Positions 1 to 64,000 of a stretch of DNA of 64,000 nucleotides are shown here, one piece after another. Source of the stretch: Enterovibrio baiacu (GTDB taxonomy: Bacteria; Pseudomonadota; Gammaproteobacteria; Enterobacterales; Vibrionaceae). The stretch is from positions 124,001 to 188,000 of the forward strand of contig NZ_SCHN01000011.1 of assembly GCF_004120195.1 (NCBI RefSeq), given 5' to 3'. Position numbers and translations under genes: made by a program. Numbering within the stretch: the stretch's first letter is position 1; each line of letters opens with the position of its first letter. The notes below the pieces were generated by a model. That model was not told the origin of the DNA and did no database searches. It saw only the letters and a program-made list of their open reading frames with translations.

Positions 1-3000
1 TAGCGGCGATGGCAATTTCGAGCAATCGACCTTTAACCTGCCATTTACCGTCTTCGACGCGGACGGCGACGAGAGCAATAGCGCGGAAGTGAGCATTACC
101 ATTAAAGATGGTGTGCCAACAACCGGTGGTGAGCAACTGGATGGCAGCGGAAATCCTGTCGACATACTTGAGCTCAATGAGAATGTCACTACCCAAGATG
201 CATCAGAATCTAATTCTGTAACAGGCTCTTTCGATTTGGTCGCAACCACCGACAAATTGGTGCCTGATACATTAAGTATTGAAGATTTTGCGTCATTGCA
301 GACCGAGTTGATGGGGCTGCAAAACAACGAGGGCGAGAACGTCGATGGCGTGACGCTGGTTGAAAGTGTCGACGGCGACGGTAATCGTGTGTTGACTGTT
401 GCCGCATCTGTAGGCGGAGAGACAGTGCTTGAGTTTGTCTTTACTGCAACGCAAGCCGCAGACTCTCTCGATGTCACGGTAGAAACGGCTTTCCATCAAT
501 ATGCGCCGTTGAATCATCCTCAGGATCCAGATGCTGCGCAGCAAGAGGGGGATGTGACGGCGAATGGCGACGTTATTTCAATCAAGATCCCTGTTCAAAT
601 TCTCGACACTGACGGTAACAGTCTGATTAATCCAGACAGCACTTATGACCCAAGCGCGCCAGACACGCAAGGGCGCATCGTCACGTTTGAAATTAAAGAT
701 GATCAACTCGATACGGCAGAAGAAAGCACCGCCGATACGCTCACTGTGAATGAAAGCAGTATCGATGGCAGCGCGACAAGCCACCAAGGTTCTCAAGCCA
801 GTGGTAACTTGAACATTGATGACACCAACGACAGTGGTAACCCTAACAACCTCGATACCAATGATGGTGCGGGCGACACGTTGAAGGATTTCAACTTTGA
901 AACCGACTTCGTGACCTATCCGGATGGTCAGCCAGTGTTGTCCGGTGATTTTCCTGTTCGTATGGAGCAACGCCCTGAAGGTGACACCTTCCCGAAAACG
1001 TACGTCGGTTTTGCTGATGATAATTCCGGTGATGCACGCGATGTGTTCACCGTGGTTCTCGAATCTGACGGTAGCTTCTCTTTTGAGTTGTTAGCGGGGC
1101 TTGATCACGCAGAAGGCGATGGAATCAATACCTTGAGCTTCAACTTGACGGCATTCGCGACGGATGCGGATGGTGACGTCGTTTCGCAAATCACCGTTCC
1201 AATCACAGTGACCGATGATGTCCCGCGCACCGAAGGCAACTTGGCCATCGAAATTGGTGACCTTGTTGGGACACCTGCGACGGTTTCACTGGATGTGTTT
1301 GAGATCACCGACCCATCACAAAACCCTGGCATTGAAGATCTACAAGGCGCTGACAGCTCAACGCTGATCACGCGTTTGTTCAATGGTATTGAATGGGTTG
1401 ATGTGTCGACGCGCCGTGATTCAGAGATCGAAATTTACTCTGAAACCGATAATTCTATTCAAATTGGTACGGTGGAAATTGACCCGCGTACTGACCCTGT
1501 CGGCCAAATTACCTTCACCTCGACCGATTCCAATGTGATTGGTTCTGTCGATCAAAATATCCTCTTCGAAGTTACCGACGCAGATGGGGACGTGGTTGAA
1601 GGCAGCATTGCGCTGACCATTGAAGACCAAACCCCTACCATTGTTGTGAACCCATCAGCGTCGGGAGAACAGCAAGAAATCAGTGGTGTGGAAGACCAAG
1701 GTCAAGACAATACCGACACAGAAGCTGATGGCGTGACGCCTGCGAACGGCATTGCAATCAACATGCAGTTGAGCGTTGGTGATAATGATTTGGGCGAAGC
1801 GCTCGAAGAAAACGGCAGCTTAGTGCTCAACGGTGAAGTGACGCTCGCAACACGCGATGTGGCGGGCGACATTGGTGGAACCTTCTATTTCAACGGCACC
1901 GCCATTACGCCTGATGGTGATGGCAACATCGTGTTTGATAGCACCATGTTCGAAGCCGTTGACGGTTCAGATCCTGTCACGTTTAACCTCGTGGGCATCA
2001 CCTTTGTTCCAGATCCAGATTATTCATCGTACGACGACACTGACCTTATCGAGTTTGATGTTGAGCTAGAAGTGAATGGGCACGATCCTGTCTTTACGTC
2101 GTCCCCGATGCAGATCAACATTGATGGCATCGCCGATACACCAAGCATTACCTTGATTGGTGATGCCGCAGACGGTGTGTTCGAGATTCAAGAAGATCAC
2201 AATCCGTTTGACCCGTTCAACCCTGAACCTTTCCGTCTAGGGGATTTGGTCAGCACCGAACTGCAAGACACAGACGGCTCGGAATCATTGCGCCTTGAGA
2301 TCACCCTGTCGCCAGACGTGGGTGAATTACGTGGCGGACGCATTGTTCTTGAAGACGGTGTGTGGAAGCTGGCCGATCCGTCATTACTGAGCGGCGTGAG
2401 CTTTACGCCTGATGAAAATTTCAGTGGTGATATTACGGTCACCGTGAAAGCCATCTCGACAGAAAGCGACCCAGCAGTGGTTGATACAGCAGAAACCGAT
2501 ACCTCGTTCATCATTCGTGTTGAACCGTCTGCCGATGATGCGCGACTCACCACACGTCGCGTCTTTGGCAGTGAAGATGCGGGTAATGCTGACCCAGATA
2601 TTGCGGAGAGCAATACGGCCATTGCGCTTGGCAGTGCGATCACGCTGCAATCTATCGATGATACTGACGGCTCGGAAGCGCTGTTTGTGCGTATCTTCGA
2701 CATCCCAGATGGGGCGGTGTTGCAACTGAATGATGGCACGACGATCACGACACTCACAGACACAGATCGTGTGTCGATTGATGATTTAGACAAACTTGAA
2801 ATCGTTCCTCCTGTGCACAGCAATGAGAACTTTACTTTGCAGGTCGAAGGCATTGTTGTAGACAGTGCGGTGGGGTCTCCTGACAGTGAACGTATCATTT
2901 CAGCGGAATCGCTCGAGGTTGTGCTGACGGGCGTTGCTGATGTGCCTGTGTTTGACGTTAACGACCCAGGTACGGACGCCGGGCAATGGGCATTCGATGC

Positions 3001-6000
3001 CGACACGGGCGTTGTTTCGACCTCGGTGCCGGAAGACGGCTTGGCAGGTGATGGCTTGGTGGCTGTCGATTTCAACTTGGTGTCAGGTGAAAATGCATTG
3101 TCACCGTCAGACACCTCAGAGTCGCTATCCCTCATCATCTCAAACCTACCAGATGGACTGAGCTTTGTTCAGGTCGATGGTAGCGGTGTCGAAACAGAAG
3201 TCGAACTGACCTTCGCAGGGTGGGTCACGAACGCCGATGGCGAATCTGTGCAGAGCTACGTGATTGACCACACTGGGTTTGCGGATGGCAATGTCTACAT
3301 CAAGTTGCCGCCAAACCTGACAGAAGACATCAAAATTGATGCACGTTTGGTTGCCACAGAAAATGACGGTGACGAAGCGGTGCTTGATACCGCTATCGAA
3401 ATTAAGATCGATACCCCTCAAATTGATGCCGAAGACTATGTGGAATCGACGTCCATCGGCAAAGAAGATGAGTGGATCGACGTTAACTGGATGCCTGATT
3501 TATCCATTTCAGGCATTGACGATTCCAATGCACAAGGTGCAGAAGAAATCGTGGTTGGTGCGGTGATTTCTGGCTTTGATGCCACTGATAGCGTTCAGTT
3601 GGTGAAAGGCACGGATGTGATCACGCTGACACCGACTGGTGGCACCATTGTGATTTCAGAAGCGCAGATCACTGACGGCTATCAGTTGCAGGTTAAACGC
3701 GCTGAAAACAGTGACGTCGACCTGACATTGAATACCGTTGTTACAGTGAGGCAGGCTGATTTTGAAGACCCTTCAATCACCAGAGAGAAAGACATCGAAG
3801 GTGTCGTCAATGTGAACATTGAAGCCAAAGTTGAAGAAGACGGCTTGTTGACCTTTGTGGATAGCGATGGCAATTCAACGTCGAACCTGTCTACAGCGTC
3901 AAACGGTGTGATTGAACTGAAAGATGCCATCCGATATGACGAGCTCGATCTAACGAGTGATGAAGTACCGATCAAAGTGGTTATCACCGATCTTGCGGAT
4001 GGTTTCTATGTGACCAACTCTCTCTATGATGGAGACGGCGGTTGGATCTTGAATGACCCGAATGATTTCAGCATCGTCGCGCCAGAAAACTCGAGCGGAA
4101 CGACCACGTTTACAATGACGGCGCTGGTGGTTGATGAAGGTGACAACAACGAAGAAGATGTCAGCCTTCCGGTGCAAGTGAGCAGCAACACCATTACGCT
4201 GACTTACGAAAACACCACAGACACGGGCAACATCGCGCAGGTAATTGCTGTGCCGACCGACCCTGTTGTCGCGACGGGTGATGAAGATAACCCTATCTCT
4301 CTACAAAGCTTGGGCGAGGCACTCAATGTCAATTGGCCAGCAACTGGTGACACTGAATTTGACCAAGTTTCCTTTATCATCAAAGGCGAAGACTTGCCTG
4401 TAGGCGCAGTGGTTGGTGGGGCTAACTACCATGTCGAAACAGACATCTATGTGTTTGATCCACCGGGCATGCAATCGTCAGGTAACCCTTACCCAGATGG
4501 CTTTGATCTGTCTGAGCTGACCATTACTGCACCTGATGACTTTGCGGGCGAACTGCAAATACCTATCTCCATTGTTAGCGTGGATTCGTCGAGTGGTAAT
4601 ACGTCGACCTCTGACGTGGTTGTGGAATTGCACGTTAACCCATTGGCGGATGTACTGCCGCCAACGGGGGCAGAGCAGCCAAGCGATAACACCATTGATT
4701 ACAGCTTCTCGTTAACCGTGAAAGAAACACAAGGGCTTGATGAAAATCAGCAGCCAGTGACGGGAACCGCAACAGAAGAAGTGGTGCCTGATGAGGCGTT
4801 AGAAGATGGCCTTGTGATCCTCAGCATCGCAGGTTCATTGGCAGACGTTGATGCCGTGAATGGTGAAGAAACCATTTCCAATGCAGAACTCACCGTCGAT
4901 GCTAGCATGGGTAGCTTTGTCCTGCCGGATGGTTCAGAGAGCACGACCGTTTCACTGTCTGGTGTGGACATTACCAATATCAAATTCAAACCCGCACCCG
5001 ATTTCAGTGGTGAAGTCAGCATTGATGCGAGCTTGACCATCACGGACACGGCAACCATTGATGGCGCGCAAGTGTCAGATTCTCGCGATGTCACCACGTC
5101 CTTCACGTTTGACGTGACGCCAGTGAATGACACCGTCACCATCACGCAAGACGGTGTGGAGCTTGCTGACGGCGAAGTGATTGAAGTTGAAGGCGCTGAA
5201 GACGGATCTGGTGGTATTTCATTGGCATCCATCGGTGCCTCTTTCAGTGATGTCGATGGGTCTGAAACCCTGGCATCGGTGATTGTTAGCAATGTGCCAG
5301 AAGGCTTTACACTCAATGTTCCTGCATCGAACGCGGGTGAAGGGCAATGGGTCATTGCTGCTGAAGATTTGTCCAACCTGACGAATCTGTCTGAAATCGC
5401 CCTCGTGCCGCCGAAAGACTTTAGCGGCACAGTGGATTTCGTGTTGACGATTTACACCAAAGAAGCGGGGTTGAACTTCGTTGTTGGTGAAAGCCAAGAT
5501 CTCACGCTGACGGTCACGCCTGAGGGAGACGGCGCGACAGCGAGTGTGGTTGCTGCCGCATCCACGGTGGAAGACACGGCTGTTACGCTTGAGATGGAAA
5601 TCAACGCACTTGATGCGAATCCAAGCCTCAGCACCACAGGTCAACCTGCTGGCGTTAGCTTTACAGAGAATGGTCCGGAGACCATATTGATCACGGTTTC
5701 AGGCATTCCTGAAGGCGGTAAGATCATCCTCCCTGATGGTGTAACCGGTACCGTGACGCCAGAAACGTCTGACGGTGGTGATGTTGTTGTCGCAGTTGAC
5801 AATACCAGCTTGAACGATTTGACCTTCTTACCGCCCCCGGATGCAAACGGCGAGTTCGTCTTAGATTTGGCGATTCAAACATCCGACAACGGGCAAGTTT
5901 CGGCTGATGTGGTGAACAAGCAAGTCACTGTGTCAGTGTCAGCGGTGAATGATGCGCCAGTCAACATCATTGCAGATAGCTATGACGCCGAAGAAGACAC

Positions 6001-7738
6001 CATTTTGACCATCACTGATCTTCAAGTCAGTGATGTTGATGTGGCGGAAGGGACATCGATTGTTGCTGTTGAACTCGTGGTTGGCGCAGGCAATGTGCTT
6101 GACCTGGTGGGCGACACGACAGGCATCGATGTCACAGGCCAAGGCACGAACACCATTACCCTTGAAGGTGATATTGATGCGGTTAATGCGCTGCTTGCTG
6201 CGGGCGTAACGTATGAGTTTGCCGGTGAGAATACCTCCGGCTCGGATGAAATTCAGATGACAACGCGTGACCGAGGTAACTTCGGTACGGGCGGTCAGAA
6301 ATTCGACCGAGACACAGTCGATATCATCGTTGCACCGAAAGCGGATTTGCCTGAACTGACATCCGCAGCGCAATTGGCATCCATGCGCGCAGCAACAGGT
6401 GCATTAATGCCATTGCTTGGTTTGATGGCCAGTGTGGTTGACCCGATTGCCGATGAGTTCTCTGTTACCTTCAGCGGCCTAGGGACGGTTGGTCAAGTCG
6501 TCGACAGTACGGGCACGCCTGTCGGCACAGATAACGGCGATGGCACATGGACGTTTGACCAAGGTACCTTGGCAATGACCGACCTGTCGACGCTAAACCT
6601 TATGTTCAGTGGTCAGCCGGCGGGTGACGTTACCATTACGGCACTGTCTGATGTGGATGACGGCGAGCCGCTATCATCCACCATCACGGTGAATGTCGAA
6701 GTGGTAGATACATCGACGGATCCTGTGTTGAACGACACCGACAACAGCAACGCTGACCTTGTGATTGATGGCACAGCAAATACCACAGTGTATGGCGGTG
6801 CTGCCGATGACATTCTTGTTGGTGGCTTAGGCGAGGATATCCTTGTCGGCGGCGCGGGCGATGATGAACTGTGGGGCGGTGAACGCAACGGCACTGGCGA
6901 TGGCCAGAAAGATACCTTCGCGTGGGAATCTGGCGATTTCGGTACGGCGGCAGCGCCAGCGACAGACACCATCAAAGACTTCGAAACTGGCATTGATGTT
7001 ATTGATATTTCAGCTGCGTTTGCCGCAGACGGTATCTTTACCTTCACAGAGTTGGCGAATCGCCTCGATATTCAAACGGTCGATGGCAATACACGTATTC
7101 AAGTGATGGATGACACAAGCAGCCCGATTCAAAACATCATTGTTGAAGGCAAAACGCTCGACACCTTGTTAGGGATGGACGCGACAACACTGACACAAGA
7201 TGAAATTCTTGAGTCCATGTTGATGGCTGGCCAGCTTGTCGTCTTCGATTCGTCGGCAACACAGTTTGGTACGGAAGCCGATGATACCTTGGTGGCTGAT
7301 CCTGCAGGCGAGCGCATTTACGCGGGCGATGGTGATGACACTATTGAAGCGGGGCTTGGCGATGACATCCTTGTTGGCGGTGAAGGGGATGATGTGTACA
7401 CATGGACGACGTCTAGCGTTAGTACCACCTCCAACACTGATACCGTTGGCGACTTTGAATTGGGTGACAGTGTCACGGGTGATAAGTTAGATGTATCAGC
7501 GCTTCTTCCTGACACAGTTGATAGCTCTTCGAGTATCGCAGAGCTCCTCGACTACATTCGTCCTGAAATGACAGACGATGGGCTGACCTTGCACGTTTCA
7601 CAAACGGCGGGCGGCACAGAGGTGCAAGACATCGTATTGCACAATGTTGGCTTCACCGAACTGGGGCTTGATTCAGGGGCGACAGGCACACAAATCCTTG
7701 ACGAGTTATTACAACAGCAGGCGCTTAAGCTCGATTAA
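1..7738 (+). CDS. Giant RTX adhesin, C-terminal part (5'-truncated by window)
   Basis: Secreted surface protein of the large repetitive adhesin class (VCA0849/FrhA-like, type I secretion), probably for attachment or biofilm. The frame is open from base 2, so the GTG at 89 is an internal valine and the true start lies outside the window; about 2,578 residues are visible. The body is a series of acidic, Thr/Ser-rich beta-sandwich repeats with recurring DADGD, DTDGSE and DFSG motifs typical of VCBS/cadherin-like or T1SS-143 repeats. I saw no cysteine in it. Two blocks of calcium-binding GGxGxDxLxGG nonapeptides lie near 6788-6880 and 7312-7404, followed by the DTVGDFELGD-type type I secretion target region and a C-terminus ending LKLD. 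A hydrophobic patch (MPLLGLMASVV) lies near 6410. The partner ABC exporter is not in the window. The family assignment is strong; the ligand is unknown. Confidence 0.93.
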   Translation, partial: SGDGNFEQSTFNLPFTVFDADGDESNSAEVSITIKDGVPTTGGEQLDGSGNPVDILELNENVTTQDASESNSVTGSFDLVATTDKLVPDTLSIEDFASLQTELMGLQNNEGENVDGVTLVESVDGDGNRVLTVAASVGGETVLEFVFTATQAADSLDVTVETAFHQYAPLNHPQDPDAAQQEGDVTANGDVISIKIPVQILDTDGNSLINPDSTYDPSAPDTQGRIVTFEIKDDQLDTAEESTADTLTVNESSIDGSATSHQGSQASGNLNIDDTNDSGNPNNLDTNDGAGDTLKDFNFETDFVTYPDGQPVLSGDFPVRMEQRPEGDTFPKTYVGFADDNSGDARDVFTVVLESDGSFSFELLAGLDHAEGDGINTLSFNLTAFATDADGDVVSQITVPITVTDDVPRTEGNLAIEIGDLVGTPATVSLDVFEITDPSQNPGIEDLQGADSSTLITRLFNGIEWVDVSTRRDSEIEIYSETDNSIQIGTVEIDPRTDPVGQITFTSTDSNVIGSVDQNILFEVTDADGDVVEGSIALTIEDQTPTIVVNPSASGEQQEISGVEDQGQDNTDTEADGVTPANGIAINMQLSVGDNDLGEALEENGSLVLNGEVTLATRDVAGDIGGTFYFNGTAITPDGDGNIVFDSTMFEAVDGSDPVTFNLVGITFVPDPDYSSYDDTDLIEFDVELEVNGHDPVFTSSPMQINIDGIADTPSITLIGDAADGVFEIQEDHNPFDPFNPEPFRLGDLVSTELQDTDGSESLRLEITLSPDVGELRGGRIVLEDGVWKLADPSLLSGVSFTPDENFSGDITVTVKAISTESDPAVVDTAETDTSFIIRVEPSADDARLTTRRVFGSEDAGNADPDIAESNTAIALGSAITLQSIDDTDGSEALFVRIFDIPDGAVLQLNDGTTITTLTDTDRVSIDDLDKLEIVPPVHSNENFTLQVEGIVVDSAVGSPDSERIISAESLEVVLTGVADVPVFDVNDPGTDAGQWAFDADTGVVSTSVPEDGLAGDGLVAVDFNLVSGENALSPSDTSESLSLIISNLPDGLSFVQVDGSGVETEVELTFAGWVTNADGESVQSYVIDHTGFADGNVYIKLPPNLTEDIKIDARLVATENDGDEAVLDTAIEIKIDTPQIDAEDYVESTSIGKEDEWIDVNWMPDLSISGIDDSNAQGAEEIVVGAVISGFDATDSVQLVKGTDVITLTPTGGTIVISEAQITDGYQLQVKRAENSDVDLTLNTVVTVRQADFEDPSITREKDIEGVVNVNIEAKVEEDGLLTFVDSDGNSTSNLSTASNGVIELKDAIRYDELDLTSDEVPIKVVITDLADGFYVTNSLYDGDGGWILNDPNDFSIVAPENSSGTTTFTMTALVVDEGDNNEEDVSLPVQVSSNTITLTYENTTDTGNIAQVIAVPTDPVVATGDEDNPISLQSLGEALNVNWPATGDTEFDQVSFIIKGEDLPVGAVVGGANYHVETDIYVFDPPGMQSSGNPYPDGFDLSELTITAPDDFAGELQIPISIVSVDSSSGNTSTSDVVVELHVNPLADVLPPTGAEQPSDNTIDYSFSLTVKETQGLDENQQPVTGTATEEVVPDEALEDGLVILSIAGSLADVDAVNGEETISNAELTVDASMGSFVLPDGSESTTVSLSGVDITNIKFKPAPDFSGEVSIDASLTITDTATIDGAQVSDSRDVTTSFTFDVTPVNDTVTITQDGVELADGEVIEVEGAEDGSGGISLASIGASFSDVDGSETLASVIVSNVPEGFTLNVPASNAGEGQWVIAAEDLSNLTNLSEIALVPPKDFSGTVDFVLTIYTKEAGLNFVVGESQDLTLTVTPEGDGATASVVAAASTVEDTAVTLEMEINALDANPSLSTTGQPAGVSFTENGPETILITVSGIPEGGKIILPDGVTGTVTPETSDGGDVVVAVDNTSLNDLTFLPPPDANGEFVLDLAIQTSDNGQVSADVVNKQVTVSVSAVNDAPVNIIADSYDAEEDTILTITDLQVSDVDVAEGTSIVAVELVVGAGNVLDLVGDTTGIDVTGQGTNTITLEGDIDAVNALLAAGVTYEFAGENTSGSDEIQMTTRDRGNFGTGGQKFDRDTVDIIVAPKADLPELTSAAQLASMRAATGALMPLLGLMASVVDPIADEFSVTFSGLGTVGQVVDSTGTPVGTDNGDGTWTFDQGTLAMTDLSTLNLMFSGQPAGDVTITALSDVDDGEPLSSTITVNVEVVDTSTDPVLNDTDNSNADLVIDGTANTTVYGGAADDILVGGLGEDILVGGAGDDELWGGERNGTGDGQKDTFAWESGDFGTAAAPATDTIKDFETGIDVIDISAAFAADGIFTFTELANRLDIQTVDGNTRIQVMDDTSSPIQNIIVEGKTLDTLLGMDATTLTQDEILESMLMAGQLVVFDSSATQFGTEADDTLVADPAGERIYAGDGDDTIEAGLGDDILVGGEGDDVYTWTTSSVSTTSNTDTVGDFELGDSVTGDKLDVSALLPDTVDSSSSIAELLDYIRPEMTDDGLTLHVSQTAGGTEVQDIVLHNVGFTELGLDSGATGTQILDELLQQQALKLD

Positions 7739-7773
7739 GGGCGCGCGCTCACTGCGAGTGTCAATGGACAACA

Positions 7774-7805
7774 AAAAGCACTGCGTTCAGGCGGTGCTTT
7801 TTTTA
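7774..7805 (+). terminator. Rho-independent terminator of the adhesin gene
   Basis: An AAAGCAC arm pairs with GTGCTTT, extended by a G-T wobble and two GC pairs around a GTTCAG loop, and runs into seven T. It starts 36 bp after the adhesin stop codon. Confidence 0.85.
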
Positions 7806-7868
7806 TTGTCGCTGTTCGTTTACCGTCGGCGACGCTATATTGAAGAAAATCAGTTAGAAAGTAGAAAC

Positions 7869-8624
7869 ATGAAAACCTTATTTGCACACCGAGGCATGTC
7901 CTCACTCGCGCCAGAGAACACCTTGTCAGCATTCTCACTCGTTCCTCAGTACGGACTGGATTGGATTGAATGTGACGTCGATATTCTTGCCGATGGCACC
8001 ATTGTAGTAAGCCATGACGATACCTTGGACCGTTGCACTGACCGTCCAGGTAGTCTCTATGATTTAACGAAAGAAGACCTGCAAGATATCGATGCGGGCA
8101 GCTGGTTTGCTGATGAGTTTATTGGCGAGCGGCTTCCCACATTTTCTGACTTCATCACCTTGGTGAATACGCTCAAGATTAACGTTAATGTGGAGATCAA
8201 ATCTTGTACCGCAGGGTGGGAGATGTCGGAAAAGCTGATTGACGGCGTACTGGCGGAATTGAAGAACCTCAACAAAACGAGCGACCTTCTTGTGTCATGT
8301 TTCAACCCGCTTGTATTGGCAGAGTTTAAACGTCGCAGTCCACAAACCAATGTGGCGTGTTTGTTCTCACGAGAAATGTTGCTAGAAGGGGATTGGCTTT
8401 CTGTGTTGCAAGCGTGCAAAGCCGACACGATCAACGTTGATGATACCGGCCTGACAAAAGAGCAAGTTATTGAGATGAAAAGCCATGGCTATGCCGTGAA
8501 CGTGTATACCGTGAACCACTTAGGGCGCGCCAATCAGCTCTTTAATTGGGGCGTTGACGGCGTATTCACGGATGTTGGGCAAAATTTCCCTTCTCGATAC
8601 CGACATATTAATCAAGAAAAATAG
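7869..8624 (+). CDS. ugpQ: Glycerophosphoryl diester phosphodiesterase (UgpQ/GlpQ-type, cytosolic)
   Basis: Hydrolyses glycerophosphodiesters to sn-glycerol-3-phosphate plus an alcohol. The protein is 251 residues with the GDPD core: FAHRGMSSLAPENT near the N-terminus (catalytic HRG and ENT), ECDVDILADG and VVSHDDTLDRCT (metal and catalytic residues), then the VEIKS strand and a C-terminal GVDGVFTD loop. I chose the ATG at 7869 because homology begins immediately after it; the open frame extends upstream only through the terminator region. There is no signal peptide, so it resembles cytosolic UgpQ more than periplasmic GlpQ. No ugp transporter genes lie nearby; it seems to be a single-gene unit. 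Confidence 0.9.
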   Translation: MKTLFAHRGMSSLAPENTLSAFSLVPQYGLDWIECDVDILADGTIVVSHDDTLDRCTDRPGSLYDLTKEDLQDIDAGSWFADEFIGERLPTFSDFITLVNTLKINVNVEIKSCTAGWEMSEKLIDGVLAELKNLNKTSDLLVSCFNPLVLAEFKRRSPQTNVACLFSREMLLEGDWLSVLQACKADTINVDDTGLTKEQVIEMKSHGYAVNVYTVNHLGRANQLFNWGVDGVFTDVGQNFPSRYRHINQEK

Positions 8625-8648
8625 TCTAAGTCACTCTTATTGATAGGT

Positions 8649-8676
8649 GGTGCTTATTGAATTGATAATAAGCACC
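8649..8676. promoter_or_regulatory. Perfect 10-bp dyad between ugpQ and dps
   Basis: GGTGCTTATT and AATAAGCACC are separated by 8 bases. No T-run follows on the plus strand, so it is not a standard terminator. It lies 87 bp upstream of the dps start and could be an operator for dps or a hairpin at the ugpQ 3' end. The role is inferred only. Confidence 0.4.
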
Positions 8677-8763
8677 CATTATCCCTCCTGCCTTCGTTGC
8701 CGTAATCTAACCCCATAATCAAAGAGGACATTGAGCCTCAGACAAACATCAAGGGGAAAGACC

Positions 8764-9237
8764 ATGACAACCATTAACATTGGTATTAACGAGCAAGACA
8801 GATTGGCAATTGCACAAGGGTTGAAGCATCTACTTGCGGATTCTTATACCTTGTATTTGCAAACCCACAATTTCCACTGGAACGTTACGGGTAAGCAATT
8901 CCGCGATTTGCACACCATGTTTGAAGAGCATTACAACGCACTGGCGTTAGCGGTGGATGACATTGCTGAGCGTATTCGTACCCTGGGTGTTGCGGCGCCT
9001 GGTACATACAAAGCGTTTGCTGAGTTGAGTGCGATTGAAGAAGTGGATGGTGTGCCGAGTGCAGATGACATGATTGATATTCTGACGCGCGGTCATGAGC
9101 AAGTGGTGCGCACCGCGCGTCATGTTCTCAAACTCGCCCAACAAGCGGACGATGAATCCTCAGCATCTTTGGTTTCAGACCGTATGCGAGAGCATGAGAA
9201 AACAGCGTGGATGTTAAGAGCACTGCGCGAAGTATAA
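8764..9237 (+). CDS. dps: Dps, DNA-binding ferritin-like stress protein
   Basis: Mini-ferritin of 157 residues that forms dodecamers, oxidises Fe(II) with H2O2 and shields DNA in starved or oxidatively stressed cells. The ferroxidase signature is clear: [10 protein letters not shown], then [20 protein letters not shown] and AERIRTLG. The ATG at 8764 has a GGGGAAAG ribosome-binding site; an upstream in-frame extension in the open frame has no homology. The N-terminal tail is short with few lysines, so direct DNA binding of the E. coli Dps kind is less certain. It is monocistronic, flanked by the 8649 dyad and the 9278 terminator. Confidence 0.95.
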
Positions 9238-9277
9238 GTATCGTACTGCTTGGTCGTGTCCATCAGCGCCAATAAAC

Positions 9278-9304
9278 AAAACCGCCTACGTTAAGGGCGG
9301 TTTT
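9278..9304. terminator. Bidirectional terminator between dps and the DUF1353 gene
   Basis: AAAACCGCC and GGCGGTTTT form a perfect stem around a 9-base loop. The A-run on one side and T-run on the other allow it to serve both convergent genes. Confidence 0.8.
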
Positions 9305-9352
9305 GCTGCGTGTGAATTGGACAGCGATGCAATAAAATGGGTGACGTGATGA

Positions 9353-9820
9353 TTAGCTACCTGCATTTTCAACGCGGTCAATAATGATCTGTGGAAATTG
9401 GTATCTGTCTTTATTCTCTCGATTGCGAACAAGCCGATAAAGCTTTTCTAGGTAATCCTCGTCGTCTTTATCGTTCTCCCAGAAAAAACGCCCAGCCGCT
9501 TTTACTGCTCCCCACATCAAGTTGGCGCGAAGGTTGTCCACCCCGTTATCGCGCAGTAATCGATAGAAGATGTCATCAGCGAGTTCAATCTCGACTTGAT
9601 GGTTGTAGTAAAGCCAGTCATGTACCAGTGCTGGCATCATCACATCAGGATGAAAAGGGGTAAACGTTGCCTGCCATGCAGGGGCTGGAATGCTCGCGCC
9701 ATCATAGCGGAAGTACTTTGGCACAACGATATCGACCCCTTCCGCAACAATTTCAAAATCCCATGTCAGTTCATATTTGTTTACGATGGCATTTGGGAAT
9801 AGTTTCGGTTGTTTTAGCAT
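9353..9820 (-). CDS. DUF1353 family protein
   Basis: A 155-residue soluble protein. The segment around residues 33-75 has the DUF1353 pattern: VVPKYFRYDGASIPAP, then MMPALVHDWLYY, followed by ELADDIFYRLLRDNG and a hydrophobic WGAVKAAGRFFW helix. DUF1353 members occur in phages and in bacterial chromosomes; the biochemical function is unknown, and the conserved HDWLY and ADDIF residues suggest a possible metal or catalytic site (inference). It has no signal peptide. The start is ATG at 9820. It is convergent with dps and shares its terminator. No other phage gene is visible nearby. Confidence 0.8.
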   Translation of the reverse strand: MLKQPKLFPNAIVNKYELTWDFEIVAEGVDIVVPKYFRYDGASIPAPAWQATFTPFHPDVMMPALVHDWLYYNHQVEIELADDIFYRLLRDNGVDNLRANLMWGAVKAAGRFFWENDKDDEDYLEKLYRLVRNRENKDRYQFPQIIIDRVENAGS

Positions 9821-10057
9821 GCAAAACCTCTAATTCTTATGTTTACCCAGTTTAATACTGGCCACGAACGCTCACGTTAAGACTAGTTGATGCTGTTGAG
9901 TGGTTTGAAAGTAGAGGACTTTCCTTAAAGGAATCTGTAAAACGCTGCGTTTGTATCAATTTTATTATGCAGGGGCGACATTGAGTAAGTGCATTGTCAG
10001 TGCGCCAATGGCCGTGCTTCATGGCGTGAAAAGGGCGATCAAAACTGATAGAAAGGT

Positions 10058-10080
10058 ATGTCGGGCACGACGCCCGACAT
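10058..10080 (-). terminator. Hairpin at the end of the copper operon
   Basis: ATGTCGGGC and GCCCGACAT form a perfect 9-bp GC-rich stem with a 5-base loop, beginning 15 bases after the cupredoxin stop. On the minus strand it is followed only by a mixed ACCTTTCTATC tract, so termination may be leaky; alternatively it protects the mRNA 3' end. Confidence 0.55.
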
Positions 10081-10095
10081 GACATGAATGAAGGT

Positions 10096-10659
10096 TTACA
10101 GCGTCAGGCTTTTTATCATTCCTGCCTCCGCGTGCCCAGGAATATTGCAGGCAAACTCAACGTTTTTATCGCCGTGAAAATGCCATAACAATTGTTTGGC
10201 TTTCCCGGGCTTCACCGTGACTGTGCTGCCTGAATCATGATCGTGGTGACTTGTCATGGTTTTCATCATTTCTCGGTGCGTCAATTGCTCTTCCAATGAA
10301 CCGATAGAAAACTCATGGTCGATCTTGCCAACATTCATGACCACAAATTGCACCACGTCATTCGGTTCGATGGTCACGTCTTTTTTGAAATTGATGCGCA
10401 TGTCATCCGATAAAATAACGTGAACGACTTTATCAGGCTTTGCGCCATCCGCAGGCATGCCAACCGCAGACATGCCTTCCATGTCCATCATGGCGGAATG
10501 GTCCATCTTGGTGTTATCCATTTTTCCATGATCCATGTCGGCGTGGCTCATTTCAGCATGGTTCATTTGGCTATGATCCATGTTTGAATGATCCATGGCG
10601 GTAGAAAACGCGCTTGTCGAAATGAATGCGAGTGATAGTGCAAGGAGTGTTTTTTTCAT
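10096..10659 (-). CDS. Periplasmic cupredoxin with Met/His-rich N-terminal arm
   Basis: Exported copper-binding protein of 187 residues. MKKTLLALSLAFISTSAFS is a signal peptide. Mature residues 1-50 are a run of MDHS/MDHG-type units, a flexible Cu(I)/Ag(I)-binding arm as seen in CopK-, PcoE- or SilE-like proteins. The rest is a plastocyanin/azurin-type fold with copper ligands visible: His in KIDHEFSIG and the Cys-x4-His-x4-Met cluster in FACNIPGHAEAGM. I start it at the ATG at 10659 (AAGG upstream) rather than 13 codons earlier, because the signal peptide begins there. It lies 69 bp after cusA and is probably the last gene of the operon, delivering or buffering copper for the pump (inference). 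Confidence 0.88.
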   Translation of the reverse strand: MKKTLLALSLAFISTSAFSTAMDHSNMDHSQMNHAEMSHADMDHGKMDNTKMDHSAMMDMEGMSAVGMPADGAKPDKVVHVILSDDMRINFKKDVTIEPNDVVQFVVMNVGKIDHEFSIGSLEEQLTHREMMKTMTSHHDHDSGSTVTVKPGKAKQLLWHFHGDKNVEFACNIPGHAEAGMIKSLTL

Positions 10660-10728
10660 AATGAATGCCTTTTTGTCAGTCAATTTGAACCGCCGCATCT
10701 GCTTAACGGGCAGATGCGGCGATAGGTA

Positions 10729-13700
10729 TTAATGAAGTTCTTTGTGTTTCCACAGTTTGAAAATCGCAGGGATCACCAACAGCGTGAGAAGCAGGGCGGA
10801 CGCCATGCCCCCAATCATGGGTGCGGCGATGCGCTGCATAACTTCAGAGCCAGTGCCTTCGCCATACATGATGGGAATGAGGCCAATGATGACGGTAAGC
10901 ACTGTCATCATGACGGGGCGAACACGCAACCCTGCACCTTCGCGGATAGCGTGGGTCAGATCGTCTGCGGTTAATTGACGGGATTGCTCGATGGCATCTT
11001 GTTTTATGCCATGCCACGATTGGTTCAAGTACACCATCATGATGACGCCAATTTCGACCGCAACACCGGCCAGCGCAATGAAGCCAACACCAACCGCAAT
11101 GGAGAAATTGAAGTTCAGGAGATACATCAACCAAAGCCCGCCCACCATTGCCAGTGGGAGTGTCGCCATGATGATGAGCATTTCACCCACGCGGCGGAAA
11201 CTCATGTAGAGCAACAGCATGATGATGGACAGGGTGATGGGTACAACCACGCTCAAGCGCGCTTTTGCACGCTCCATGTATTCATACTGCCCTGACCATG
11301 CCAGCGAATAACCGGCAGGTAGTGCCAACTGCTCGGCAACAATCTGCTGTGCTTCCGTGACGTAAGAACCCAAATCGCGTTGATCGATATCGACGAACAC
11401 CCAGCCGTTTGGCCGTGCGTTCTCTGTTTTGATCATGGGCGGACCATCTTCATAACGAATGTCAGCAACGTCAGCCAACGCAATGCGCGCGCCATTCGGC
11501 GTTACTAATGGCAGCTCTTGAAGCTTGACGACGGAATCACGGTAATCTTGCGGGTAACGCACATTGATGGGGTAGCGTTCTAACCCTTCAATGGTTTCAC
11601 CCACGTTCATTCCGCCTACGGCAGTGGAAATCACTTGTTGAACATCTTTAATGCTTAAACCGTAACGGGCTGCTGCACGACGTTCGATGTCGATGGTGAC
11701 GTAGCGTCCTCCCGCCACACGTTCGGCATAGACAGACGCCGTTCCCGGAATCGTGTTCAAGATGGGTTCGAGCTGTGCGCCGATAGATTCAATCACGGCC
11801 AGTTCTGGGCCTGCGATTTTGATGCCGATAGGCGTTTTAATGCCCGTTGCCAGCATGTCGATACGCGTTTTAATCGGCATCACCCAGGCATTAGTCAGGC
11901 CGGGGAACTGAATCAGACTGTCGAATTCTTTTCGGAGCGATTCTGTCGTGACGCCTTCTCGCCACTCAGTGCGTGGTTTCAACTGAATCACAGTTTCAAT
12001 CATGGTGAGCGGAGCGGGATCGGTAGCAGTTTCTGCGCGTCCGATTTTGCCCCACACGGTATGCACTTCAGGCACGGTTTTAATCAGCTTGTTGGTTTGC
12101 TGTAACAACTCGCGCGCTTTACCAATGGAAATGCCAGGGTAGGTGGTTGGCATATACATCAGATCGCCTTCATCCAACGGCGGGATAAACTCACTCCCCA
12201 ATTTGCTGGTGGGGTAATACGCCGACACCAGCAAGGATAAGGCAACCACAAGCATGGTTTTCGGGAAACGAAGGCTGAGGTTGAGTGCTGGTCGATAAAG
12301 TGCCACTAGGCCTCGGTTGACCGGGTTTTTATGTTCGGGCAACACCTTATCGCGAATGAAGTACCCCATGAGGACGGGAACCAGTGTGATGGCAAGGCCA
12401 GCAGAAGCTGCCATCGAGAAGGTTTTCGTGAAAGCAAGCGGCGAGAACATTTTGCCTTCTTGCCCTTCCAGCGCGAACACAGGCACAAAGCTCAACGTAA
12501 TAATGATGAGCGAGAAGAAAAGCGGCGCGCCGACTTCTTCTGCGGCTTTGCTGATCACCTGCCAGCGGTTTTTGTCGGTCAATGGCGTGCGTTCAATGTG
12601 TTTGTGCACGTTTTCGATCATCACAATCGCACCGTCCACCATGGCACCAATGGCGATCGCAATGCCGCCAAGTGACATGATGTTGGCGTTGATGCCTTGC
12701 CAATGCATCACGATAAACGCAGATAAAATACCTATCGGTAAGCTGATCGCGATGATCAGGGATGAGCGAATGTGGAAAAGAAAGAGCGCGCAGACTAACG
12801 CAACAACGATGAACTCTTCCGCCAATTTCTTCCAAAGGTTCTCAACGGCGTCATCAATCAGGGTTGAGCGATCGTAGGTGGCCACGATTTCGACACCTTC
12901 AGGCAAACCGCGTTGCAGTTCCGCGAGCTTCTCTTTGACGTTGGCGATGACATCACTGGCGTTTTCACCAAAGCGCATGACGATCACGCCACCTGTGGCT
13001 TCACCTTCACCATTAAATTCAGAAATGCCACGACGCATCTGCGGGCCAATGTTGATGTCCGCAATGTCGCCTAACAGCAGGGGCGTGCCTTTCTCTGTCA
13101 CCTTGAGTGGAATGGATTGAATGTCTTCTACGTTCGTCAGGTAACCCGTGGTGCGAACCATGTGCTCGGCTTCTGCAATTTCAATCACCGATGCTCCGGT
13201 TTCTTGGTTGCCGTTTTGAATCGCCATGTTCACTTGTTGCAGTGTCAGGTTGTAGGCGCGCAGTTTTGCAGGATCGATCTGCACTTGGTACTGCTTCACC
13301 ATGCCGCCAACCGTTGCGACTTCTGATATGCCCTCAACCGTTTGAAGTTCGTACTTTAAAAACCAATCTTGTAGGCTGCGCAGTTCTGCCAGATCGTGCT
13401 GTCCGGTTTTGTCCTGCAAGATGTAGCTGTATATCCAACCCACGCCCGTCGCGTCGGGGCCCAGTGTGGGTTTTGCACTGGGTGGAAGTTTTGGCGCGAC
13501 TTGACTTAAATACTCCAAAACGCGCGAACGTGCCCAGTACATGTCGGTATCATCATTGAATATGATGTAAACGTAAGAATCGCCAAAGAAGGAATAACCC
13601 CGCACGGTTTCTGCGCCGGGCACGGCGAGCATTGCCGTCGTCAAGGGATAAGTCACTTGGTCTTCGACAACTTGTGGCGCTTGCCCCGGGTAGGTGGTTT

Positions 13701-13848
13701 TGATGATGACTTGCACATCCGACAGATCGGGCAGGGCATCAACCGGCGTATTTTTTACGCTGTATAAGCCGCCAAGGGTAAGAAACACCGTCGCGACCAA
13801 CACGAGAAAACGGTTGGCAATCGACCAGCGAATAATGGCAGCAATCAT
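10729..13848 (-). CDS. cusA: CusA-type heavy-metal efflux RND pump
   Basis: Inner-membrane proton-driven RND transporter of 1,039 residues that expels Cu(I)/Ag(I) through the CusCBA tripartite complex. It has 12 membrane segments in the RND 1+6+5 pattern and the signature GGIAIAIGAMVDGAIVMIEN in the membrane core. Three methionines sit in the contexts of the E. coli CusA metal-binding Met residues: GDLMYMP, PLTMIETVIQL and RIDMLATGIK, supporting monovalent copper/silver rather than Co/Zn/Cd specificity (CzcA). The ATG overlaps the cusB stop by 4 bases (ATGA), indicating translational coupling. The assignment rests on whole-length similarity; the metal preference is an inference. Confidence 0.95.
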   Translation of the reverse strand: MIAAIIRWSIANRFLVLVATVFLTLGGLYSVKNTPVDALPDLSDVQVIIKTTYPGQAPQVVEDQVTYPLTTAMLAVPGAETVRGYSFFGDSYVYIIFNDDTDMYWARSRVLEYLSQVAPKLPPSAKPTLGPDATGVGWIYSYILQDKTGQHDLAELRSLQDWFLKYELQTVEGISEVATVGGMVKQYQVQIDPAKLRAYNLTLQQVNMAIQNGNQETGASVIEIAEAEHMVRTTGYLTNVEDIQSIPLKVTEKGTPLLLGDIADINIGPQMRRGISEFNGEGEATGGVIVMRFGENASDVIANVKEKLAELQRGLPEGVEIVATYDRSTLIDDAVENLWKKLAEEFIVVALVCALFLFHIRSSLIIAISLPIGILSAFIVMHWQGINANIMSLGGIAIAIGAMVDGAIVMIENVHKHIERTPLTDKNRWQVISKAAEEVGAPLFFSLIIITLSFVPVFALEGQEGKMFSPLAFTKTFSMAASAGLAITLVPVLMGYFIRDKVLPEHKNPVNRGLVALYRPALNLSLRFPKTMLVVALSLLVSAYYPTSKLGSEFIPPLDEGDLMYMPTTYPGISIGKARELLQQTNKLIKTVPEVHTVWGKIGRAETATDPAPLTMIETVIQLKPRTEWREGVTTESLRKEFDSLIQFPGLTNAWVMPIKTRIDMLATGIKTPIGIKIAGPELAVIESIGAQLEPILNTIPGTASVYAERVAGGRYVTIDIERRAAARYGLSIKDVQQVISTAVGGMNVGETIEGLERYPINVRYPQDYRDSVVKLQELPLVTPNGARIALADVADIRYEDGPPMIKTENARPNGWVFVDIDQRDLGSYVTEAQQIVAEQLALPAGYSLAWSGQYEYMERAKARLSVVVPITLSIIMLLLYMSFRRVGEMLIIMATLPLAMVGGLWLMYLLNFNFSIAVGVGFIALAGVAVEIGVIMMVYLNQSWHGIKQDAIEQSRQLTADDLTHAIREGAGLRVRPVMMTVLTVIIGLIPIMYGEGTGSEVMQRIAAPMIGGMASALLLTLLVIPAIFKLWKHKELH

Positions 13849-15566
13849 TGTTTGCCTCCTGCCATTTCAAGCGCTTTGAGCGTATACGCAGAGCCGTCCT
13901 TAACCACTAAAAACCGAACAGTTTGCCCTTCAGCAAAACCCGACAGATTCACGCTTTCATCGGCAGAAAAATTCATTTCTCCCGCGTCCCATTGCCATTC
14001 ACTCACAGCATCATGACGCAGCGTGATCATGCCGAAATCGGCCATCAACATGGAAATGTCGCCAGTGACCCACACTTGGTTCGCGTTAGATGACTCGCTC
14101 AACGTGAAATCGACGATTTCATATTGGCCTGATGGGGCTTTCTTCATTTCAAAGTCGATACGCTGACCTGCCTTGGCATCGGGCATGTCCATGCCGTCTG
14201 CGAGGGTGAAGTTCATTACCATACCCGGCCAATTCCACTCAGGAACAGGCTCATGATTAATGGTGAACATGCGGTGGCCTGACATTACATCGGTGATTTC
14301 ACCTTTCGCCCACATGGTCTCTGGCACGCTGTCTTGCGGGTTTTCTTTTACAGCATTGATGCGTGACAGGTCGGCGGTTTGGCTCGATTCTGAATCCAGC
14401 ATAAAGTGTGCGGATGTCACCACGCGGTGTTGCTCTGTTAATCCGTCCAGCACTTCAATGCGGCTTCCCGCTTCTCGGCCAATTTCAATGCGAGCTGAAC
14501 GGTATTTCCCTTCGCCTTCAGCAAGCACAACCCGTGTAATGCCACCTGAACGGATCACTGCGCTGTTTGGCACGGTTAACACTGCTTCATCCGTAACAGG
14601 TTGAAGCGCAATATTGGCGAACATGTTGGGTTTAAGTTCGCCATTGGGGTTGTCGAACTTTAAACGTACGCGCAAGGTGCGGGTTTTTGGATCAAGAATG
14701 GGGTAGACGTAATCGATATTACCTTTCCATGCTTTTCCGGGGATCGCATCAAGCGTCATGGTGGCGAGGCTGCCTGCTTTCATCCAGTGTGCTTGACGTT
14801 CGAAGACCTCTGCATCCACCCACACTTCATCGAGTGGCCCCGCACTTATCACCGCTTGTGCTGGCGACAAATAGCCACCTTCACGAATGTTCAAGCTCGC
14901 AATGATGCCGTCTGCCACGGCCTTGATATCGACGGTCTGCGAGGCTTTTCCTCGTTTGACGATAGATTGGATTTGTTCGCGGTCTACACCCATCGAGACC
15001 AAGCGTTCAGTCGCCCCTTTGACCAAGCCTTTTCGGCTCGTTCGGTAGGCGTTGAGCAACTCTTCTTGGGCTTTTACCAATTCAGGGGAGTAAAGGGTAA
15101 ACAGCACATCGCCTTTCGTGACTTTCTCACCAACTGCGTTGATATAGAGCTTTTCCACCCAGCCTGCGATGCGCACATTGGTTTGCCAAAGTTTGCTTTC
15201 ATCAAACGCGATATAGCCAACGGTTTCGATACGCGGCGCAAGCTTGGCGAGTGAAACACCTTCGGTTTTCACACCAAGGTTGTTTTCAACTGATGGGTTG
15301 ATTTTAACCGTGCCTGCTTGGTCATTTTTTCCCGCAAGGTCATCTTCATAAACCGGGACTAAATCCATGCCCATTGGCGATAGGCCGGGTTTGTCTCGCT
15401 GATAGTTTGGATCCATCGGGGCGACCCAATACAAGGGTTCTTTCTCACCGCTTGATGACGCCTCGGCCATGTTTGGCATGGAGTGGCCAGACAGCAGATG
15501 GTTTGCACCAAACCCAATGGCACCGCCAATGAGCAACGCGAGAGTGGCTATTTGCATTGTTTTCAT
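13845..15566 (-). CDS. cusB: CusB-type adaptor with two C-terminal CusF-like domains
   Basis: Periplasmic membrane-fusion protein of 573 residues linking CusA to the CusC channel. An N-terminal membrane anchor is followed by a heavy-metal-binding domain at about residues 44-75 (YWVAPMDPNY, SPMGMDLVP), then the barrel-sandwich, hairpin and beta-barrel body. Unlike E. coli CusB (about 400 residues), the C-terminus from about residue 416 holds two CusF-like OB domains. The first has His438, Trp446, Met449 and Met451 in exact CusF spacing (INHEP, WNWPGMVMNF). The second keeps His518, Trp526 and Met531 but has Gly where the first Met should be. The chaperone is thus fused to the adaptor. It follows cusC after 17 bases. 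Confidence 0.93.
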   Translation of the reverse strand: MKTMQIATLALLIGGAIGFGANHLLSGHSMPNMAEASSSGEKEPLYWVAPMDPNYQRDKPGLSPMGMDLVPVYEDDLAGKNDQAGTVKINPSVENNLGVKTEGVSLAKLAPRIETVGYIAFDESKLWQTNVRIAGWVEKLYINAVGEKVTKGDVLFTLYSPELVKAQEELLNAYRTSRKGLVKGATERLVSMGVDREQIQSIVKRGKASQTVDIKAVADGIIASLNIREGGYLSPAQAVISAGPLDEVWVDAEVFERQAHWMKAGSLATMTLDAIPGKAWKGNIDYVYPILDPKTRTLRVRLKFDNPNGELKPNMFANIALQPVTDEAVLTVPNSAVIRSGGITRVVLAEGEGKYRSARIEIGREAGSRIEVLDGLTEQHRVVTSAHFMLDSESSQTADLSRINAVKENPQDSVPETMWAKGEITDVMSGHRMFTINHEPVPEWNWPGMVMNFTLADGMDMPDAKAGQRIDFEMKKAPSGQYEIVDFTLSESSNANQVWVTGDISMLMADFGMITLRHDAVSEWQWDAGEMNFSADESVNLSGFAEGQTVRFLVVKDGSAYTLKALEMAGGKQ

Positions 15567-15583
15567 TATTTATCCTGCCTTGC

Positions 15584-16978
15584 TTACTGCTGATGACGTG
15601 GTGTTGGGTGGGAAATGTCAGGCTGAACCGCATCGAATTCGAAACCGCCTAATAACGCAGCAAGGTTGCTGTTCACCAGGTTCAAATCGGTAATCAATCG
15701 CTGTTGTTCTAGTTCAAGCGCTAGCTCATCCGCGGCGGCCGTGATGACGTCATTGAATTGCGACGTGTTGTTTTGGTAGCCACGTTCGACGGCATTGGTG
15801 CGCGCGCGAGCTTGAGAGAGCAGGGTGGATTGATAGCGATTGAGTCGCTGTTCAAGGTTGCTTCTGTCAACCAGCAGTGCATTCACTTTTGCGTTCATTT
15901 GCGCAAGAAGCAGGTCTTTTTGAGACTTGGCTGCGCCGACTTGGTATTGCGCGGCGGCGTAAGTGCGATCTTGTTTGTTTTCGGTAAACAGGGGAATGTC
16001 TAAGGTGACATAGGCGCTAACAAGATCAGACGCCGGTTGGCCGTTCATGCCATTCGCTTGGCGATGGACATACATCACTTCTACGCCGAATTGGGGGCTA
16101 TAAGCTTGCTCCGCAATATTGACCTGCGTTTTGTTCACTGCGATGGCCGCATCTGCCATTTTGACCATGGGGTGCTGCGCCAGTAATGCGTAATGTGCGG
16201 TGTCGTCACTGTGTTGGATACGCGAGTTTAACGCACGCCAATTCAGCGAATTGGTGGCAATCAGGTCTTGTTCATGTTGAAGCCAGCTTGCTCCCAACCA
16301 TTCAGAAAGCTGGGAAACAATGCGTCGCTGAACTTGGGCGTTGGCGTGAATTTTTTCGTCCAACTTGCTCACTTGAAGCTGAGCATTCAGCAAATCCTGC
16401 GCTTCACTCTTTCCGATGGCGTAATTGGTTTGGATGAAGTTCGCCAATTCACGCACTAAATGCTGGTTTTCACGCAGGATCGTTTCTGCCTGTTGTTGAT
16501 ACCCCAACTCAAGCCAAAGTTGCGTCATGTTGTTGGCGATATCGAGTTCACGAGATGCAACTTGAAGCGCAATACCATCGGCTTGTTGATTGGCTTTTGT
16601 CGCTTGCAGAGAAAGGGTTGAACCACGTTCGAACTGTTGCATCAGCCCAACCGAAATGTTGGTCATTGGGTCTTCATCGAACTGAAAACTGTCGACAGGC
16701 AAGCCGCCGAAGCCGACCTTGATTTTAGGGTCCATCAAGGTTGCGCTTGCAACGCCTGCTTCGCGCACGGCTTGCGATTGGGCGTAATAGGTTTGACGAC
16801 TTTTATCGCCTGACAGTGCTTGTTCGATAAGATTTTCGAGCACCGTTTTCGTGCCTGAAACGTCTTCTTTGAGGGTGTGCGTAGTTTCACCGGCCGCAAA
16901 TGCAGGCAATGATGACCACGCCGCGGCACAGATCGACAGTGCCAATACGCTTGGTTTGATTTTCACAACTAAATCCAT
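15584..16978 (-). CDS. cusC: CusC-type outer-membrane efflux channel (TolC superfamily)
   Basis: Outer-membrane channel subunit of 464 residues. It begins with a signal peptide (KIKPSVLALSICAAAWSSLPAFA). Two outer-membrane-efflux repeats follow, rich in long amphipathic helices with QAxxxLxxA heptads; the C-terminal half includes YVTLDIPLF and LALELEQQR segments typical of the family. I chose the ATG at 16978, 18 codons inside the longest open frame, which starts with GTG, because the signal peptide starts here; neither start has a strong ribosome-binding site. I saw no lipobox Cys after the signal peptide, unlike E. coli CusC, so it is probably not a lipoprotein. It is the first pump subunit gene of the operon. 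Confidence 0.9.
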   Translation of the reverse strand: MDLVVKIKPSVLALSICAAAWSSLPAFAAGETTHTLKEDVSGTKTVLENLIEQALSGDKSRQTYYAQSQAVREAGVASATLMDPKIKVGFGGLPVDSFQFDEDPMTNISVGLMQQFERGSTLSLQATKANQQADGIALQVASRELDIANNMTQLWLELGYQQQAETILRENQHLVRELANFIQTNYAIGKSEAQDLLNAQLQVSKLDEKIHANAQVQRRIVSQLSEWLGASWLQHEQDLIATNSLNWRALNSRIQHSDDTAHYALLAQHPMVKMADAAIAVNKTQVNIAEQAYSPQFGVEVMYVHRQANGMNGQPASDLVSAYVTLDIPLFTENKQDRTYAAAQYQVGAAKSQKDLLLAQMNAKVNALLVDRSNLEQRLNRYQSTLLSQARARTNAVERGYQNNTSQFNDVITAAADELALELEQQRLITDLNLVNSNLAALLGGFEFDAVQPDISHPTPRHQQ

Positions 16979-17075
16979 TCTGTATGCGTCAAAGCCAACG
17001 CTAGACGCAGAAAAATCCTCTGCTAGAGACACGCCAATACGCGCGCAGAAAGCAGATAAGAAAACAGAGAGAGAT

Positions 17076-17495
17076 TTAAGCTATTGGGGGTCTATACAGG
17101 GAACGCGGAAAAGTCATCAACGCATGGTTTGATTCTGTAGGGATCAGCGCCAACGCCGTGCGATGTAAAACGGCTTGATGGTCAGAGGCGAGAAACGCAA
17201 ACACGCTGACGCAGACAAGCGTGCAGCAGTTGGTTTCCATGTCATCCATCGAGCCACAATGTGGGGATTCGGTGTTCGACGCTTTCGGAACGTCGGTGTG
17301 ATGTGCATGTGGGTTCGACGAGGTGTCCATCGTTGAACAATCCGGCACATCGGATGAAGCCGTGCGAGATGTCACTTGCTCCGTTGACATCATATCCATC
17401 GCCATCATTGTTGATCCTGACGCAACACCAGACATCAGCATGACGAGCAAGCTGATGATAGATATCCAGTATGTGCGGAAGGACGAAAAGCGCAT
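17076..17495 (-). CDS. Small Cys/His/Met-rich exported protein, CopL/DUF2946-like
   Basis: A 139-residue protein that opens the copper operon, 97 bp before cusC. A hydrophobic N-terminus (SIISLLVMLMSGVASGS) is a signal peptide or anchor. It is followed by Met-rich MMAMDMM and by clusters rich in Cys, His and Met: CSTMD, HAHH, HCGSMDDMETNCC. A second hydrophobic stretch (TLVCVSVFAFLAS) and a C-terminal LYRPPIA end resemble small proteins (DUF2946/CopL-type) found upstream of copper-efflux genes, whose exact role is poorly known. Metal binding is inferred from composition and position. The start ATG lies 33 bases from the candidate -10 of the CueR-type promoter. Confidence 0.7.
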   Translation of the reverse strand: MRFSSFRTYWISIISLLVMLMSGVASGSTMMAMDMMSTEQVTSRTASSDVPDCSTMDTSSNPHAHHTDVPKASNTESPHCGSMDDMETNCCTLVCVSVFAFLASDHQAVLHRTALALIPTESNHALMTFPRSLYRPPIA

Positions 17496-17826
17496 GTGAT
17501 GATGTCAACAAAGCCAATATTGATATAAGTGTAAACGTTCCAGTAGGAGTAAGGTCAATGCGATTTCGATAAAATGGCGATTATTGAGTAATGTGTGAAT
17601 AACATTTGAGCGGTGTGTGTTTGATTTATTACTCATTACCGGTTGGGTTTGGGGGAATAATTCACCGATGAAATGTGTTTGCGCTTTCTTGGTTTAATGC
17701 AACCAAGTTAGAGCCAACTAACTAAAATTAAACGATTTTCCAATTCAATCACACTTCACATTTTCTTTCTCAATACAGGCATAACATCGTATCGGTTTGT
17801 TTATTAATGGATAAATGGAGCGACTG
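17496..17826. other. Intergenic region between the copper operon and malic enzyme
   Basis: A divergent promoter region of 331 bp. The left end holds the CueR-like promoter of the copper operon. The remainder is AT-rich and presumably contains the malic enzyme promoter, but I cannot pick a convincing -35/-10 pair. There is no small ORF with a ribosome-binding site. Confidence 0.5.
17528..17558 (-). promoter_or_regulatory. CueR/MerR-type promoter of the copper operon (19-bp spacer)
   Basis: On the minus strand TTGACC and TACACT are separated by exactly 19 bases. The over-long spacer carries an imperfect dyad, ACCTTACTCC-T-ACTGGAACGT, close to known HmrR/CueR operators (ACCTTCC...ACTGGAAGGT). 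Long spacers with such dyads are the hallmark of promoters twisted open by MerR-family metal sensors. No MerR-family gene is present in the window, so the regulator must be elsewhere. Confidence 0.65.
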
Positions 17827-19542
17827 ATGACTATAGGTAAATATCTGCGTTGGAAAGATGAGCAAGGCAATGTGTTTCGACCTGTTTCTCTTATTGGTAC
17901 GGAATTGCTGAATGACCGCACTTTGAACAAGAGCACGGCATTTACCTATGAAGAGCGCGAAGCCTTTCAGTTGAATGGTCTGCTCCCTCCGCGTGTTCAG
18001 ACGTTTGAAGATCAGTTGAATCGTGTGTATGACGGGTTTAGAAGCGCCTCAACCGACATTGAGAAATACCTTTTCTTGCGTTCACTGCAAGACAGAAACG
18101 AAACCCTTTTCTATGCGTTGCTTTCTCGCCACGTTGAGGAAATGACCCCCATCATTTACACGCCAACCGTGGGTAAAGCGTGCCAAGAATTTAGCCACCG
18201 CTATCAAAAAGCCCGCGGTTTATACGTGACGGCTGACAACGTGAATCAAATGGGCGAAATGGCACGCCAGTTTGCAGGCAAAGACATCAAAATCATCGTG
18301 GTGACAGACAGCCAAGGCATTCTTGGTATTGGCGACCAAGGTGTGGGCGGTATGGGCATTCCGATTGGTAAGCTTTCCCTTTATACGCTCGGTGCGGGTA
18401 TTCACCCAGCACACTGTTTGCCGATTGCATTGGATGTGGGCACAGACAACCAAGATTTGCTCAACGACCCTATGTATCTCGGTGTGCCACGTCGTCGTAT
18501 GCGCGGCGACGAATACAAACGCTTCATCAAGCGCTTTGTAAAACAAGTAACGCGCCATTTCCCGAAAGCCGTGCTGCAATGGGAAGATTTCAGTAAATCG
18601 AACGCGTTCGATAATTTGAGTGATTACGAAGATGTGTTGCCTTCGTTCAACGATGATATTCAAGGCACGGGCTCTGTCGTACTCGCCGGTATTCTTGGTG
18701 CATGCAAAATCAAACAAGAAACTTTGATTGACCAAACGTACGTGGTTTACGGCGCGGGGGCAGGTGGCGTCGGCGTCGCCGACCAAATCTATGCGGGCTT
18801 GTTGAAAGAAGGCTGTGCACACCAAAACGCGAGAGACAAAATCTTTATCCTCGATTCTCAAGGCTTGGTGTTTGATGACCGAGAAGGGTTAGACGAATAC
18901 AAAAAACGCTACGCAAAACCTCGCCATATTGCGGAAGGCTGGGTAACGGAATCAACGGAAAAAGTGTCGCTGACAGAGCTCATCAATAACCATCCTGTGA
19001 CTGTGCTTCTTGGCACGAGTGGCATTGGCGGTGCATTCAAAGCGGAACATGTTCAGAAGATGATGGAATACACGTCGCGTCCGATGATTTTCCCATTGTC
19101 GAACCCGACGGCCAATTGCGAGGCTTTACCTGAAGACATTTACCAATGGAGTGATGGTTGCGCGATTGTCGCAACAGGCAGTCCGTTTGCGAACGTGAGC
19201 TATCAAGGGCGCGAATTCCGCATCGGGCAAGGGAACAACGTGTTCATCTTCCCGGGGGTAGGCCTAGCGTCTATTGTTTCACAAGCAGAGAAAGTCACCT
19301 TGGACATGTTCACCATGGCGTCTTATGCCTTGGCTGACTGTGTGTCTGAAGAGGATTTGGCGGAAGGCTGTGTGTATCCGCGTATTCGCGATTTGAAAGA
19401 CGTGTCGCTGGTGGTGGCGAAAGTGATTTTGGAACACATTCAGGCGACCAACCCAAATAGCTGTTTACGCGGCAAAGACATTGAGCAAGAACTTGCGCTG
19501 CATATGTGGGAGCCCGTTTACTTACCGTATCGCAGGGTTTAG
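17827..19542 (+). CDS. maeA: NAD-dependent malic enzyme (oxaloacetate-decarboxylating)
   Basis: Converts malate to pyruvate and CO2 with reduction of NAD+, feeding pyruvate and acetyl-CoA from TCA intermediates. The protein is 571 residues, the full size of the SfcA/MaeA family. Signatures are TPTVGKACQEFSHRY, ILGIGDQGVGGMGIPIGK, SFNDDIQGTGSVVLAG, the Rossmann GAGAGGVGVADQI, and PLSNPTANCEA. I prefer the ATG at 17827, which has GGAG six bases upstream, over the in-frame ATG at 17815. It is monocistronic and convergent with yccS. NAD rather than NADP preference is inferred from similarity to MaeA and the absence of a MaeB-type phosphotransacetylase domain. Confidence 0.95.
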   Translation: MTIGKYLRWKDEQGNVFRPVSLIGTELLNDRTLNKSTAFTYEEREAFQLNGLLPPRVQTFEDQLNRVYDGFRSASTDIEKYLFLRSLQDRNETLFYALLSRHVEEMTPIIYTPTVGKACQEFSHRYQKARGLYVTADNVNQMGEMARQFAGKDIKIIVVTDSQGILGIGDQGVGGMGIPIGKLSLYTLGAGIHPAHCLPIALDVGTDNQDLLNDPMYLGVPRRRMRGDEYKRFIKRFVKQVTRHFPKAVLQWEDFSKSNAFDNLSDYEDVLPSFNDDIQGTGSVVLAGILGACKIKQETLIDQTYVVYGAGAGGVGVADQIYAGLLKEGCAHQNARDKIFILDSQGLVFDDREGLDEYKKRYAKPRHIAEGWVTESTEKVSLTELINNHPVTVLLGTSGIGGAFKAEHVQKMMEYTSRPMIFPLSNPTANCEALPEDIYQWSDGCAIVATGSPFANVSYQGREFRIGQGNNVFIFPGVGLASIVSQAEKVTLDMFTMASYALADCVSEEDLAEGCVYPRIRDLKDVSLVVAKVILEHIQATNPNSCLRGKDIEQELALHMWEPVYLPYRRV

Positions 19543-19590
19543 CGAGGAGAGGTGTTGATTTTTACGCCCTAAATCACTGAAAAGTAAAAA

Positions 19591-19631
19591 GCGACTGATT
19601 CCCGCCAAAGCATGAGGTGGGAATCAGTCGC
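19591..19631. terminator. Terminator hairpin between maeA and yccS
   Basis: A perfect 13-bp stem, GCGACTGATTCCC with GGGAATCAGTCGC, around a 15-base loop. Five A precede it on the plus strand, giving TTTTT on the minus strand, so it best fits termination of yccS; on the plus strand it is followed by AAACGTTTTT and may act weakly on maeA. Confidence 0.75.
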
Positions 19632-19648
19632 AAACGTTTTTCTTGTCT

Positions 19649-21820
19649 TTACGCTTTCGAATGCTGCAGCGCTTTCTCCGCCAGCTTGTCTGTCAGCATA
19701 CGCATCTCAGGCAAAATACGATGGATAAGGTGGAGCTGCTGCAACACCATACGCGCTGAACTGCTTTCTTCCTCGCGCCATTTACCTAAATGCTTGCCAA
19801 GCTCATCGTCATAGCAAGACTGTACGTCACTTTCTTTAGAAAGCTTTGCCACCAAACAATCCAGTTCTTTGTGTATACCTCTGTGCGCTTTCGACACCAG
19901 TTCATGAATGCTGTCATCATCCATTTGCATGCGGTGTGCACCAAGCGCCGAGATGTAACTCAACATCGCGTGGTTCAAACACAGGAAGCGGAAACTCTCG
20001 TCCGTTGCGGCTTGATATCTACCAGGTTCAGCCAACATGTTACTGATGGCCGTCGTGAGTTGCGCATCGTTATTGTGCGCTTCACGGCGCGCGACGCGAT
20101 ACGCCATGGTGTCGCGTTTTCCGATGCGGTACTGACCGATGATTTGCGCGAGATAATCGCGGTTCGCGGCCACGGCATCTTGCATGATCCCGCGTAGGCG
20201 GTGAGCTTGCCAATCCGGCAACACAAAACGTACAGCGAGAACCGACAGCAAACAGCCAATTAAAGTATCGCCTAAACGCGGCAACATGACGGCATACCCT
20301 TCACCCAATTGGTTGAAACACATGAGCACCAACAAGGTGATGAAGGTGGTTGCGGCGGCATAGTGGGTGGTTCGAAAGGCGAAGAACAACACGCCAAACA
20401 ATACCATTAACACCAACTGCCCCGTCGGATCGGGGAAAAGCGTCAGCAGAGGCAGACCAATCAGCAAGCCGATCAAGGTACCAGAAACACGTTCTGTCAG
20501 TTTGCTGCGCGTTGCGGAGTAATTGGCTTGGCAGACAAACAAGATGGTGAGCAAAATCCAATAGCCGCGTGTTAGGTCAAGCGCTTGAATGATGCCGTAA
20601 CCGACAGCCAACGAGAGGCTGAGACGCACAGCATGGCGGAACAACAGCGATTTCGGCGTCATCTGCGCCCAAATGCGCGAGATCTTGTCACGCAAGCTGT
20701 GTGCGTCTGGGTCGGCAATCTCTTTGTCTTCGTCAGTTTGTGTGGCATCTGGGTTGCTGATGTTCGCTAATTGGCGCTCAACCGTCGCGAGGTTACGGAA
20801 CAGGTAATCAAGCTGGCTTAACAGCGCATTCCATTCTGGGTTGTTCTGTTCTTTCACATAGATCAGCGATTCGTTTAGCTCATCCAATGCTTTGATGCTC
20901 TCTTCCCCATGACGATAAGGGCGAGAAAGGGTTAAGCAATGGGACACTTCCAAACAGGCTTTGGCTTGAAGGCGCAGTAAGCGCTGCAGGCGGAAAAGGA
21001 TATCGCTGTGGAAGAACACGGTCGCGAGATCTTGATAGCGATAGTGCGATGAGTTTGCGCGTTCGTGAATGTCTTGCGCCAGAATATAAATCTTCAATAG
21101 CTGACGACTGCTGTCGTTCAAGCGCCCGCGTCGAACACGGTTCAGCAACGAGGTCTTTGCCGCATTGAGTGCGTTCACCACATGGCGGTTCTGGTCGGCA
21201 TCGGTTAAGCGTAACGTTTGAGGATTCACATCTCGACCTGGGTGAAACATGTCAGATTTCTGGTCGAGGTATTTCCCAAGGGTTTTGAACAAGGCTGCGA
21301 GGCTTTGTTGTACTGGTTGCATCGGCCATAGCATGAGCCACACCAGCGAAATCACGCCATACCAAGCTGCCCCAGCCAACAACATGGCAGGTTGGAACCA
21401 CAAGTTCACGGATTCGTGCGCACCAAGCATGGTGTAAACCGCCGTGAGCAAGGAAGCAAAGGCGATGCTGGCGTAACGCGGACCTATCGCCCCAAGCATG
21501 GTAAATCCAAACGTGGACGAGATTAAGCCAATCGTGAACAACAAGGGATAATCGAAGAGAAGTTCAATCGAGAACGTTGCGATGGCAAAACACACCAGCG
21601 TGGTGATCAGCGCGGAGAATCGGCCTGCAAGGTTATCGTCCGTTTCAGCCAGTGCAGAAGCGATGATACCCAGCACCAGAGGCGTAATGGCTTCAGTTGC
21701 GCCAAACCACCAACATGGCAGTGCAACGCCAACAAGCGCAATGAACACTCGCACACTGTAATTGATGCGACTGTTTGCCCAGTATTCTCGAAGAGTTAAA
21801 GAGGATCGTTTAGAAATCAT
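19649..21820 (-). CDS. yccS: YccS-family inner-membrane protein (FUSC/aromatic-acid exporter-like)
   Basis: Large membrane protein of 723 residues with two hydrophobic blocks, at about residues 22-170 and 385-530, each with several membrane segments and each followed by a cytoplasmic helical part. This is the layout of YccS/YhfK and of AaeB-type exporters. Motifs shared with E. coli YccS include VRVFIALVG, ETDDNLAGR, FGFTMLGAIGPRYASIAF and AQDIHERANSSHYRYQ. The function is not established; it is a putative efflux protein. Two starts are possible, 21877 and 21820; I prefer 21820, where similarity begins, though neither has a strong ribosome-binding site. It is monocistronic and divergent from helD. 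Confidence 0.88.
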   Translation of the reverse strand: MISKRSSLTLREYWANSRINYSVRVFIALVGVALPCWWFGATEAITPLVLGIIASALAETDDNLAGRFSALITTLVCFAIATFSIELLFDYPLLFTIGLISSTFGFTMLGAIGPRYASIAFASLLTAVYTMLGAHESVNLWFQPAMLLAGAAWYGVISLVWLMLWPMQPVQQSLAALFKTLGKYLDQKSDMFHPGRDVNPQTLRLTDADQNRHVVNALNAAKTSLLNRVRRGRLNDSSRQLLKIYILAQDIHERANSSHYRYQDLATVFFHSDILFRLQRLLRLQAKACLEVSHCLTLSRPYRHGEESIKALDELNESLIYVKEQNNPEWNALLSQLDYLFRNLATVERQLANISNPDATQTDEDKEIADPDAHSLRDKISRIWAQMTPKSLLFRHAVRLSLSLAVGYGIIQALDLTRGYWILLTILFVCQANYSATRSKLTERVSGTLIGLLIGLPLLTLFPDPTGQLVLMVLFGVLFFAFRTTHYAAATTFITLLVLMCFNQLGEGYAVMLPRLGDTLIGCLLSVLAVRFVLPDWQAHRLRGIMQDAVAANRDYLAQIIGQYRIGKRDTMAYRVARREAHNNDAQLTTAISNMLAEPGRYQAATDESFRFLCLNHAMLSYISALGAHRMQMDDDSIHELVSKAHRGIHKELDCLVAKLSKESDVQSCYDDELGKHLGKWREEESSSARMVLQQLHLIHRILPEMRMLTDKLAEKALQHSKA

Positions 21821-22065
21821 ACGAACAGAGATAGGCCTCGAATTCAGGTAAGATAACAGATTAGGAAGTGCATCCAAGTGGTGAGATCAAAAAGGGCCGG
21901 CATTTTCAGTCCCATTCCTGCACATCGCGCGCTTTTGCTGACAATTCATACAAGTATCGTTGTGTCAGTGGGTTTTCTGTAAAGGATATCGATGAGTTGG
22001 TGCCCATTCCTTGGTATTCTGAGTCACTATAGAAAACAACGAAATAAAGCGATAGACGCACTCTG

Positions 22066-24222
22066 ATGAAATTATCCGCAAGCCGATTGGCGCAATGGTT
22101 TGTGCAAGGCGATCACTACAGCATCCGTTTGGATGAATCCCGCCTTGTGTTCGAATCTAAACACATCACTGAAACCGTGCCTTTTTCTATTTGGGATGGT
22201 CAGTGCCGCATTTCCCGTGGCTTATGGTGGGGGAAATTGACGGTGATTGTGTCGCCGGCGGATCGTCCTGCGCAAACCCTCACTGTGTATGGATTGCCAT
22301 GGCGTGAACTGCAAGCGTTCGCAGAGCAACTTACCGGAGAATACCAAGTCTGGTTGGCGGGCCAGCAGAAGCGCTTTATGTTAGTGGAGCACGAGTTATT
22401 TGCGCTTCGCGATATCTTGGCCGATCACCATGGGTTTCTACGTGATGCTGATTTAACCGCATGGCGCGAAAAGGCTGACGCAGTGTTTGAAGCCCATACC
22501 TTGCACCCTCAAGTGTTTTCCATTGCCAATCCAGCGCTTTATCAAGCGGTGTATGGTTGGATTCAAAATGGCGATGCCATGCGCGAGGCAAGAAACCAGC
22601 GCTGGCAAGATAACGAGCGCGAACGTTGGTCTGCTTGGTTTGATGAGGCAGAGTCTTCCCCTTTGAATGCATCGCAGCGCGACGCTGTGTTAATGGATGA
22701 TAACCATAACTTATTACTCGCCGGGGCAGGTTCAGGCAAAACCAGCGTGTTGATGGCGCGAACGCGTTACCTTGTCACGGGTGAGCAGACCACACCTGAG
22801 CGCATTTTGATGTTGGCGTTCGGTAAGAAAGCCAGCGAGGAGATGAAGGCGCGATTGCAAGCACACCAACTGAACGCGGTAAATGTTTCAACCTTCCACA
22901 GCTTTGCCACGAAAATCATCAAAGATGCGACAGGGCAAGCCCCCGTGATGGCAGATATTGCAACAGATGAAGAGAGCAAGTTGAGTTGGATGACCGTTTG
23001 GCTGGCGAAAAACTTGGCCAACCCAACGGTAGAGAAACGCTGGCAGAAACACTTAACGCAATGGAAAGTGTCGGGTTTGAGCGCAGACCGTCCTCTGGTT
23101 GAACAAGCCCATGAACCTAAACTGCACAAATGGTTGTGGCGACAGTTAGATTTGCTTCAGCAACAAACTTTGTCCCAAACGGCGATAAAACAACGTATTC
23201 AAGCATTGTTACCTGACACCTCAGAAAACGATGACGAATCGATGCTGACGCCGGAAGATGCAAAGAAAAAAGACATTGTCACCAAAGCCATGAGTGAATT
23301 GGCGTTGGTATGGCCTTTAGTACGGGATTATCGCCAACACCTGTCGCAGAGCAAGACGCTCGATTTCAACGGGTTGATCATCGAAGCCACAAAAATCCTT
23401 TCCAAGAAGAATGCCACGCTCGCGTCGCACTATGACCACGTGATGGTGGATGAATATCAGGATATTTCGCCATCGCGCTTGGCACTGCTTGAAGCCGTAT
23501 GCGGTGGCAAACGTGACCGTGCGCCATCACTGTTTGCGGTGGGGGATGATTGGCAAGCGATATACCGCTTTGCAGGTTCAGACGTGAGTTTAACCACGGA
23601 TTTCCTCACCCGTTTTCCGAAAGGCAACATTCGCTACCTGGATACCACTTATCGTTTTAACGCCATGTTGGGTGATGTTGCGAACCGTTTTATTCAAGTG
23701 AACCCATCCCAGCTTTCAAAACCGCTGAATAGTCATCGACAGCAGAAGAAAAAAGCCGTCACCTTGCTTCCCACGGAGAGCATCGCTGCAACCTTAGAAA
23801 AACTCGCGTCTTCTCAAGGCGACAAATCGGCAAGCGTGCTTATCATTGGACGCAACAATGCCAATAAGCCTGCGGATTTAAGTCAGTGGCAATCATCCTA
23901 TTCCTCGTTAGATATTCATTATGTTACTGCCCATGCCAGTAAGGGGTTAGAAGCGGATTACACCTTCATCGTGGATATGAATGAAAACGTCTTCCCAGCG
24001 AGATCTTATGCGGAGGGCTTGGAAGGGGCATTGCTGCACATGGAAGAAGGGGTAGAGCATGCGGAAGAGCGCCGATTGTTCTATGTCGCGCTGACCCGTG
24101 CCAAACACCAATGTTGGGTGTGCTGCGAGCCTGATTCAGCTTCTGTGTTCGTGAAAGAGTTGTGGCAAGGTGATTACCCTGTGGCGTCATCCATTGCGAA
24201 AAAACAGCTTATAGCGAGCTAA
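22066..24222 (+). CDS. helD: DNA helicase IV
   Basis: ATP-dependent 3'-5' superfamily 1 helicase of the UvrD/Rep group, 718 residues (E. coli HelD 684), involved in recombination and repair. The HelD-specific N-terminal domain (SIWDGQCRISRGLWWGKL) precedes the motor. Helicase motifs appear in order: Walker A LAGAGSGKTSVL, Ia FGKKASEEM, II MVDEYQDIS, III FAVGDDWQAIYRF, IV DTTYRFN, V TAHASKGLEADY and VI FYVALTRAK. It is not the RNA-polymerase-associated Firmicutes HelD. The stop TAA overlaps the stop of the convergent downstream gene. It appears complete and probably active. Confidence 0.95.
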   Translation: MKLSASRLAQWFVQGDHYSIRLDESRLVFESKHITETVPFSIWDGQCRISRGLWWGKLTVIVSPADRPAQTLTVYGLPWRELQAFAEQLTGEYQVWLAGQQKRFMLVEHELFALRDILADHHGFLRDADLTAWREKADAVFEAHTLHPQVFSIANPALYQAVYGWIQNGDAMREARNQRWQDNERERWSAWFDEAESSPLNASQRDAVLMDDNHNLLLAGAGSGKTSVLMARTRYLVTGEQTTPERILMLAFGKKASEEMKARLQAHQLNAVNVSTFHSFATKIIKDATGQAPVMADIATDEESKLSWMTVWLAKNLANPTVEKRWQKHLTQWKVSGLSADRPLVEQAHEPKLHKWLWRQLDLLQQQTLSQTAIKQRIQALLPDTSENDDESMLTPEDAKKKDIVTKAMSELALVWPLVRDYRQHLSQSKTLDFNGLIIEATKILSKKNATLASHYDHVMVDEYQDISPSRLALLEAVCGGKRDRAPSLFAVGDDWQAIYRFAGSDVSLTTDFLTRFPKGNIRYLDTTYRFNAMLGDVANRFIQVNPSQLSKPLNSHRQQKKKAVTLLPTESIAATLEKLASSQGDKSASVLIIGRNNANKPADLSQWQSSYSSLDIHYVTAHASKGLEADYTFIVDMNENVFPARSYAEGLEGALLHMEEGVEHAEERRLFYVALTRAKHQCWVCCEPDSASVFVKELWQGDYPVASSIAKKQLIAS

Positions 24223-24758
24223 CTGTTGGCGTTGTTTGCTTGAACACCGCAGCGCAACATGGTGGATTCTTGCGCGCCATCAGTGACCATAAGATGGAAT
24301 AGAAAGGCTAAGGAATCATCGACGATTTTTTGTTTAGGGTGATTGAGGGCATTGCCCATGAGGCTGCCAAATGTCTTGAAGGAATGCACAGAGCTTTGCC
24401 CTGATACCGCAACGCCCAGTGTGGCGCAAATGGCTAAATTGTCGATGATTGAAGAGCGCATGGTTTCTTCGTCATCGTCAATCACAGCGAGGAGAGCAAA
24501 GGTATCTTTGTTGTTAACCCAAATCTCTCCGTTATCGATCACCAGTTTTTCTCCCTTCTGCATAGGCTGCCATTCGTTTTGGTAGCCGAGCATTTCTAAG
24601 TTTGCCTTGGTTTCATTCGTGTTTGGGTAGCGCTGTGCATGGACAGAGCCTCCCCAAAATAGGGTAAGTGAGACAACGAGAGAGAGCAGAGAAAGCTTCC
24701 TGATTCGATTCAATAGGAGGTACGCCTGATTGAGTTGCATATGATTAAGTGTAGTCAT
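24219..24758 (-). CDS. Unrecognised exported protein
   Basis: I do not recognise this 179-residue protein. It has a basic N-terminal arm and a hydrophobic core (LSLLSLVVSLTLFWGGSVHA) that look like a signal peptide cleaved near residue 41. The mature part contains a short beta-rich segment (KLVIDNGEIWVNNKDTFALLAVIDDDEET) and then helical, Ser/Thr-containing sequence with two cysteines, which could form a disulfide. The start could be the ATG at 24758 or at 24740; neither has a clear ribosome-binding site. Its last codon overlaps the end of helD on the opposite strand. It is probably periplasmic. Confidence 0.6.
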   Translation of the reverse strand: MTTLNHMQLNQAYLLLNRIRKLSLLSLVVSLTLFWGGSVHAQRYPNTNETKANLEMLGYQNEWQPMQKGEKLVIDNGEIWVNNKDTFALLAVIDDDEETMRSSIIDNLAICATLGVAVSGQSSVHSFKTFGSLMGNALNHPKQKIVDDSLAFLFHLMVTDGAQESTMLRCGVQANNANS

Positions 24759-25146
24759 TGATGCTTATGTCGGGAATGGCGAACAGGGTGTTGCATGAAA
24801 TGTTAAGAAGAAAAATAAGCGCTCCTTGCATGCCTGAAATGTATGAAAAGTGAATCAAGCGCACAAATTTCGATAAAGAGAATGCTGTGCGGTTTTGCGT
24901 GAAAGATCTTATTTTAAAAGGCGATTTCACATCAGGAAGCGCTAATGTTTCTCGTCATATCACATTGAATTACTGTGATCTTTTGCCTATAAATAATGAA
25001 AGGCGTTTAGGGTGCGATGAATTCTTCATTAGTGATGGGTAAATTTGTGTGTAAAACGCACTGACAGAACCGCAATGAATGACGGATAAAACGCACAGGC
25101 AGTGAAAGCAACCCCTATTTTTGGTCGTGGATCCGGCGAGGTATAA
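24759..25146. other. Intergenic region before the PilZ gene
   Basis: 388 bp, AT-rich at its centre. It holds a candidate promoter at 24965-24993 and the GAGG ribosome-binding site of the PilZ gene. Short open frames on the minus strand here lack ribosome-binding sites and are not credible genes. Confidence 0.5.
24965..24993 (+). promoter_or_regulatory. Candidate sigma70 promoter for the PilZ gene
   Basis: TTGAAT and TATAAA with an exact 17-base spacer, about 150 bp upstream of the PilZ start. This is the best -35/-10 match in the gap. A long 5' leader would result. Confidence 0.45.
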
Positions 25147-25899
25147 ATGAGTACGAATTCGACACCTGCGAAAAAGCCGCCGGCAAAAACCAGAGAAAAA
25201 GTGGTCATGGGCTTACAAGCCATGGACTTCATTCAACATGGTACGGAAGCCTCGTTAGAAATAGTGACCCCTTTGGGTCAACGATTGAACTTCAAATCCA
25301 ACTTCATTGGTTTCGATGATCAACAACATATCTTCTTTACCATGCCGAAACTCTCTAAAGGTGATTACGAAATGTTTTTCACCGAAGGGTTTAATGTCGA
25401 TATTGAAGGTGTATCAGAACACGGTGAAGGGGCATTAGTGCGCTTTCGCACCCGCATAGAGCATGTGATTTATCGTCCTGTCTCTTTGATTGTTTTTCCT
25501 GTTCCTCAGCAAGCAAAACTGGTGCTGCTAAGAAACGAAATCCGTTACGAGCTGCGCCTTCCTGGCGATATTCAACTGTCTAATCGCAAGCTTCGTGTCA
25601 TTTTAACGGATGTGTCTTCTGGCGGGTGTGGCTTTGCTTACGATGCGATCTCTCCTGAGTTTGATGTTGACCAAAAGATCGTTCTTGAAGTCATCAACAG
25701 CACCACACAGGACACTTACGCGTTAAGTGGGGCAGTGAAGAACGGACGCACTAAGCGTGGTAAGCAAACATATGGCATGGTTTTCGATGAGCCAGGCAAG
25801 GCAAACTGCCGTCGCTTGCTTTCAACGTTGATTTACGACGGCACGAAATACGTGTTTAAAAATCCGAAGAAAGACCAAGCCATGGGTGGAAAAACGTAA
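25147..25899 (+). CDS. PilZ-domain c-di-GMP receptor
   Basis: Soluble 250-residue protein with a YcgR-type layout: an N-terminal PilZN-like beta-barrel (about residues 20-115) and a C-terminal PilZ domain. The c-di-GMP-binding signature is intact: RNEIR (RxxxR) at about residues 129-133 and DVSSGG (DxSxxG) at about 157-162. Binding c-di-GMP would change its interaction with a target; in relatives this affects flagellar speed or surface properties, but no flagellar gene is nearby. The lysine/proline-rich first 17 residues are probably disordered. The start ATG has GAGG seven bases upstream. It is convergent with the BLUF gene. Confidence 0.9.
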   Translation: MSTNSTPAKKPPAKTREKVVMGLQAMDFIQHGTEASLEIVTPLGQRLNFKSNFIGFDDQQHIFFTMPKLSKGDYEMFFTEGFNVDIEGVSEHGEGALVRFRTRIEHVIYRPVSLIVFPVPQQAKLVLLRNEIRYELRLPGDIQLSNRKLRVILTDVSSGGCGFAYDAISPEFDVDQKIVLEVINSTTQDTYALSGAVKNGRTKRGKQTYGMVFDEPGKANCRRLLSTLIYDGTKYVFKNPKKDQAMGGKT

Positions 25900-25933
25900 C
25901 CATGTTATGGGTTTTTCGCTGATGCAGCGTCAT

Positions 25934-25966
25934 CAAAAAAGCACCGAAGAATCGGTGCTTTTTTAT
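25934..25966. terminator. Bidirectional terminator between PilZ and BLUF genes
   Basis: AAAAAAGCACCGA and TCGGTGCTTTTTT form a strong stem around a 4-base AGAA loop, with A- and T-runs on either side. Confidence 0.88.
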
Positions 25967-25983
25967 TGCCGGTCCTGTTGGTT

Positions 25984-26394
25984 TTACTCTCTGAAAACAA
26001 GCAGTAAATTGAGTGCATCGCCTGGGTTAATTTCAGTGGATGGGTCATCATCGAAAAAACGGTTAAAACCATTGAGACGAGGATCGTTGTCGCTAAGTTT
26101 GTGAAAGCCCATGCTCCAGTCTTCAAACTGACGCTCAACCAAGGGTTTTCGCATCATCTCTACGATGCCATAGTGGCGATGATCGCTACATATTTTCTCA
26201 AACAGAGACGAGACGATGTGCTCGTCACCTTCGATGGCTTGAATAAAGTCGCCATCTTTGTAGAGCAACATACCCGTGATGCCAAGCGCTTCGTTGTTGC
26301 TACGAATGTCGCCAAGCATGGCGTTAAGTTCGGATTCGGTAAAAGGGCGTTCTGCACTGCTGATATAAACAATTTGCTGTAGGTTGTTGCTCAT
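25984..26394 (-). CDS. Short BLUF-domain blue-light photoreceptor
   Basis: A 136-residue flavin-binding sensor made of a single BLUF domain plus a C-terminal helix pair. The light-switch residues are present: Tyr10 (QQIVYISSA), Asn33/34 (RSNNEALGITGMLLY), Gln52 (DFIQAIEG) and the Trp/Met pair in EDWSMGF. Short BLUF proteins signal by protein-protein contact, often toward c-di-GMP or transcription control; no output domain is attached and the partner is unknown. The ATG at 26394 has GGAG seven bases upstream and is better than the TTG at 26406. Neighbours are a PilZ receptor and a FAN1-like nuclease. Confidence 0.93.
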   Translation of the reverse strand: MSNNLQQIVYISSAERPFTESELNAMLGDIRSNNEALGITGMLLYKDGDFIQAIEGDEHIVSSLFEKICSDHRHYGIVEMMRKPLVERQFEDWSMGFHKLSDNDPRLNGFNRFFDDDPSTEINPGDALNLLLVFRE

Positions 26395-26505
26395 TGTTTG
26401 CTCCAAGATTTCTTCCCAAGCAACCTCTTAACGCGGGTTCGACGAGAACGTGTTTGTCAGCGGCGACATGCTGCTGATATGTCCTCACTAAAGTATGTTT
26501 CAAAT

Positions 26506-28167
26506 TTAAGAATTTGCCTTTGTGCGAGACGAAATATTTGCGTCTTCAACGTACAGCACCTTGCTGATGATGTGGTGGCTGTTTAGGAAATCTAACCAAC
26601 GCACTTGGTGATGCTGCAGCTTGTCTCCCGGTCCTTTTACTTCGACAAACTGACAGGTATTTCCTTTCACCATGAAAAGATCAGGATGACCTGCACGGTT
26701 TGATTTCGGGTCGAACAATATGCGCTTAAAGCAGGCCACGAGTTGATGTGGCGCTAACGTCAGCAACGCGGCTTCGATCTGTGCTTTGTCGATATACCCC
26801 CAGAACACCCAATCATTGGCCAAACCCTGTTTTTCCTCAAACGTTTTGAGACGTTGTTTTACGCTTTCTTCTCGAGTTTGTTGTGCCAAAGCGTGCAAGC
26901 GTTCATCAATGGCAGATTGTCGCGCGGCGTAAAATTCAGAAGAAAACATGTCGCGAGGTGAACGTTGGAAGGGGTTTAAAAATGCCCCCGAAACAGGGCT
27001 GAAAATGATGTCCCAAAACGTCAAGCCAAAGAGTGCATTTAACAACAGGTTTTCGCTGAACCACACTGTCCAGCCTTGTTCGGTGAAATGCGCTGCGCTC
27101 GCCACTTCCACGCGTGTATCTAAGGGCAATGAAAGGTGAAGGTTTTCGTAAAGGTGCACGTTGGCAGTAGGGCAGGAAAAGTCGGTTTTCTTTGCCAATT
27201 GCTTTGCGATACGTGCCGCCACGTCTTTTTCATCTTCATTAAAGGGCTTTTCGAGCATGCTACTGACCAATTCGCTGGCACGTGTCCAATCCGCTTGCTT
27301 TATCGCGATACGGGCTTGTCGCTCCCTTGAGGGAGGCAAGTGTGATTGTGAAAACAGCATGGCGGCATCATCAATATTTCCTGCGCGCTCTTGTTCTCTC
27401 GCCAATTGGTTAATCAACCGTTGCCGTTTTCGTTCTAGCGGCGGCCACGCTGTTGTAAAAGGAAGCGCTTTGGGCAACTCAAGAAGGGCGTGTTTGTCTT
27501 TTTTCTCCAACAATTGCCAATATTGCTCAGAAAGAGAGGACAAATTTAGCCAGTCTTTCATTTGGTCTCTACTTGTAAACAACCTCTCCTCAGCAGTAAG
27601 TGATACGCTTTCGAACCGCTGAATACCTAGGTCACTTAAAACAAACTGGTTCAGGTCTTGTCGCGCGTTACCAAAATACAAGAGTAGGAAAATTGGCATC
27701 ACATCGAGCCGAACATGCAGACACGAAAATGTCAGCGGTTCTGGGGTGGGGGAGTGCATAGCAATCTCTTCGATAAGGTCAGCTTTCTTACTTTTTTTAT
27801 TCAGCGGCAAGGCGGCGAAGTGACTGAGCAGTTCGGGTTTGGTCAACAGTGAACAAAGGGCATCAAAAGGAGGTGCGTATTCAATATCAATGAGATGTGC
27901 TTCTGCGAGGGCAGAGATGACATGCGGCAGGTTGTCGATTTCGGGGTAATTGAGTTTGTCTTCACGAAACCAGTGGCCTTTTCGGGAAAGAAATCGCACC
28001 AACAAACATTGTGCATTGATGGGTAAGTCACGAAAAGCCGTTATCCAGTCACCTTCTTCTTGGGTAAGAAGATCGCCGTAACGCGCGGTTACGGTGTCGA
28101 TGATAGAAGCAAAATTAGCAAGGTAATAATGCGGTGGTAGATCTGGCAGAACAGCAGTATCGGTCAT
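26506..28167 (-). CDS. VRR-NUC nuclease, bacterial FAN1-like
   Basis: Structure-specific nuclease of 553 residues resembling the bacterial FAN1 group, which acts on branched DNA and interstrand-crosslink-type lesions. The C-terminal VRR-NUC domain (about residues 480-545) shows the PD-(D/E)xK core: AGHPDLFM with the catalytic Asp, then CQFVEVKGPGDKLQHHQ with the Glu-x-Lys pair, and the trailing QxxW. The long N-terminal part contains the SAP-like and TPR-rich regions expected (repeated A/R/Q-rich helices such as IKQADWTRASELV). The start ATG at 28167 lacks a strong ribosome-binding site. It is divergent from the Nudix/PAP2 gene, with about 100 bp between starts. Confidence 0.88.
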   Translation of the reverse strand: MTDTAVLPDLPPHYYLANFASIIDTVTARYGDLLTQEEGDWITAFRDLPINAQCLLVRFLSRKGHWFREDKLNYPEIDNLPHVISALAEAHLIDIEYAPPFDALCSLLTKPELLSHFAALPLNKKSKKADLIEEIAMHSPTPEPLTFSCLHVRLDVMPIFLLLYFGNARQDLNQFVLSDLGIQRFESVSLTAEERLFTSRDQMKDWLNLSSLSEQYWQLLEKKDKHALLELPKALPFTTAWPPLERKRQRLINQLAREQERAGNIDDAAMLFSQSHLPPSRERQARIAIKQADWTRASELVSSMLEKPFNEDEKDVAARIAKQLAKKTDFSCPTANVHLYENLHLSLPLDTRVEVASAAHFTEQGWTVWFSENLLLNALFGLTFWDIIFSPVSGAFLNPFQRSPRDMFSSEFYAARQSAIDERLHALAQQTREESVKQRLKTFEEKQGLANDWVFWGYIDKAQIEAALLTLAPHQLVACFKRILFDPKSNRAGHPDLFMVKGNTCQFVEVKGPGDKLQHHQVRWLDFLNSHHIISKVLYVEDANISSRTKANS

Positions 28168-28270
28168 TGTAGTGAACGGTTGGGAATACGAACGTTTGAT
28201 TATGACTGCCTCTTGGTGATGTCACAAACGGACGTGGCTAGGAATGAGAATAATAAAGGACACGTTTACG

Positions 28271-29734
28271 GTGAAAATGCGGAAACTGTTAATCGGGCTA
28301 GGGGTTATGTTTTCTGCGTTTGTGGGAGCGGAGCCAGCGAAGAATTCAATCAACAGTACATTGCCGATCAAAGCGGCAGATTGCTTGGTGGTGGATAAAG
28401 ACAAAAATATCTTGATGATCGAAGAAGCCATCAGCGGAAAATATGCGATACCGGGTGGTTCAATCATTGGTGACGAAACGCCAGAGATGGCTGCAAAGCG
28501 CGAAACATTTGAAGAAACAGGGTTAGTGGTTAACGTCGGAAAACAAATCGCGCGTACCTATAATTCCGCCCTGTATGCCTGTGAGTTGGCGACGCCTGCG
28601 CGTTTCTACATGGATAAACATGGCCAACGCATTGTGATGGTTTGGACGGCACCGCACTTCGGCAAAGAAGTCACGCGCGTACTGTTGAATGCCGACAATA
28701 AAGCCATGCGAAGCAACTATCGTTTCCCTGAACACAAATGGCAATTTCCCAATTGGGTCCCCGACGTGCCGCCAAGCACATTTCTATTTTCTCCAGGTGA
28801 AATTGGCACCTTGATTCCATTCTATGAATCCCAATTGATCATGCTGCAAGAATGGCAAAATACGATTTCAAGTAGCGGTTTGACCTTGTTTTTATCCAAG
28901 TTGGTCATTCTGTTTGGCTGTATTTTTTCGCCGCTGTTTTTTCTACTGACGTTACCCCTTATTCGAAGCTATCAAGGCCATCGCGCTTTACTGATATACG
29001 GAGCAGGGATGCTTTCTATGGCGACGCTCACCTTGATTCTGAGTACTGTGATTGTTGTTCCTCGTCCGTACTTTATTGACCCTGTGTTCGGCGTGCACAA
29101 TACCTTAGGTTATACCTTGCCAAGTACCATGGTGACCTTGACGACCATGCTGTTTGGCTGGGTGTGGATGACGTCAAAAACCGCTGAGAAACACCGTAAA
29201 GCACGGTGGTTGATTATGATGGGCGGCATCCTATCGATTCTGTTTGTCAGCCTCAAAGTCATGTTGCTGGGTGAGCACTACCCATCCGATGTATTGGTTG
29301 GCATAGCATTGGGCGTAGCGGGCACGTTTGGCCTTCATCACGTCAGAAAGTGGCGATTCGAGGACAGACGCTACGTGTTGATATCCGCGCGCTTCTGGGT
29401 TGCGGCGTTTGCCGTTATAGCGGCCATCGGCGGGATCATTCATAAACCTCACATTATTTATCTATCAGCGGTGTGTCTTGGCGTTTACAGTGCCTTGATG
29501 TGGCTAAAGTTCTTCCCCGTGTATGTTTCACCGGTTAAGCGACATGTTAAGTTGACGTTCTTTTCGCTGCTCTCCATCGGCGTACTGGCTATTGCGGCTG
29601 TTGATTATTGGTTAACAGCGAAATATGCCGTGAACACCGTGATAGTGGCGGTGCATTGTGGCGCGCTTTGGGCGATTGCCGTGTGGCTGTTGGTCGTGGC
29701 ACCTCGGATGTTACCAAAGGTGTTGAAAATCTGA
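28271..29734 (+). CDS. Exported Nudix hydrolase fused to a PAP2-like membrane domain
   Basis: A 487-residue fusion. An N-terminal signal (MRKLLIGLGVMFSAFVGA) places the Nudix domain outside the cytoplasm. The Nudix box is perfect (GSIIGDE, x7, RETFEETGL), so pyrophosphohydrolase activity on a lipid-linked or nucleotide-type substrate is likely. From about residue 215 there are several membrane segments of the PAP2 phosphatase type, but its motifs are eroded: C1 keeps VPRP without the Lys, C2 reads PSTM instead of PSGH, and C3 keeps HYPSD but lacks the Arg. I chose the GTG at 28271 for its AAAGGA site; ATGs at 28244 and 28277 are alternatives. Fusions of this architecture are known; the lost residues are notable. 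Confidence 0.85.
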   Translation: MKMRKLLIGLGVMFSAFVGAEPAKNSINSTLPIKAADCLVVDKDKNILMIEEAISGKYAIPGGSIIGDETPEMAAKRETFEETGLVVNVGKQIARTYNSALYACELATPARFYMDKHGQRIVMVWTAPHFGKEVTRVLLNADNKAMRSNYRFPEHKWQFPNWVPDVPPSTFLFSPGEIGTLIPFYESQLIMLQEWQNTISSSGLTLFLSKLVILFGCIFSPLFFLLTLPLIRSYQGHRALLIYGAGMLSMATLTLILSTVIVVPRPYFIDPVFGVHNTLGYTLPSTMVTLTTMLFGWVWMTSKTAEKHRKARWLIMMGGILSILFVSLKVMLLGEHYPSDVLVGIALGVAGTFGLHHVRKWRFEDRRYVLISARFWVAAFAVIAAIGGIIHKPHIIYLSAVCLGVYSALMWLKFFPVYVSPVKRHVKLTFFSLLSIGVLAIAAVDYWLTAKYAVNTVIVAVHCGALWAIAVWLLVVAPRMLPKVLKI

Positions 29735-29975
29735 TTCTAGTCGGTGTGAGCATATGTTCACGCCATGTACTTCGCTGAACACCTTGAATAAGCGGCTGAA
29801 ATTACACTGGCTGAATTGAAAGCTTTGTGTTTTCAGCCGCTTTTACATTGAATCGAAGAGGAAATCCGCTTTGAAGCCGCCCTTGGCTGTTGTAAAGTTA
29901 TGCGCAGTTGAATAATCCGCAAACTGCCAGTTGCCGTAAGGATCCACGGTGCAATTTCTGGCTTCAGGGAGCAAG

Positions 29976-32900
29976 ATGTTACCAGTACTCAATCATCAAC
30001 ATACGCTTGACCCAGTGGTAGGGCGTTATCTTGATACGCTAAAAGCGTTGGGTTTCCAAGGTGAAACCGAAACTTTCTATGCGAGCCGCCTTGCGGTCGC
30101 CACGGACAACTCTGTTTACCAGATGTTGCCTCAAGCCGTTATTTTTCCTACGTCTACGCATGATTTAACCCTTGTGGGTAAAGCCTCTCTAAACGGCGAT
30201 TTTGATGCGATCCGCTTTTCTGCGCGCGGCGGCGGCACGGGCACGAACGGCCAATCACTCACACAGCATGTTGTCGTCGACGTTTCTCGTCACATGCAAA
30301 AAGTGCTCGAAGTGAATCCAGAGGAAGGCTGGGTGCGTGTTCAAGCCGGTGTGGTGAAAGACGCACTCAATGATGCACTTCGTCCACACGGTTTCTTCTT
30401 TTCTCCCGATTTGTCGACCAGTAACCGTGCGACGGTCGGTGGTATGGTGAATACCGATGCGTCGGGTCAAGGCTCACTGCGGTATGGCAAAACCTCTGAC
30501 CATGTTCTGGCACTGAAAGCGGTACTCGCAGATGGTTCCGAGCTGGATACGGAATCGCTTCAATATGCCGACGTGCAAGCCACTGAACGCCAAGATTATG
30601 CAGGACATGCGCTGCGTGAAGTGTCGCGTATCTGCCGAGAAAAACGCGCGGATATCGATGCGAAATTCCCGCCGCTGAACCGCTTCTTGACCGGCTATGA
30701 CCTGAAAAACGCTTACAACCCGGAACAAGACACCTTTGATATCGCACGTGTGTTGTGTGGTGCGGAAGGTTCTCTGGGTTTTATTTCAGAAGCCAAACTG
30801 AATATTACCCCCATCCCTAAAGCCCGCACCTTGTTGAACGTGAAATACGACAGCTTTGATTCTGCATTGCGCAGTGCACCTGTGATGGTGGAAGCAAATG
30901 CGTTGTCGGTAGAAACCGTTGACTCACGGGTTTTAAATCTGGCGCGCGAAGACATTGTCTGGAACACGGTCAAAGATCTGTTGACCGATGTGCCGGGCAA
31001 AGACATGCAGGGCATCAACATTGTTGAGTTCGCGGGCAACGACGTGAGTGAGATTGAGGCTCAGGTTGCATCACTGTGCGAGCGATTGGATGTGCTGGTC
31101 GAAGCCGGTGATAAAGGCGTGATTGGTTATCAGGTCTGTAACGACTTGGCGTCTATCAACAAAATCTACAATATGCGTAAGAAAGCCGTGGGTCTACTTG
31201 GTGCGGCAAAAGGCGCAGCTAAACCTGTCGCGTTTACAGAAGATACGTGTGTGCCGCCAGAGAACCTTGCTGACTTTATTGTAGAGTTCCGCGCGTTGCT
31301 GGATAGCCATAACCTGAATTACGGCATGTTTGGCCATGTGGATGCCGGTGTGCTTCATGTGCGTCCCGCGCTTGATTTGTGCGATCCCGAGCAAGAACTG
31401 CTGATGAAGACAATCTCTGATCAAGTGGTTGCGCTGGTGGCGAAATACGGCGGCTTGATGTGGGGTGAGCACGGTAAAGGCTTCCGTTCAGAGTACGGCC
31501 CTGACTTCTTCGGGGAAGACTTGTTTAACGAGCTGCGCAAAGTCAAAGCGGCGTTCGATCCGCATAACCGCATGAACCCGGGCAAGATCTGTACGCCTTT
31601 TGAAAGTTCTGATGAATTGGTGAAAGTGGACGGCGAAAAACGCGGTGCCTTTGACCGACAAATCCCGATTCAAGTGCGTGATAGCTTCCGCCAAGCGATG
31701 GAATGTAATGGTAACGGCTTGTGTTTTAACTACGACACCAGCTCTCCAATGTGTCCGTCGATGAAGATCAGTTATGACCGTCGCCATTCGCCAAAAGGCC
31801 GCGCAGGTATCGTGCGTGAATGGCTGCGATTATTGGCAGAGCAGGGTGTTGATCCATTAGTACTTGAAAAAGAGCTGATGGATAAGACGCCATCGATTCG
31901 TCAAATTTTCGAACGCTTCAAAAACACGTGGATGGCGAAGAAAGACGATTACGATTTCTCCCATGAAGTGATGGAAGCGATGAATGGTTGCTTGGCGTGT
32001 AAAGCCTGTGCAACCCAATGCCCGATTAAAGTGGACGTGCCAAGTTTCCGTTCGCGCTTTATTAACCTCTATTACAGTCGTTATCAGCGTCCTGCTAAGG
32101 ACTACCTCGTTGCAAACATCGAAACCATGCTGCCTTGGATGGCAAAAGCGCCTGTGCTCATCAATGCGATGACTCAGCCGAAATGGGCGAAAGCGGCGAC
32201 GAAGGCCACCATTGGGTATGTTGATGCGCCTGCGTTGTCTGTGCCGACATTGATGGAATCGCTCGACGGGCATCATGCCACCAAGTTTGATTTGCAGTGG
32301 CTACAGGCGTTGAGTGCGTCAGAGCGTTCTCGTTACGTACTGATTGTGCAAGACCCTTTCACCAGCTTCTATGAAGCGGATGTGGTGCGTGATTTGGTGT
32401 CTCTGATTGAAAAACTGGGTAAAAAACCCATGCTTCTGCCATTCAAGCCAAACGGAAAAGCGCAGCACATTAAAGGTTTCTTGAAGAAGTTTGCGAAAAC
32501 CGCGGCGAACACAGCAGAGTTTCTAAACCAAATTGCTGAGCTTGATGTGCCGATGCTCGGTGTCGATCCAGCGTTGGTACTATGTTACCGCGATGAGTAC
32601 AACGAAATCTTGGGAGACAAGCGTGGCGACTACCAAGTACTGACTGCTCATGAATGGCTGATTGAAGAAATCAATCACCAGCCAACCAAAGAGCAAGCAG
32701 ACACAGATGCGTGGTACTTGTTTGCACATTGTACTGAAAAAACCAAGATGCCTAATGCAGAAGCCGAATGGGGCAAGATTTTTGCGCACTTTGGCGGGAA
32801 AATGGAAGCCGTCGCAGTGGGTTGTTGTGGCATGGCAGGCACCTATGGCCATGAATCCGACAAGCTGGAAAACTCAAAAGGCATTTACGGTCTGAGTTGG

Positions 32901-33029
32901 AAGCCGCGTCTTGAATCGTTACCACCAACGCGAACCATGGCAACGGGCTATTCGTGCCGCAGCCAAGTAAAGCGATTTGAGCATCATAAAATGCTTCACC
33001 CTGTGCAAGTGTTGCTCAAGCTGGTGTAA
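29976..33029 (+). CDS. ydiJ: YdiJ: FAD and Fe-S oxidoreductase (D-2-hydroxyglutarate dehydrogenase-like)
   Basis: Two-part enzyme of 1,017 residues, close in length and sequence to E. coli YdiJ (1,018), for which D-2-hydroxyglutarate dehydrogenase activity has been reported. The N-terminal FAD-binding PCMH/VAO domain shows RGGGTGTNGQ and STSNRATVGGM; a FAD-oxidase C-terminal domain follows. The C-terminal third is a GlpC-like Fe-S part with the 4Fe-4S clusters CNGNGLC...CPSMK and CLACKACATQCPIK, then the Cys-rich GCCGMAGTYGHE and SCRSQVKR motifs. The ATG at 29976 has AGGGAG just upstream; the GTG at 29949 would add nine unsupported residues. It is likely cytoplasmic and membrane-associated, passing electrons to quinone (inference). 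Confidence 0.93.
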   Translation: MLPVLNHQHTLDPVVGRYLDTLKALGFQGETETFYASRLAVATDNSVYQMLPQAVIFPTSTHDLTLVGKASLNGDFDAIRFSARGGGTGTNGQSLTQHVVVDVSRHMQKVLEVNPEEGWVRVQAGVVKDALNDALRPHGFFFSPDLSTSNRATVGGMVNTDASGQGSLRYGKTSDHVLALKAVLADGSELDTESLQYADVQATERQDYAGHALREVSRICREKRADIDAKFPPLNRFLTGYDLKNAYNPEQDTFDIARVLCGAEGSLGFISEAKLNITPIPKARTLLNVKYDSFDSALRSAPVMVEANALSVETVDSRVLNLAREDIVWNTVKDLLTDVPGKDMQGINIVEFAGNDVSEIEAQVASLCERLDVLVEAGDKGVIGYQVCNDLASINKIYNMRKKAVGLLGAAKGAAKPVAFTEDTCVPPENLADFIVEFRALLDSHNLNYGMFGHVDAGVLHVRPALDLCDPEQELLMKTISDQVVALVAKYGGLMWGEHGKGFRSEYGPDFFGEDLFNELRKVKAAFDPHNRMNPGKICTPFESSDELVKVDGEKRGAFDRQIPIQVRDSFRQAMECNGNGLCFNYDTSSPMCPSMKISYDRRHSPKGRAGIVREWLRLLAEQGVDPLVLEKELMDKTPSIRQIFERFKNTWMAKKDDYDFSHEVMEAMNGCLACKACATQCPIKVDVPSFRSRFINLYYSRYQRPAKDYLVANIETMLPWMAKAPVLINAMTQPKWAKAATKATIGYVDAPALSVPTLMESLDGHHATKFDLQWLQALSASERSRYVLIVQDPFTSFYEADVVRDLVSLIEKLGKKPMLLPFKPNGKAQHIKGFLKKFAKTAANTAEFLNQIAELDVPMLGVDPALVLCYRDEYNEILGDKRGDYQVLTAHEWLIEEINHQPTKEQADTDAWYLFAHCTEKTKMPNAEAEWGKIFAHFGGKMEAVAVGCCGMAGTYGHESDKLENSKGIYGLSWKPRLESLPPTRTMATGYSCRSQVKRFEHHKMLHPVQVLLKLV

Positions 33030-33055
33030 GCCATTTTGCTTTTCATTCAATATCA

Positions 33056-33086
33056 TAAAGGGGCGTTTGCCCCTTTTCTTTTTCTG
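33056..33086 (+). terminator. Terminator of ydiJ
   Basis: AAAGGGGC and GCCCCTTT around a GTTT loop, followed by TCTTTTTCT, 27 bp after the ydiJ stop. Confidence 0.85.
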
Positions 33087-33271
33087 AACCATCAGCTTCT
33101 TCTCATACCAAGCATGTAAAAAGTCACGATTTTACACGGCGTCGCAATAGTAGAGCGGGGCGAGCTGAAGGAGCTGATAGGCTTACCGATAACCCTTTAC
33201 CCAAACAACGCATTGCCGAACGTGTGCTTTGTGTTTGTTGGGTGTGCCTTTTTAGAAAGGAGTCTGTCGTT

Positions 33272-33691
33272 ATGTCTTCACTTCAGCCACATCTTACGTT
33301 TCATGGCATGTGTCGAGACGCGCTTCAGTTTTACGCTGATGCACTTGATGGTAAGGTCGTTACATTAAGTACCTTTGACGAATCGCCCGTCGAATTTCCT
33401 TCTCATTTTCTCAATCGCGTCATGCATGCAGAATTTGTTTCTCCTGAGCTTTCTTTTTTCGCGTCAGATGGCCTTGATGACTCGCTAGCGCAGGGGTCGG
33501 GGGATGTCGCCTTCCATGTCAGGTTCACAGAGCAGACGCGTCAGGACGTGGTTTTTTCTGCATTGTCAGATCAGGGGCAGATCATCATGCCGTTGGACTA
33601 TACGTTCTGGGGGGTAAGGTTTGGGATAGTGACGGACAAGTTTGGTATACGCTGGATGTTAAGTTGTTCGGCGGAGAGCCCTAAAGACTAA
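33272..33691 (+). CDS. VOC (glyoxalase/PhnB-like) family protein
   Basis: A 139-residue protein with the PhnB-type vicinal-oxygen-chelate fold: PHLTFHGMCRDALQFYADAL at the start (typical PYL.F.G.c.EAl.FY), MHAEFVSPELSFFASDG in the middle and DYTFWGVRFGIVTDKFGIRWML at the end. Members include dioxygenases, resistance proteins and many of unknown substrate, so the substrate cannot be named. The ATG at 33272 has AGGAG upstream; the longer frame from 33224 adds unsupported residues. It is monocistronic and convergent with aqpZ. Confidence 0.85.
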   Translation: MSSLQPHLTFHGMCRDALQFYADALDGKVVTLSTFDESPVEFPSHFLNRVMHAEFVSPELSFFASDGLDDSLAQGSGDVAFHVRFTEQTRQDVVFSALSDQGQIIMPLDYTFWGVRFGIVTDKFGIRWMLSCSAESPKD

Positions 33692-33754
33692 ACGCCTCCG
33701 AAACCAAGCAATGAAGTGAGCAAGGTGTCAGAGGCGTTAACGTTAGCGGCGTTA

Positions 33755-33780
33755 GAATCAGGTTTATCGAAACCTGATTC
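33755..33780. terminator. Perfect 11-bp hairpin between the VOC and aqpZ genes
   Basis: GAATCAGGTTT and AAACCTGATTC around an ATCG loop, midway between two convergent genes. There is no T-run on either strand, so it may be a mRNA 3'-end stabiliser or weak terminator. A second, looser pair (AACGCCTC at 33691 with GAGGCGTT at 33731) lies just before it. Confidence 0.5.
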
Positions 33781-33789
33781 GTAACAAGA

Positions 33790-34482
33790 TCAGTCTTCGT
33801 TAGGGCTTAACCAGCGGTAAATAACACCTGCTAGGATGGCGCCAATCAGTGGTGCAACCCAGAACAGCCAAAGCTGTGAAAGTGCCCAGTCGCCAACAAA
33901 CACGGCAGGACCAGTGCTTCGCGCAGGGTTAACAGAGGTGTTGGTCACTGGAATACTGATGAGGTGGATCAGTGTGAGTGACAAACCAATCGCAAGACCC
34001 GCAAAGCCTGGGCTAGACAGCTTGTGCGTCGCACCAAGAATGACGATCAAGAACATGAAGGTCATCAAGACTTCGGTGATAAAGCCCGATGTTAAATCGT
34101 AGCCGCCTGGTGAGTGTTCGCCGTAGCCATTGGACGCGAGGCCACCGGCTAAATCAAACCCCGGCTGACCGCTGGCGATCATATAAACAGCGTAAGCACC
34201 GGCAATACCGCCCGCAACCTGAACGACAATGTAAGGTAAAAGCTCACTGGTTGGAAAACGTCCGCCAGCCCAAAGGCCAACAGAGACAGCAGGGTTTAGG
34301 TGGCAACCGGAGATATGACCAATCGCATAGGCCATGGTGACCACGGTTAAACCGAAAGCCAGTGAAACACCTAAATAACCGATGCCAACGTCGGGTACTC
34401 CAGCTGCTAAAACAGCACTACCGCAGCCTCCCAGAACTAACCAAAACGTACCGATGAATTCGGCAGTTAATTTTTTCAACAT
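33790..34482 (-). CDS. aqpZ: Aquaporin Z
   Basis: Inner-membrane water channel of 230 residues with six membrane helices. Both NPA boxes are present: [17 protein letters not shown] and [14 protein letters not shown]. The selectivity-filter residues typical of water-only channels appear as His in LIHLISIP, Thr in VTNTSVNP and Arg in NPARS, supporting AqpZ rather than a glycerol facilitator. Start ATG at 34482 with AAGGA upstream. It would support rapid osmotic adjustment, sensible for a marine or estuarine bacterium. Confidence 0.95.
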
Positions 34483-34836
34483 AACAAAGCGTCCTTTTCA
34501 CATCGCCTCGTATCGGCGAATTGTTTTAATGCAAAAATATGGAGTAGGAGTTGTTCCTGTACTGCGCTTTAAACGTAGCACATTGTATGGCTTTGTCCGC
34601 TTTAGGTGGATTAACCCCACTAAGCGACAAGCGTTTAAACGACTTCAGCCGCACGGAAAGGGTCACATACATCGTAGAAAGCTGATGGAGTGTGTGATGC
34701 ATATTTCGAAGGGAAGTGGGCGAAAGCGCGCGGAATAACTTGGATTTAGAAGATATACTCTATTGAAAATCAAATCGTTGCCTTGACTAAGGCGTTAAGC
34801 AATGATCACTACGTAACGCCAAAGCGAGGCTTGTAA
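34483..34836. other. Intergenic region between aqpZ and the 51-residue gene
   Basis: 354 bp. A short inverted repeat, GGCGTTA at 34791 and TAACGCC at 34814, lies just before the small gene. An open frame that overlaps the aqpZ 5' end and runs to 34738 shows no protein-like pattern and no ribosome-binding site. I see no RNA gene. Confidence 0.4.
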
Positions 34837-34992
34837 ATGATTAAGATTGTTTTCATTGTTGGTTTGATACTCGTTGGACTTCTGGCAGCCAAATTTGTGG
34901 ATGAAAAAATGCAAAAGAAGATTGCCATCGTGTTTGTTGCCCTTGTGGCCGTTGCTGTTATTAGCCTTGTTGTTTCCGAACTCATTCGCTAG
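34837..34992 (+). CDS. Small two-helix membrane protein (51 residues)
   Basis: ATG-initiated frame with GCGAGG eight bases upstream. Residues 4-19 (IVFIVGLILVGLLAAK) and 29-48 (IAIVFVALVAVAVISLVVSE) are hydrophobic helices separated by a charged loop (FVDEKMQKK), which predicts a helical hairpin in the inner membrane with a short charged turn. A strong bidirectional terminator follows 40 bp after the stop. I do not recognise a named family; function unknown. The ribosome-binding site, helix pattern and terminator make it a credible gene. Confidence 0.7.
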   Translation: MIKIVFIVGLILVGLLAAKFVDEKMQKKIAIVFVALVAVAVISLVVSELIR

Positions 34993-35032
34993 CAACGCCA
35001 GCTTAGTACTTTAAATACCTAGCGACAGCTAA

Positions 35033-35063
35033 AAAAAAGCGAACCATTTGGTTCGCTTTTTTC
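35033..35063. terminator. Bidirectional terminator between the small membrane gene and ygiQ
   Basis: AAAAAGCGAACCA and TGGTTCGCTTTTTT form a strong stem with A- and T-runs on the two sides. Confidence 0.88.
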
Positions 35064-35093
35064 GTTTCTATTTAGTAAGAAACCGGATGACGC

Positions 35094-37454
35094 TTAGCGC
35101 GCGGTTTGGCGGCTACGCTGACCAGCAGGGCGTTTCTTACCGCCTCCTGTAGGTTTAGCCGCGAATGGCTTACCACCGCCTTGTTTGTGTCCATTGCCTG
35201 CGGTGTTTCCGCCCGTTGGGCGCTTACCGTTGCTTGGTTTTCCACCATTCGTTGGTTTATTACCATTGCTTGTCTTAGCGCCGGTGGTAGGGCGGCCACC
35301 TGCAGGTTTGCCATCAGCGGTTTTACGCTGTGGCTTACGGATATCAGGCTGATTAGGGTGTTTCGTCGCAAAGCGCTTCGCACCGTGACGACCAGACCCG
35401 CGGCGTTGAGCGAATGTCAGCTCTGCTTCTGTGCCCGGTTGCGGAATCAAACAGCCCGGACGATCACCGATCAGGTGCTTTTTACCCATGCTGGTCAGCG
35501 CTTCACGGATCAACGGCCAGTTAGCAGGATCGTGATAACGAAGCAGGGCTTTGTGCAGACGGCGTTGAAGCTCGCCTTTCGCTACAAACAACTCTTCGCG
35601 TTTTTTGTATTTCACGCGCTTAAGCGGGTTTGTCTCCGAGTGATACATCGCCGTTGCGTTACACATCGGCGACGGGTAGAAGTTCTGTACTTGGTCACAC
35701 TGGAAATCATTTTCTTTCAGCCACAATGCTAGGTTCAGCATGTCCTCATCAGTACACCCTGGGTGTGCGGCGATGAAGTAAGGGATCAGATACTGTTTCT
35801 TACCCGCTTCTTTGGTGTACTTGTCGAACATTTCCTTGAAGCGGTCATAGGTGCCCATGCCCGGCTTCATCATCAGATCCAGAGTGCCTTTCTCTGTGTG
35901 TTCAGGGGCAATCTTCAAGTAACCACCAACGTGGTGAGTCACAAGCTCTTTCACGTACTCTGGTGATTCAATCGCAAGGTCATAACGAACACCTGACGCA
36001 ATCACCACCTTCTTAACGCCTTTGGTTTCGCGCGCAGCGCGATAAAGGTCGATGGTGTGCTGGTGGTCTGTGTTGAGTTTTTCACAGATTTTAGGGAACA
36101 CGCACGAAGGGCGACGGCAGTTCCTTTCTGCTTTTGGATCAGAACAGCCTAAGCGGTACATGTTCGCTGTTGGGCCACCCAAATCTGAAATAACGCCGGT
36201 GTAACCTGGCACTTTCTCGCGAATGTCTTCCAGTTCATTCAAGATAGATTCCTGAGAACGGTTTTGGATGATGCGGCCTTCATGCTCGGTAATAGAACAG
36301 AAAGAACAACCACCAAAACAACCGCGCATGATGTTGACCGACGTTTTGATCATTTCATAGGCAGGGATTTTCGCGTTGCCGTATTTCGGGTGAGGAACAC
36401 GTGCGTAGGGCAAGCCAAACACATAATCCATTTCGTCTGTAGTAAGAGGAATGGGCGGCGTGTTAACCCACAGTTCGCGATCACCGTGTTTTTGAGCCAG
36501 TGCGCGCGCTGAATATGGGTTGTTTTCTAGGTGCATCACGCGGCTTGCGTGTGCGTAAAGAATGCGGTCGTTCAAGAGCTTTTCGAACGAAGGCAAGCGC
36601 ACGTAGCTGTTTTCAGCATCGTGACGTGCAGGGCGAACCATTACAGGCTTTGCGACTTCTTCTTTCGCTGCATCTTTCGAGGTTTCACACGCCGTTTCTA
36701 CCACATACGGGTTGGACATCACCATGGCTTTGCCTGGCTTGTCGATACGCGTGCTGTCGATTTCTGCCATTTCTTCAGGCGTAGCTTTTAACATCACTGC
36801 CGTACCTGGAATACGGGTCATGGTTTTAATGTCTTCGCCGCGAGATAGGCGATGTGCAACGTCAACCAATGCACGCTCTGCGTTACCGAAGAGCAAGATG
36901 TCTGCTTTTGCATCTGATAACACTGAACGGCGAACTTTGTCAGACCAATAGTCATAATGCGCGAGACGACGAAGGCTGGCTTCAATACCGCCGATAACAA
37001 TCGCAGAATCTTTATAGGCTTCACGGCAGCGTTGCGAATAAACCAATACCGCGCGGTCAGGGCGCATGCCGCCTTTGTTGTCTGGTGTGTATGCATCGTC
37101 GTGGCGTGGTTTACGGTCCGCCGTATAGCGGTTGATCATGGAGTCCATGTTACCCGCAGTGATGCCGAAAAAGAGGTTAGGTTGGCCTAGCGCCATGAAC
37201 GCATCTTTATTCTGCCATTCAGGCTGCGCAATGATACCTACTCGAAAGCCTTGTGCTTCGAGTACACGACCAATAACAGCCATACCAAAACTTGGGTGAT
37301 CGACATAGGCATCACCCGTGACAATGATGATGTCACAGCTGTCCCAACCAAGCATGTCCATTTCTTCACGGCTGGTAGGAAGGAATGGCGCAGCGCCGAA
37401 GCACTCAGCCCAGTATTTTGGGTAATCGTAAATAGGAGTAACAGAATTGCGCAT
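35094..37454 (-). CDS. ygiQ: YgiQ-family radical SAM protein
   Basis: Radical S-adenosylmethionine enzyme of 786 residues (E. coli YgiQ about 739) whose reaction is not established. It has an N-terminal UPF0313 domain ([32 protein letters not shown]), the 4Fe-4S/SAM motif [16 protein letters not shown], and a C-terminal DUF3362-like part with [12 protein letters not shown]. The last ~80 residues are a low-complexity Lys/Gly/Asn/Thr/Pro-rich tail (KRPTGG, GGGKKRP), probably disordered and RNA- or nucleic-acid-binding (inference). The ATG at 37454 has AGAGGT upstream and begins at the conserved region; the longer frame to 37475 is less likely. Confidence 0.92.
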
Positions 37455-38175
37455 TTTTTGACCTCTTTCTCGCAAGGCGGCAATTATAGCGACTTGACGG
37501 GGTGAGAGCCAGCGAGATTAAACCTGCACTTTTACAAGGTTTTTAGAGAATTCACCGGTTGGCCATGCGGATGGAGCATCCTAAGGTTTCTTAGGTTAAA
37601 TAAAAGCATCCAGAAGACCAAATAAATGATGTTTACTGATTCGCTTTGATAAAAACAATTGAAAAACTGATAAACAAGCCAACAAAACATACGAGAGGGT
37701 AATGTGTGAGTCTTTGTTCATATACCCAAACAACCTGAAGATGCAGGATTCAGCGAGGTTTACTGACGTTATGATCTAGGCGTCCCTTTGCCGATGTAGT
37801 GATCTCCATCAAAAAGGGATAACACCGAGCATGGCGTCAGTAAACTCGCCCGAAGGGAGGCCTTCAGTGCGTCCACTTCATCGTTAAATTCCTGTGAAAT
37901 AGAATGACTATTCCTACAAGAATTTGCCTTGAACTGAACGCACTGATGGCCTCTGAAATCGAGCATCTTCAGGTTGTTTGGGTATATATAAACTAAATGA
38001 TGAATGTTTAAGTCTTATTAAATAGACATAACTTCAAACTTAATGCCTTTCTATCTTGACTAAGTCCCGCATAATTTTAATTATTAATGTAACAACCATA
38101 TCAATAGAGAAACATTTTAATGCAAACGAGTCATTTGTAAGCATTCAATGTAAAAAATTCCAGCGGAGGGAAAGT
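37455..38175. other. Gene-poor accessory region with a palindromic element
   Basis: 721 bp without a credible protein gene. It contains the 268-bp nested inverted-repeat element (37720-37987) between AT-rich flanks. The only open frames here are the one inside the element and an upstream extension of the 38176 gene, neither with a proper start signal. Confidence 0.6.
37720..37987. repeat. MITE-like element: 25-bp perfect terminal inverted repeats with nested hairpins
   Basis: The ends, 37720-37744 and 37963-37987, are perfect 25-bp inverted repeats beginning ATATACCCAAAC on the left. Inside are further paired blocks: GCGAGGTTTACTGACG at 37753 with CGTCAGTAAACTCGC at 37835 (one bulged G); CCCTTT with AAAGGG inside that; a GAAGG-GAGG-CCTTC hairpin at 37853; and GGCCTTCAGTGCGT with ACGCACTGATGGCC (one mismatch) enclosing AAATTC/GAATTT and TGT/ACA pairs. 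The whole could fold as a multi-armed cruciform or structured RNA. The flanks are TA-rich, so a TA target duplication is possible. It looks like a non-autonomous mobile element; the copy number cannot be seen here. Confidence 0.75.
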
Positions 38176-38406
38176 ATGGATAAGCAATATAATCAAGCCG
38201 TCGACGTGTTAGCGCAACTACGTGTGGGCGATGCCATTAGCGACGCGCTCAGGGCCGATGCGAAAGAAGTAACCAAAGAGGTATTTGAAAAGCATTGCCA
38301 ACACTATGACCTGAATGAGATCGATGAAATGCTCCACAGCGACGCAGTATGTACGACACTCAGGAATACATGGACAGACATGATTTGTGATGTTTGGCAC
38401 AGCTGA
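38176..38406 (+). CDS. Orphan 76-residue hypothetical protein
   Basis: A small, acidic, probably helical protein beginning MDKQYNQAVDVLAQLRVGD and ending CDVWHS. It is preceded by an excellent ribosome-binding site (GGAGGG, six bases before the ATG at 38176). It has three cysteines (KHCQHY, AVCTTL, MICDVW) and no membrane segment or signal peptide. I do not recognise a family. It sits between the MITE-like element and an Hha-like gene in a region of sparse genes, so it may be recently acquired; whether it functions with the convergent Hha-like gene is unknown. Confidence 0.65.
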   Translation: MDKQYNQAVDVLAQLRVGDAISDALRADAKEVTKEVFEKHCQHYDLNEIDEMLHSDAVCTTLRNTWTDMICDVWHS

Positions 38407-38512
38407 CTACTGCTGTATGCGCGTTGTCACCCGCGACGACACTGATGTTGTGGGTGGCATGTCTACGCGAATATTTAGACTTCTTTTCTCACGCTAAATC
38501 ACGTTCAATTTT

Positions 38513-38707
38513 TTAAAACGGCGAACGTTTCTGACCTTCAATTTCGTCCAATCTTGCTTCATGCCCAAGAATGGCATCTGCTTGTTCTGCGGGTGTCGCG
38601 AGTTTTCTCAGAGCAGCCTCTAGCATCACATCGAGTGTATCAACGGTTTTGGCACGTCGAAAAAATATTAGCCAATCCGTTCGGCTGGTTGGTTGTGTTG
38701 TTGACAT
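38513..38707 (-). CDS. Hha/YmoA-like nucleoid-modulating protein
   Basis: A 64-residue protein aligned by eye with Hha/YmoA: TDWLIFFRRAKTVDTLDVML matches the Hha core [20 protein letters not shown], and GHEARLDEIEGQK matches AADHRLAELTMNK. Hha proteins have no DNA-binding domain; they bind H-NS and tune silencing of horizontally acquired and virulence genes. The ATG at 38707 is chosen because similarity begins right after it; the frame extends to 38746 without support. It is somewhat shorter than Hha (72) and lacks the usual central acidic-to-aromatic segment, so partner binding is uncertain. Confidence 0.72.
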   Translation of the reverse strand: MSTTQPTSRTDWLIFFRRAKTVDTLDVMLEAALRKLATPAEQADAILGHEARLDEIEGQKRSPF

Positions 38708-38945
38708 AGTTGACCCAAAAATTATTAAAAATGTACGTGGCGACACTTTGTTGCGTGTCTTGTTTTAAAAATAGCCTAGAGCACACCATCGTGCTTACAG
38801 CCGTTAATTAGATTGAGAACATGTAAAAACGGCATATTCATGACAATGAAAGAAATAGCGCGGTGTACCGAATAATAACATTGATCGTTTAATTGTGCTT
38901 AATGAGGGAATAGACCTTATGGGATGTGGAAACTTTCAGACGAAA

Positions 38946-38972
38946 CCCAAGGGCGTAATGTGTGCCCTTGGG
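38946..38972 (-). terminator. Hairpin after the DUF2860 gene
   Basis: CCCAAGGGC and GCCCTTGGG form a perfect 9-bp GC-rich stem with a 9-base loop, 16 bases past the stop of the minus-strand gene; it is followed by only TTTCG on that strand. Confidence 0.6.
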
Positions 38973-38988
38973 GGGTGACGCTGTTGTG

Positions 38989-39978
38989 TTAGAACCTGAA
39001 GCTGACACCTGCGGAAGCAAGGTATTGGCGTGCATCATAGAAATCGATATTTGACTCGGTATTGTTGTATCCCGCCAAAACCACCAACGACAACGGGTGG
39101 ATTTCGAACAAGTGTGCGTATTCGTAAGCAAGGAAAACGCCGTATTTGCTGTCTTCGCGTGGCTGTCCAAACACAGGGTGGGCCGAGTCATATTCGCTGT
39201 ATTGGTAGCTACCTGTTAGCACGATTTTGTTTCTTCCCGCGAAGCTGAAATACGTCAGTTCACCGCCATAAGCTTGGTAAGACATAGCTTGACCATCAGC
39301 GTCATGGTTAAAGTAGATCAGGGAAGGTGTAACGCCTAAGCCACGACCTAGGAATTGGCGATAGCTCAGTTTGGAATAAAAGGTGTCTCCGCTGCGTTGA
39401 AGGGACTCTTGCGCCGATTGGGACAGTCCCAAAGCTTGCCCGCTCTGTTCATTTTCTATGTCGGTTTCTGCAAAGGCTAAATCAACAGACAATGGTGAAC
39501 CACCAATGGAAGAAACCTGAAAGCGATAGGCATTACCGGATTTTTCTGTTTCAGTGCGTGGCGAACGTGTGATGTAAGGGTCAGCCCAAATGTCTTCGTT
39601 AACCAATGTCGGTAGGTAAGATGCAGTGATCGTGGTGCCCGAACCAAACTGCTGCTTGTAGCCTGCTTCCAGCGCAATAGTACCGATAGCGATATCTTCG
39701 CGAGAGGTACCCACAAAAATCTGTTTATCTAGGCCACTGCCAAAGGTAAAGGCCAGCTTGCCCAATGCGCCGAAGATGGCATCTGCTTCTCTGTCCCCGT
39801 TGCTGTTTAGCTCGCCATTCTTGGTGTTTTCGCCGCTGGTTGAAAGGTTCGAATCTGTTGATACGACACCACCCAACACTGAAATCTCCCCACTTAATCC
39901 ACCCTGTTCAGCAAGCTGTGCTTGAGCAAAAAACGGCGTTATCGCCAAACCGATTAACGTGTATTTGTTCATTTTCAT
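38989..39978 (-). CDS. DUF2860 outer-membrane beta-barrel protein
   Basis: Exported 329-residue protein found in vibrios as an outer-membrane component of unknown transport role. It begins with a signal peptide (KMNKYTLIGLAITPFFAQA). The mature protein shows alternating aromatic/hydrophobic beta-strands such as YKQQFGSGTTITASYLP, TFYSKLSYRQFLGRGLG and KYGVFLAYEYAHLF, and ends in SAGVSFRF, the classic C-terminal Phe targeting signal for barrel assembly. The ATG at 39978 has AGGGA seven bases upstream; the frame extends further to 40032 without support. It is monocistronic. Confidence 0.85.
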   Translation of the reverse strand: MKMNKYTLIGLAITPFFAQAQLAEQGGLSGEISVLGGVVSTDSNLSTSGENTKNGELNSNGDREADAIFGALGKLAFTFGSGLDKQIFVGTSREDIAIGTIALEAGYKQQFGSGTTITASYLPTLVNEDIWADPYITRSPRTETEKSGNAYRFQVSSIGGSPLSVDLAFAETDIENEQSGQALGLSQSAQESLQRSGDTFYSKLSYRQFLGRGLGVTPSLIYFNHDADGQAMSYQAYGGELTYFSFAGRNKIVLTGSYQYSEYDSAHPVFGQPREDSKYGVFLAYEYAHLFEIHPLSLVVLAGYNNTESNIDFYDARQYLASAGVSFRF

Positions 39979-40167
39979 TTTAAAATCCCTGTGTGCGCGG
40001 CAAATTGTTATTTTCATGCGTGCCAGTGCCAACTTCTATCCAGATTGATGGGCGCTTTCTGTGTCTCATAAATTAAACATAGTGGCAGGGTTTTCATCAT
40101 ATCAGAGCTTTATTGCGATGTGTTTAACAAAGAAATAAAAATGTTGCATATACGTTATTCAGGACAA

Positions 40168-40716
40168 TCACGAGACCGGCATGAGCTTTGTGAGCGCCTC
40201 TATTTTTATGTTTGAAAGCTGTCGATAATCAAAGTAGGGGCAAATGAGAATAGGCAGTGTTGGATGCTTTGCAAATTCATTGTTTATCCAAACACACGAC
40301 CCAGAGAGCCCGAGTTTGTGTGCGTGTGTTCGCCCAGCAATAATATGTATGGTGAGGGGGGCGGGATCACTTTGTTGCGTTTGAGCAACGCGTAAAGGAT
40401 CTGCCATTCCAAAGTGCAGGGCGGTACTTGATTCTGCTTGCAGAAGCGCTTGATCGCGATAAGCTTGCCATGTTTTGTATCCCTGCGGATAGAAAGGGCT
40501 GCTTTCTGGCAAGGCGAACATGAGTTTCGCGTACACATTGAACACTTTTCTCCAGCCATTTCCTCCTGCATCACCCAAGGTTTTGATATGCCCTTTTTGA
40601 AGCGGCGTATAAGGGGGCAGATCATCAGCATGTCCCCACAAGCTTTCAACGGGTGGCGCTTTTTCTACATACACGTGGACGCGGGCATGCGGGTTACCAA
40701 AGGCGAATGAGGTCAT
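40168..40716 (-). CDS. Conserved-looking hypothetical protein in a LysR operon
   Basis: A 182-residue soluble protein starting MTSFAFGNPHARVHVYVEKAP. It contains GDAGGNGWRKVFNVYAKLMFAL and KTWQAYRDQALLQ, a pattern I associate with an uncharacterised gammaproteobacterial family (possibly DUF6942), but I cannot confirm this. A His-rich IHIIAGRTHAHKLG segment could bind metal (inference). The gene begins seven bases after the stop of the LysR gene, so the two are probably co-transcribed. The ATG at 40716 is preferred over the upstream 40767 start, which would lie inside the LysR coding region. Confidence 0.65.
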   Translation of the reverse strand: MTSFAFGNPHARVHVYVEKAPPVESLWGHADDLPPYTPLQKGHIKTLGDAGGNGWRKVFNVYAKLMFALPESSPFYPQGYKTWQAYRDQALLQAESSTALHFGMADPLRVAQTQQSDPAPLTIHIIAGRTHAHKLGLSGSCVWINNEFAKHPTLPILICPYFDYRQLSNIKIEALTKLMPVS

Positions 40717-40723
40717 GATGTAC

Positions 40724-41593
40724 CTATTTGTTTTGTTGTATAAAATCGATGAATGCGCGATCAGCAAGAGAGAGATACCCGTGCTTACGCCATGCTATGG
40801 CGATATCAAGGATGACAGGCTCTTCAAAGGGAATAGGGACGAGGCTTGGTTCGTATTCGGTCACCATTTCAAGTAATGCCGTTATCGCGAAACCGTGCCT
40901 GACAATGTTCAGAATCATCGCCAATAGGTTCGTTTCAAAAGAGAGGTGTGGTGTGATTTTTCGTTCCACACAAATGCGATCAATGAATTCTCGGTGAAAA
41001 TACCCCTTCTTGAACATCACCAGCTCTTCTTTAAAGAAATCGTCAAATGACATGGATTTCACATCGGCAAGGGGGTGATCTTTGCTTGTGACAGCCACCA
41101 TTTGCGATGAGATCAAATGCGTGGTCTCGAGCGCAGCGGGAACATCTTGATTGTGAATAACGCCGATATCCAGTTCGCCATCCAACAGCATTTGACGAAT
41201 AGACTGTGTGCCAGCTTCCACCACGATAAGGGTGAGGTCGGGGTACTTACTTTTGAATCCCATAAGCAAGGAAGGAAAGAAATACGACCCCAGCATGCCG
41301 GGAACGCCTACGCGAACTTCCCCTTTTTGTAGGCCGCGCAATTCCGCCATTTCGGTACTTGCATCCTCGACATGTTGAAGAATGCGATACGCGTGAGGCA
41401 ACAACACTTCGCCTTCATGTGTGAGGTGAACTTGACGTTCATTTCTATCAAAAAGTGGCAGACCAACACTGGTTTCCAGCTTTTTGATGGCAATGCTCAG
41501 AGCCGGCTGCGCGATATGCAGTGTTGACGCTGCCTTGGTAAAACTCCGGTGCTCTGCAACGCTGATGAAATAGCGAAGTTGACGTAAATCCAT
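40724..41593 (-). CDS. LysR-family transcriptional regulator
   Basis: A 289-residue regulator with an N-terminal winged helix-turn-helix (DLRQLRYFISVAEHRSFTKAA, QPALSIAIKKLE) and a periplasmic-binding-protein-like effector domain (VRVGVPGMLGSYFFPSLL, DGELDIGVIHNQDVP). The effector is unknown; the domain resembles regulators of aromatic or organic-acid metabolism such as the CysL/CatM/CynR subgroup, but not closely enough to name. The ATG at 41593 has AGGGAAA upstream. It is divergent from the MFS gene, with a 145-bp AT-rich gap between starts, the usual arrangement for control of that exporter. Confidence 0.9.
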   Translation of the reverse strand: MDLRQLRYFISVAEHRSFTKAASTLHIAQPALSIAIKKLETSVGLPLFDRNERQVHLTHEGEVLLPHAYRILQHVEDASTEMAELRGLQKGEVRVGVPGMLGSYFFPSLLMGFKSKYPDLTLIVVEAGTQSIRQMLLDGELDIGVIHNQDVPAALETTHLISSQMVAVTSKDHPLADVKSMSFDDFFKEELVMFKKGYFHREFIDRICVERKITPHLSFETNLLAMILNIVRHGFAITALLEMVTEYEPSLVPIPFEEPVILDIAIAWRKHGYLSLADRAFIDFIQQNK

Positions 41594-41738
41594 GTGCACT
41601 TTCCCTGGGCTATCGTTAACGAAGGCATTGCCTAGCTATTAATAAAAGATCTTACTTTGATAAATTTAATATACTTCATTTATTACGGTTGGATTGCTAC
41701 TTTCAATCTATCTTGTGAAACAGACTGCGCCTAACACC

Positions 41739-42935
41739 ATGATTGAATTGAATAGCCCTGCATACCGAAAAGCCACCTTTGCACTCTCGTTTGGGTCGTT
41801 CTTGGTGTTCTGCAATCTCTATCTTTTTCAGCCCATGTTGCCTGTGTTTGCCATCGGGTTTGACGTAACTGCCACCAAAGTGAACTGGTTGCTTGCTTCG
41901 ACGACGCTAGGCTTGTCCGTCAGCTTACTTCCTTGGGCGATGCTTTCTGAAAAAGTAGGCCGTCGGCCAGTGATGCTAACCAGCTTGGTGCTCATTCCGC
42001 TTGTCAGTATGTTATCGCTTTGGGCAGAATCCTTTTGGACCTTGGTATTGCTGCGTGGCTTAATGGGCATTGCGTTGGCGGGTTACGCCGCGGTGGCTGT
42101 GGCATACATCGCAGAAGAATTCAGCCCAATGGCGCTGGTGATGGCCGTGGGCGGATACATCAGTGCCAACTCGATTGGCGGTATCAGTGGTCGTTTAGCC
42201 GGGGGCTTTTTGTCGGACGCGTTCGGTTGGCACGGCGCGGTTATCGGCATGACGGCTTTTACTGTTCTCGGGATCGCCTTCGTTTATGCCTTGCTTCCGC
42301 CTCAACAACACTTTTCAGTCTCTAATACGTCATTTCGTTCGCAGCTTTCGACCATTCGTTCGCACCTGACCAATCCTTTATTGCTTCTTGCCATGATGAT
42401 AGGCGGAATTAACTTCGCGATTTTCGTGAACATCTATTCCGTGACCGCGTTTCGTTTAGTGGACGCTCCGTTTAACCTGCCGGTAAGTTTGGTCTCCACC
42501 ATTTTCATTTGTTATTTGGCAGGGACGTTAACATCCAAACTGAGTGGACGATGGGCGAATCGTTTTTCTGTGTTCAGTGGATTATTGCTGGGTACAGGCA
42601 TCACCATGCTTGGCGTGTTGGTGGCAAGCGTTGATGCTGTCAGCATGGTCATTTTAGGACTGTTGATTGTCGGTGCGGGGGCGTTCTTTTCCCATTCTCT
42701 TGCGTATGGCTGGGTAAGTCGTCGAGCGGAAAAGGGCAAAGCAACTGCAACGGCGTTGTACCTCGTTCATTATTACGTGGGCGGCAGTTTGGGTGGCTTC
42801 TATCTCATTGGTTGTTGGGAGTTGGGAAGATGGCCGCTGGTGACGATAGGCGCAATGTCGCTAGCGGCAGTGAATGTGCTCTTAATTCATTTATTGGGTG
42901 TTCGCGAAAAAGCAGAAACACCCCAATGTTGTTGA
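41739..42935 (+). CDS. MFS transporter, YnfM-like
   Basis: Inner-membrane major-facilitator protein of 398 residues with 12 membrane helices, similar to E. coli YnfM (417 residues). The family marker is SEKVGRRPVML between helices 2 and 3 (usual G..aDr.GRr.v.). Other shared segments are ISANSIGGISGRLAGGFLSD and ATALYLVHYYVGGSLGG. YnfM-type carriers are presumed drug or metabolite exporters; the substrate is unknown. I start it at the ATG at 41739, since the longer frame begins with a TTG and adds unsupported residues; no strong ribosome-binding site is seen. It is probably controlled by the divergent LysR protein. Confidence 0.88.
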   Translation: MIELNSPAYRKATFALSFGSFLVFCNLYLFQPMLPVFAIGFDVTATKVNWLLASTTLGLSVSLLPWAMLSEKVGRRPVMLTSLVLIPLVSMLSLWAESFWTLVLLRGLMGIALAGYAAVAVAYIAEEFSPMALVMAVGGYISANSIGGISGRLAGGFLSDAFGWHGAVIGMTAFTVLGIAFVYALLPPQQHFSVSNTSFRSQLSTIRSHLTNPLLLLAMMIGGINFAIFVNIYSVTAFRLVDAPFNLPVSLVSTIFICYLAGTLTSKLSGRWANRFSVFSGLLLGTGITMLGVLVASVDAVSMVILGLLIVGAGAFFSHSLAYGWVSRRAEKGKATATALYLVHYYVGGSLGGFYLIGCWELGRWPLVTIGAMSLAAVNVLLIHLLGVREKAETPQCC

Positions 42936-42974
42936 ATTAACCTTGATAGCGGCTGCTTGGGAATTGTCGGCGTT

Positions 42975-44147
42975 TCAATTCGCAAACTCTAACCAAGGGC
43001 GTCGGCAGTTATTTTTGCTTTCTTTTGCTCTGGCATCGAAGACTAGGGCACAATTTCTGCCTTTGTCTTTTGCGCGATAAAGCGCGGCATCCGCTTTTTC
43101 GAGTAAGGTTGAAAAATCATCGTCAAAGGATTCGCTGGTGGCAATACCTATTGATGTGGTGATTTTGATTGGTGAATCTAAACCTTCCACGGCAATGTCC
43201 AAATCTTGGATAGTCTGCATGATCCGATTCGCGACATCTTTTGCATTGGTTGTACTGCAATGCGGCAGAAACAAAATAAATTCCTCCCCACCGAAACGCC
43301 CAAAAATGTCTGACTTTCTCAGTGTGTGTTGTACCGATTCAGAGAAGGCTTTGAGTACGACATCACCTGCAAAGTGTCCATACCTGTCATTCACGCGTTT
43401 AAACCGATCAAGATCCATGATGAGGACGGAATACGGTCGCGACTTAAAGCGCGTGTTTTCAAAATCGCGTTTGGCCAACGTGAGCAACATGCGCTTGTTG
43501 TATACACCCGTCAGTGGATCAAGCGTGGCATGTCGGTACAAGCGAAGCATCATGTGGACTTTCGACGTTTGCGCCCAAATCACCATGAGACCCACCACGG
43601 TTTGCAGCCAGTAAATCGCCATTTCATCGAGCTTAAAAAGGGCACCGCTTGACGCATCCACGTAAAGTTGAATCGCGGCAGTGAGAGCCATAAAGCTCAG
43701 AGATTCGCGAATGGTAAGTGGGAAAATGGTTAACAGCACGATATGTACAAAAGGGAGTAGAGTATAAAAGTAGGTCGTGCTAGTGACCGAATGCTGGTAA
43801 TCGAGTGTACTGTTTGCGAACAAATAGAAACTATTGACTGACACGACAAACGCTGTGATGGCGAGTCTCCCCGCTGCAAGTGTGCCATGTTTTGTTGCTT
43901 TTTGGCCGATGATGACAAGCGTACATGCAAGGATAACGCGCAATGTCACCAAAGAGTGGGATTGAATACCAAGCAGGTAAACATCAACCGGTATCCAAGC
44001 GAGTGTTAAAAATGCCCAGACATAGCATAAGGCTGAAACGCGAGGGCTGAGATAGGTCGCGCGTGTGGTATTAAAACTGGTTGCATGCTGTTTTGCGCTC
44101 CATAGTTCCAACCAGATAAAGGATAAGCGTTTATACGATAACTCCAT
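42975..44147 (-). CDS. Membrane-bound diguanylate cyclase
   Basis: A 390-residue enzyme making c-di-GMP from two GTP. Six hydrophobic segments (about residues 35-190) form a membrane sensor module without an extended periplasmic domain. The C-terminal GGDEF domain is intact: DPLTGVYNKRML, MDLDRFKRVNDRYGHFAGD and the active-site RFGGEEF. A product-inhibition I-site, RKSD, sits five residues before GGEEF. The domain looks fully active. The ATG at 44147 has AGG upstream. It is convergent with the MFS gene, only 40 bp between stops. Confidence 0.92.
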   Translation of the reverse strand: MELSYKRLSFIWLELWSAKQHATSFNTTRATYLSPRVSALCYVWAFLTLAWIPVDVYLLGIQSHSLVTLRVILACTLVIIGQKATKHGTLAAGRLAITAFVVSVNSFYLFANSTLDYQHSVTSTTYFYTLLPFVHIVLLTIFPLTIRESLSFMALTAAIQLYVDASSGALFKLDEMAIYWLQTVVGLMVIWAQTSKVHMMLRLYRHATLDPLTGVYNKRMLLTLAKRDFENTRFKSRPYSVLIMDLDRFKRVNDRYGHFAGDVVLKAFSESVQHTLRKSDIFGRFGGEEFILFLPHCSTTNAKDVANRIMQTIQDLDIAVEGLDSPIKITTSIGIATSESFDDDFSTLLEKADAALYRAKDKGRNCALVFDARAKESKNNCRRPWLEFAN

Positions 44148-44373
44148 GTCTTCGTAACCTTGTGCTCATTGCGATTAAATATTCGCCAAAATGTGGGTAA
44201 TTGTCCGTTATTCTTTGAAGTGCGTTCATGAACGCTGTCTAGATATATCACTAATTACATATAAAAATGAGTGCATACAAATTAATCATCTATTTTTGTG
44301 AGGTTATCTATGTTGTTGCACCTATTTGGTGAGCACATATAATTGCTCTCAAGATTTTGATAGGTAGAGACAT

Positions 44374-45048
44374 ATGTACGACGTAATAAGCACCGTGGTC
44401 ATGGCTGGATTGTTGGGTGCTCAATTAGTGCTGACGCTTGTGTTGTTGAAAGGGGATATATGCCCTGGGCAACGTGGTCGCTTGCATAAAGCATTCTGGT
44501 TTTTGGTGGCGGGTTGGGCCATTGTGACGCCGTTTTCCCCTTTCTCTGCATTACCTTTTATTGCTCTGGGCATTTTCTCGCTCAGATCTAAGTCGGGCAA
44601 AACACGTCAATCTGGGCCCATTCCTGTGCTGCATTTAGCCAACGGCTTTGCGGTGCTGGCGGTATTGATGGCAGCAGTGGAGCAAGGGGTAACAACGGGG
44701 TTGCTGATGCTCTCTCAAGTGTTGCTGGTGGGAGCGGTAACCGCGCACTACTTGTTGGTTAAAGCGCGCTCTCGTTTACAAGCCTTTCATCGCATTCTTC
44801 CTGTGGTTGGCATTTTTTCCGCCATGATGATGGCGTTGATGTTGGCGGTTTCAAGCGCCATGTTGCCAGAGCAAGAAGCGGCGGCCTTGGTGTCTACCAT
44901 CTTGACGAGCCTTGGTCTTGTGCTGTTAGGCGTGTGTATTTGGGCCATGCATTTGATGCGCCAAACACCACCTCACATCGCGCAACTCGGCGTTGCGTTT
45001 TGCGTGTTGCTGAGTGCTTCAACCATCGCGATAGCGCCATTTATGTAA
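44374..45048 (+). CDS. Polytopic membrane protein, unknown function
   Basis: A 224-residue protein with about six to seven hydrophobic segments (for example AGLLGAQLVLTLVLL, FWFLVAGWAIVTPF, FAVLAVLMAA, LLMLSQVLLVGAV, VGIFSAMMMALMLAV, LVLLGVCIWAMHLM and LGVAFCVLLSASTIAI). I recognise no family and see no conserved catalytic motif. The ATG has AGGTAGAG upstream. A good terminator follows 32 bp after the stop, so it is a single-gene unit. Confidence 0.65.
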   Translation: MYDVISTVVMAGLLGAQLVLTLVLLKGDICPGQRGRLHKAFWFLVAGWAIVTPFSPFSALPFIALGIFSLRSKSGKTRQSGPIPVLHLANGFAVLAVLMAAVEQGVTTGLLMLSQVLLVGAVTAHYLLVKARSRLQAFHRILPVVGIFSAMMMALMLAVSSAMLPEQEAAALVSTILTSLGLVLLGVCIWAMHLMRQTPPHIAQLGVAFCVLLSASTIAIAPFM

Positions 45049-45080
45049 CTGGCTGTCTGCGCGACTGTAACAGGATTAAT

Positions 45081-45105
45081 AAAAGGCACGGATAGTGCCT
45101 TTTTT
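45081..45105 (+). terminator. Terminator of the membrane protein gene
   Basis: AAAAGGCAC and GTGCCTTTT around GGATA, with a T-run. Confidence 0.85.
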
Positions 45106-45220
45106 CATGCCCGCAGATCGCTGGTATAAGCCTGACGTTCTACACTTTCATGCAGTGAGACGTTGAAAAGCGAAGCGCGAACCTTGTTAGGTTCTTTGGG
45201 AATCTGTCAGGAGATAAAGC

Positions 45221-45415
45221 ATGGAAATCCATAACCTCGAAAAGCTTGAAGCCCCGATTGTGTATGGCATTGTGAATGAAAAACTGCGTTTAGAATGTGG
45301 CAGCTTAGACGCCTTGATCGTGAAGTACGATCTTGATGCAAATGAACTGCAGCACCGGTTTGATGAGCTGGGGTGCTACTACGACGCGGACGTGAACCAG
45401 CTACGTCAAAAGTAG
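45221..45415 (+). CDS. DUF4250 family small protein
   Basis: A 64-residue acidic protein. NLEKLEAPIVYGIVNEKLRLECGSLDALIVKYDLDANEL fits the DUF4250 pattern (N.E...P.....IVN.KLRdefgSLdeLc..ydid...L), predicted helix-turn-helix-like and all-alpha. The function is unknown. The ATG has CAGGAGAT upstream. It is convergent with metR, 25 bp between stops. No terminator is seen in the gap. Confidence 0.82.
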   Translation: MEIHNLEKLEAPIVYGIVNEKLRLECGSLDALIVKYDLDANELQHRFDELGCYYDADVNQLRQK

Positions 45416-45440
45416 CCAGCGTTTACCACGTTCATCAGGG

Positions 45441-46352
45441 TTATACCTTCTTAATGCCGACCAAGTGCGTGTGGCATTGGGTTCTTGCAGTTGCAAAAAA
45501 TGCCTGTAAATATGGTCGCGAAGCTTCTTGGTTTCTGACGGCGGCGTACAGTCGACGCCACAATCCTTCCCCTAAAGGCCTGTCTACCACTAATCCTTGT
45601 CGAGAAAATTCACTGATTGCCCAGTTGGGCAAGGCCGCAACGCCAAGTCCCGCGGTGACCATTTGAATGAGCATTAATGTGTTGTCAGCAGATTTGAACT
45701 GAGAAGGTTCAATGCCTGCAGGCTGCAAGAAATGCTTAATCACATCCATACGTTGTCGTTGAACGGGGTAGGTGAGTAGCGTCTCGTTCGCCAGATCTTC
45801 TGGGGCGATGATTTTCTTCTTCGCCAAAGGATGAGTATCTGCCAGCACCAAGCGCATTTCGAAATCAAACAAGGCTTCGTAATGAATTTCACTGCGTGGG
45901 GCAATGTCAGAGGTGATGACCACATCTAATTCACCGCCTGCAAGTGCCGGTAAGGGTTCGAAGCCAAAACCTGATGAAAAGTCTAACGTCACCAATGGCC
46001 AACTGACTTTGTACTCTTTCAATGCTGGCATGAGCCATTGGAAACAAGAATGGCATTCAATCGCCATATGCAGACGACCTTGCGCATCTTCCTTCAACGC
46101 CGCCAAATCGGTTTCTGCACGCGCCAGCCTCGGCAATACATCATCAGCCAACGTGAGTAGCACTTGTCCTTCCGCCGTAAAACGCACGGGACGTGTCTTT
46201 CTCAAGAACAAAGGCGAACCAATACGCACCTCTAAGTCTTTGAGTTGATGGGAGAGTGCGGACTGAGTCAAACACAACTGTGTGGCAGTAGAAGTGAGTG
46301 AACCTGTGTCTCTTAACACTGACAGAGTACGTAGATGCTTAACTTCAATCAT
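45441..46352 (-). CDS. metR: MetR, LysR-type regulator of methionine biosynthesis
   Basis: A 303-residue regulator highly like E. coli MetR: MIEVKHLRTLSVLRDTGSL, TQSALSHQLKDLEVRIGSPLF, AIECHSCFQWLMPALKEY, ITSDIAPRSEIHYE and QPAGIEPSQFKSADNTLMLIQM. MetR activates metE, metH and related genes with homocysteine as co-effector. In many enterobacteria metE lies divergently next to metR; here no metE is present within the adjacent 300-bp gap, so its targets are remote. Start ATG at 46352. The effector-domain residues appear intact. Confidence 0.93.
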   Translation of the reverse strand: MIEVKHLRTLSVLRDTGSLTSTATQLCLTQSALSHQLKDLEVRIGSPLFLRKTRPVRFTAEGQVLLTLADDVLPRLARAETDLAALKEDAQGRLHMAIECHSCFQWLMPALKEYKVSWPLVTLDFSSGFGFEPLPALAGGELDVVITSDIAPRSEIHYEALFDFEMRLVLADTHPLAKKKIIAPEDLANETLLTYPVQRQRMDVIKHFLQPAGIEPSQFKSADNTLMLIQMVTAGLGVAALPNWAISEFSRQGLVVDRPLGEGLWRRLYAAVRNQEASRPYLQAFFATARTQCHTHLVGIKKV

Positions 46353-46670
46353 GAATTTTTCTCAATATCCTTTTGAGTAAATTGAGTTTGTTTTAAGAAC
46401 TCTAATCAATCGAGGTGGACATGTAAACATCTGGACGGCCAATTAGGGGCGGGAATGTTCAGAGACTGCGCGAACCGTCGAATAACTGACAGTAATCTGT
46501 CGTGAAAAATACTCGAGAGGGACACCGATTTTCGGGTGCTTTTGTTGCTAATACGTTATGACTCACTAGAGTTCAATCAAATGAATACAAGCAGTTAAAA
46601 CACCTTTGGCTGGCGATTTTGTGATTTATGCACAACAATTAGTTAACACATTTTGCTGGTGGGGTAGGCA
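46353..46670. other. Intergenic region between metR and the CHASE-GGDEF gene
   Basis: 318 bp. Near metR a TTTCTCAATATCCTTTTGAG segment contains CTCAA/TTGAG half-sites that could take part in metR autoregulation (weak). A loose ACACCGA/TCGGGTG hairpin followed by CTTTTG lies near 46520. No ORF with a ribosome-binding site and no RNA gene is seen. Confidence 0.4.
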
Positions 46671-48275
46671 ATGGCAAAGAAGATGATGGCATCAACGTTA
46701 ATAACAGTCTTTATTGGGCTGTTTTTTTCGTTCCTCGCTGCCATGTCTTTGCACCGCTCTGAGCAACTTGCCATCGAGCATGAAATACAAAAAGACGTTG
46801 AGAATGCAGCGCTCTCCCTTGGCAGAGAGCTAAACATTGGCATAGAACTGCTTTATGCACTGCGCAATCAAATCGCATTGAGCGATGAGATCAATGAAGA
46901 TGCTTTTGTTGTATTCGCTGACAGCGTGATGGACAGACACCCCAATATCCGCTCGATGGAATGGGCCGAATATCTGGTTGAGAAAGATCGTGACCTCTAT
47001 GAAGCAGAAGCTGCACTCGAGTTTGCTTTGTTTGAGATCGTTGAGCTCAGTGCCAATGGTCAATTGGTGAAGGCCGCATCGCGCAATCAGTATTTCCCCG
47101 TCAGGTATGTCACGCCTTATGAAGAAAACCAGAATGTCATGGGGTTTGATTTAGCATCGCGTCCATCCATGAAAGATGCGTTGGAAATGAGTTGGTATCG
47201 AGGTGTGCCGATTGCTACGCCCGCCATTCGATTGAAGCGAGAATTTGAAGATCACAGCGGCTTCCTAATGCTTTTGCCCGTTTTTGTTGGTAACCCTGAA
47301 ACCCAAACGGATAGGGAAGCGGCATTGCGCGGCTTCCTCGTAGCACTGTTCGATGTGCAGGATATCTTTGATATCGCCATCAGTAACACTGTGAATGAGG
47401 CCATAAATCTAGAGCTCATCGACAAGGGGCTGAACGAACAAAGCGATGTGATTTTTCAGAACATTGTGGACTTGGCAGAGTCGCCAGTCATGACACTGGG
47501 TTATACCTCTAAACCTATATACTTCGCAGGCCGAGAGTGGGTATTGCGTGGCACGCCGACCATTGATTATGTGCAAACGCGCATGAGTATTTATCCTTAC
47601 CTGATATTTGTTGTCGGCATGATCATTTTCTCCCTGCTGGCCTACTTGCAGTATGTGTTGCAGCACCGCGCTCTGAGCGTGCAAAAGCGCGTGGATGCAA
47701 AAACGCGAGAGCTGAGGGATGCGAACAAGAAGCTCGAGAAAATGTCGAAGGCTGATGGGCTGACTGGTCGATACAACCGCGACTACTTTGATGAGTGTGT
47801 CGATGCCGAAGTGAAGCGTTCTCAACGTGATCGTCTGGCCATGAGTATGCTCATCGTCGAGATTGACCACATGTCAGCCTACAACGAGAAACATGGCCGT
47901 GTGGGAGGTGACAAAGTGATTCGCCTTGTTAGCCAAGCACTGGCCGACAAGCTAAAGCGGCCTGGGGATTTACTCGCGCGGTATGGTGGAGAGTCTTTTG
48001 CCATCTTATTGCCAAACACCAAAGACGGCGCACCGATCGCGCAGCTGTGTTTTGATGCGGTGAAGGTACTGAAGTTGCCTTTCGACAAAGAAGCAGGGGA
48101 CGACATTGTTACCGTGTCGATCGGGGGCGTGACTGTGCTGAAATCAGAAGAAATTGATCCCACCAAGTTCATGGCGTATGCAGAAATTGCGCTGAACAAA
48201 GCCATTGCAGAGGGACGAGACCAAACACATTGGATCTATTCCCCAGAAGACAATCAGCCTCACGTGGGAGGCTGA
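46671..48275 (+). CDS. CHASE-GGDEF protein with degenerate active site (GGESF)
   Basis: A 534-residue membrane protein: an N-terminal anchor, a periplasmic CHASE sensor domain (about residues 70-280; IRSMEWAEYL, YFPVRYVTPYE, GFLMLLPVF), a second membrane segment (IYPYLIFVVGMIIFSLLAYLQ), a coiled-coil (VDAKTRELRDANKKLEKM) and a GGDEF domain. The signature reads GGESF, losing the catalytic Glu at position 4; the metal/GTP residues are also altered (VEIDHMSAYNEKHG in place of DIDxFKxxND). The inhibitory I-site RPGD is retained, so it may be a c-di-GMP receptor rather than a cyclase. It is monocistronic. Confidence 0.88.
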   Translation: MAKKMMASTLITVFIGLFFSFLAAMSLHRSEQLAIEHEIQKDVENAALSLGRELNIGIELLYALRNQIALSDEINEDAFVVFADSVMDRHPNIRSMEWAEYLVEKDRDLYEAEAALEFALFEIVELSANGQLVKAASRNQYFPVRYVTPYEENQNVMGFDLASRPSMKDALEMSWYRGVPIATPAIRLKREFEDHSGFLMLLPVFVGNPETQTDREAALRGFLVALFDVQDIFDIAISNTVNEAINLELIDKGLNEQSDVIFQNIVDLAESPVMTLGYTSKPIYFAGREWVLRGTPTIDYVQTRMSIYPYLIFVVGMIIFSLLAYLQYVLQHRALSVQKRVDAKTRELRDANKKLEKMSKADGLTGRYNRDYFDECVDAEVKRSQRDRLAMSMLIVEIDHMSAYNEKHGRVGGDKVIRLVSQALADKLKRPGDLLARYGGESFAILLPNTKDGAPIAQLCFDAVKVLKLPFDKEAGDDIVTVSIGGVTVLKSEEIDPTKFMAYAEIALNKAIAEGRDQTHWIYSPEDNQPHVGG

Positions 48276-48325
48276 TTATTCGTCACTGACGCATTATTCG
48301 AATGCGTTGATGGGCTAACTTACTA

Positions 48326-48769
48326 TTAGTTAGTGCCGTCAGTCAGTTGAAAACGTAGCGTGTGGTCGCTGTTTTTCAGTACTAGGGTTTGTTCACCCAG
48401 TTCTACTGAGCTCCAGTTACCCAATACGTTTGACATCACACCTTCAAGCGCCATCGCAGGTTCAGGGCATGCCATCATGGTTGTTGCCATCTTGTCGATG
48501 CGGAACTGGTCGCCTTTCAATTCAGCTTGGCCAAAGTAACGGTTACAACCGCCGTGACCGTTAGCAGCGAATGCTTCGCCAATTTCTAGGTTTGGTGCTG
48601 CAAAGCCTTCTGGAAGCGCCAGCGCTTTTCCGTCAACACTCTCTAGCACCCAGTTGTGGTTTTGCATGTTATCAACGGTAACGTCCATTGATGATCCTTG
48701 GCCTGAACTAGCAGCACAGCCAGCCAAAATTGCTGGCGCGAATAGCATTGCGATTGCGGTTCTTTTCAT
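48326..48769 (-). CDS. META-domain (HslJ-like) lipoprotein
   Basis: A 147-residue lipoprotein with a lipobox LAGC at about residue 18, so it is anchored in the envelope. The META domain follows, with NWVLESVDGKAL, EAFAANGHGGCNRYFGQ, DKMATTMMACPEPAM and QTLVLKNSDHTLRF. HslJ relatives are linked to heat shock and novobiocin tolerance; the specific role here is unknown. The ATG at 48769 has GGAG seven bases upstream; the TTG at 48775 is less likely. Short and monocistronic. Confidence 0.85.
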   Translation of the reverse strand: MKRTAIAMLFAPAILAGCAASSGQGSSMDVTVDNMQNHNWVLESVDGKALALPEGFAAPNLEIGEAFAANGHGGCNRYFGQAELKGDQFRIDKMATTMMACPEPAMALEGVMSNVLGNWSSVELGEQTLVLKNSDHTLRFQLTDGTN

Positions 48770-49195
48770 TATCAACTCCAGATAGAAAACTGAATCAGCT
48801 TCGATAGAGACAGTCTAGTCAAGGCTTGGTTCAACACCTGAGCGATTAACTGGACGTTTACTGACTTTCGCCATTATTCCGATTATTGCGACGTGCGCAA
48901 GTCAGGAAAGTGTTAAAACCCTAATAATTGTGTGAATACTGTCGATGGAATGAACAATTGGCGGATAATATTCGGACAGAAACAAAAAAGCCCCCAAATT
49001 CAGGGGGCAAGGGTGAATACCATCGCTTTGTTGTCGTTATAGTAAAAAGACGATCAAGCAGAGTGAAAAGTCACGCTCGTTACCCAAAAAATGGGTGGGT
49101 TCGGTAAAGCTTTTCACTCGCTTTGCGATACGGAGTAAGCTGTATCGGGATTGCGCTTTTCTAGGGTTAACCTTGTTAGATTATGCTTTCTCAGA
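48770..49195. other. Intergenic region between the lipoprotein gene and pstB
   Basis: 426 bp. The pst operon terminator lies at 48983. An ACCC-A6-TGGGT-type hairpin is at about 49082. I see no open frame with a ribosome-binding site; the lipoprotein promoter presumably lies at its left end. Confidence 0.4.
48983..49008 (-). terminator. Terminator of the pst operon
   Basis: On the minus strand GCCCCC and GGGGGC pair around TGAATTT and are followed by TTTTTTG. It lies about 190 bp after the pstB stop. Confidence 0.8.
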
Positions 49196-49951
49196 TTAAC
49201 CAAAATCGCCATTCACATAACCCAGCGTGCGATGGTCGGTCGGGTTCATGAAAATGTGCTCAGTTTCGTTGTGCTCAACCAGCTCCCCCATCAAGAAGAA
49301 CGCTGTGCGATCTGAAATGCGTCGTGCTTGTTGCATTGAGTGGGTCACGATGACGATGGTGAAATCTTTCTTCAAGGTCTCCATCAAATCTTCAATTTTC
49401 TTGGTGGCAATCGGGTCAAGTGCCGACGTCGGTTCATCCATCAGGATTACATCAGGTTCCATCGCGATGGTACGAGCAATACACAGACGTTGTTGCTGAC
49501 CACCAGACAGACCAAAGGCATTCGACTTCAATCGGTCTTTTACTTCATCCCATAGCGCAGCGCTGCGAAGGCTCTTCTCTACCACTTCGTCGAGGTGTTT
49601 TTTGTCATTGATGCCTTGAGCACGAAGGCCATACGCCACGTTTTCATAAATGCTCATCGGGAAAGGGTTCGCTTTTTGGAACACCATACCCACTTTAATA
49701 CGAAGGTTCGCAACGTCGATGTTGCCGTACACGTCTTCCGCATCCATCTCCACAAGGCCATCAATCTTTACGCCTGCAATCAAATCGTTCATGCGGTTCA
49801 AACAACGCAACAAGGTAGACTTACCGCAGCCTGAAGGGCCAATTAACGCTGTCACTTTCTTATGAGGAATCGGCAAGTTGATGTTTTTTAGCGCGTGTGT
49901 GTCGCCATCGTTGTAATACAGGTTTAGGTTTTCAATGTTGAATTTGTTCAT
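49196..49951 (-). CDS. pstB: PstB, phosphate ABC transporter ATPase
   Basis: ATP-binding subunit of the high-affinity phosphate importer, 251 residues. It shows Walker [10 protein letters not shown], signature [13 protein letters not shown], Walker [13 protein letters not shown] and the H-loop IVTHSMQQA. The ATG at 49951 has GAGG upstream; the open frame continues to 50074 inside pstA but the extra 41 residues have no PstB similarity. It follows pstA after 17 bases and ends the operon. PstB dimers power PstC/PstA and take part in phosphate signalling with PhoU; no phoU gene is in the window. Confidence 0.97.
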
Positions 49952-49968
49952 GTTCTTAATCCTCGGGC

Positions 49969-50853
49969 TCAGTAAGTGGCTTTGCTGAATTTGCTGGCGA
50001 TCAGTTTTGTCAGCATGTTGATGAGTAGCACGACAACAATCAGTACGGTGGCAGTGGCGTATGCCTGATGCCATTCGTGAACCGTGTAGAGCTCCTGAGT
50101 TAATTTATAAAGATGGACAGTGAGCGTTCTGCCTGAATCGAGCAGGCTGTCTGGAATGCGCGCAACCATGCCTGCGGTAAGGAAAACCGGGGCTGATTCG
50201 CCAATTACACGACCGACGCTCAAAATAATGGAGGTAACAATACCTGGCATTGCACTTGGAAGTATCAGCTTCCAAATGGTGTAAATCTTTGATGAACCCA
50301 ATGCGTAAGAGCCTTCGCGATACGTATTTGGCACCGCAATCAAGGCTTCCTCTGTGGTTCGGATAATCACAGGAAGAATCAAAATACTCAGCGTCAACGC
50401 ACCCGATAGAATCGAGAAGCCTAAACCCAGTACTGCCACAAAGAAGGTCATACCGAACAAACCAAAGATAATCGAAGGGATGCCCGCCAGTGATTCCGTA
50501 CAAAAGCGAATGACCTTCACGAGCTTACTGCCCACTTTCGCGTATTCGGTCAGATAAATCGCCGTCATGATGCCGATAGGTGCTGCGATGGAAATCGATG
50601 CAAGTACCATGTAAATGGTCGATACGATCATCGGCCAAATACCAGATTCTTCTCCTATACGGGTGTAGTTGCTCGTGATGAATGACCAGTTCACATACTG
50701 CAAACCGTTACTCAAGATGTACCAGATAATCCAGAACAGGAAGCCAACTGTCATGGCGGCCGCTGTCCATACAATAGCAAGCGCGGCTTTGTCTTTTAGG
50801 TGGCGAGAACGCGCATTTTGTTTGCTGACGTTTTGTAAAATAGACATCGTCAT
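49969..50853 (-). CDS. pstA: PstA, phosphate ABC transporter permease
   Basis: Inner-membrane permease of 294 residues with six membrane helices. The family features are [29 protein letters not shown] and the EAA-loop [29 protein letters not shown], which contacts PstB. The ATG at 50853 overlaps the pstC TAA by one base, so translation is probably coupled. A second in-frame ATG lies two codons downstream. Confidence 0.95.
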
Positions 50854-51764
50854 TACCTCGCTTTTTCGCGATTAAGATAAAGCAGTGAAGCGTTTAAAAT
50901 CATGATGAAAATAAGCAGCACGATACCTGTCGCGTAGAGTGCACTGGCGTGAACCCCTGACGCGTAGGACATTTCTAGGGCAATGTTTGCTGTGAGCGTT
51001 CGCGCTGAATCTAGAATGCCTTCTGGCATGGCGGGTGCGTTTCCCATCACCATGATGATGGCCATGGTTTCGCCAAGTGCGCGTGCAATACCCAGAATGA
51101 CACCTGTCATGATGCCTGAGCGCGCGGCGGGTATGAGCAACTTAAATGTGGTGAACATTGGTGATGCGCCCAGCGCAAGAGAACCTTCTTTGTAGGTTTT
51201 CGGCACAGCGCGTAACGATGTTTCAGACACGGCGATAACCGTTGGTAGGATCATAATGGCAAGCACCACGATGCCCGCTAGCAAGGTGTTGCCGGCAGGC
51301 ACGTTAAACACGTCCTGAATCAAGGGCACGATGATCACAAGGCCAAAAAAGCCATAAACCACGGAAGGAATACCAGCCAGCAGTTCCACCGCGGGGCGGA
51401 TAATGTTTGCAAGCCACTTTGGGGCGATTTCAGCAATAAAAACGGCAGTTAACACTGCAATTGGCACGCCTAGCGCGACAGCACCAAGCGTAGACGCCAG
51501 TGAGGCCACAATCATTGGCGAAATGCCGTAAAGGGCAGGTGGCAACCACTCTGTACCCGTGACGATGCCTGTAATGCCCGCTTCTTGAATCGCAGGGATG
51601 CCTTCAAGAAAAATAAAGTAGCCAATAGTGGCAAGTGAAAGCACGCCAATGATGGCTGCTGTTAGGAATAAAGAACGAAAGATGGCTTCTCGCCAATCCC
51701 GGCCTTTACGGCGACCGAGCTTGCTGGTGTAGTGCTTAGGTGCTTGTTCGGCTGCGATGGTCAT
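50853..51764 (-). CDS. pstC: PstC, phosphate ABC transporter permease
   Basis: Inner-membrane permease of 303 residues; hydrophobic from about residue 30, with six helices. The key segments are GIPSVVYGFFGLVIIVPL and the EAA-loop TYKEGSLALGASPMFTTFKLLIPAARSGI. The ATG at 51764 has GGAG six bases upstream and is chosen over the ATG at 51782. The gap from pstS (83 bp) contains two hairpins. The N-terminus is rich in basic residues before the first helix. Confidence 0.95.
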   Translation of the reverse strand: MTIAAEQAPKHYTSKLGRRKGRDWREAIFRSLFLTAAIIGVLSLATIGYFIFLEGIPAIQEAGITGIVTGTEWLPPALYGISPMIVASLASTLGAVALGVPIAVLTAVFIAEIAPKWLANIIRPAVELLAGIPSVVYGFFGLVIIVPLIQDVFNVPAGNTLLAGIVVLAIMILPTVIAVSETSLRAVPKTYKEGSLALGASPMFTTFKLLIPAARSGIMTGVILGIARALGETMAIIMVMGNAPAMPEGILDSARTLTANIALEMSYASGVHASALYATGIVLLIFIMILNASLLYLNREKAR

Positions 51765-51796
51765 GGAAACTCCAGATGTCATGTACTGACAGTGTG

Positions 51797-51834
51797 GATT
51801 TAAAGTAAATCGGCCTGACGAAATGTGTCAGGCC
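51797..51834 (-). other. Two hairpins in the pstS-pstC gap
   Basis: On the minus strand, GGCCTGAC and GTCAGGCC (7-base loop; 51812-51834) are followed by GATTTA and TAAATC (3-base loop; 51797-51811). There is no T-run. Such intercistronic hairpins commonly stabilise the upstream message and set a higher level of the periplasmic binding protein over the permeases. Confidence 0.6.
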
Positions 51835-51847
51835 AAGGTATCTCGGT

Positions 51848-52669
51848 TTATTGCGCTGACACGTAGCCTTCGTTCATTACGATTTTTTGACCGTCAGCAG
51901 AAACAACCCAATCAAGGAATTTTTCAGCGGCAGGTGAAGGTTTGCCTTCTTTACTTAGAACAAGGAATGGGCGTGCGACGGGGTAATCACCTGACGCAAC
52001 GTTTTGCTCTGTCGGCGTCACGCCGCCGATTTTGATGGCTTTCAGTGATTCGTCGATTGAACCTAATGAGATGTAACCAATGGCAAAGGGGTTGTTTGCA
52101 ACGATGGTTTTCACGACACCATTACCGTTGCCAACTTGTGCGCGTTGAGAAATAGCTGACACTGTCATGCCATTCACTTTTCGCTTTAGGTTCATGATGT
52201 CTTCGAATGCACCACGCGTACCAGATGCTGTGTCACGTGTGACAACAACGACGGGTTTGTTTTCGCCACCTACTTCAGACCAGTTTTTCACTTCGCCGCG
52301 GTAAATCTTGGCAATCTGTTCGATGGAAAGGTCGTTAAGTGTGTTGCTGTTGTTGATGACGACGGCAATGCCGTCACGTGCAATCACGGTTTCTTTTAGC
52401 GAAGGTTCTTTTTCTGAGTCTTTCAAATCACGTGAAGACATGCCAAACATCGAGGTGCCGTTCTTTGCTGCTTTTACGCCTGCCGAAGAGCCTGTGCCTT
52501 GTACTTCGATGAATGTGCTGTTGTTTTGTGTTTGGTACGTTTCAGCCAGAATTTCCATTACTTCTGTCACAGACGTTGATCCTGAAACCGTGATGGTTTC
52601 TTGCGCTGAAGCGGAGTTGGCAACCAATGCGCCTGCCATGCACAGAGCGGTGAAAACGTTTGATTTCAT
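51848..52669 (-). CDS. pstS: PstS, periplasmic phosphate-binding protein (short Vibrio type)
   Basis: A 273-residue secreted binding protein, shorter than E. coli PstS (346) and matching the compact PstS group. It has a signal peptide (KSNVFTALCMAGALVANSASA) and the phosphate-site segments ITVSGSTSVTE and TRDTASGTRGAFED. The ATG at 52669 has AAGGA upstream; the longer frame to 52750 adds unsupported residues. It is the first gene of the operon pstSCAB. PhoB-type repeats lie 64-160 bp upstream. Confidence 0.95.
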   Translation of the reverse strand: MKSNVFTALCMAGALVANSASAQETITVSGSTSVTEVMEILAETYQTQNNSTFIEVQGTGSSAGVKAAKNGTSMFGMSSRDLKDSEKEPSLKETVIARDGIAVVINNSNTLNDLSIEQIAKIYRGEVKNWSEVGGENKPVVVVTRDTASGTRGAFEDIMNLKRKVNGMTVSAISQRAQVGNGNGVVKTIVANNPFAIGYISLGSIDESLKAIKIGGVTPTEQNVASGDYPVARPFLVLSKEGKPSPAAEKFLDWVVSADGQKIVMNEGYVSAQ

Positions 52670-52732
52670 TATAACTATCCTTAAAAAATGCCTTTCTTTG
52701 AAAGCGTTATTTGACTCAACGAGGGCAACTTT

Positions 52733-52750
52733 AGGAGAGTTATGTGACAT
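52733..52750 (-). promoter_or_regulatory. Candidate Pho box of pstS
   Basis: On the minus strand ATGTCACATAACTCTCCT matches the PhoB consensus of two CTGTCAT units spaced by four bases at 13 of 18 positions. It lies about 64 bp upstream of the pstS start. It is a by-eye match only; the spacing to a -10 is not clear. Confidence 0.45.
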
Positions 52751-52794
52751 TCATGTTTCACTAATTTGAAGCATTAATGACGAGACAAAGAAGC

Positions 52795-52827
52795 ATAAAA
52801 GTCATTTATGTTTCATTTGTGAGTCAT
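52795..52827 (+). promoter_or_regulatory. Three tandem 11-bp repeats of PhoB-box character
   Basis: ATAAAAGTCAT, TTATGTTTCAT and TTGTGAGTCAT follow one another without gap: seven-base cores AAGTCAT, GTTTCAT and GAGTCAT at exact 11-bp periodicity, as PhoB direct repeats have. They point away from pstS on the plus strand, which is unusual; PhoB could bind all three units. Confidence 0.45.
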
Positions 52828-52903
52828 CGAGATTGGTGATAAATCTGATGTGAAATGGCCAATTTGGAGTGAGAAACGAAAGAAGCAGGCGGAACCATTT
52901 GGG

Positions 52904-54523
52904 TTAGTTTTGGCTCGCAACGCGCGCATTGGTGAGGTTCGCTTGTTGAAGCCACTCATCGGTTTGAGCCAGTGTCATGGGGCGACCATACCAGTAGCCT
53001 TGCAGTTTATCGCAACCAATGGAAATGAGGTACTGCCCAAGCGCTTCGGTTTCAACACCTTCTGCAACCACTCGACATTCAAGGCTGTGCGCCAAGTAAA
53101 TGGTCGATCTGACGATGGCCTCGTGGTTGCTGCTGTATAACAAGTCTGTCACGAAACTGCGGTCGATTTTAATTTCATCAATCGGCATGCTGCTCAAAAT
53201 CGAGAGGGAAGAAAACCCTGTGCCAAAGTCATCGATGCTCAAATACACGCCCAGTTTTTTGATTTTCTCCAATACAGCCTGCGCCTTACATGGGTTCTGC
53301 ATCATGCTGGTTTCTGTGATTTCAAGCGTGAGTTGCGCGGGGTTAATAGGGTGTTTCTTCATGAGGCTGCTTAGAAACACTTCCAGCGTATCATCTTCAA
53401 TGTCTTTCACTGACAGATTGACCTGAACCTGCGGGGTGATGCCTTGTCTGCGCCACGCTGCGAGTTGTGCGACCGTGGTTTCAAGCACCCAATGCGTGAT
53501 TTTCTTGATGGCGTTGGTCTGTTCTGCGATGGGAATGAACTCATCTGGGCGTACTGAATAACCATCACCCATCGGCCAACGTATCAGCACTTCCAACGTC
53601 ATTTGGTTTTGGTTGTTCACGTTGATCACAGGCTGAAAATACAGCTCAAAGTCCATGGTAGACACCGCCGTGTGAAGCATGGATGCCAGTTCAGTCTTGT
53701 CATAAAAGTGGGATGACGCCGAAGGCTCATAAATGGTGTAGGGGGCTTGGATACGTTTGGCACTGTACATGGCGATTTCTGATCGCTTCAATACATCTTC
53801 AGCGCTGCTGCCGTGTTCTGGGAACAGGGCGACACCCGCCGTGCTCGTAACGTTGACGTCGTGTTCGTTGATCGTCAATGGATGGTCTAAATAAGATTGA
53901 ATGCTCTCGATATACGTCGGGATATTGCTGTCTTGCGGGTCATTAATGATCAGCGTGAAGCGGTTGCCACTTGAGCGTGCAAGAAAAATGTCTGCATCAA
54001 TGAATTCTTTAAGCCGTTCTGAAAACTGCGTGAGGAGCACATCGCCTTTTTGATGGCTAAACACTTCGTTGATGTTGTTGAAATTATTAATGTCGAAGGT
54101 GACGAGCGCGAAGCTCTGTTCGCTGAGATTATATTCATTCACCTGGTGGCTAATCGTTCGTAGCAAGAACCGTCGGTTAGGCAGACCCGTAAGAGGGTCG
54201 TGAGATTCATTATGGTGCTGCTGAAATTCAGCAAAAGCGATGCGTTCCATGGATTGAGATATCACACCGAAGAGCATCACGCAGAATATGCCGCCACCAA
54301 AGAAAACCGCGGAGACAATGAATTCAATGAGCGTCGTTGTGGGTTTCATGGACAGGAAAGCGGCGAAGGTTAAATAACCCAGTACAAAGCCGAGCATGAC
54401 GGGGATAAAACTAAAGGTAGAAGGGCGCTTGTCTCGTTGGTAGAGAGCAATCGAAGAGCGCAATGCCGACACAAGGGCAAGCATGCCTAATATCACAAGG
54501 ATGATAGAGACTGTTTTTATCAT
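52904..54523 (-). CDS. GGDEF-EAL protein, likely c-di-GMP phosphodiesterase
   Basis: A 539-residue protein with two N-terminal membrane segments, a degenerate GGDEF domain and an EAL domain. The GGDEF signature reads SSGNRF, so no cyclase activity is expected; it may bind GTP regulatorily. The EAL domain has EVL for EAL but keeps the catalytic set: LEVLIRW (Glu), NLSVKD, LEITET, SIDDFGTGFSS, EIKIDRSFV, VVAEGVET and the QGYWYGRPM end, so phosphodiesterase activity is likely. I start it at the ATG at 54523, before the first membrane helix; no strong ribosome-binding site is seen. It faces the pst promoter region. Confidence 0.87.
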   Translation of the reverse strand: MIKTVSIILVILGMLALVSALRSSIALYQRDKRPSTFSFIPVMLGFVLGYLTFAAFLSMKPTTTLIEFIVSAVFFGGGIFCVMLFGVISQSMERIAFAEFQQHHNESHDPLTGLPNRRFLLRTISHQVNEYNLSEQSFALVTFDINNFNNINEVFSHQKGDVLLTQFSERLKEFIDADIFLARSSGNRFTLIINDPQDSNIPTYIESIQSYLDHPLTINEHDVNVTSTAGVALFPEHGSSAEDVLKRSEIAMYSAKRIQAPYTIYEPSASSHFYDKTELASMLHTAVSTMDFELYFQPVINVNNQNQMTLEVLIRWPMGDGYSVRPDEFIPIAEQTNAIKKITHWVLETTVAQLAAWRRQGITPQVQVNLSVKDIEDDTLEVFLSSLMKKHPINPAQLTLEITETSMMQNPCKAQAVLEKIKKLGVYLSIDDFGTGFSSLSILSSMPIDEIKIDRSFVTDLLYSSNHEAIVRSTIYLAHSLECRVVAEGVETEALGQYLISIGCDKLQGYWYGRPMTLAQTDEWLQQANLTNARVASQN

Positions 54524-54656
54524 CGTTATCGATAGTTGCCCGTAAACAAAAAGAAAAATACGCAGCGATGGCATGAACACATGCGCTGCGACCTTCTTAA
54601 ATGTAGTTTACTTTTTATGAGCATGTATGCATTGCTAGAAAGCAATCACACGCTTG

Positions 54657-55406
54657 TCAGGAATTGCAGACAGAGCAGTTTGTATTTCTAGGGAGCGTGA
54701 AACTGCGCCATGAACTGTCCATGGCATCGAACATCATAAGTTTGCCTGATGGGGGCGCACTGAAGCAGGAAATCACCTTAATCGCTTCGAGTGCTTGTGA
54801 TGCACCTATGATCCCAACCACTGGCGACAAAATGCCAGCTTCTACACAACTGAGGGCTTGTGCGCCAAACATGGCACTCAAACATTCATAACATGGTTCA
54901 TCGTCACCGTACGTAAACACCGCGACTTGTCCTTCTAAGCGAATCGCCGCCCCGCTGACCAACGGGGTTTTATGCGCATAGCAAAGTCTGTTGAGTTGAT
55001 TGCGTGTTTCCACATTGTCGCTGCAATCCATCACGAGCGAATGCTTGGCGATGAGTGCCGAGAGGGCTTCATCATCGAGGCGCTCAGCATAGGTATGGAT
55101 CACCACATGAGGATTAAGCTGACGCAGCGCATTGGCCGCTGAATCAACTTTAAGCTCGCCAATCGTGGTGTCGCTATGAAGCACTTGGCGTTGAAGGTTA
55201 GACAGTTCAACCCGATCATCATCAACAAGTGTCATCTCGCCAACGCCCGCAGCTGCAAGGTATTGGCTTGCTGCGCAGCCAAGGCCGCCCGCACCCAATA
55301 TCAAGATGCTGGCTTGCTTCAATGCTTCCTGACCGTCGAAATCAAACTGTTTAAGAATGATCTGACGGTTGTATCTGAGTTCTTCTTCAGGCGAAAGAAT
55401 ATCCAC
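54657..55406 (-). CDS. moeB: MoeB, molybdopterin-synthase adenylyltransferase
   Basis: E1-like enzyme of 249 residues that adenylates the C-terminus of MoaD for molybdopterin synthesis. It has the nucleotide-binding ILGAGGLGCAASQYLAAAG, the catalytic Asp region (MDCSDNVETR), and the zinc-binding pairs CYEC and CSVC, the second near the C-terminus. The start is a GTG at 55406 with AAGGAT eight bases upstream. It is nine bases downstream of moeA, so the pair is an operon. Confidence 0.95.
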   Translation of the reverse strand: MDILSPEEELRYNRQIILKQFDFDGQEALKQASILILGAGGLGCAASQYLAAAGVGEMTLVDDDRVELSNLQRQVLHSDTTIGELKVDSAANALRQLNPHVVIHTYAERLDDEALSALIAKHSLVMDCSDNVETRNQLNRLCYAHKTPLVSGAAIRLEGQVAVFTYGDDEPCYECLSAMFGAQALSCVEAGILSPVVGIIGASQALEAIKVISCFSAPPSGKLMMFDAMDSSWRSFTLPRNTNCSVCNS

Positions 55407-55415
55407 AGGGATCCT

Positions 55416-56651
55416 TTAATTTAATACGGCGTTGAACGGTTCAATGGTCACGTCTTCGTTGACATCAATGTGGCCTCTGTCCTGTTCCAAAATGGCAAAA
55501 CAATTGGCTTGAGACAATGAACTGAATGCGCCAGAACCTTGGTTGCCAGTGGTAGAAACCCAAAGCTGACCTTCAGCATCTACATGATATACCGCGCGCT
55601 GGTAATCCGTGCGACCTGGTGATTTCTTGAAACGTGTTGCGGCTTTTGCTTTAAGCGCAATGGTTGGTTGCCATTGTGTATGACCGCCAAGTTTCGCCAA
55701 TAAAGGCTGAACCATCACGTGCAGTGTCACCAACACTGACACTGGGTTGCCCGGCAAACCGCAGAAAAGCGCGTCTTTAATGGTACCGAAAGCGAAAGGT
55801 TTACCCGGCTTAATGGCGATTTTCCAAAAACCCACATCGCCTTCTTGGTCAAGAATGTCTTTGGTGTAATCGGCTTCACCCACGCTTACGCCACCCGATG
55901 TCACGATGACGTCTGAAACTTCCGCCGCTTTCAAGAAAGCATCACGTAGCTGTTCAGGGCAATCAGGGATGACACCCATATCAATCGCTTCACAGCTCAT
56001 TTTGTCGAGCATGGCGCGAATGGTGTAACGGTTGCTGTCGTAGATTTCCCCTTTGCCTAAAGGCTCGCCGACTTGACGCAATTCGTCTCCCGTCGAGAAG
56101 AATGCCACTTTGGGTTTACGGATCACGGTGACGTTCGCGATGCCAAGCGTTGCAAGCATCGGCACTTCTCGTGGCGTTAGAAGGGTACCTTTTGGAATAA
56201 CGACAGCGCCTTGCTTAACGTCGTCACCGATGGGGCGAATATTCTGTTGAGCGTTCGCTGACGCGGTGAAGGTAATCAGATCACCGTCTACTTCTGTTTG
56301 CTCTTGCATGATGACGGCATCTGCACCCGCTGGTACTTCTGCGCCCGTCATGATGCGAATACATGTTCCTTCAGGCCATTCGCCTTCGAAAGGAATACCT
56401 GCAAAAGATTTGCCTGCCAAGGTAAGGGTGCGTGATTTTTCTAAATCTGCACAGCGCAGTGCATAGCCATCCATTGCTGAATTAGCGAAAGGTGGCACAT
56501 TGATCGGGGAGCAAATGTCTTCGGCTGTTATGCGGTTTTGCGCATCCATTAAGGACACAACATCGGTTTGAGTAATTGGCGTGGTGTTTTCAAGCAAGGT
56601 AGAAATCGCAGTGGAAACTGGCATCAAACCTGGTGTATCGCAGCAACCCAT
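55416..56651 (-). CDS. moeA: MoeA, molybdopterin molybdenumtransferase
   Basis: Inserts molybdate into adenylated molybdopterin. It is 411 residues, the length of E. coli MoeA. The four-domain family signature is visible: NVPPFANSAMDGYALR, RIMTGAEVPAGADAVIMQE, FSTGDEL, SGGVSVGEADYTKDIL, KPGKPFAFG and LPGNPVSVLVTL. The ATG at 56651 has GAGAG upstream and is preferred over the frame extending to 56678. It is divergent from folE, with about 220 bp between, and is followed by moeB. Confidence 0.96.
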   Translation of the reverse strand: MGCCDTPGLMPVSTAISTLLENTTPITQTDVVSLMDAQNRITAEDICSPINVPPFANSAMDGYALRCADLEKSRTLTLAGKSFAGIPFEGEWPEGTCIRIMTGAEVPAGADAVIMQEQTEVDGDLITFTASANAQQNIRPIGDDVKQGAVVIPKGTLLTPREVPMLATLGIANVTVIRKPKVAFFSTGDELRQVGEPLGKGEIYDSNRYTIRAMLDKMSCEAIDMGVIPDCPEQLRDAFLKAAEVSDVIVTSGGVSVGEADYTKDILDQEGDVGFWKIAIKPGKPFAFGTIKDALFCGLPGNPVSVLVTLHVMVQPLLAKLGGHTQWQPTIALKAKAATRFKKSPGRTDYQRAVYHVDAEGQLWVSTTGNQGSGAFSSLSQANCFAILEQDRGHIDVNEDVTIEPFNAVLN

Positions 56652-56873
56652 AAATAGACTCTCGATGGTTTTGAACAAAACATGTTCAAGACGTAGAAGA
56701 AAGCGGTCATTATCGCAAACTTTGTTCGCTCAAACTAATGTCCACACGCAAATCGAGGTGTAATTTTATTACTATTAACGTTATGCTTCAAAAATCTGAC
56801 ACAAATTGATCCTTGTCCTTAAAAGACGAGTATTTAATTAGATAACAACATTGTAACGACCCGAGGATTTTCT

Positions 56874-57533
56874 ATGACAGCATTGAGCGATTCTGCAATT
56901 CGAGTGCGTGAAGCACTTATTGCACGGGGCATTGAGACACCAATGACGCCGGGATCTTCGATGACCGCGACAGAAAAAAAAGAAAAAATCGAATACCACA
57001 TGCGGGAAATTCTAACTGTTATCGATCTTGACCTGACAGACGACAGTCTAATCGAAACGCCGGCACGAATTGCTAAAATGTATGTGGATGAGGTGTTTTC
57101 AGGCTTAGACTACTCGAACTTCCCGAAAATCACAGTTATCGACAATAAAATGGGCTGTGATGAGATGGTGAGAGTGAAAGATATCACCCTTACAAGCACG
57201 TGTGAGCACCATTTGGTGACCATTGACGGTTCGTGCACTGTTGCTTACTTGCCGAAAGACAAAATCATTGGCTTGTCGAAGATTAATCGCATTGTTCGTT
57301 TCTTCTCGCAACGTCCTCAAGTTCAGGAACGTTTAACACGACAAGTGCTTGTGGCGCTTCAGACATTGCTCGAAACCGACAACGTGGCTGTCCACGTGAA
57401 TGCGACACACTACTGTGTGAAATCACGCGGTGTGATGGATGCAACCAGCGAAACCACCACCACTGCGTTAGGCGGTGTGTTCAAGAAAAATCCAGCGACG
57501 CGCGCAGAATTCTTGCACGGCATTGGCATGTAA
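56874..57533 (+). CDS. folE: GTP cyclohydrolase I
   Basis: Converts GTP to 7,8-dihydroneopterin triphosphate, the first step in folate and also in queuosine synthesis. The protein is 219 residues. The zinc ligands are visible as Cys-x2-His in [13 protein letters not shown] and Cys in [25 protein letters not shown]-type and [25 protein letters not shown] segments are conserved in the family. It is the Zn-dependent FolE rather than the FolE2 form. It probably supplies the pathway of queD and queE 4 kb away (inference). Confidence 0.96.
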
Positions 57534-57562
57534 TTAGCGTTTCTCGCTACACGGTTTAGAAA

Positions 57563-57592
57563 CAAAAAAAGCGCCAATCGGCGCTTTTTTTA
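57563..57592. terminator. Bidirectional terminator between folE and aspC
   Basis: AAAAAAAGCGCC and GGCGCTTTTTTT around AATC; A- and T-runs on both sides serve two convergent genes. Confidence 0.9.
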
Positions 57593-57621
57593 TCTCTGCT
57601 AGCAGGGCAGTAATCTGTTGA

Positions 57622-58815
57622 TTACTTTAGTACTGCTGCAATGGCTTTACACAATGGGCCCATGTTAGAACGCATCATGCCAGCAACACTGATACGGCCA
57701 GAACCTACGATGTAAACGCCGAACTCGTCTTTCAGGCGAGCAACTTGTTCTTTGTTCAGACCTGAGAAAGAGAACATGCCGTTCTGACGCTGAATAAAGC
57801 TGAAATCACCTTCCACGCCTTCTTCTTTCAAAGTTGCAACGAACAGTTCGCGCATCTCTTGAATGCGTACACGCATATCCGCGACTTCTTGTTCCCACTC
57901 TGCACGCAATTCTGCGTTATCAAGGATCAAGGTAACGACTGCCGCACCGTGAGCGGGTGGGTTAGAGTAGATAACGCGCGCAATGCTCTTCACTTGGCTG
58001 AATGCTGTTGCCGTTTCTTGTGCTGTTTTACCAACAATGGTAAATGCACCAACGCGCTCGTTGTAAAGACCGAAGTTTTTAGAGAACGAACTTGCAACAA
58101 GAAGCTCTGCACAAGAGTCTGCGAAAATGCGGAGACCCGCGGCGTCTTCTTCAACACCAGACGCAAACCCTTGGTACGCGAAATCGAACATAGGAAGCAG
58201 GTTCTTTTCGTTACACAGTGCTGCAAGTTGCTGCCATTGCGCTGTATCTGGGTCAATACCTGTTGGGTTGTGACAGCAACCGTGCAAAAGAACAACGTCG
58301 CCTTCGCTTGCGGTTTCTAGATCTGCCAGCATCGCGGCAAAATCCATGTCTTTGGTTTCAGCGTTGTAGTAGCCGTAAGATGCCACTTCCAAACCTGCTG
58401 CTGCGAATACACCGTTGTGGTTTGCCCACGTTGGGTTGCTTACCCATACTTTTACGTCGCCAAGCTGACGTTTGATGAATTCTGCTGCAACACGCAGAGC
58501 ACCTGTGCCTCCTGGCGCTTGTGCGGTTTGAGCGCGCTTGTCTGCAATGATGGTTGCATCATTACCAAACAGCAATTTCTGAACGGCCAAACCGTACTCA
58601 GGTGTACCTGGAATGCTTAGGTAGGACTTGGTGGTTTCTTTTTCAAGAAGGATGGCTTCTGCTTTTTTAACAGTCGCTAAAACAGGGGTGTTACCAGATT
58701 CGTCCTTGTAGATGCCTACACCTAGGTTGATTTTCTCAGCACGGGCATCGGCTTTGAATTCTTCAGTAAGACCTAGAATAGGGTCAGCGGGAGCTGCAAC
58801 AATTTTTTCAAACAT
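57622..58815 (-). CDS. aspC: Aspartate/aromatic aminotransferase, class I
   Basis: PLP enzyme of 397 residues interconverting aspartate and oxaloacetate with glutamate/2-oxoglutarate, and also aromatic amino acids. It is close to E. coli AspC (396). It has [25 protein letters not shown] (Asn and PLP contact), [10 protein letters not shown], the PLP lysine in [15 protein letters not shown] and the arginine-containing C-terminus [10 protein letters not shown]. The ATG at 58815 is chosen because homology begins at [13 protein letters not shown]; an upstream ATG at 58827 adds four residues. Confidence 0.94.
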
Positions 58816-58853
58816 TTCTTCATCCATGGCGTTAGTAAAGGAAACTGTCTTTG

Positions 58854-58882
58854 TTTATACCATTTTGATCCGTTGTAATAAA
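58854..58882 (-). promoter_or_regulatory. Candidate extended -10 promoter of aspC
   Basis: On the minus strand TATAAA is preceded by TGG (extended -10) with a 17-base spacer to TTTATT, a weak -35. It lies about 39 bp before the aspC start. Confidence 0.4.
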
Positions 58883-59131
58883 ACCGAAATTTTCTGAAAT
58901 TTTATTGTTCTTTGTATCGTGATATTTGCGCGATCATCCACACAATTATTTGTTGTCATCGAAATCATATTCTTGTCAGCCTTGGAAGCACATCTCGCAG
59001 AAAGTCAGGTGTGTGCTGGGACAATGGGAAAAGAAACAGATTTCATTCAACAAATCAGGGATTCGCAAACTGGGAATGCGTGAATGTGAAATGAAAAGGG
59101 ATAACAGTAGGGGCGTTTGAGGAAAAATTAC

Positions 59132-59161
59132 AAAAAAAAGACCGCTAATCAGCGGTCTTTT
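59132..59161. terminator. Terminator of asnS (bidirectional palindrome)
   Basis: AAAAGACCGCT and AGCGGTCTTTT around AATC, preceded by more A residues that give a long T-run on the minus strand. Confidence 0.9.
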
Positions 59162-59193
59162 GAAATCGGTACTGAACGTGTTTGTTCAATAAC

Positions 59194-60603
59194 TTAGAAG
59201 TTTGCACTGCGTGGCGTACGTGGGAATGGGATCACGTCGCGTACGTTGCCCATGCCTGTTACGTAAGAAACAAGACGCTCGAAGCCTAGACCGAAACCAG
59301 CGTGCGGTACGGTGCCGTAACGGCGTAGATCGCGGTACCAGCTCATGTGCTCTGGGTCGATGTTCATTGCGCGCATACGTGCATCTAGAACGTCTAGGCG
59401 CTCTTCACGTTGTGCACCACCAATGATCTCACCGATGCCAGGTGCAAGTACGTCCATTGCCGCTACTGTCTTACCGTCTTCATTTAGGCGCATGTAGAAC
59501 GCTTTGATGTCTTTCGGGTAGTTTTTAACAATAACAGGTGCTTGGAAGTGTTTCTCAGCAAGGAAACGCTCGTGCTCAGATGCCAAGTCGATACCCCATT
59601 CAACTGGGTTCTCAAACGTTTGGCCAGACTGAAGCAGGATGTCGATTGCGTCAGTGTAATCCACTTGCGCAAAATCAGAATCAACGAACTTCTCTAGACG
59701 CGTGATTGCTTCTTTGTCGATACGTTGAGCAAAGAACTCAAGGTCATCACGGCGCTCTTCAAGCACGGCTTTGAACACATACTTCAGCATGTCTTCTGCC
59801 AGTTTCGCAACGTCGTTCAAGTCAGCAAACGCGACTTCTGGTTCAACCATCCAGAACTCAGCGAGGTGGCGGCTTGTGTTTGAGTTTTCAGCACGGAACG
59901 TTGGGCCGAAGGTGTAAACCTTGCTCAGCGCACATGCATACGCTTCAGCGTTCAACTGTCCTGATACGGTTAGGAAGGTTTCTTTACCGAAGAAATCTTC
60001 GTTGAAATCAACGTTACCTTCCTCAGTGCGAGGCAGGTTTTCCATGTCTAGCGTAGACACGCGGAACATTTCACCCGCACCTTCTGCATCAGACGCGGTG
60101 ATCAACGGCGCAGATACCCAGAAGTAACCTTGCTCATGGTAGAAGCGGTGAATCGCTTGAGACAAGCAGTTACGTACGCGTGCAACCGCACCGATCACGT
60201 TAGTACGTGGACGTAGGTGAGCAACTTCGCGTAAGTACTCAATGGAGTGGCGTGTTTTCGCCATTGGGTACGTGTCTGCATCTTCAACCCAACCAACAAC
60301 TTTTACGTTTGTTGCTTGTAGTTCGAACGCTTGGCCTTGTCCTGGGCTTTCAACCACTTTACCAGTGACTTCAACTGAGCAACCAGTGGTTAGACGGAGT
60401 ACTTCTTCCTGGTAATTATTCAGCTCATTAGGAACAACCGCCTGAATAGGGTCAAAACAAGAGCCGTCATAAATGGCAAGGAAAGAAATACCGGCTTTTG
60501 AATCACGACGGGTACGGATCCAACCACGGACAGTGACTTCTGCGTCTACTTCCGTTTTGCCGTGCAGGACGTCTGCTACAGGCATATAGTTCATAATTTG
60601 CAT
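59194..60603 (-). CDS. asnS: Asparaginyl-tRNA synthetase
   Basis: Class IIb aminoacyl-tRNA synthetase of 469 residues charging tRNA-Asn. It has the N-terminal OB anticodon-binding domain ([14 protein letters not shown]) and the three class II motifs: [10 protein letters not shown]-type motif 1 region, [22 protein letters not shown] (motif 2) and [15 protein letters not shown] (motif 3). The start ATG at 60603 has CGGAG four bases upstream; a second ATG lies three codons in. It is an essential housekeeping gene. Confidence 0.97.
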
Positions 60604-60991
60604 CTAACTCCGTTGAAGATGGCTCGATGATGATGTTCACCGAGCAGAGACAATTCGCATTTGAACCAGCAAGTTTACCTGTATCCAGATAACCTTCAAG
60701 CGTTGTTATAAGATGCGAGTCTAATTTGATTGATCCTTTATCAAATCAGCGTCAAAAGCTGCTCAAGGTTTAACCGCTTGACGTTATTTTCGAAAAATTT
60801 GACGTGTTTCGCCTTCGTTACCAGACAGGTTGTCAGGGAAATCGACACGATCTGTCTGCGATTGCGTTTGAGGTTCTCACCAATATTGAGTAGCATCGCG
60901 GCGCATTAAAGATTTGATTGACGCGTTTATGCTCAGTAGTGAGCGAGATGCTGTCCATCCGAGTAACGCGCTATATACAGGAACGCACATT
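60604..60991. other. Divergent region between asnS and queD
   Basis: 388 bp containing the promoters of two divergent genes. I looked for a preQ1 riboswitch or other structured leader before queD and saw none that I could support. An in-frame extension of queD upstream to 60914 lacks family similarity. Confidence 0.45.
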
Positions 60992-61354
60992 ATGCACACT
61001 GAACTGTTCAAAGAATTCATGTTTGAAGCTGCCCACCATTTGCCACATGTTCCAGAAGGACATAAATGTGGCCGTTTGCATGGGCACTCTTTCCTTGTGC
61101 GTCTTTATGTGGCTGGTGAGGTTGATCCACACACTGGTTGGATCATTGATTTCTCTGAAATCAAAGCCGCGTTTAAACCGATTTATGACCGTCTTGACCA
61201 CTATTACTTGAATGACATTGAAGGGTTAGAAAACCCAACAAGTGAAGTGCTGGCGAAATGGATTTGGGATCAGTTGAAGCCTGAATTGCCTTGTTTGAGC
61301 AAAGTGATGATCAAAGAAACGTGCACTGCAGGGTGCATTTACACTGGCGAATAA
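60992..61354 (+). CDS. queD: QueD, 6-carboxytetrahydropterin synthase
   Basis: Converts dihydroneopterin triphosphate to 6-carboxy-5,6,7,8-tetrahydropterin in the 7-deazaguanine (queuosine) pathway. It has 120 residues. The zinc His residues are in FEAAHHLP and RLHGHSF; the catalytic Cys is in [37 protein letters not shown] and [13 protein letters not shown] are diagnostic. The ATG at 60992 has AGGAA upstream. It is convergent with queE, with a shared terminator, so the two sequential pathway enzymes are neighbours. Confidence 0.96.
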
Positions 61355-61408
61355 AGCGAGTGCCACGGTCAGGCTTTCGCTCTGTGTGAAAGGCAGGCAA
61401 GTAGAAAC

Positions 61409-61437
61409 GAAAAAAGGAGCCTTAGGCTCCTTTTTTT
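61409..61437. terminator. Bidirectional terminator between queD and queE
   Basis: AAAAAAGGAGCC and GGCTCCTTTTTT around TTA. Almost the same stem recurs at 63656. Confidence 0.9.
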
Positions 61438-61472
61438 ATGGCGCAATAAAAGTGCGCGTTTTGATAAGACTG

Positions 61473-62138
61473 TTAAGCGATATCGAGGTATTTGTGCGTC
61501 TGAATCGACAAGCGCCAATTACGTTTGATGCAGGTATCGATACACAATGCCGTTGCGCGCGGCTTTTGGCTGATAGGCTGCAGTGCGATTTCTACGTTTT
61601 CACGCAGTGCAACACCATCTAACAACGCTTCAAGCTTTTCAATGTCTGACTCTGTGCCAACAGGGTGTTTGATTTCATTGGCGCGCTCGAGTGCGCTTTC
61701 CAATACAGGCAGCTTCCCACGCATGTTGATTTTCGGTGACACTGTCACCCATGTGCCTTCTGTCGTTTGCACAGGGTACGTACCACTGGTCTCAATTTGG
61801 CAGCGATAGCCCGCAGATTCAAGCAGTTCGGTTAATGGGCGAAGGTCGTAGATACACGGCTCACCACCTGTGATCACCACGTGTTTAGCGGTGTAGCTTT
61901 TTTGTAGATGCGTCAAAATGTCATTGGCATCGACAGCAGCCCAAATTGGGCTATCACCGGTTTTGGTGATGATTGCGCCAAAGTCGCGCTCGTCCCCAGG
62001 CAAGGTGTCCCAGGTCTGTCGTGTATCGCACCAAGGGCAGCCAACAGGGCAGCCTTGTAGGCGAACAAATACGGAAGGAACGCCTGTAAAGGTGCCTTCG
62101 CCTTGAATAGTTTCAAAAATTTCGTTGACGTTGTACAT
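61473..62138 (-). CDS. queE: QueE, 7-carboxy-7-deazaguanine synthase
   Basis: Radical SAM enzyme of 221 residues that contracts the pterin ring of the QueD product. It shows MYNVNEIFETIQGEGTFTGVPS, the SAM/cluster motif CPVGCPWCDTRQTW, then VVITGGEPCIYDL, CQIETSGTYPV and VSPKINMRG. It is the longer gammaproteobacterial form with the inserted segment after the cluster motif; E. coli QueE of this form also affects cell division under stress. The ATG at 62138 has AAAGCGGT just upstream. It is divergent from mlc. Confidence 0.96.
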   Translation of the reverse strand: MYNVNEIFETIQGEGTFTGVPSVFVRLQGCPVGCPWCDTRQTWDTLPGDERDFGAIITKTGDSPIWAAVDANDILTHLQKSYTAKHVVITGGEPCIYDLRPLTELLESAGYRCQIETSGTYPVQTTEGTWVTVSPKINMRGKLPVLESALERANEIKHPVGTESDIEKLEALLDGVALRENVEIALQPISQKPRATALCIDTCIKRNWRLSIQTHKYLDIA

Positions 62139-62396
62139 ACCGCTTTAACAATCAGAATCGTATGTGGGGCTGGATTATGTCAGCTTCTTGCGCCAGAGTC
62201 TTGGCTTGTTGTTCTTTGAGGTATGCAGTGCGGTAAAAACAAACGATAACCCATTGATTTTTTAAAGTTGGAAGTGGGAAACAAAAGATATTTGATTTAG
62301 CTCGTGACGTGTATCACGACATCATCTCAATGTGCTTCACAATTACTTCGCAAAGTAAAAAAATTCAAAGATAGGATTTACTTTAGGGAAAATGGG

Positions 62397-63611
62397 ATGA
62401 TTCTTGCCCAGCCAGGACATATAGATCACATTAAGCGTAATAACGCTGGCACAGTATATAAGTTGATCGATCAGCTCGGGCCTATCTCTCGAATCGAACT
62501 ATCAAAACGCAGCCAATTAGCACCCGCTAGCATCACCAAAATCACTAGAGAATTGATTGATGCACATCTCGTCAAAGAAACTGAATATGGAGAAACAGCG
62601 GCGCGCGGACGCCCCGCTGTAGGACTTGAACTGAACAATGAAGGTTGGCAGTTCTTGTCTTTACGCTTGGGTCGCGGTTACTTAACCTTGGCACTGCACG
62701 AACTGGGTGGCGACATCCTGATAGAGAATCGCCATGATATTCATGTGCTCGACCAAGACCTTCTTATCGAACACGTTCTCGAACACATCAATCAGTTTTT
62801 TGCTAAGCACTCTGCTGTGGTCGATCGTGTTACATCTATCGCCGTATCACTGCCTGGGCTGGTAAATAGCGCTCAGGGCATTGTCCTTCAAATGCCGCAC
62901 TACGATGTCCATAACATGCCTTTAGGTGCAGCGATTCACCGTGCAACGGGTTTGCCCGTGTTTATCGGTAACGACACCCGTTCATGGGCGTTGGCAGAAA
63001 AACTCTTTGGTAATGCACGTGATGTAGAAAACGCGGTTTTGGTGTCGATTCATCATGGCGTCGGCGCTGGCATTATGCTTGACGGAAAGGTGCTGGAAGG
63101 GCAGGTCGGGAATATTGGCGAGCTTGGACATATTCAAATTAAGCCGTTCGGCAAGCGCTGCTTTTGTGGTAACAGTGGGTGCTTAGAAACGGTAGCGAGC
63201 CTTCAAGCGGTCATGGAAGAAACAAAACTGCTGCTTGAACAAGGGCATGAAAGCGTTCTACAAGACCAGCCTTTAACCATTGATCGTATTTGTGACGCAG
63301 CGGAAAACGGAGACGGTGTTGCTGTGAAAGTTATCACCGAGCTAGGCCACCATTTAGGTCAGGCCATTGCGATCATGGTGAATCTTTTTAACCCTGAAAG
63401 AATCCTTATCGGCGGTGAATTCAACCGCGCAAAGCGTGTGCTGTATCCTGCCATTATCGACTGTGTCAGGAGTCAAAGCATGCCGTGTTATACCGAGAAT
63501 TTGATGCTGGAAGAAACCTACTTCTATACCCAAGCGACAATGCCAGGCGCTGCGCTGGTCAAACGCGCTATGTACAACGGTTATCTGCTGATGAAGGTCT
63601 TAGAAGGTTAA
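62397..63611 (+). CDS. mlc: Mlc, ROK-family sugar-responsive transcriptional repressor
   Basis: Repressor of 404 residues (E. coli Mlc 406). The N-terminal helix-turn-helix (GHIDHIKRNNAGTVYKLIDQLGPISRIELSKRSQLAPASITKI) precedes the ROK domain. The zinc-binding signature is GHIQIKPFGKRCFCGNSGCLETV, with the ligands His, Cys, Cys, Cys. Mlc represses PTS and sugar genes and is relieved by binding to the glucose PTS protein. The ATG at 62397 has AGGGAAA just upstream; the frame extends to 62304 without similarity. The lengthy C-terminal region ends GYLLMKVLEG as in Mlc. Confidence 0.92.
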   Translation: MILAQPGHIDHIKRNNAGTVYKLIDQLGPISRIELSKRSQLAPASITKITRELIDAHLVKETEYGETAARGRPAVGLELNNEGWQFLSLRLGRGYLTLALHELGGDILIENRHDIHVLDQDLLIEHVLEHINQFFAKHSAVVDRVTSIAVSLPGLVNSAQGIVLQMPHYDVHNMPLGAAIHRATGLPVFIGNDTRSWALAEKLFGNARDVENAVLVSIHHGVGAGIMLDGKVLEGQVGNIGELGHIQIKPFGKRCFCGNSGCLETVASLQAVMEETKLLLEQGHESVLQDQPLTIDRICDAAENGDGVAVKVITELGHHLGQAIAIMVNLFNPERILIGGEFNRAKRVLYPAIIDCVRSQSMPCYTENLMLEETYFYTQATMPGAALVKRAMYNGYLLMKVLEG

Positions 63612-63655
63612 CAGCGCCATTTAAAGCCGGTTAACTTGACGAGTGATGAACACAC

Positions 63656-63682
63656 AAAAAAGGAGCCTAAGGCTCCTTTTTT
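63656..63682. terminator. Bidirectional terminator between mlc and the EcfT-like gene
   Basis: AAAAAAGGAGCC and GGCTCCTTTTTT around TAA, with A- and T-runs. Confidence 0.88.
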
Positions 63683-63688
63683 CATTGT

Positions 63689-64000
63689 TCAGAATGGATA
63701 CCACACAGTGGCGGCTTCGAGGTGTCGTTTATACAGAGCAAGCACAACACACAAGGCGATACCAGAAAGTACCACAATGTCTCTTGCCGTTAGCGGGCGA
63801 TAGTTGTACCAGGTTCGTGCTTTGTTTCGTCCGAAGCCACGCAGTGTCATTGCATTTGAAATTTCATCGGCGCGATCGAGGCTAGAAAAAATCAACGGGA
63901 TCAGGATTTTCGCGACACCTTTAAAGCGTGTCATCAGCGGTGCATTCTTGGAAAAATCAACGCCACGCGCTTGTTGTGCGTGCATGATGTTGATGAAGTC
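63689..64000 (-). CDS. EcfT-like energy-coupling-factor transporter permease (3' part)
   Basis: The C-terminal 103 residues of a membrane permease; the frame stays open through the window edge, so the start lies beyond base 64000. It contains the two short Ala-Arg-Gly-type motifs of EcfT/CbiQ that contact the ATPases: HAQQARGVDF and SNAMTLRGFG, with the SSLDRADEI linker, then a last hydrophobic helix (IVVLSGIALCVVLAL). ECF transporters import vitamins or metals such as cobalt, nickel, biotin and riboflavin; the substrate-binding subunit is not in the window. Confidence 0.82.
   Translation of the reverse strand, partial: DFINIMHAQQARGVDFSKNAPLMTRFKGVAKILIPLIFSSLDRADEISNAMTLRGFGRNKARTWYNYRPLTARDIVVLSGIALCVVLALYKRHLEAATVWYPF

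Follow-up and report, generated by a model that had tools for sequence, protein, structure and literature searches.

A non-autonomous, TA-inserting mobile element in Enterovibrio baiacu with twin inverted arms between lineage-specific inverted ends

REPIN/BIME sequences are paired hairpins in inverted order, are non-autonomous and are associated with RAYT. For ERIC and similar TA-ended repeats the mode of movement is, to our knowledge, an old open question. The 266-bp element of Enterovibrio baiacu reported here also consists of two hairpins in inverted order; it differs from REPIN/BIME in size, terminal inverted repeat (TIR) and TA target, and a resident Y1 transposase was not found in the host genome (G000). 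ERIC (also IRU or RU-1) is tabulated as a 127-bp repeat of Enterobacterales with TA termini and target duplication (PMC2759123 Table 1a, PMC2229807 Table 1). In the entries devoted to it, the E. coli consensus is a hairpin and ends, as does the present element, in TATACCC...GGGTATA with duplication of TA (PMC2759123, PMC2229807); it possesses a single arm within 127 bp, in contrast to two arms within 266 bp. YPAL (RU-2) of Yersinia is likewise a structured intergenic mobile repeat, its printed sequence beginning with TTCAGA (PMC2759123), and is entered in PMC2229807 with a length of about 168 bp, internal inverted repeats, a duplication of 3–26 bp and no TA termini. Identity with YPAL/RU-2 was rejected because the element has TA ends and a TA duplication and the entry for YPAL gives neither (PMC2229807). 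Correia/NEMIS, RUP and other TA-ended MITEs resemble the element in being short and in having TIR and TA termini, and stable hairpin transcripts are noted for them (PMC2229807 Table 1). They are, however, tabulated for single genera, and twin arms with a conserved loop are not among the features described in that table (PMC2229807). Searches against Rfam 15 yielded no match over the element at gathering score in the window (the entire 64,000-nucleotide stretch analysed, contig NZ_SCHN01000011.1) and none over it in 8 loci (E up to 1) or 20 loci (E up to 0.05), all hits obtained being situated in other parts of these loci. An earlier description was not found in the open-licence literature and may exist elsewhere.

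Including both TA copies, the element spans positions 37721..37986 of the window (266 bp), as delimited by its copies, its ends and the empty sites of other copies in the related genome G009. The body proper, TACCC...GGGTA, comprises 262 bp (37723-37984) with TA on each side; assignment of the left (37721..37722) and right TA (37985..37986) as target duplication is inferred from other family copies (L006 and L134@1047 for the left one). The left TIR (37720..37750, plus strand) pairs with the right TIR (37957..37987, minus strand) over 31 nt at 94 %, as is also evident from the predicted folds, and the outer 25 nt are perfect, in keeping with the 268-bp element with 25-bp perfect ends of a preliminary description made from the sequence alone. 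Two 103-nt hairpins fill the interior: a C-type arm (TTCAGC...GCCC; 37749..37851, plus strand) with the internal-loop core CTAGGC/AACACCG, supported by covariation, and an A-type arm (TTCAGA...TCCC; 37855..37957, minus strand) with the core CAAGGC/AACGATG. Both are separated by a 3-nt spacer (37852..37854) at the centre of CCC-GAA-GGG. R1, a covariance model built on a single arm, matched the C-type arm with 95.6 bits (near relatives of which contributed to the model) and the A-type arm with 93.1 bits (the arm itself is in the model), and on their own the arms fold with z -7.1 and z -12.3, respectively. Internal stems, as proposed previously, were recovered (37758-37776/37827-37845 and 37857-37880/37930-37953). 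Order beyond chance had likewise been suspected: the folding energy of the whole element corresponds to z -14.5 on the plus and z -16.2 on the minus strand, with none of 200 shuffles per strand being as good.

Of 59 copies measuring 266 bp, 12 have an intact version of the 65-residue open frame that lies within the element (37769..37966, minus strand). As Pfam gave no match to this frame at 0.001 either, it has the look of the by-product of palindromes it had been supposed to be. Neither neighbour label of the preliminary description held. The supposed orphan gene on the left (35094-37475, minus strand) matches Radical_SAM_N, Radical_SAM and DUF3362, and encodes a YgiQ-like radical SAM protein with DUF3362; the designation of the right-hand gene (38176-38406, plus strand) as Hha-like is unsupported, there being no Pfam match at 0.001. 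The latter is a frame of 76 amino acids that is kept beside the radical SAM gene in the relative G009.

The host genome, a member of the Enterovibrio/Grimontia group, harbours 10 full-length copies by DNA including that of the window (91–100 % identity), in addition to half copies and ends of about 35 bp. The TIR pattern was matched 67 times at up to 3 mismatches, with no match for the reversed control. A DNA match to the element (E 0.001) is present in 27 of 61 genomes (the own genome and relatives); it is strong (E at most 1e-30) in 16 of these and weaker or confined to the ends in the remainder. The exact 24-base TIR occurs in at least 102 stretches, including records named Enterovibrio, Grimontia, Shewanella and Paraglaciecola. 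Plasmid and phage records, searched by DNA with the element of the window, gave no match at E 1e-5. TIR-bounded pairs of 30–400 bp (n = 106, some loci being counted twice) most commonly measure 266 bp, other lengths falling within 40–60, 88–195 and 260–328 bp.

Six insertion sites, all within the Enterovibrio/Grimontia group, were compared with those of relatives. Copy L006 provides a clear case, the filled site reading GAA-TA-TACCC...GGGTA-TA-AGCG and the empty site of G009 reading GAA-TA-AGCG. The empty site of L134@1047, the left end of which is mutated, agrees with a TA duplication as well, and that of L134@2919 fits insertion at TA and is ambiguous owing to a TATA. A short end fragment retained at the L153 site looks like a later deletion, a 47-bp version occupies the L154 site, and the comparison for L158 gave no clear reading. 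At the window site itself, the element is absent from G009, in which the beginning of the radical SAM gene and the small frame to the right are retained, with intervening DNA too diverged for reading the joint. The TA-flanked ends suggested at the outset are thus supported by empty sites of other copies, and in four other genomes TA was present at both ends in 14 of 16 copies (L234 and L237 being the exceptions). At the L005 site both arms are present in the host genome, a C-arm with a collapsed A-arm in G009 and G011, and merely 47 bp in G015; the arms of inserted copies decay in place. Shortness combined with TIR, absence of a functional or conserved gene, duplication of a TA target and several copies per genome constitute the anatomy of a MITE, as had been surmised. 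Positions 37720-37987 are accordingly shown to hold a non-autonomous, TA-inserting mobile element with twin inverted arms between lineage-specific inverted ends.

Conservation of the fold was assessed in two alignments. From 82 full-length elements, 28 were chosen by hand and 56 arms extracted, 43 of which form alignment A1 (104 columns, nearly gapless; degenerate, expanded, identical and gapped arms left out). A single structure of 35 pairs accounts for A1, with 93.4 % of cells pairing, two-sided changes in 31 of the 35 pairs, and a covariation score of 0.824 versus at most 0.178 for slid versions. Alignment A2, for which 43 of the 52 loci L164-L215 supplied 84 arms, was hand-chosen and fitted to the model, and displays two-sided changes in all 35 pairs at a score of 0.951 versus at most 0.133 for slid versions; its further pair types (126) do not exceed those of shuffles (mean 123.3; 123 of 500 reach that number). 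Compensatory change thus maintains pairing in both arms, and the two arms of the element are one shared fold. The earlier suggestion of a structured mobile element is thereby borne out across copies and genera, irrespective of whether RNA or DNA adopts the fold. In A2 the internal loop CNAGGC/AACNNNG is nearly invariant, its C,A,G,G,C and A,A,C,G being 93–100 % constant, and TCAG at the foot of the arm is 90–99 % constant.

The element family is spread through many groups of Proteobacteria. At E 0.01, R1 detected 27 arms in the host genome, arranged as 11 twins and 5 singles. Larger searches were conducted on overlapping draws of genomes, each including the own genome, with rough E-values and counts that represent lower bounds, scoring having been capped at 10 candidates per genome: at least 176 of 394 genomes and 50 of 115 genera in the order draw (E 0.001), at least 106 of 369 genomes and 84 of 272 genera in the class draw (E 0.0001), and at least 95 of 398 genomes and 47 of 213 genera in the phylum draw (E 0.0001). 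The layout was read from 46 loci of the order and class draws with 96 R1 hits, most of which span 101–106 nt. An inverted +/- pair of arms is present in 44 of the 46 loci (L208 has no partner, and that of L200 lies farther off), with a spacer of 3 nt in 39, 2 nt in 2 and 18–19 nt in 3 of the twin loci. Where both arms belong to A2, a TTCAGA arm is joined to a TTCAGC arm in 34 of 39 pairs (5 being composed otherwise), which renders the element polar. Within a locus, the 26 nt that flank each arm on its outer side agree with their inverted counterpart at a median of 0.84 and a minimum of 0.69 (43 loci; a shift of up to 3 nt allowed), as compared to a median of 0.38 between loci (no shift allowed), indicating that the outer stem persists through changes of sequence. 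Ends observed include TATACCC, ATACCAATC, CTAGTGTACTGCG, CTAGTGTCCTGTC and TACTAAGAC.

Wobble pairs are distributed asymmetrically between the strands. With arms read 5'-to-3' inward, G.T outnumbers A.C by 129 to 6 in A1 (44 to 4 and 85 to 2 for the individual arms), as counted after omission of three poorly paired columns, which left 32 of 35 pairs, in arms chosen by TIR rather than by the model and with element L038 re-assigned by hand. A strand-symmetric recount of the 43 arms without G.U gave 47.5 versus 12, G.T being higher in 26 and lower in 10. The same recount gave 41.5 versus 11 for 44 model-found arms and 32 versus 13 for 37 partner arms (G.T above in 20, reverse in 6), 15 of the 96 hits having been omitted as expanded, cut or unpaired. 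By arm type, the fitted alignment yields 99 to 10 and 70 to 11; since the arm sequences are related, none of these counts represents independent events. A cruciform used on both strands would be expected to show equal G.T and A.C, and the excess of G.T thus points to pairing kept on one strand. This per-arm test replaced a comparison of whole-element folding energies (minus strand better in 72 of 81), which was not used as proof because the rule for orienting elements failed in the case of L038 and is of doubtful validity for some of the Shewanella copies.

Placement relative to genes was examined with crude frame calls. All 77 distinct full-length copies are located outside called frames, and the 70 classed copies occupy 35 tandem, 20 divergent and 15 convergent gaps (other gaps in those loci: 97, 38 and 40, respectively), so that 3' ends of genes are not favoured. 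Between tandem genes, the upstream arm is of A-type in 23 cases and of C-type in 11, a weak lean; the arm facing a gene 3' end is of A-type in 38 and of C-type in 26 cases, and that facing a 5' end is of C-type in 43 and of A-type in 31. Consensus scans of the element detected a single terminator-like site (37839-37820, minus strand), which is at chance level, and no promoter-like site. A terminator or 3'-end role was rejected on account of the missing placement preference and this single chance-level site.

Candidate mobilisers were sought in four protein families, namely Y1_Tnp, DDE_3, DDE_Tnp_1 and reverse transcriptase. Y1_Tnp was matched in 31 and DDE_3 (IS630-type) in 24 of the 61 genomes, most of which are drafts in which a collapsed IS could be missed. 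With this provision, Y1_Tnp is lacking from 15 of the 27 element-bearing genomes, including the host genome, and from 10 of the 16 strong ones, DDE_3 from 15 of 27, again including the host genome, and 9 of 16, and both from 9 of 27 and 7 of 16. Both were set aside as partners given that neither has a match in the draft of the host genome. DDE_Tnp_1 has 15 matches in 7 of 8 genomes (none in G008) and was set aside on the basis of the 6 of these 15 places that were read, which contain neither a TIR pair nor an exact 12-nt inverted pair, the best single end having 6 mismatches. An IS with the same ends was not recovered either, as the lone wider TIR pair in the host genome (contig C6, 1.8 kb, up to 3 mismatches) encloses seemingly unrelated genes, read by eye as PEBP- and AraC-like and without a transposase. 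A reverse transcriptase as common factor was dismissed, being present in 5 of 8 genomes and absent from G009, G013 and G016. Independently of this, locus L248 (G000:C35:90407-91039) contains an RVT_1 frame of 605 amino acids, similarly long frames are present in G011 and G015, and further RVT_1 matches occur in G008 and G010 with no link to the element seen. The 2.6-Mb relative G012 (e.g. L217) harbours many Y1 and DDE_3 matches, several of them stop-interrupted.

The reading preferred here, to which a probability of roughly 0.5 is assigned, takes the arms as a cis-acting mobility signal that docks a protein supplied in trans. The inward-reading strand at each end would become single and fold, either as DNA in the course of transposition or, with lower probability, as RNA; the loop CNAGGC/AACNNNG would dock the putative mobilising protein, and both ends would be brought together and inserted at a TA. 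Recognition mainly by the arms and the terminal TA would leave the TIR stem free to change its sequence. As no mobilising protein was found, recognition by a protein is something we infer. Inserted copies lose arms, only intact copies would found new ones, and the structure would be kept in this manner; since arms are lost in place, selection probably acts on copying. That the fold endures in the lineage through numerous changes, yet disappears from individual copies, is most simply explained by a structure needed for making new copies. With an arm at either end, each read on the inward strand, the layout would be easier to reconcile with synapsis than with a function as RNA, for which one arm per transcript would be needed. 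The wobble asymmetry, however, is compatible with RNA no less than with single-stranded DNA, a single arm would suffice in ERIC-like elements should these be related, and the empty sites stem from the Enterovibrio/Grimontia group only, with 2 of 16 copies elsewhere being without TA at both ends. An RNA device, in which the first-transcribed arm folds and protects, processes or insulates the transcript while mobility is a separate, TIR-driven matter, would explain the G.T excess in the inward strand of each arm and the weak lean in placement. We nevertheless regard it as rather unlikely, because both arms are kept although one of them is wrongly oriented in any given transcript, arms are lost in place, 3' ends of genes are not preferred, and promoter-like or above-chance terminator-like sites are lacking in the consensus scans.

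Palindromes can be corrected toward perfection. The element might therefore be an ordinary MITE of some IS, complete in its MITE anatomy, whose arms are palindromic by mutation alone (quasi-palindrome correction, template switching). This was judged improbable: stem-breaking loop positions stay at fixed places rather than being perfected, wobble pairs are strand-asymmetric, 34 of 39 pairs have retained both arm types, and most model hits have a length of 101–106 nt. A REPIN-like doublet, mobilised in single-stranded form by a Y1 transposase of the RAYT/IS200 type, would agree with the inverted order of the two hairpins, but the TA duplication and the long TIR do not fit, and Y1_Tnp is missing from the host genome despite near-identical copies as well as from 15 of the 27 matching genomes (mostly drafts), rendering this origin highly improbable. 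The defined fold, two arm types, near-invariant loop and defined target of this widespread family provide a handle on the movement of TA-ended repeats: the loop could serve as bait for the mobiliser, near-identical copies in a genome without a detected Y1 or IS630-type gene narrow the candidates, and a covariance model would annotate many unexplained repeats in Proteobacteria.

Kinship with ERIC is suggested, and no more than suggested, by the shared ends, the TA target and perhaps the loop core. The reverse strand of the E. coli ERIC consensus reads CAAGGC-GGC...GCC-AACGCAG, i.e. the same core, and the motif was met in 1 of 20000 shuffles under thresholds set after seeing it. Among nine ERIC copies the strict motif is present in one (L254), the closing pair beside the core is G-C in five and C-G, as in the consensus, in two, and the second AAC is lacking from two (L250 and L257). 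With filters off, the best R1 score on ERIC was 10.5 bits (E 0.15), which is at chance level (unrelated stretches: 9.0 bits); two alignments fall on the core and four more match by coordinates only. A search of the window with the strict ERIC motif was empty because the arms are mismatched just outside the core. A phylum-wide type of mobile DNA for which the folded shape, and not the sequence of the ends, is what is recognised, its twin arms forming a strand-specific docking structure for a host-encoded or unlinked mobiliser that tolerates almost any TIR and ERIC representing a one-arm branch, is put forward as a speculative extension that is probably too broad.

Arm length varies in some loci. 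At L057, L045, L112, L176 and L178 one arm contains about 15 additional nt, giving a version of 281 bp, and arms are expanded to about 150–166 nt in L175, L191, L192, L211 and L106, the expanded arms indicating that hairpin tips tolerate insertions.
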